Part shown: positions 1 through 11,882 of the stretch, piece by piece
How the letters are laid out: every line of letters starts with the position of its first letter
Position numbering within the stretch: position 1 is the stretch's first letter
Assembly (NCBI GenBank): GCA_003445095.1
Contig: DLVS01000791.1
Span: 1-11,882 of the forward strand
Length of the DNA: 11,882 nucleotides
Source of the DNA: Verrucomicrobiales bacterium
Lineage (GTDB): Bacteria; Verrucomicrobiota; Verrucomicrobiia; Limisphaerales; UBA9464
Direction of reading: 5' to 3'
Translations under genes and position numbers: made by a program
The notes under the pieces: model-generated
Databases searched by the model: none
What the model was told of the DNA's origin: nothing
The model's input: only the letters and a program-made list of their open reading frames with translations

Positions 1-55
1 CCCCTCCGCTGAATGATGGAATCCATTGCGGCCCGGTCTTCCTATCTTCCCCGCG

Positions 56-1369
56 ATGAGTGAAAGTCAAGATGCAGGGTGGGTCAGATTGGATCCGGGA
101 TGCCGGCGGCGTTGGGCGGTGCTGGTACTCCTAATGGCTCTGTGTTTCATCAGCCATTTCAACCGGGCCAGCATCACGAGCGCGGGGGATGAGCGGATCA
201 TGCAGCAATTCGGGATCAGTCCCGAGCGCATGGGAGTGATCTACTCGGCGTTCCTCATCGTTTACACGGCCTTCATGATTCCGGGAGGCTGGTTCTTGGA
301 CCGGTACGGCCCGCGCGTCGCGCTAGCCTGCATGGGACTTGGATCAGCGACGTTCTGCGCGATCACCGGCAGCGTCGGATTCGGCTGGGTCGAGGCCGGG
401 CAGGTTTGGCTGGCTTTGCTGCTAGTGCGTTCCGCGATGGGGTTCATGACGACTCCACTGCATCCGGGGGCGGCCAAAGCTGCAGGGGCCTGGTTTAGAT
501 CGGGCGGCAGCAACCTCGCGAATGGCCTGATCACGGGCGCCTCCATCCTGGCTTACGCCGCTGTTCATCCAGTGTTCGGGGCGTTGATCGACCGCGTGGA
601 CTGGCCTTCCGCGTTCCTCGTGACTGGGGCGGTGACCGCGCTGTTGTCGTTGGTCTGGTGGTTGGTGGGACGTGATCAGCCGGAGACTCAAATGGCGCTA
701 GCAACCCGCGACTCGGTAACGGAGGAAAATCCTGCTCCGACGAACCGTATTTGGCGGCGGGGCGGCTTGCTTTGGATTACGTTGAGTTATTCTGCGGTAG
801 GCTATTTCCAGTACCTGTTCTTCTACTGGTTGCACTACTACTTCGACGCTGTGGTTCACCTCGATAAGACGACCAGCCGCATTTACGCGGGCCTGCCGAA
901 CCTCGCCATGGCGTTATGCATGCCGATGGGTGGTTGGCTCGCCGATTGGCTGCGGCATCGACGTGGGCTTAGCTCGGTCGGGTGGGTGCCAGGATGCGGA
1001 ATGGCGGCGAGTTCGTTGTTGCTGCTCGTGGCGCTGGCCGCCCAATCGGCCGGTTGGGCCGTGATCTGGTTCACCCTCTCGCTGGGCATTCTGGGACTGT
1101 GCGAGGCTTCGTTCTGGACCGTCGCCGTCCAAATGGGCGGTCACCGAGGCGGTCTCTCGGCGTCAGTCATGAACACAGGCGGAAACGGCATCGGGTTGCT
1201 GGCTCCGATGCTCACCCCGTGGATCGGTCAGCGCCTTGGGTGGCATTGGGGCATTGGCGTGGGTGCCGCAGTCGGAGTTCTCGGTGCGCTTTGTTGGTTG
1301 CGGATTCGTCCCGCGCCAAACGTGTCATCGGCATCTGCCGAACCGCACAAACCACTCGACTCGAAGTGA
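56..1369 (+). CDS. MFS transporter, anion:cation symporter-like
   Basis: Predicted inner-membrane secondary transporter of the major facilitator superfamily, 437 aa, with about twelve hydrophobic segments. The loop between helices 2 and 3 carries the MFS signature GGWFLDRYGPR (residues 77-87). The start (RWAVLVLLMALCFISHFNRA) and the late segment with SVMNTGGNGIG resemble the ACS family (hexuronate, glucarate and phthalate permeases), so an organic anion is the likeliest substrate, but none can be named. The ATG at 56 was chosen because the protein then begins in a normal short cytoplasmic tail. A TTG at 26 would add ten residues, and neither start has a clear Shine-Dalgarno. It converges on the methyltransferase gene with 25 bp between the stops, so it is probably not part of the denitrification regulon. 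Family confidence is high and substrate unknown. Confidence 0.88.
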   Translation: MSESQDAGWVRLDPGCRRRWAVLVLLMALCFISHFNRASITSAGDERIMQQFGISPERMGVIYSAFLIVYTAFMIPGGWFLDRYGPRVALACMGLGSATFCAITGSVGFGWVEAGQVWLALLLVRSAMGFMTTPLHPGAAKAAGAWFRSGGSNLANGLITGASILAYAAVHPVFGALIDRVDWPSAFLVTGAVTALLSLVWWLVGRDQPETQMALATRDSVTEENPAPTNRIWRRGGLLWITLSYSAVGYFQYLFFYWLHYYFDAVVHLDKTTSRIYAGLPNLAMALCMPMGGWLADWLRHRRGLSSVGWVPGCGMAASSLLLLVALAAQSAGWAVIWFTLSLGILGLCEASFWTVAVQMGGHRGGLSASVMNTGGNGIGLLAPMLTPWIGQRLGWHWGIGVGAAVGVLGALCWLRIRPAPNVSSASAEPHKPLDSK

Positions 1370-1394
1370 AAGATTTCGCCCTTTCGCCAACCCG

Positions 1395-2177
1395 TCAGCG
1401 GTTCCGGGTCAACGCCACCTCCATCTGCTGAAACCGGAATTCGTTCGCTTTCTCCGGCGGAACTCCCGCGCGGTAGCGGGACAATACGTCGGTAATGAAG
1501 ATCGGTCGTTCGGATTCCGGCAGTCGGCGCAGCCATTCCACGAAGGTTGCCCGGCAGAACTCGGTAAATGCTTCGGGCGTCTCGAAGTCCCACGCTCGTT
1601 GCTCGACGAGAATATGATCGATCTCAAAACCGGCCCGCGCTGCCATGGTGCGGTACTCTTCCGGCGTGAAATGGGCGAAGGGCGCTTGGAAATCGTTGAA
1701 GTAGCTGACCCACCGCGGCGCTTGTCGGGTGTCCTCAATGAAATATTCCAACACCACTTTGCCTTTGGGCACAAACCGTAGCGTTGCTCGTCCGCCGGGT
1801 TTCAGCGCCTCGTAGAGGCTTCGCAAAGCCGCCTCTTGCTCGCGAACCCAGTGCAGGGCGTTGAAGGACACCGCCAGATCGAATTCCTCTCGATACGGCA
1901 GACTTCGAGCATCCGCGATGGCAAAACGTAGGTTGGCAGTCTTCTCCGGTGGGAAATGGCGGATCGCAAAGTCGATCATGTTGTGCGATGGATCGACACC
2001 TAACACCGAACCGCGGGGCACCATCCGCGCAATCTCGGCGGTTACTTTACCATCGCCACAGCCCACATCGATGATCCGTTCGCTTCCGCCCAGCTTCAAA
2101 CGACGAAGCTCCTCTTCGGCCAGCATCATCTGGCAGGTGGAGATATGGTTGTAACGGCTGGCGTTCCATTCGCTCAT
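1395..2177 (-). CDS. Class I SAM-dependent methyltransferase (Tam-like)
   Basis: 260-aa soluble Rossmann-fold methyltransferase. Motif I is IIDVGCGDG (residues 35-43), the acidic SAM-ribose residue is Asp62 in LGVDPS, the motif IV region is FDLAVSFNALHWV (99-111), and LKPGG (125-129) is the usual post-motif turn. The HWV ending and overall length recall trans-aconitate 2-methyltransferase and related small-molecule enzymes, but the substrate cannot be read from the sequence. The ATG at 2177 has a good AAGGA Shine-Dalgarno 8 nt upstream. It lies downstream of the DNR-type regulator on the same strand, after a 157-bp gap containing inverted repeats, so it may be the last gene of that unit or have its own promoter. 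A link to nitrogen-oxide metabolism is only positional. Confidence 0.88.
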   Translation of the reverse strand: MSEWNASRYNHISTCQMMLAEEELRRLKLGGSERIIDVGCGDGKVTAEIARMVPRGSVLGVDPSHNMIDFAIRHFPPEKTANLRFAIADARSLPYREEFDLAVSFNALHWVREQEAALRSLYEALKPGGRATLRFVPKGKVVLEYFIEDTRQAPRWVSYFNDFQAPFAHFTPEEYRTMAARAGFEIDHILVEQRAWDFETPEAFTEFCRATFVEWLRRLPESERPIFITDVLSRYRAGVPPEKANEFRFQQMEVALTRNR

Positions 2178-2185
2178 GCGGCGTA

Positions 2186-2190
2186 TCCTT
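2186..2190 (-). promoter_or_regulatory. Shine-Dalgarno of the methyltransferase gene
   Basis: AAGGA on the minus strand, 8 nt before the ATG at 2177. It is one of the few clear ribosome binding sites in the window and supports this start. Confidence 0.7.
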
Positions 2191-2203
2191 GCCGGGAGTG
2201 CTT

Positions 2204-2218
2204 CCGATTTCCAATCGG
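2204..2218. repeat. Perfect 6-3-6 inverted repeat upstream of the methyltransferase
   Basis: CCGATT, spacer TCC, AATCGG, centred about 34 bp upstream of the methyltransferase ATG. It could be an operator or an mRNA hairpin. It touches the next inverted repeat at base 2218, so the two hairpins compete for the same base. No regulator can be assigned. Confidence 0.4.
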
Positions 2219-2248
2219 CCGTTTGCCGCCTTCGCAGGTGGCAACGGC
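2218..2248. repeat. GC-rich inverted repeat between regulator and methyltransferase
   Basis: GCCGTTTGCC (2218-2227) is nearly complementary to GGCAACGGC (2240-2248), with one unpaired base and a 12-nt loop. In minus-strand RNA this gives a strong hairpin about 90 nt after the regulator stop, but no T-run follows. It may be a transcript end, processing site or attenuator between the two genes. Confidence 0.35.
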
Positions 2249-2334
2249 GGCGGTCCCGGATGGTGGGGCAACGCTGGTGGAGTGGTCCGGGGGGACGTGG
2301 AAGATGAACGCCCGGCTCAGGTTCGGAGCTTTCG

Positions 2335-3081
2335 TCAATCGCCGAGATTTCGGTGCAGCAGTTCCCTCAGGCGGCCGGGCGCGGGAACGATGAAGGTATT
2401 CCCTTTCACTTCCAGCAGATGTTGACCTCGAAGCTTGGCGAGAGACCGCGAGAAGGTTTCACTCACGGTGCCTAACTCAGCCGCCAGGGTTCGCTTGGTC
2501 CCGCGCAACTCAATCGTCACCGGACCGGACTCTCCGGCCGGACAGCGTTTGATGAGCCAGTTGGCCAGCCGGGTCTCGACGTCTTTGAGAGTCAAGTCTT
2601 CCAACTGACTGACCACAACCCGCAAGTGGGCGCTCATGGAACCCAGAATTCGTAGGGCGATCTCGGGATGGCGTTTCAGCAAATCGACGAAGCCGCTTTT
2701 CTGGATCTGGAGCACCTGCGACGCTTCCACGGCCCGAGCGTCCGCCGGATATCCGCGCTCGGTGGCGAGTGCGGCTTCGGCGAACGTTTCGCCGGCACGG
2801 AAGACGTGGATGACTTGTTCCTTTCCGGCAGCATTGACTCGGTGGACGTTGATGGCGCCCTTTTGCACCAGATAAAACCCGGTCGCCGGTTCGCCTTCGT
2901 GAAACAGGTATTCGCCTTTGGTCAGCGTGCGGACGGTTACCAAGTTGGCCACGGCTTGCAGGTCTTCGGTACGTAATCCCGCAAAAAGTTGGCAACTGCG
3001 CAGCGTCGACATCAACGCGGCGAGACGAAGATCGGACAAGGGATTGGGCACGGGGAAAGTTTGACCATCCCGGAGTGCCAT
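2335..3081 (-). CDS. dnr: CRP/FNR-family transcription regulator, DNR type
   Basis: 248-aa regulator with an N-terminal cyclic-nucleotide-binding-like beta-roll and a C-terminal winged helix. Effector-domain landmarks are GEPATGFYLVQKGAINVHR (63-81) and GETFAEAAL (97-105), which recall Pseudomonas DNR, a heme-dependent NO sensor. The dimer helix is near 150-175. The recognition helix at 205-217 contains Glu208, Ser211 and Arg212 (ExxSR), the FNR/DNR signature for TTGA-type half-sites. Only Cys30 and Cys180 are present, so an FNR-type 4Fe-4S cluster is unlikely. Sites of the expected form lie at 3435-3448, 4486-4499 and, weaker, 4575-4588. The ATG at 3081 lacks a clear Shine-Dalgarno, and an internal ATG at 3012 would give 225 aa, close to DNR length, so the start is uncertain. 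It lies 55 bp downstream of the DUF2249 gene and is probably co-transcribed with it. NO sensing is inferred from similarity and context. Confidence 0.85.
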   Translation of the reverse strand: MALRDGQTFPVPNPLSDLRLAALMSTLRSCQLFAGLRTEDLQAVANLVTVRTLTKGEYLFHEGEPATGFYLVQKGAINVHRVNAAGKEQVIHVFRAGETFAEAALATERGYPADARAVEASQVLQIQKSGFVDLLKRHPEIALRILGSMSAHLRVVVSQLEDLTLKDVETRLANWLIKRCPAGESGPVTIELRGTKRTLAAELGTVSETFSRSLAKLRGQHLLEVKGNTFIVPAPGRLRELLHRNLGD

Positions 3082-3102
3082 CGCGACTCAAATGCTACCT
3101 GA

Positions 3103-3146
3103 GGAGGAACCGGGGACACGTTCCCCAATTCGCCGATCATTCCTCC
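3103..3146. repeat. Nested inverted repeat between DUF2249 and regulator genes
   Basis: Outer arms GGAGGAA (3103-3109) and TTCCTCC (3140-3146) enclose inner arms GGGGA (3112-3116) and TCCCC (3122-3126). The outer right arm overlaps the last codons of DUF2249, so a hairpin would form at its mRNA end and span most of the 55-bp gap to the regulator. It may set the relative amounts of the two proteins. There is no T-run, so it is not a classic terminator. Confidence 0.4.
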
Positions 3147-3376
3147 CGCCAAAAATACACGATCCAGTCGCCGCCTTGTCCGGGCTCAAAACGGCACCGG
3201 AATCCTTCCCCGCCGAGCAACTCAATGAGTGGCGCCGGCAAAAACGGCGCGACCAATAACAACCCCTCGTTCGACGCCAATTGGGCAACGCGAGCTCGAA
3301 TGCGAGCCAGCGGTTCTTCGCCCCGGGCGATGAGCGGCCGGACGTCGAATCGTTTGAAGGCGGTAAGCGGAGGCAT
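3137..3376 (-). CDS. DUF2249 domain protein
   Basis: Small soluble protein of 79 aa filling one DUF2249 domain: FDVRPLIARGEEPLARI near residues 10-26, a central LLLVAPFLPAPLIELL segment, then GFRCRFEP and a C-terminal strand GGDWIVYFWREE. The fold is SirA/TusA-like. Members often lie beside denitrification and NO-response genes, but no biochemical activity is established that I can name. The ATG at 3376 was chosen because the domain starts directly after it and because the longer frame's TTG (3448) is part of a regulator box. No good Shine-Dalgarno is visible. It is first in a minus-strand series with the DNR-type regulator and is divergent from the cupin gene across a shared box centred 65 bp upstream of this start. 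Confidence 0.75.
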   Translation of the reverse strand: MPPLTAFKRFDVRPLIARGEEPLARIRARVAQLASNEGLLLVAPFLPAPLIELLGGEGFRCRFEPGQGGDWIVYFWREE

Positions 3377-3434
3377 CGGACAGGGATATGTTCTCGGTCG
3401 CGGAGGCTCGGGACAACTGGCATTCGTCAATCCT

Positions 3435-3448
3435 TTGATCGATGTCAA
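3435..3448. promoter_or_regulatory. DNR/FNR-type box between DUF2249 and cupin genes
   Basis: TTGATCGATGTCAA fits TTGAY-N4-RTCAA exactly (TTGAT, CGAT, GTCAA), the form used by DNR/NNR/ANR regulators. It lies between divergent genes, so it can serve both. On the plus side a class II activator centred at -41.5 puts +1 at 3483, the A of the cupin ATG, and the -10 window 3471-3476 reads CACAAT (4 of 6 matches to TATAAT). On the minus side the same geometry gives +1 near 3400 and a leader of about 24 nt before the DUF2249 ATG, although no good -10 is seen there. Binding by the nearby regulator is inferred. Confidence 0.75.
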
Positions 3449-3482
3449 ACGTCACTCCGGCGGGAGCAGGCACAATTGCACC

Positions 3483-3839
3483 ATGTCGGAACCACAATCC
3501 TCCTCGGCGCACCCTCTCGTTTTCCACGCGCCAGCTCACTCACCAGCCGCCCGAGCGATCATTAGTCGAGCGGAGCTGACGACACCTAACGCGCGGCTCG
3601 TCTCGTTCGCGTTCGGCGAAGAGGCGGAGTTGTCCGAACACACCGCGGCTCGGCCGGCCCTGGTCCATATTGTGCGGGGCGAATGTGAATTTCGACTTGG
3701 CCACGAGACTCACCATCTCCAGGCCGGGGATGTAGTCTGGATGCCGCCGGGAACGCCGCATGCCCTGCACGCTCGCGGACCGTTTATGATGTGGTTGATA
3801 TTGCTCGCGAACGAGGGTCCAGGGCTGCCCCACGCTTAA
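3483..3839 (+). CDS. Small single-domain cupin protein
   Basis: 118-aa protein with one cupin barrel. Cupin motif 2 is clear: GDVVWMPPGTPHALH (G-x5-P-x-G-x2-H, about residues 80-94). Motif 1 is degenerate: it has one His in the segment LSEHTAARPALVHIVRG and lacks the usual HxH pair, so metal binding may be reduced or altered. No signal peptide is seen, so it is probably cytoplasmic. Small cupins of this kind recur beside nitrogen-oxide regulators, but the role is not established. The ATG at 3483 has no Shine-Dalgarno at normal spacing (the nearest, GGAG, ends 16 nt upstream), which fits the leaderless transcript predicted from the box at 3435-3448. It converges on the GYD gene. Confidence 0.75.
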   Translation: MSEPQSSSAHPLVFHAPAHSPAARAIISRAELTTPNARLVSFAFGEEAELSEHTAARPALVHIVRGECEFRLGHETHHLQAGDVVWMPPGTPHALHARGPFMMWLILLANEGPGLPHA

Positions 3840-4044
3840 CCATTCTACGTCCACGCAATTATCAATTCGGTACCGAACATCCGGGAGGCTTCCGCCGACA
3901 ATATGTCGAGGCAGGCCCCTCGCGTTAGGAAGTGCGGATGGCACGCGGCGAGTTTCCGGACCCGGGCTTACATCCGGCTCATGGCGCTCTTCCTCCGGCA
4001 GCCTCGGTCGAGTCCTCGCTAGGAACGCCTGCGGACCCCTGACC
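3840..4044. other. Spacer between convergent cupin and GYD genes
   Basis: 205 bp between two converging genes. I see no convincing coding frame, no hairpin followed by a T-run, and no TTGA-type box. A bidirectional terminator would be expected here but none is recognisable. Confidence 0.4.
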
Positions 4045-4341
4045 TCACACCCGCTTCTTGGAGACGTTAGCTTCCATCTCTTCGGCCGTAAAAGCCTGGG
4101 AAGTGCTCGTGCGGACGTAACCGGCCGACACCAAATCTCTCAAGCATTGTCGCACCGGGCCGGCCGAATCCGCCCGAAGAACCAAGAGCCCATCGTGGTC
4201 GCCGAGCAGCCAATACTGACCCTCAACATGAACACCGGCACGTTCGGCCGCTTGGGCGAACGCCCGGGCGCGGGTCGTCGATTTGTGAATCGCGCTCGCG
4301 CCTTTGTCGGTAAACCGGATGAGACTAATGTAGGTAGGCAT
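4045..4341 (-). CDS. GYD-domain protein
   Basis: 98-aa soluble protein matching the small GYD family (ferredoxin-like alpha/beta fold). It starts MPTYISLIRFTDKG, continues with a helix RARAFAQAAERAGV, then YWLLGDHDGLLVL, where GDHD replaces the family's G-x-YD, and ends VRTSTSQAFTAEEME, the usual C-terminus. The molecular function of the family is not known. The ATG at 4341 was chosen because it puts the conserved MPTYISL at the N-terminus and gives the normal length. An upstream ATG at 4434 would add 31 basic residues without family character. It is transcribed away from nirK, with the box at 4486-4499 between the two genes, so it may belong to the same regulon. Confidence 0.8.
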   Translation of the reverse strand: MPTYISLIRFTDKGASAIHKSTTRARAFAQAAERAGVHVEGQYWLLGDHDGLLVLRADSAGPVRQCLRDLVSAGYVRTSTSQAFTAEEMEANVSKKRV

Positions 4342-4485
4342 AACAATGGTGGACGAGTGTTCTAGGAAATGCCGAAGAACACGTTGCCTACGTCCGCGGC
4401 CCTTCTGAACAGTCCCTCGAGCGCGGCCGGACATAAGCGCAGGTTCATTCCGCGTGTTTGATCGGTGAAACTCACCGGCCTAGCC

Positions 4486-4499
4486 TTGACCACGGTCAA
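4486..4499. promoter_or_regulatory. DNR/FNR-type box, distal nirK/GYD site
   Basis: TTGACCACGGTCAA fits TTGAY-N4-RTCAA exactly and is a perfect 6-2-6 palindrome (TTGACC, AC, GGTCAA). Its centre is about 166 bp from the nirK ATG and 151 bp from the GYD ATG. A class II promoter from this site would start near 4534 toward nirK or near 4451 toward GYD, each with a leader above 100 nt. No convincing -10 was found at either. It could also act as an upstream site together with the proximal box. Confidence 0.65.
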
Positions 4500-4574
4500 A
4501 GCTTTCGTCGCAGCGAGAGGGCCGGTCGACCTCGAGAGCGGGTAGTCGGAATCGTCAGCGGACTTGGCAGAAAC

Positions 4575-4588
4575 GTGACCTGAGTCAA
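4575..4588. promoter_or_regulatory. Imperfect DNR/FNR-type box, proximal nirK site
   Basis: GTGACCTGAGTCAA has the right half-site GTCAA intact and one mismatch (G for T) in the left half-site. A class II activator here places nirK +1 at about 4623, giving a 36-nt leader. The -10 window 4611-4616 reads GAGAGT (3 of 6 matches), so support is modest. Its centre is 89 bp from the distal box. Confidence 0.5.
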
Positions 4589-4623
4589 AGCGGGGCATTG
4601 ATTCGATGATGAGAGTTTCGGCG

Positions 4624-4638
4624 CAGTGATAATCACTG
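4624..4638. promoter_or_regulatory. Perfect 7-1-7 palindrome before nirK
   Basis: CAGTGAT, A, ATCACTG, ending 20 bp upstream of the nirK ATG and lying at the start of the leader predicted from the proximal box. A repressor bound here would block transcription or clearance, or the RNA could form a hairpin at its 5' end. The TGATAATCA core loosely recalls Fur-family sites, but the match is too weak to name a regulator. Confidence 0.5.
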
Positions 4639-4645
4639 AATCTAG

Positions 4646-4649
4646 AAGG
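4646..4649 (+). promoter_or_regulatory. nirK Shine-Dalgarno
   Basis: AAGG (within AGAAGGT), 9 nt before the nirK ATG at 4659. It supports the chosen start, which is directly followed by the signal peptide. Confidence 0.6.
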
Positions 4650-4658
4650 TAGTGTCCT

Positions 4659-6185
4659 ATGAAAACTCTCCGTCTTAGCTATCGCGAGGTTTGCTTGGTC
4701 TTAGCCAGTGCGTTTCTCGCATCGCAGCTCTTCGCCGCTGAGGGCCCAACGTCTTTGGGAGAACCCAAGGGACCCGACACGAAGGGAATTGATCCCGCGC
4801 TGCGCGGCGAGGAACGGGCGATTCTTACCGCCGCCCCCAACGTGCCCCCACCCATTACTCGCAAGCATCCCACCAAAGTCATCGTCGACCTCGAGGTGAA
4901 AGAGGTGGTGAAAAAACTCGCGGATGGAGTCGAATATCTGTTCTGGACCTTCGGCGGTGAAGTGCCGGGCCTATTCATCCGCGTGCGCGAGGGAGACCTG
5001 GTGGAATTTCATCTGAAAAATCATCCCGACAGCAAGATGCCTCATAACATTGATCTGCATGCGGTCACCGGACCCGGCGGTGGGGCCGCTAGTTCGTTTA
5101 CCGCGCCCGGGCACGAATCCCAATTCTCCTTCAAGGCCATGAACCCTGGGCTCTACATTTATCACTGCGCCACCGCTCCCGTCGGCATGCACGTCGCCAA
5201 TGGCATGTATGGACTGATCTTAGTCGAGCCGAAAGAAGGACTGCTACCCGTGGATCGCGAATTCTATGTTTGCCAAGGTGATTTCTACACCGCTGGCAAA
5301 TTCGGCGAAGAAGGACTGCAGCCATTCGACCAAGACAAAGCGGTGAACGAGCAACCCTCTTATGTCGTGTTCAATGGAGCGGTTAACTCATTGGTGGGCG
5401 ACAACGCGATGCGGGCCAAGGTCGGTGAGCGAGTTCGCATCTTCTTTGGCAACGGGGGACCAAACCTCGTTTCGTCGTTCCACGTCATTGGTGAAATTTT
5501 TGACCGAGTCTATACGGAAGGCGGGGTCTTGGGGAACCAACGGCATGTGCAAACGACCCTCGTTCCCGCGGGCGGCTCCGCGATCGTCGAATTCGGATTA
5601 GAGGTGCCCGGAACATTCATCTTGGTGGATCACTCCTTGTTTAGAGCCTTCAACAAAGGCGCCCTGGGAATGCTCAAAGTCGAGGGCCCCGAAGACTTGT
5701 TGGTGTACTCCGGCAAGGAAGTGGACGCCGTTTACCTCGGCTCGCAGGCCGATGCGGGTGCGGGCAGCCAAAGGAAGGTGGCGGAGCTCCAAGCCCAAGT
5801 GAAGCAGGCCATCGCTGACAATCCTAAGATCGCCAGCCTGACCAAGGAAGTGCAGATCGAAAAGGGCAAACGCGTGTATATGCAAACTTGCTTTGCTTGT
5901 CATCAACCCACCGGGCTCGGCCTGCCGGGCGTCTTTCCGCCGTTGGCCAAGTCCGATTTTCTGCTCGCTGACAAGGATCGATCCATTCGCAGTGTCGTGA
6001 AAGGGCTGTCAGGTCCGATCACGGTCAATGGCAAGACCTTCAATGGTGTGATGCCACCCGTGGCCTTAAACGATGAACAAGTCGCTAACGTATTGACGTA
6101 CGTCCGCAATTCCTGGGGCAACAGCGGCGACCCAGTGCGCGTCGACGACGTTCGCCGAGTCCGAGCTGACGTCGCTCAACATTAG
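4659..6185 (+). CDS. nirK: Copper nitrite reductase with C-terminal cytochrome c domain
   Basis: 508-aa periplasmic enzyme reducing nitrite to nitric oxide. Residues 1-26 are a signal peptide ending LFA-A. Two cupredoxin domains follow. The first has HNIDLH (129-134: His129 type 1 Cu ligand, Asp132 catalytic, His134 type 2), YHC (168-170: His169 type 2, Cys170 type 1) and VGMHVANGM (175-183: His178 and Met183 type 1). The second has SSFHVIG with catalytic His275 and [16 protein letters not shown] with His325, the remaining type 2 ligand. All expected copper and proton-relay residues are present, and the short [11 protein letters not shown] loop is of the AniA type. A c-type cytochrome follows: CFACH at 411-415 and probable axial Met465 in GVMPP. 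The fused heme likely feeds electrons to the type 1 copper. nirV and sco lie downstream; two boxes and a palindrome precede it. Confidence 0.97.
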
Positions 6186-6219
6186 TATTGGCGTGCTGTC
6201 GTACCAGCGTCGTGCAGAT

Positions 6220-6235
6220 GTTATTCAGGAATAAC
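6220..6235. promoter_or_regulatory. Perfect 7-2-7 palindrome between nirK and nirV
   Basis: GTTATTC, AG, GAATAAC, lying 34 bp after the nirK stop and 26 bp before the nirV ATG. The arms are AT-rich, unlike the flanking DNA. It may be an operator for an internal promoter. A weak hairpin stop after nirK is less likely because the stem is AT-rich and the 2-base loop is too tight. Confidence 0.45.
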
Positions 6236-6261
6236 TTTATTCATTGGAAAAGAGCCAAGCG

Positions 6262-7128
6262 ATGAATCTGACGAAGGTAATGGGGGCCTTAGGATCGATG
6301 ATCATCGCTTTAGGTGCGCTGGCTGCCGAAGCCACCTCGCTCCCCAGCGGAATGTTGGCCGTTCCGGCGGGCGTCTATCGGCCGCTTTTCCGCGGTCCGG
6401 AAGACCTCAAAGAAGTCCCGGTAGCTGCCTTCCTCGTCAGCGATGCTCCGGTCACGAACGGTGAATTCCTCGAGTTCGTTCGCGCCAATCCCCAATGGCG
6501 CCGGTCCCGAGTCAAGAGGTTGTTTGCCGATGTCGGCTACCTTCGGCACTGGGCGGGAGACGTTGAACTCGGGCCGGACGCCGCTGAGCTTGCTCGACAA
6601 CCCGTGGTGAATGTCTCGTGGTTTGCGGCGAAGTCATACGCATCCTGGCGCGGCCAGCGCTTGCCGACGACGGCCGAATGGGAACTGATTGCCGCGGCTG
6701 GCTTCAGCCGGCCTGATGGCACGAACGACGTGGAATTTTGCCGCGCCTTGACCCGGTGGTATTCCACACCAACTCCGACACGGTTGCCCGCCGTGCGTTC
6801 CGGACTCGCCAACTTCCACGGTGTCCACGATCTGCACGGCCTCATCTGGGAATGGACCAGTGACTTCAATTCCTCGCTGGTGACGGGTGACGCCCGGGGT
6901 GACAATGGTCTCGAACGCCAACTATTTTGCGGCGCCGGATCGCTGGGCACTAATGACCGCGCCAACTTTCCCGCGTTCATGCGAGCCGGTTTCCGTAGCT
7001 CCCTCAAAGCGGATTACACCGTCCACAATCTCGGGTTCCGGTGTGCCGCTGACCGGCCAGCTTCGGAAAGCGCTGTTGCCCCGACCCAGACGAGCCCGCA
7101 GCCCACCTCCAGCCCAATACCTCCATGA
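6262..7128 (+). CDS. nirV: NirV-like protein, SUMF1/FGE-sulfatase fold
   Basis: 288-aa exported protein with a signal peptide (MNLTKVMGALGSMIIALGALAAEA) and a formylglycine-generating-enzyme-type domain. Landmarks are VPAG (34-37), APVTNGEFLEFV (62-73), VVNVSWFAAKSYASWRGQRLPTTAEW (115-140), GVHDLHGLIWEWTSD (187-201) and the terminal NLGFRCA (256-262). The stretch where FGE has its catalytic GGS-x-C reads CGAGSLGTND, so the cysteine is missing and true FGE activity is unlikely. Genes of this type (NirV) commonly follow nirK, but their role is unsettled. A 20-residue Pro/Ser/Thr-rich tail ends the protein. The ATG at 6262 was preferred over a TTG at 6244 because it begins a clean signal peptide. 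It overlaps sco by ATGA, and 76 bp separate it from nirK. Confidence 0.88.
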   Translation: MNLTKVMGALGSMIIALGALAAEATSLPSGMLAVPAGVYRPLFRGPEDLKEVPVAAFLVSDAPVTNGEFLEFVRANPQWRRSRVKRLFADVGYLRHWAGDVELGPDAAELARQPVVNVSWFAAKSYASWRGQRLPTTAEWELIAAAGFSRPDGTNDVEFCRALTRWYSTPTPTRLPAVRSGLANFHGVHDLHGLIWEWTSDFNSSLVTGDARGDNGLERQLFCGAGSLGTNDRANFPAFMRAGFRSSLKADYTVHNLGFRCAADRPASESAVAPTQTSPQPTSSPIPP

Positions 7129-7730
7129 TTTCCCGCGTTTTGATCCCCATCTTCAGTCTGATATCGCTATGGACGTTTGCTGCCGATGCGCCAGTTCGGC
7201 CCCCGTGCTGCCGCTCGCTCCCCGGGGGTCAACCCGCCGAGAGCTCGCTTTACCAGCTCGAGTCCGTCTGGACTTCCGATGTGGGAACGCGGACCCGGCT
7301 CGGCGTGTTTCGGGGGCGCCCGCAAATAGTCGCGCTATTCTTCACCCACTGTGAGTACGCGTGTCCAATCCTGGTCAGCGAGCTGAAACGACTAGAGCAG
7401 GCGTTGCCCGCCGACCTGCGAGAGCGGGTCGATTTTCTGCTGATCTCCTTTGATTCCGCTCGGGACACTCCGGCCCAGCTCGCCGACTACCGACGAGTTC
7501 ATGAGCTTGACCTGGCGCATTGGAGTCTGCTGCGAGGCGAAGTAGATGATGTTCGTGAACTGGCCGCACTGTTGGGAGTCAACTATCGAGCGGACGCCCG
7601 TGGGCAGTTTGCTCATTCGAATGTGATCACGGTCTTGGATGCCGAAGGAAGCATCGCGCGTCAATTCACTGGCCTCAAACTTCCGGTGGACGATGTCATC
7701 AAAGTTCTCTCCGGGCCGAAGAAGCCTTAG
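7125..7730 (+). CDS. SCO1/SenC/PrrC-family copper chaperone
   Basis: 201-aa thioredoxin-fold protein with an N-terminal signal or anchor (residues 1-20). The copper site is complete: C-x3-C at Cys76 and Cys80 in FFTHCEYACP and the distal His164 in QFAHSNVITVLD. Strands around VDFLLISFDSARDTP (102-116) are typical of SCO. An extra Cys28-Cys29 pair follows the signal segment (PPCCRSLPGG) and may give a second metal or disulphide site. SCO proteins insert copper into cytochrome oxidase CuA or act as periplasmic thiol reductases. Here, joined to nirV by an ATGA overlap and behind nirK, copper loading of NirK is the natural inference. No separate Shine-Dalgarno is seen, which fits translational coupling. 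Confidence 0.9.
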   Translation: MISRVLIPIFSLISLWTFAADAPVRPPCCRSLPGGQPAESSLYQLESVWTSDVGTRTRLGVFRGRPQIVALFFTHCEYACPILVSELKRLEQALPADLRERVDFLLISFDSARDTPAQLADYRRVHELDLAHWSLLRGEVDDVRELAALLGVNYRADARGQFAHSNVITVLDAEGSIARQFTGLKLPVDDVIKVLSGPKKP

Positions 7731-7748
7731 CTGGTTACGAAGAGAAAA

Positions 7749-7762
7749 CGGGGAGAACCCCG
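7749..7762 (-). terminator. Hairpin with minus-strand T-tract after sco
   Basis: CGGGG (7749-7753), loop AGAA, CCCCG (7758-7762), 18 nt past the sco stop. Read on the minus strand it is followed by TTTTCTCTT, as in an intrinsic terminator, yet no minus-strand gene ends here. On the plus strand an A-rich run precedes it and no T-run follows, so it would be a weak stop for the nir operon. The right arm overlaps the first unit of the 10-bp repeat. Confidence 0.4.
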
Positions 7763-7785
7763 AATGGACACCAATCCACACGAAT
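7756..7785. repeat. Left arm of a 10-bp-periodic inverted repeat
   Basis: Three consecutive 10-bp units: AACCCCGAAT, GGACACCAAT, CCACACGAAT. Each ends AAT preceded by C/G and a C-rich core (ACAC[C/G]AAT in the last two). The right arm at 7880-7909 is its inverted counterpart with 24 of 30 matching positions. Repeats of this ACACNAAT kind are, from memory, dispersed in intergenic DNA of Verrucomicrobiota genomes. This is recalled, not checked. Confidence 0.6.
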
Positions 7786-7825
7786 AGAGTCGATCTGTCC
7801 GCGAGACAATCCCGGCCGGTCGGAT

Positions 7826-7838
7826 TCACCTTCGGTGA
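7826..7838. repeat. Small perfect hairpin inside the repeat element
   Basis: TCACC, loop TTC, GGTGA (5-3-5), close to the middle of the 94 bp between the two repeat arms. If the arms paired in RNA, this would be an inner hairpin of the same structure. Confidence 0.4.
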
Positions 7839-7879
7839 CGAGGACTCGCTCCTCCAATAGCCTGTCTGGGCCTCCGCCC

Positions 7880-7909
7880 ATTGGTGTTCATTCGTGTCGA
7901 TTTGGGGTT
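7880..7909. repeat. Right arm of the 10-bp-periodic inverted repeat
   Basis: Three units read on the plus strand as ATTGGTGTTC, ATTCGTGTCG, ATTTGGGGTT. Their reverse complements AACCCCAAAT, CGACACGAAT, GAACACCAAT align unit by unit with the left arm at 7756-7785. The order of the C and G variants is swapped between the arms, suggesting a family of tandem 10-bp units and not simple duplication. Confidence 0.6.
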
Positions 7910-7964
7910 GAACTGAATTATTGACGCCGAGGCGGCTCCGTACGAGGCCAACTGGGGTGACCCG

Positions 7965-8300
7965 ATGATTGGAACCCAGAGCACGCTTCGCCGGCGACGA
8001 ACGCCGCCTTCGGTCGGAGTCCGCCTTGACCAGGGGCAGCTCGCCATGATCGGAGGCGCGGATGATCAGGGCTGGTCCCGATCGTGGCTTGGCAAGCTTG
8101 GGAATTGGCTGCGGGGTGCCAGTGCGCCGGCCGAAGAGAGGGTCTTTACGGAAGGATTCCTCGTTGGAACGGCTGCGAGAGCGTATTTAGGCGAGTTTCT
8201 CAGTGAATGGCGTTCGGGTTTGACCGGTCGAAAGCGGCAACTTTCTCGAATCGCCAGCAAATTCAGGAAACTTTTTGACCGATTGATGGCGGGGCTTTAA
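7965..8300 (+). CDS. Possible small hypothetical protein
   Basis: Open frame of 111 codons ending 45 bp before tolQ. I do not recognise the product. It is Arg-rich at the start (TLRRRRTPPSVGVRLDQG), has a Trp-rich middle (GWSRSWLGKLGNWLRG, residues 36-51) and an amphipathic basic C-terminal half (FLSEWRSGLTGRKRQLSRIASKFRKLFDRLM). No signal peptide or membrane segment is evident. GGGG lies about 9 nt before the ATG at 7965, and an internal ATG at 8046 is possible. Third codon positions are less GC-biased than in tolQ, and no domain supports it, so it may be a chance frame or a decayed gene. The dyad at 8304-8327 just after its stop could be its transcript end. Confidence 0.3.
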   Translation: MIGTQSTLRRRRTPPSVGVRLDQGQLAMIGGADDQGWSRSWLGKLGNWLRGASAPAEERVFTEGFLVGTAARAYLGEFLSEWRSGLTGRKRQLSRIASKFRKLFDRLMAGL

Positions 8301-8303
8301 ACG

Positions 8304-8327
8304 GGTTCCGCGCTCGCGAGCCGAACC
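8304..8327. repeat. Nested dyad upstream of tolQ
   Basis: Outer arms GGTTC (8304-8308) and GAACC (8323-8327) surround a perfect 10-bp palindrome GCTCGCGAGC (8312-8321). It lies in the 45-bp gap before the tolQ ATG and could be an operator, a hairpin in the tol leader, or a stop for upstream transcription. No T-run follows. Confidence 0.45.
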
Positions 8328-8345
8328 AACGACGAAGCGCTTACG

Positions 8346-9077
8346 ATGAATTTCACTGCCGGCCTGTTGGCCGCGAATCAAGGTGGCTTCACGCTGACCT
8401 ACATCTGGGACCAGGCCACGATTGAGGCCAAGGTCATCATCATCATCCTTCTCATTTTCTCGATTTTCGCCTGGTCGGTGATGGCGTCGAAGGCGGTGCA
8501 GATGCGACGCGCGCGGCGCCTCAATCACTATTTCGAATCGGAGTTTCGCCAGCAGAAGTCGGTCTTGTCGATATACGACCGGCGTTTGCAGGTCCAAGGC
8601 TGCCCCTTGTTTTCGGTGTACCTCGACGGCTGTACCGATTTGGAAGGGCATTTGCGCGGCCCCGACGAAACGCGTCGGCAGTTCGCCTCGATCAAGGGCA
8701 TCGAACACGTGAAGCGCGCCCTCGAGGGCTCGGTGGCGCGCGAGTCCTTGCGGCTGGAATCCGGCCTGGTGCTCTTGGCGGTGGCGGTGAGCGGGGCGCC
8801 GTTCCTCGGGCTCCTGGGCACGGTGTGGGGCGTGATGGACGCGTTTGGTGGCGTGGCGATTGCCGCGCAATCCGGCGCCCGGGCGGACCTGGCGGTGATG
8901 GCTCCCGGCGTTTCGGCGGCCTTAATCACGACGGTCGCCGGGCTCTTAGTCGCCATCCCGTCGATGTTTGGCTACAACTGGCTCGTGCATACGTTGCGCG
9001 TCCATACTGTGGAATTGGATAATTTCGCCCAATCGCTCGCATCGCGGATTGAAACCGAGTTTTTGAAGGACGAGTGA
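8346..9077 (+). CDS. tolQ: TolQ/ExbB-family proton channel subunit
   Basis: 243-aa inner-membrane protein of the MotA/TolQ/ExbB family. Three membrane segments fit the family: about 29-46, 139-165 and 185-212, with a cytoplasmic loop of about 90 residues between the first two. The diagnostic stretch is GAPFLGLLGTVWGVMDAFGG (150-169), followed by APGVSAALITTVAGLLVAIP (186-205). Thr and Pro residues here belong to the proton path in known homologues. It forms the channel with TolR and energises the TolA-like protein across the envelope. The tolQ assignment, and not exbB, rests on the downstream tolB and lipoprotein gene. tolR starts 33 bp later. The ATG at 8346 has no strong Shine-Dalgarno. Confidence 0.93.
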   Translation: MNFTAGLLAANQGGFTLTYIWDQATIEAKVIIIILLIFSIFAWSVMASKAVQMRRARRLNHYFESEFRQQKSVLSIYDRRLQVQGCPLFSVYLDGCTDLEGHLRGPDETRRQFASIKGIEHVKRALEGSVARESLRLESGLVLLAVAVSGAPFLGLLGTVWGVMDAFGGVAIAAQSGARADLAVMAPGVSAALITTVAGLLVAIPSMFGYNWLVHTLRVHTVELDNFAQSLASRIETEFLKDE

Positions 9078-9110
9078 CGCGGTTCCGTCCCCGAGATCAG
9101 CAACTCCATC

Positions 9111-9536
9111 ATGCGTCGATTCTCCCAACGCAATTCACTGGTGACGTTAAGCGAAATCAATGTCACCCCGTTGCTCGATCTGGCGTTCGTGCTGTTGATC
9201 ATCTTCATCATTACGACACCGCTGATGGAGCAAACGGTGAACTTGCGCCTCCCGGTTGGCGGGGCGACTCGAGCATCGGCCAAGCCGGAGGATGTGGTGT
9301 TGGCTGAGGTGCGACCCGATGGGGCGTATTACTTGAAGGGTCGTTCGGTGGGGTCGGATTTGCGGGCACTCGAATCAAGGTTGCTGGAGGAGTATCGGCG
9401 CAATCCCAACATGGTCGTGCGGATTCGAGCTGATGCCGGCGGCAAATTCGAACTGCCAATGAACATCATCGAGATTTGTCGGCGAAACGGAATTACCCGC
9501 TTCGACATTGCCACAGAACCGTCCGCCAACCGCTGA
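9111..9536 (+). CDS. tolR: TolR/ExbD-family protein
   Basis: 141-aa protein with a short cytoplasmic N-terminus, one membrane helix (about 17-38) and a periplasmic domain. The helix begins INVTPLLDLAFVLLIIFIIT and carries the family's essential acidic residue, Asp23, which shuttles protons in the TolQR/ExbBD motor. The periplasmic part (ADAGGKFELPMNIIEICRRNGITRFDIATEP) matches the ExbD/TolR fold. It lies between tolQ and the tolA-like gene, with only 4 nt between its stop and the next ATG, so translation is probably coupled. Confidence 0.93.
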   Translation: MRRFSQRNSLVTLSEINVTPLLDLAFVLLIIFIITTPLMEQTVNLRLPVGGATRASAKPEDVVLAEVRPDGAYYLKGRSVGSDLRALESRLLEEYRRNPNMVVRIRADAGGKFELPMNIIEICRRNGITRFDIATEPSANR

Positions 9537-9540
9537 AGCG

Positions 9541-10482
9541 ATGGACCGTACCCAACAACATTGTCTGGCCGGTTCGACCGCAATTCACATCGGAGTTCTG
9601 GTCTTGGTCCTGGTCGCGTCCGGGTTAGCTGCGCATCGAGCGATCCAACCGGAAGTGCCCTTCATGGAGATCATTCCCACCGATCTCCTGCTCACGATGG
9701 GGAATCAGATTGGCGGGGGAAAGGTGAATCCCTTACCGCCCGCCCCCGCGCCAAAGGAGGCACCGACGCCGACACCCAAGGTGGCGGTGTCCGAACCCGT
9801 TAAGCCAACTCCGACGCCGCGAATCGAACCCAGGCTCGAACCCAAACCCGTCGAACCCACGAAGCCCGTTGAACGAAAAGTCGCGGTGACGCGGGAAGTC
9901 CGAGAGGTCCAGTCTCCTCGGGCCGCACAGGACGTGGCCCTCACGCGCCAGGCGACCAAGCCGGTAACGACCCCGAAGATCCAAGTAAGCAACCAGACCC
10001 GCACCCGAACCGACGCCGACAAGCAGGTTGAACGCGAGGCCCGGGAAGCCGCTGCGGCCGAAGCCGCCGCGCGCGATCAACGGATGGCGTCCGTGAAAAA
10101 GCTGGCCTCAAGGATTACTGGCGCTGCGACCGGACTGGCCGAGAATGTCGGAAGTTCCACGAAGATTGAGATGCCCGGCCCAGAGGGGATCGCTTACGCT
10201 CCTTATCTCAATTGGATGCAGTCCTACATCTACGAACGGTGGCGACGCCCGGCCACGAGTTCCCAAGAGCAGCAATACGTGGTTCTGGAGGTGGTGATCG
10301 CGCGCGATGGTACGGTACTGAGCGCAACCATCATTCGGCCGTCCGGCTTCCGAAGTCTCGACGCTTCGGCCGAGACCGTCTTCCGAGAATACCGCAAGCT
10401 GCGCCCCCTTCCCGGCGAATACAAAGAGCCTCGTCTGGTTGTCCCAGTAAAATTCGTGCTCGAAGCTCCTGGATCCCAATGA
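9541..10482 (+). CDS. tolA: TolA/TonB-like envelope-spanning protein
   Basis: 313-aa protein in four parts: an N-terminal membrane helix (about 9-32) with Ser12 and His16 spaced as in the TonB/TolA S-x3-H motor-contact motif; a Pro/Lys/Glu/Thr-rich periplasmic stretch (about 58-115, with TPTPK and EPK repeats); an Ala/Glu/Arg-rich helical or coiled segment (about 160-187); and a TonB-type C-terminal domain (219-313) with YLNWMQSYIYERWRRP, VVLEVVIARDGTV and KFVLE. The position between tolR and tolB argues for TolA function, although the C-terminal domain looks more TonB-like. ATG 9541 was preferred to a TTG at 9508 lying inside tolR. Its stop overlaps the tolB ATG. Confidence 0.87.
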   Translation: MDRTQQHCLAGSTAIHIGVLVLVLVASGLAAHRAIQPEVPFMEIIPTDLLLTMGNQIGGGKVNPLPPAPAPKEAPTPTPKVAVSEPVKPTPTPRIEPRLEPKPVEPTKPVERKVAVTREVREVQSPRAAQDVALTRQATKPVTTPKIQVSNQTRTRTDADKQVEREAREAAAAEAAARDQRMASVKKLASRITGAATGLAENVGSSTKIEMPGPEGIAYAPYLNWMQSYIYERWRRPATSSQEQQYVVLEVVIARDGTVLSATIIRPSGFRSLDASAETVFREYRKLRPLPGEYKEPRLVVPVKFVLEAPGSQ

Positions 10483-11669
10483 AGTCTGGATTCCTCCTCC
10501 GTCTGCTCAACGCCGCTTTGGCGTTCTCCATAGCCCCGCTGTTTGCGGGGGCTCAAACCGAAAATTCGGGCGTCGAAATTCGCGGCCGAACTGTTCGCAC
10601 CATTCCCATCGCGCTTTCAGGTTTTCCGGAGGAAATCCGAAAGACGCTCGAATTCGACTTGTATGTCGTCGGGTTCGAGGTCGCATCCGACAAACCGCAG
10701 TACCACCTGTCGGGCACCATTCAAGGTGAACTCCGCGGAACGTTAACGGACGTTAACACCCAACAAGCGTTGTTTTCGCGGGCGTATCCGGGCGGCACCG
10801 CTCGAGCACAGGCACATGCCCTGGCCAATGATGTGGTGAAGGCACTCTTGCAGTTGCCGGGAATCGCCCAGACCAAGGTCGCATTCCGGAGCGCGCCTGG
10901 ACAACGGAACGCCAAGGGCGAAACCGTTTCAGAAATCTGGGCGGCGGATTACGACGGATTCAACGCCGTCGCCTTGACAAGCGACACGTCGATCGCCGTG
11001 GGACCGAGCTGGGTACCGGGTCAAATGAAGCTCTTCTATACCTCCTACCGAGCGAACCGTCCGGAAATCTACTTGCAAGATCTGCGGACGGGCGAACGCA
11101 AGCGGGTGTTTTCGTTCCCCGGAACCAGTTCGAGCCCATCCGTTTCCCCCGATGGCACCCGCGTCGCGATGATTCTGAGCCGCAGCGGGAGCCCCGACTT
11201 GTGGGTGGCGAATGTGGACGGCAGCAACTTGCGCCAATTGACCACGACCAGGGAATTGGAGGCGTCCCCGTGCTGGAGCCCGGATGGCCGAACGCTGTGT
11301 TTCACCTCGACGGAAAGCGGTCGCGCCGCGCTTTACACGATGCCGGCGAGCGGCGGGTCAATGCAGCGATTGAACACGGGGGGGGTGACTCAGTGCACGG
11401 AGCCGGATTGGTCTCCTGACGGCAAATGGATTGCGTTCACCCGGGCGGCGGGGGAATTCACCATTTTCGTTATGCCTGCGGCCGGCGGTGATGCCAAGGC
11501 TGCCACTGCCGGGGAAGATCCTTCTTGGTCTCCCAACTCGCGGACATTGATCTTTGCCCGACGCTCCGGTAGCGAACGGCGACTGTCGCTGCTTGACGTT
11601 CCGTCGGGCCACGTCAAGGATTTGTCCCGAATTTCGGGCAGTTGCTCCCAGCCCAGTTGGGCCAGATAA
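10479..11669 (+). CDS. tolB: TolB beta-propeller protein
   Basis: 396-aa periplasmic protein with a signal peptide (about 1-25, ending FAGAQ), an N-terminal alpha/beta domain (GVEIRGRTVRTIPIALSGF and LSGTIQGELRG, to about residue 135) and a beta-propeller of PD40/WD40-like repeats. Visible blade motifs are GPSWVPGQMKLFY, SPSVSPDGTRVAM, ASPCWSPDGRTLCF, EPDWSPDGKWIAF and DPSWSPNSRTLIF, with a closing CSQPSWAR at the C-terminus. It is slightly shorter than E. coli TolB (430 aa). TolB binds Pal and TolA domains during outer-membrane constriction. The ATG at 10479 overlaps the tolA stop by ATGA, which indicates coupling. The frame stays open upstream to 10212, but only this start gives a signal peptide. 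Confidence 0.92.
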   Translation: MKSGFLLRLLNAALAFSIAPLFAGAQTENSGVEIRGRTVRTIPIALSGFPEEIRKTLEFDLYVVGFEVASDKPQYHLSGTIQGELRGTLTDVNTQQALFSRAYPGGTARAQAHALANDVVKALLQLPGIAQTKVAFRSAPGQRNAKGETVSEIWAADYDGFNAVALTSDTSIAVGPSWVPGQMKLFYTSYRANRPEIYLQDLRTGERKRVFSFPGTSSSPSVSPDGTRVAMILSRSGSPDLWVANVDGSNLRQLTTTRELEASPCWSPDGRTLCFTSTESGRAALYTMPASGGSMQRLNTGGVTQCTEPDWSPDGKWIAFTRAAGEFTIFVMPAAGGDAKAATAGEDPSWSPNSRTLIFARRSGSERRLSLLDVPSGHVKDLSRISGSCSQPSWAR

Positions 11670-11684
11670 CTTCCCTCTGATTCC

Positions 11685-11688
11685 AAGG
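11685..11688 (+). promoter_or_regulatory. Shine-Dalgarno of the lipoprotein gene
   Basis: AAGG, 5 nt before the ATG at 11694, in the 24-bp gap after tolB. It supports the chosen start. Confidence 0.6.
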
Positions 11689-11693
11689 TTGAT

Positions 11694-11882
11694 ATGAAGT
11701 CTCCTCTGACCCGATTAAGCATTCTCATCGTTGCGGCCGCCCTCGTGGCGGCACCCACCGGCTGTTCGAAAAAGCCCAAAAACCTCACGCCCCTTCCGGC
11801 CGGCCGGAGCGGTTCCGCCCCCACTGGCGATGTGCCTCTGGATGGTAGCGGGACGACGCCGGGCGGACGCTTGCCCGGATCC
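11694..11882 (+). CDS. pal: Lipoprotein, probably Pal, 5' part only
   Basis: First 63 codons of a gene cut by the window edge, open to the last base. A lipoprotein signal peptide is evident: two basic residues (Lys2, Arg7), a hydrophobic run LSILIVAAALVAA and a lipobox ending TGC with Cys24 as the lipidated residue. A Gly/Pro/Ser-rich linker follows (LPAGRSGSAPTGDVPLDG), as is common before the OmpA-like peptidoglycan-binding domain of Pal. That domain would lie beyond the window. The call rests on the signal and on the position directly after tolB. Another lipoprotein is possible. Confidence 0.72.
   Translation, partial: MKSPLTRLSILIVAAALVAAPTGCSKKPKNLTPLPAGRSGSAPTGDVPLDGSGTTPGGRLPGS

Follow-up and report, generated by a model that had tools for sequence, protein, structure and literature searches.

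DNR-type boxes beside nirK in a Verrucomicrobiales bacterium suggest a CRP/FNR regulon with a predicted leaderless cupin mRNA

Which genes near a nitrite reductase gene might a DNR-type regulator control, and from what kind of promoter? The question was raised by a stretch of 11,882 nucleotides from a Verrucomicrobiales bacterium (the window), in which genes were named by Pfam and NCBIfam. A sequence-only reading of this DNA had proposed that shared boxes tie the genes for a DUF2249 protein, a regulator, a cupin, a GYD-domain protein and nirK into one local regulon, and that the proteins of unclear function are accessory to nitrite reduction or NO stress.

The motif TTGAY-N4-RTCAA was found exactly twice in the window, at 3435-3448 (TTGATCGATGTCAA) and 4486-4499 (TTGACCACGGTCAA), neither site being assigned a strand. 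This agrees with the earlier count, and the chance expectation of 0.05 given with it was about right, since dinucleotide shuffles yielded a mean of 0.04 and two exact sites were reached in 0 of 200 shuffles. The first box lies between the DUF2249 gene on the minus strand and the cupin gene on the plus strand. Measured from the middle of this box, the cupin ATG (its A) is 41.5 nt away and the ATG of DUF2249 65.5 nt. The second lies between the GYD gene (minus) and nirK (plus), and the placement of both boxes between divergent genes holds if the starts at 3376, 3483, 4341 and 4659 are correct. The one-mismatch site listed at 4575-4588 on the plus strand is present (GTGACCTGAGTCAA), and an additional one, absent from that list, lies inside nirK at 5893-5906. 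Boxes with up to one mismatch number 4 in the window versus 0.96 expected, a count reached by 2 of 200 shuffles, so the 4575 site is weak by count alone and its support comes from its position and from relatives.

The candidate binder of these boxes is a DNR-like CRP/FNR regulator encoded at 2335-3081 on the minus strand. Its cNMP-binding domain (PF00027) and Crp-type helix-turn-helix (PF13545) both score over their cut-offs, and it reaches no NCBIfam cut-off. The DNR structure 3dkw is its third PDB match (88 bits, E 5.4e-24), behind two entries of an uncharacterised cyclic nucleotide-binding protein (95 bits). The recognition helix ETFSR is identical in the alignment with DNR, and its E, S and R are invariant in 11 relatives, which bears out the ExxSR regulator assigned to this gene before. 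The N-terminal cysteine cluster of FNR (4Fe-4S) was not found on inspection by eye of the translation, which has only two cysteines, at residues 29 and 180. From its family, N-oxides or low oxygen would be expected as the effector.

The cupin gene (3483-3839, plus strand) encodes 118 aa with a Cupin_2 domain and, in a predicted model, the double-stranded beta-barrel fold, which places the protein in the cupin superfamily. With seven relatives as queries and E up to 1e-12, the cupin was found in 49 of 146 genomes of the order to which the genome of the related locus L002 belongs. An exact box stands just upstream of the gene in 26 of 30 fetched loci of the order, among which L183 and L201 are L007 and L002 found again. 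These 30 loci, 94,724 bp in all, hold 33 exact boxes versus 0 matches of the reversed pattern; their fetched 1.5 kb flanks contain nirK in only 2 cases and the regulator in 6. By such counts, the cupin is the best conserved predicted target of the box.

The distance from box to start codon is conserved as well. When every in-frame ATG or GTG between box and domain was counted without selection, a start codon 40.5-42.5 nt from the box centre was found in 24 of the 26 boxed loci (22 ATG, 2 GTG). The N terminus encoded from these codons mostly begins M-S/N-E-Q/K-P-L, a conservation that supports the starts. In 21 of the 26 loci the start is preceded, at 12 to 7 nt, by a hexamer of the form xAnnnT, with A second and T sixth. 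GGC often follows the box, and no column between GGC and the hexamer reaches 60% among 28 promoters; spacing is therefore kept, and sequence is not. The window has the spacing exactly, with the box at 3435-3448, the putative -10-like hexamer CACAAT at 3471-3476 on the plus strand and the ATG at 3483, 41.5 nt from the box centre. At an Opitutae locus (L020), where the cupin gene diverges from nirK, TAAGGT and then an ATG come after the box in matching positions. Weaker homologues fit more poorly: 22 were added, an exact box was present in 12 of the 20 with sufficient upstream sequence, and the start lay at 40.5-42.5 nt in 5 of these 12 and at 43.5 nt in two.

At class II FNR and CRP promoters, the activator site is centred at -41.5 and the -10 element spans about -12 to -7. 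The spacing of box and hexamer at cupin and nirK agrees with this arrangement, the +1 itself being predicted. Since this geometry puts +1 on the cupin start codon, we infer that the cupin mRNA is leaderless, with transcription starting on the first codon. As for leaderless use in general in the related genomes, 151 called ATG starts had 3 TAnnnT hexamers at -12, no more than at some other offsets, although crude start calls make this a weak test.

nirK (4659-6185, plus strand) encodes a copper nitrite reductase with a C-terminal cytochrome c domain, named by Pfam and by TIGR02376 (365 bits versus a cut-off of 296). Relatives were profiled from the best 80 loci of a contig search with the NirK protein, in which more loci matched; the top loci are from Verrucomicrobiota, and the best identity among these 80 is 85%. 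With one of the 80 set aside for short upstream sequence, 28 of 79 relatives were found to have an exact box in the 350 bp ahead of nirK, and the other 51 to have none there. The upstream regions hold 29 boxes, where base shuffling predicts 0.125 and the reversed pattern gives 0; their density there is 1.05 per kb, compared with 0.028 per kb elsewhere in these loci, and the spacers of the boxes vary between loci. Among the 146 genomes, a box precedes 9 of 30 fetched nirK matches (reversed pattern 0), a count that includes L002 and L007 again and two loci (L270, L271) read in the wrong frame. A lack of conservation in relatives had been named as grounds for abandoning the idea of a regulon; conservation was found before both nirK (28/79) and cupin (26/30). 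The boxes beside nirK are real, evolutionarily conserved predicted sites for a regulator of the anaerobic or nitric-oxide type.

The position of the hexamer separates the two boxes before nirK. In 30 nirK boxes, 28 from relatives and two from the window, the commonest offset of TAnnnT, counted from the start of the box, is +36, with 10 cases; the next best offset has 3. The 4575 box has GAGAGT at this place (4611-4616, plus strand), a candidate -10-like hexamer, and the 4486 box has CCGGTC, which is not -10-like, at the class II offset in the direction of nirK. At L163, from another genome of the order, GYD is divergent from nirK with two boxes between them, and the one nearer nirK shares the first-base mismatch of 4575 and carries GAGTAT at +36. 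The positioned class II activator site of nirK is thus probably the one-mismatch 4575 box and not the exact 4486 box. Downstream on the plus strand, Pfam identifies an FGE-sulfatase-like protein (6262-7128), the next gene after nirK, and a SCO1/SenC protein (7125-7730). The FGE-like gene follows nirK in 74 of the best 80 related loci and the order nirK-FGE-SCO1 recurs in 67 of them, across several phyla as judged by record titles; the FGE-like protein may be a maturation partner of the NirK type found here. A 111-codon open frame after SCO1, at 7965-8300, has no Pfam or NCBIfam match.

The other arms of the proposed regulon were found to be uneven. The GYD-domain protein (Pfam; 98 aa) is encoded at 4045-4341 on the minus strand. 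Inclusion of the whole GYD family was rejected, an exact box being present in only 4 of 29 loci, L002 and L007 found again among them. The nirK-linked GYD copies do have a conserved box, and in L007 the GYD frame opens 40.5-42.5 nt from a box. The DUF2249 protein (Pfam; 79 aa) is encoded at 3137-3376 on the minus strand, 55 bp from the regulator gene on the same strand, so an operon with DUF2249 as its first gene is probable. DUF2249 directly precedes the regulator gene in 15 of 30 loci. A script found a box within 350 bp of the regulator operon in 6 of 30; in one case the box falls within the DUF2249 frame. The DUF2249 start stands at 65.5 nt from the box in L002 as in the window, and no class II -10 hexamer towards it was seen in either. 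Because the regulator gene comes right after DUF2249 in the same direction, a DUF2249 arm would be autoregulatory. Next to the cupin, same-strand genes adjoin in 18 of 30 loci, and in 9 of these 18 the neighbour encodes DUF2249, with 6 members matching TusA. Some DUF2249 genes directly 3' of the cupin (L189, L190, L193, L194 and others) encode two DUF2249 domains, the second of which also matches TusA. The window's DUF2249 protein has a TusA-like fold in a predicted model. TusA sulfurtransferases use a catalytic cysteine; no conserved cysteine column was found across 13 DUF2249 rows, and TusA membership is not indicated.

A motif scan for denitrification-type genes had been suggested as a check, and four related genomes (G001 to G004) served as stand-ins. 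Exact sites number 14, 18, 10 and 12, versus 6, 6, 5 and 2 for the reversed pattern, giving totals of 54 and 19. By a simple codon-usage gene caller, 27 of the 54 sites are intergenic versus 1 of the 16 controls, out of 19, that have a locus (Fisher p 0.0014), and two further L007 sites between GYD and cupin were misplaced inside a called frame. From the flanking proteins closest to intergenic sites, thirty were selected and scanned for known families, ten of them also with NCBIfam. They include the RIC/YtfE Fe-S repair protein and NrfH, both over cut-offs, and also a NIT-domain chemoreceptor, several cytochromes c, a COX1-family protein and a MOSC protein; in two genomes a box adjoins the gene of an Alginate_exp porin. 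There are also products without visible link, such as a tRNA synthetase, LpxK and ribosomal protein L27. Frames of at least 80 codons that open 40.5-42.5 nt from a box in these relatives encode the porin (L003, L007), RIC (L118), GYD (L007), cupins (L002, L007) and some other products, and several such frames are probably chance ones. The porin (L003:761-2218 and L007:4389-5864) has a box centre 41.5 nt before its ATG, and it may be another leaderless target. No box was found within 350 bp before the nosZ match in nine start-side loci, six of which have enough upstream sequence and three only about 30 to 130 bp. For RIC, a box is clear in only two of 13 loci (L274, L280), 170 nt before the match; L275 has a possible third, in a doubtful frame, and in G003 a RIC ATG lies 41.5 nt from a box, at an uncertain start, other RIC genes starting later. 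The excess of sites speaks for the regulon; against the prediction, nosZ is without a box in the loci examined and RIC mostly so.

Co-occurrence was counted in the same 146 genomes, which are related and incomplete, so that p-values are optimistic. Cupin and regulator occur together in 43 genomes, of 49 with the cupin, versus 22.8 expected (p 5.6e-13), and cupin and nirK in 11 versus 10.7 expected. GYD and nirK coincide in 16 versus 6.1 expected (p 4.5e-6; 28 of the 29 GYD genomes used, one weak match dropped), and regulator and nirK in 20 versus 14.9 (p 0.047). By gene content the cupin tracks the regulator, not nirK, and GYD tracks nirK; hence the cupin is not an accessory of nitrite reduction in particular. 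Of the accessory role proposed earlier, the GYD part agrees with co-occurrence and the cupin part does not. The broader claim of a regulon is supported, with its weight moved from nirK to cupin: boxes are conserved before nirK, the cupin, the nirK-linked GYD copies and some DUF2249-dnr operons, but the 4486 box is off the class II position for nirK and most of the GYD family is without a box. An apparent rule that the box is absent where the regulator is absent fitted two genomes among the initial 30 cupin loci, and did not hold in the enlarged set of 50, where the box is present in 36 of 45 loci with a detected regulator and 2 of 5 without (p 0.08).

Several other explanations were weighed. 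The motif is also bound by FNR-type proteins that have these recognition residues. The boxes could then be served by another CRP/FNR-type protein encoded elsewhere, such as an oxygen-sensing FNR, the neighbouring regulator merely sharing the site or acting otherwise, and G056 and G116 do have a boxed cupin but no detected DNR-like gene, their assemblies being incomplete. Such a binder is nevertheless unlikely in view of the strong co-occurrence of cupin and regulator and the repeated linkage of regulator, DUF2249, cupin and nirK; that this regulator is itself FNR is opposed by the missing cysteine cluster. That the boxes are chance palindromes is scarcely credible, given the result of the shuffles and the conservation and fixed spacing in relatives, even if single sites are short and the mismatched 4575 site is weak by count.

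The same geometry bears on two further possibilities. A box at -41.5 covers the -35 region, and its position would also permit the regulator to repress by blocking RNA polymerase. This is very improbable: relatives lack a conserved -35-like sequence between box and hexamer, as an activator-dependent promoter predicts, the class II offset recurs at nirK, and DNR activates nirK-type genes in other bacteria, according to the available text of PMC1274295. It is also quite unlikely that the cupin starts elsewhere and its mRNA has an ordinary leader. The -10 elements are predicted from sequence alone and a database frame opens at 3300, but upstream starts would place box and promoter within the gene, and N-terminal conservation begins right at the predicted codon. 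The database frame (P0001, a cupin of 179 aa, 3300-3839) runs through the 3435 box. Start conservation in relatives speaks against its start at 3300. A gene without a leader may be given a wrong start by gene callers.

The preferred reading, held at a probability of roughly three in four, is that the region is the core of a DNR-type CRP/FNR regulon with class II promoters, including a leaderless cupin and a nirK-FGE-SCO1 unit activated through the 4575 box. We infer that the regulator at 2335-3081 would bind TTGAY-N4-RTCAA and activate class II promoters in which the box is centred at -41.5 and a weak -10 element comes immediately ahead of +1. The box at 3435-3448 would set +1 on the A of the cupin ATG, giving an mRNA translated without a leader, in a geometry conserved across the order. 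The box at 4575-4588 would activate nirK-FGE-SCO1, whose leader would be about 36 nt long; the 4486 box farther upstream might assist, and GYD would be read divergently from nirK. The regulator gene, behind DUF2249 in the likely operon, would have a divergent promoter sharing the 3435 box, and thereby feedback.

Known systems can be compared, COG4309 being taken as the DUF2249 family. In the available text of PMC1274295, nirK and further denitrification genes in the DNR regulons of Proteobacteria are preceded by an FNR-like box with the consensus CTTGATnnnnATCAAG, and COG4309 is placed in NnrR, NsrR and DNR regulons. The box before nirK is shared; here, however, the phylum differs, a cupin whose start codon keeps a fixed distance from the box is the core target, and none was found before the nosZ genes examined. 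In the DrpA/DrpB system of Thermus thermophilus, expression of a DUF2249 protein needs the Dnr-type regulator DnrT in nitrate respiration, and DUF2249 is linked there to nitrate reductase, unlike in the window (PMC6282519, available part). All four DUF2249 genes of Haloferax mediterranei are induced in denitrification, two of them near nirK and nor, but these are archaeal, with a different promoter motif, CGAAYATDKTYG (from the accessible text of PMC11218638). A cupin-norB-nnrS2 operon of Sphingopyxis granuli TFA is tabled as induced, with values of 5 to 14 and 4 to 18 in two columns, in the part of PMC6472365 available; there, too, a cupin gene, perhaps of another family and with another promoter, goes together with NO-handling genes. 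A C-terminal heme domain on NirK has been described in Verrucomicrobia (PMC4770552), and some Verrucomicrobia are poor in Shine-Dalgarno pairing (PMC10783764), as far as the accessible portions of both papers go. A meta-regulon paper (PMC8510549) mentions neither cupin nor DUF2249 nor Verrucomicrobi. Among the matches listed in a literature search with subscription journals mostly outside its coverage, none was found on a cupin or GYD gene tied to a DNR box or on leaderless DNR targets. The window's promoters share the spacing of class II FNR/CRP promoters and differ in the predicted +1 on the start codon, which would give a leaderless mRNA. The new part is this transcription-start prediction; DUF2249 in such regulons is already published.

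The conserved spacing makes for a base-exact and cheaply testable prediction, that the 5' end of the cupin mRNA falls on its first codon. A regulon definition is also provided for uncultured nirK-bearing Verrucomicrobiota, and it can be searched for in metagenomes. As a tentative extension, which we hold to be somewhat doubtful, a DNR-type regulator might run several leaderless mRNAs (that of the cupin and, depending on the species, those of porin, Fe-S repair protein and GYD), coupling induction by N-oxides or low oxygen to leaderless translation, and the cupin with its DUF2249 partner might be a core part of the N-oxide response, independent of nirK. In conclusion, the small cupin and DUF2249, two families of unknown role with a proposed part in N-oxide metabolism, would be placed at the centre of the regulator's action and not at its edge.
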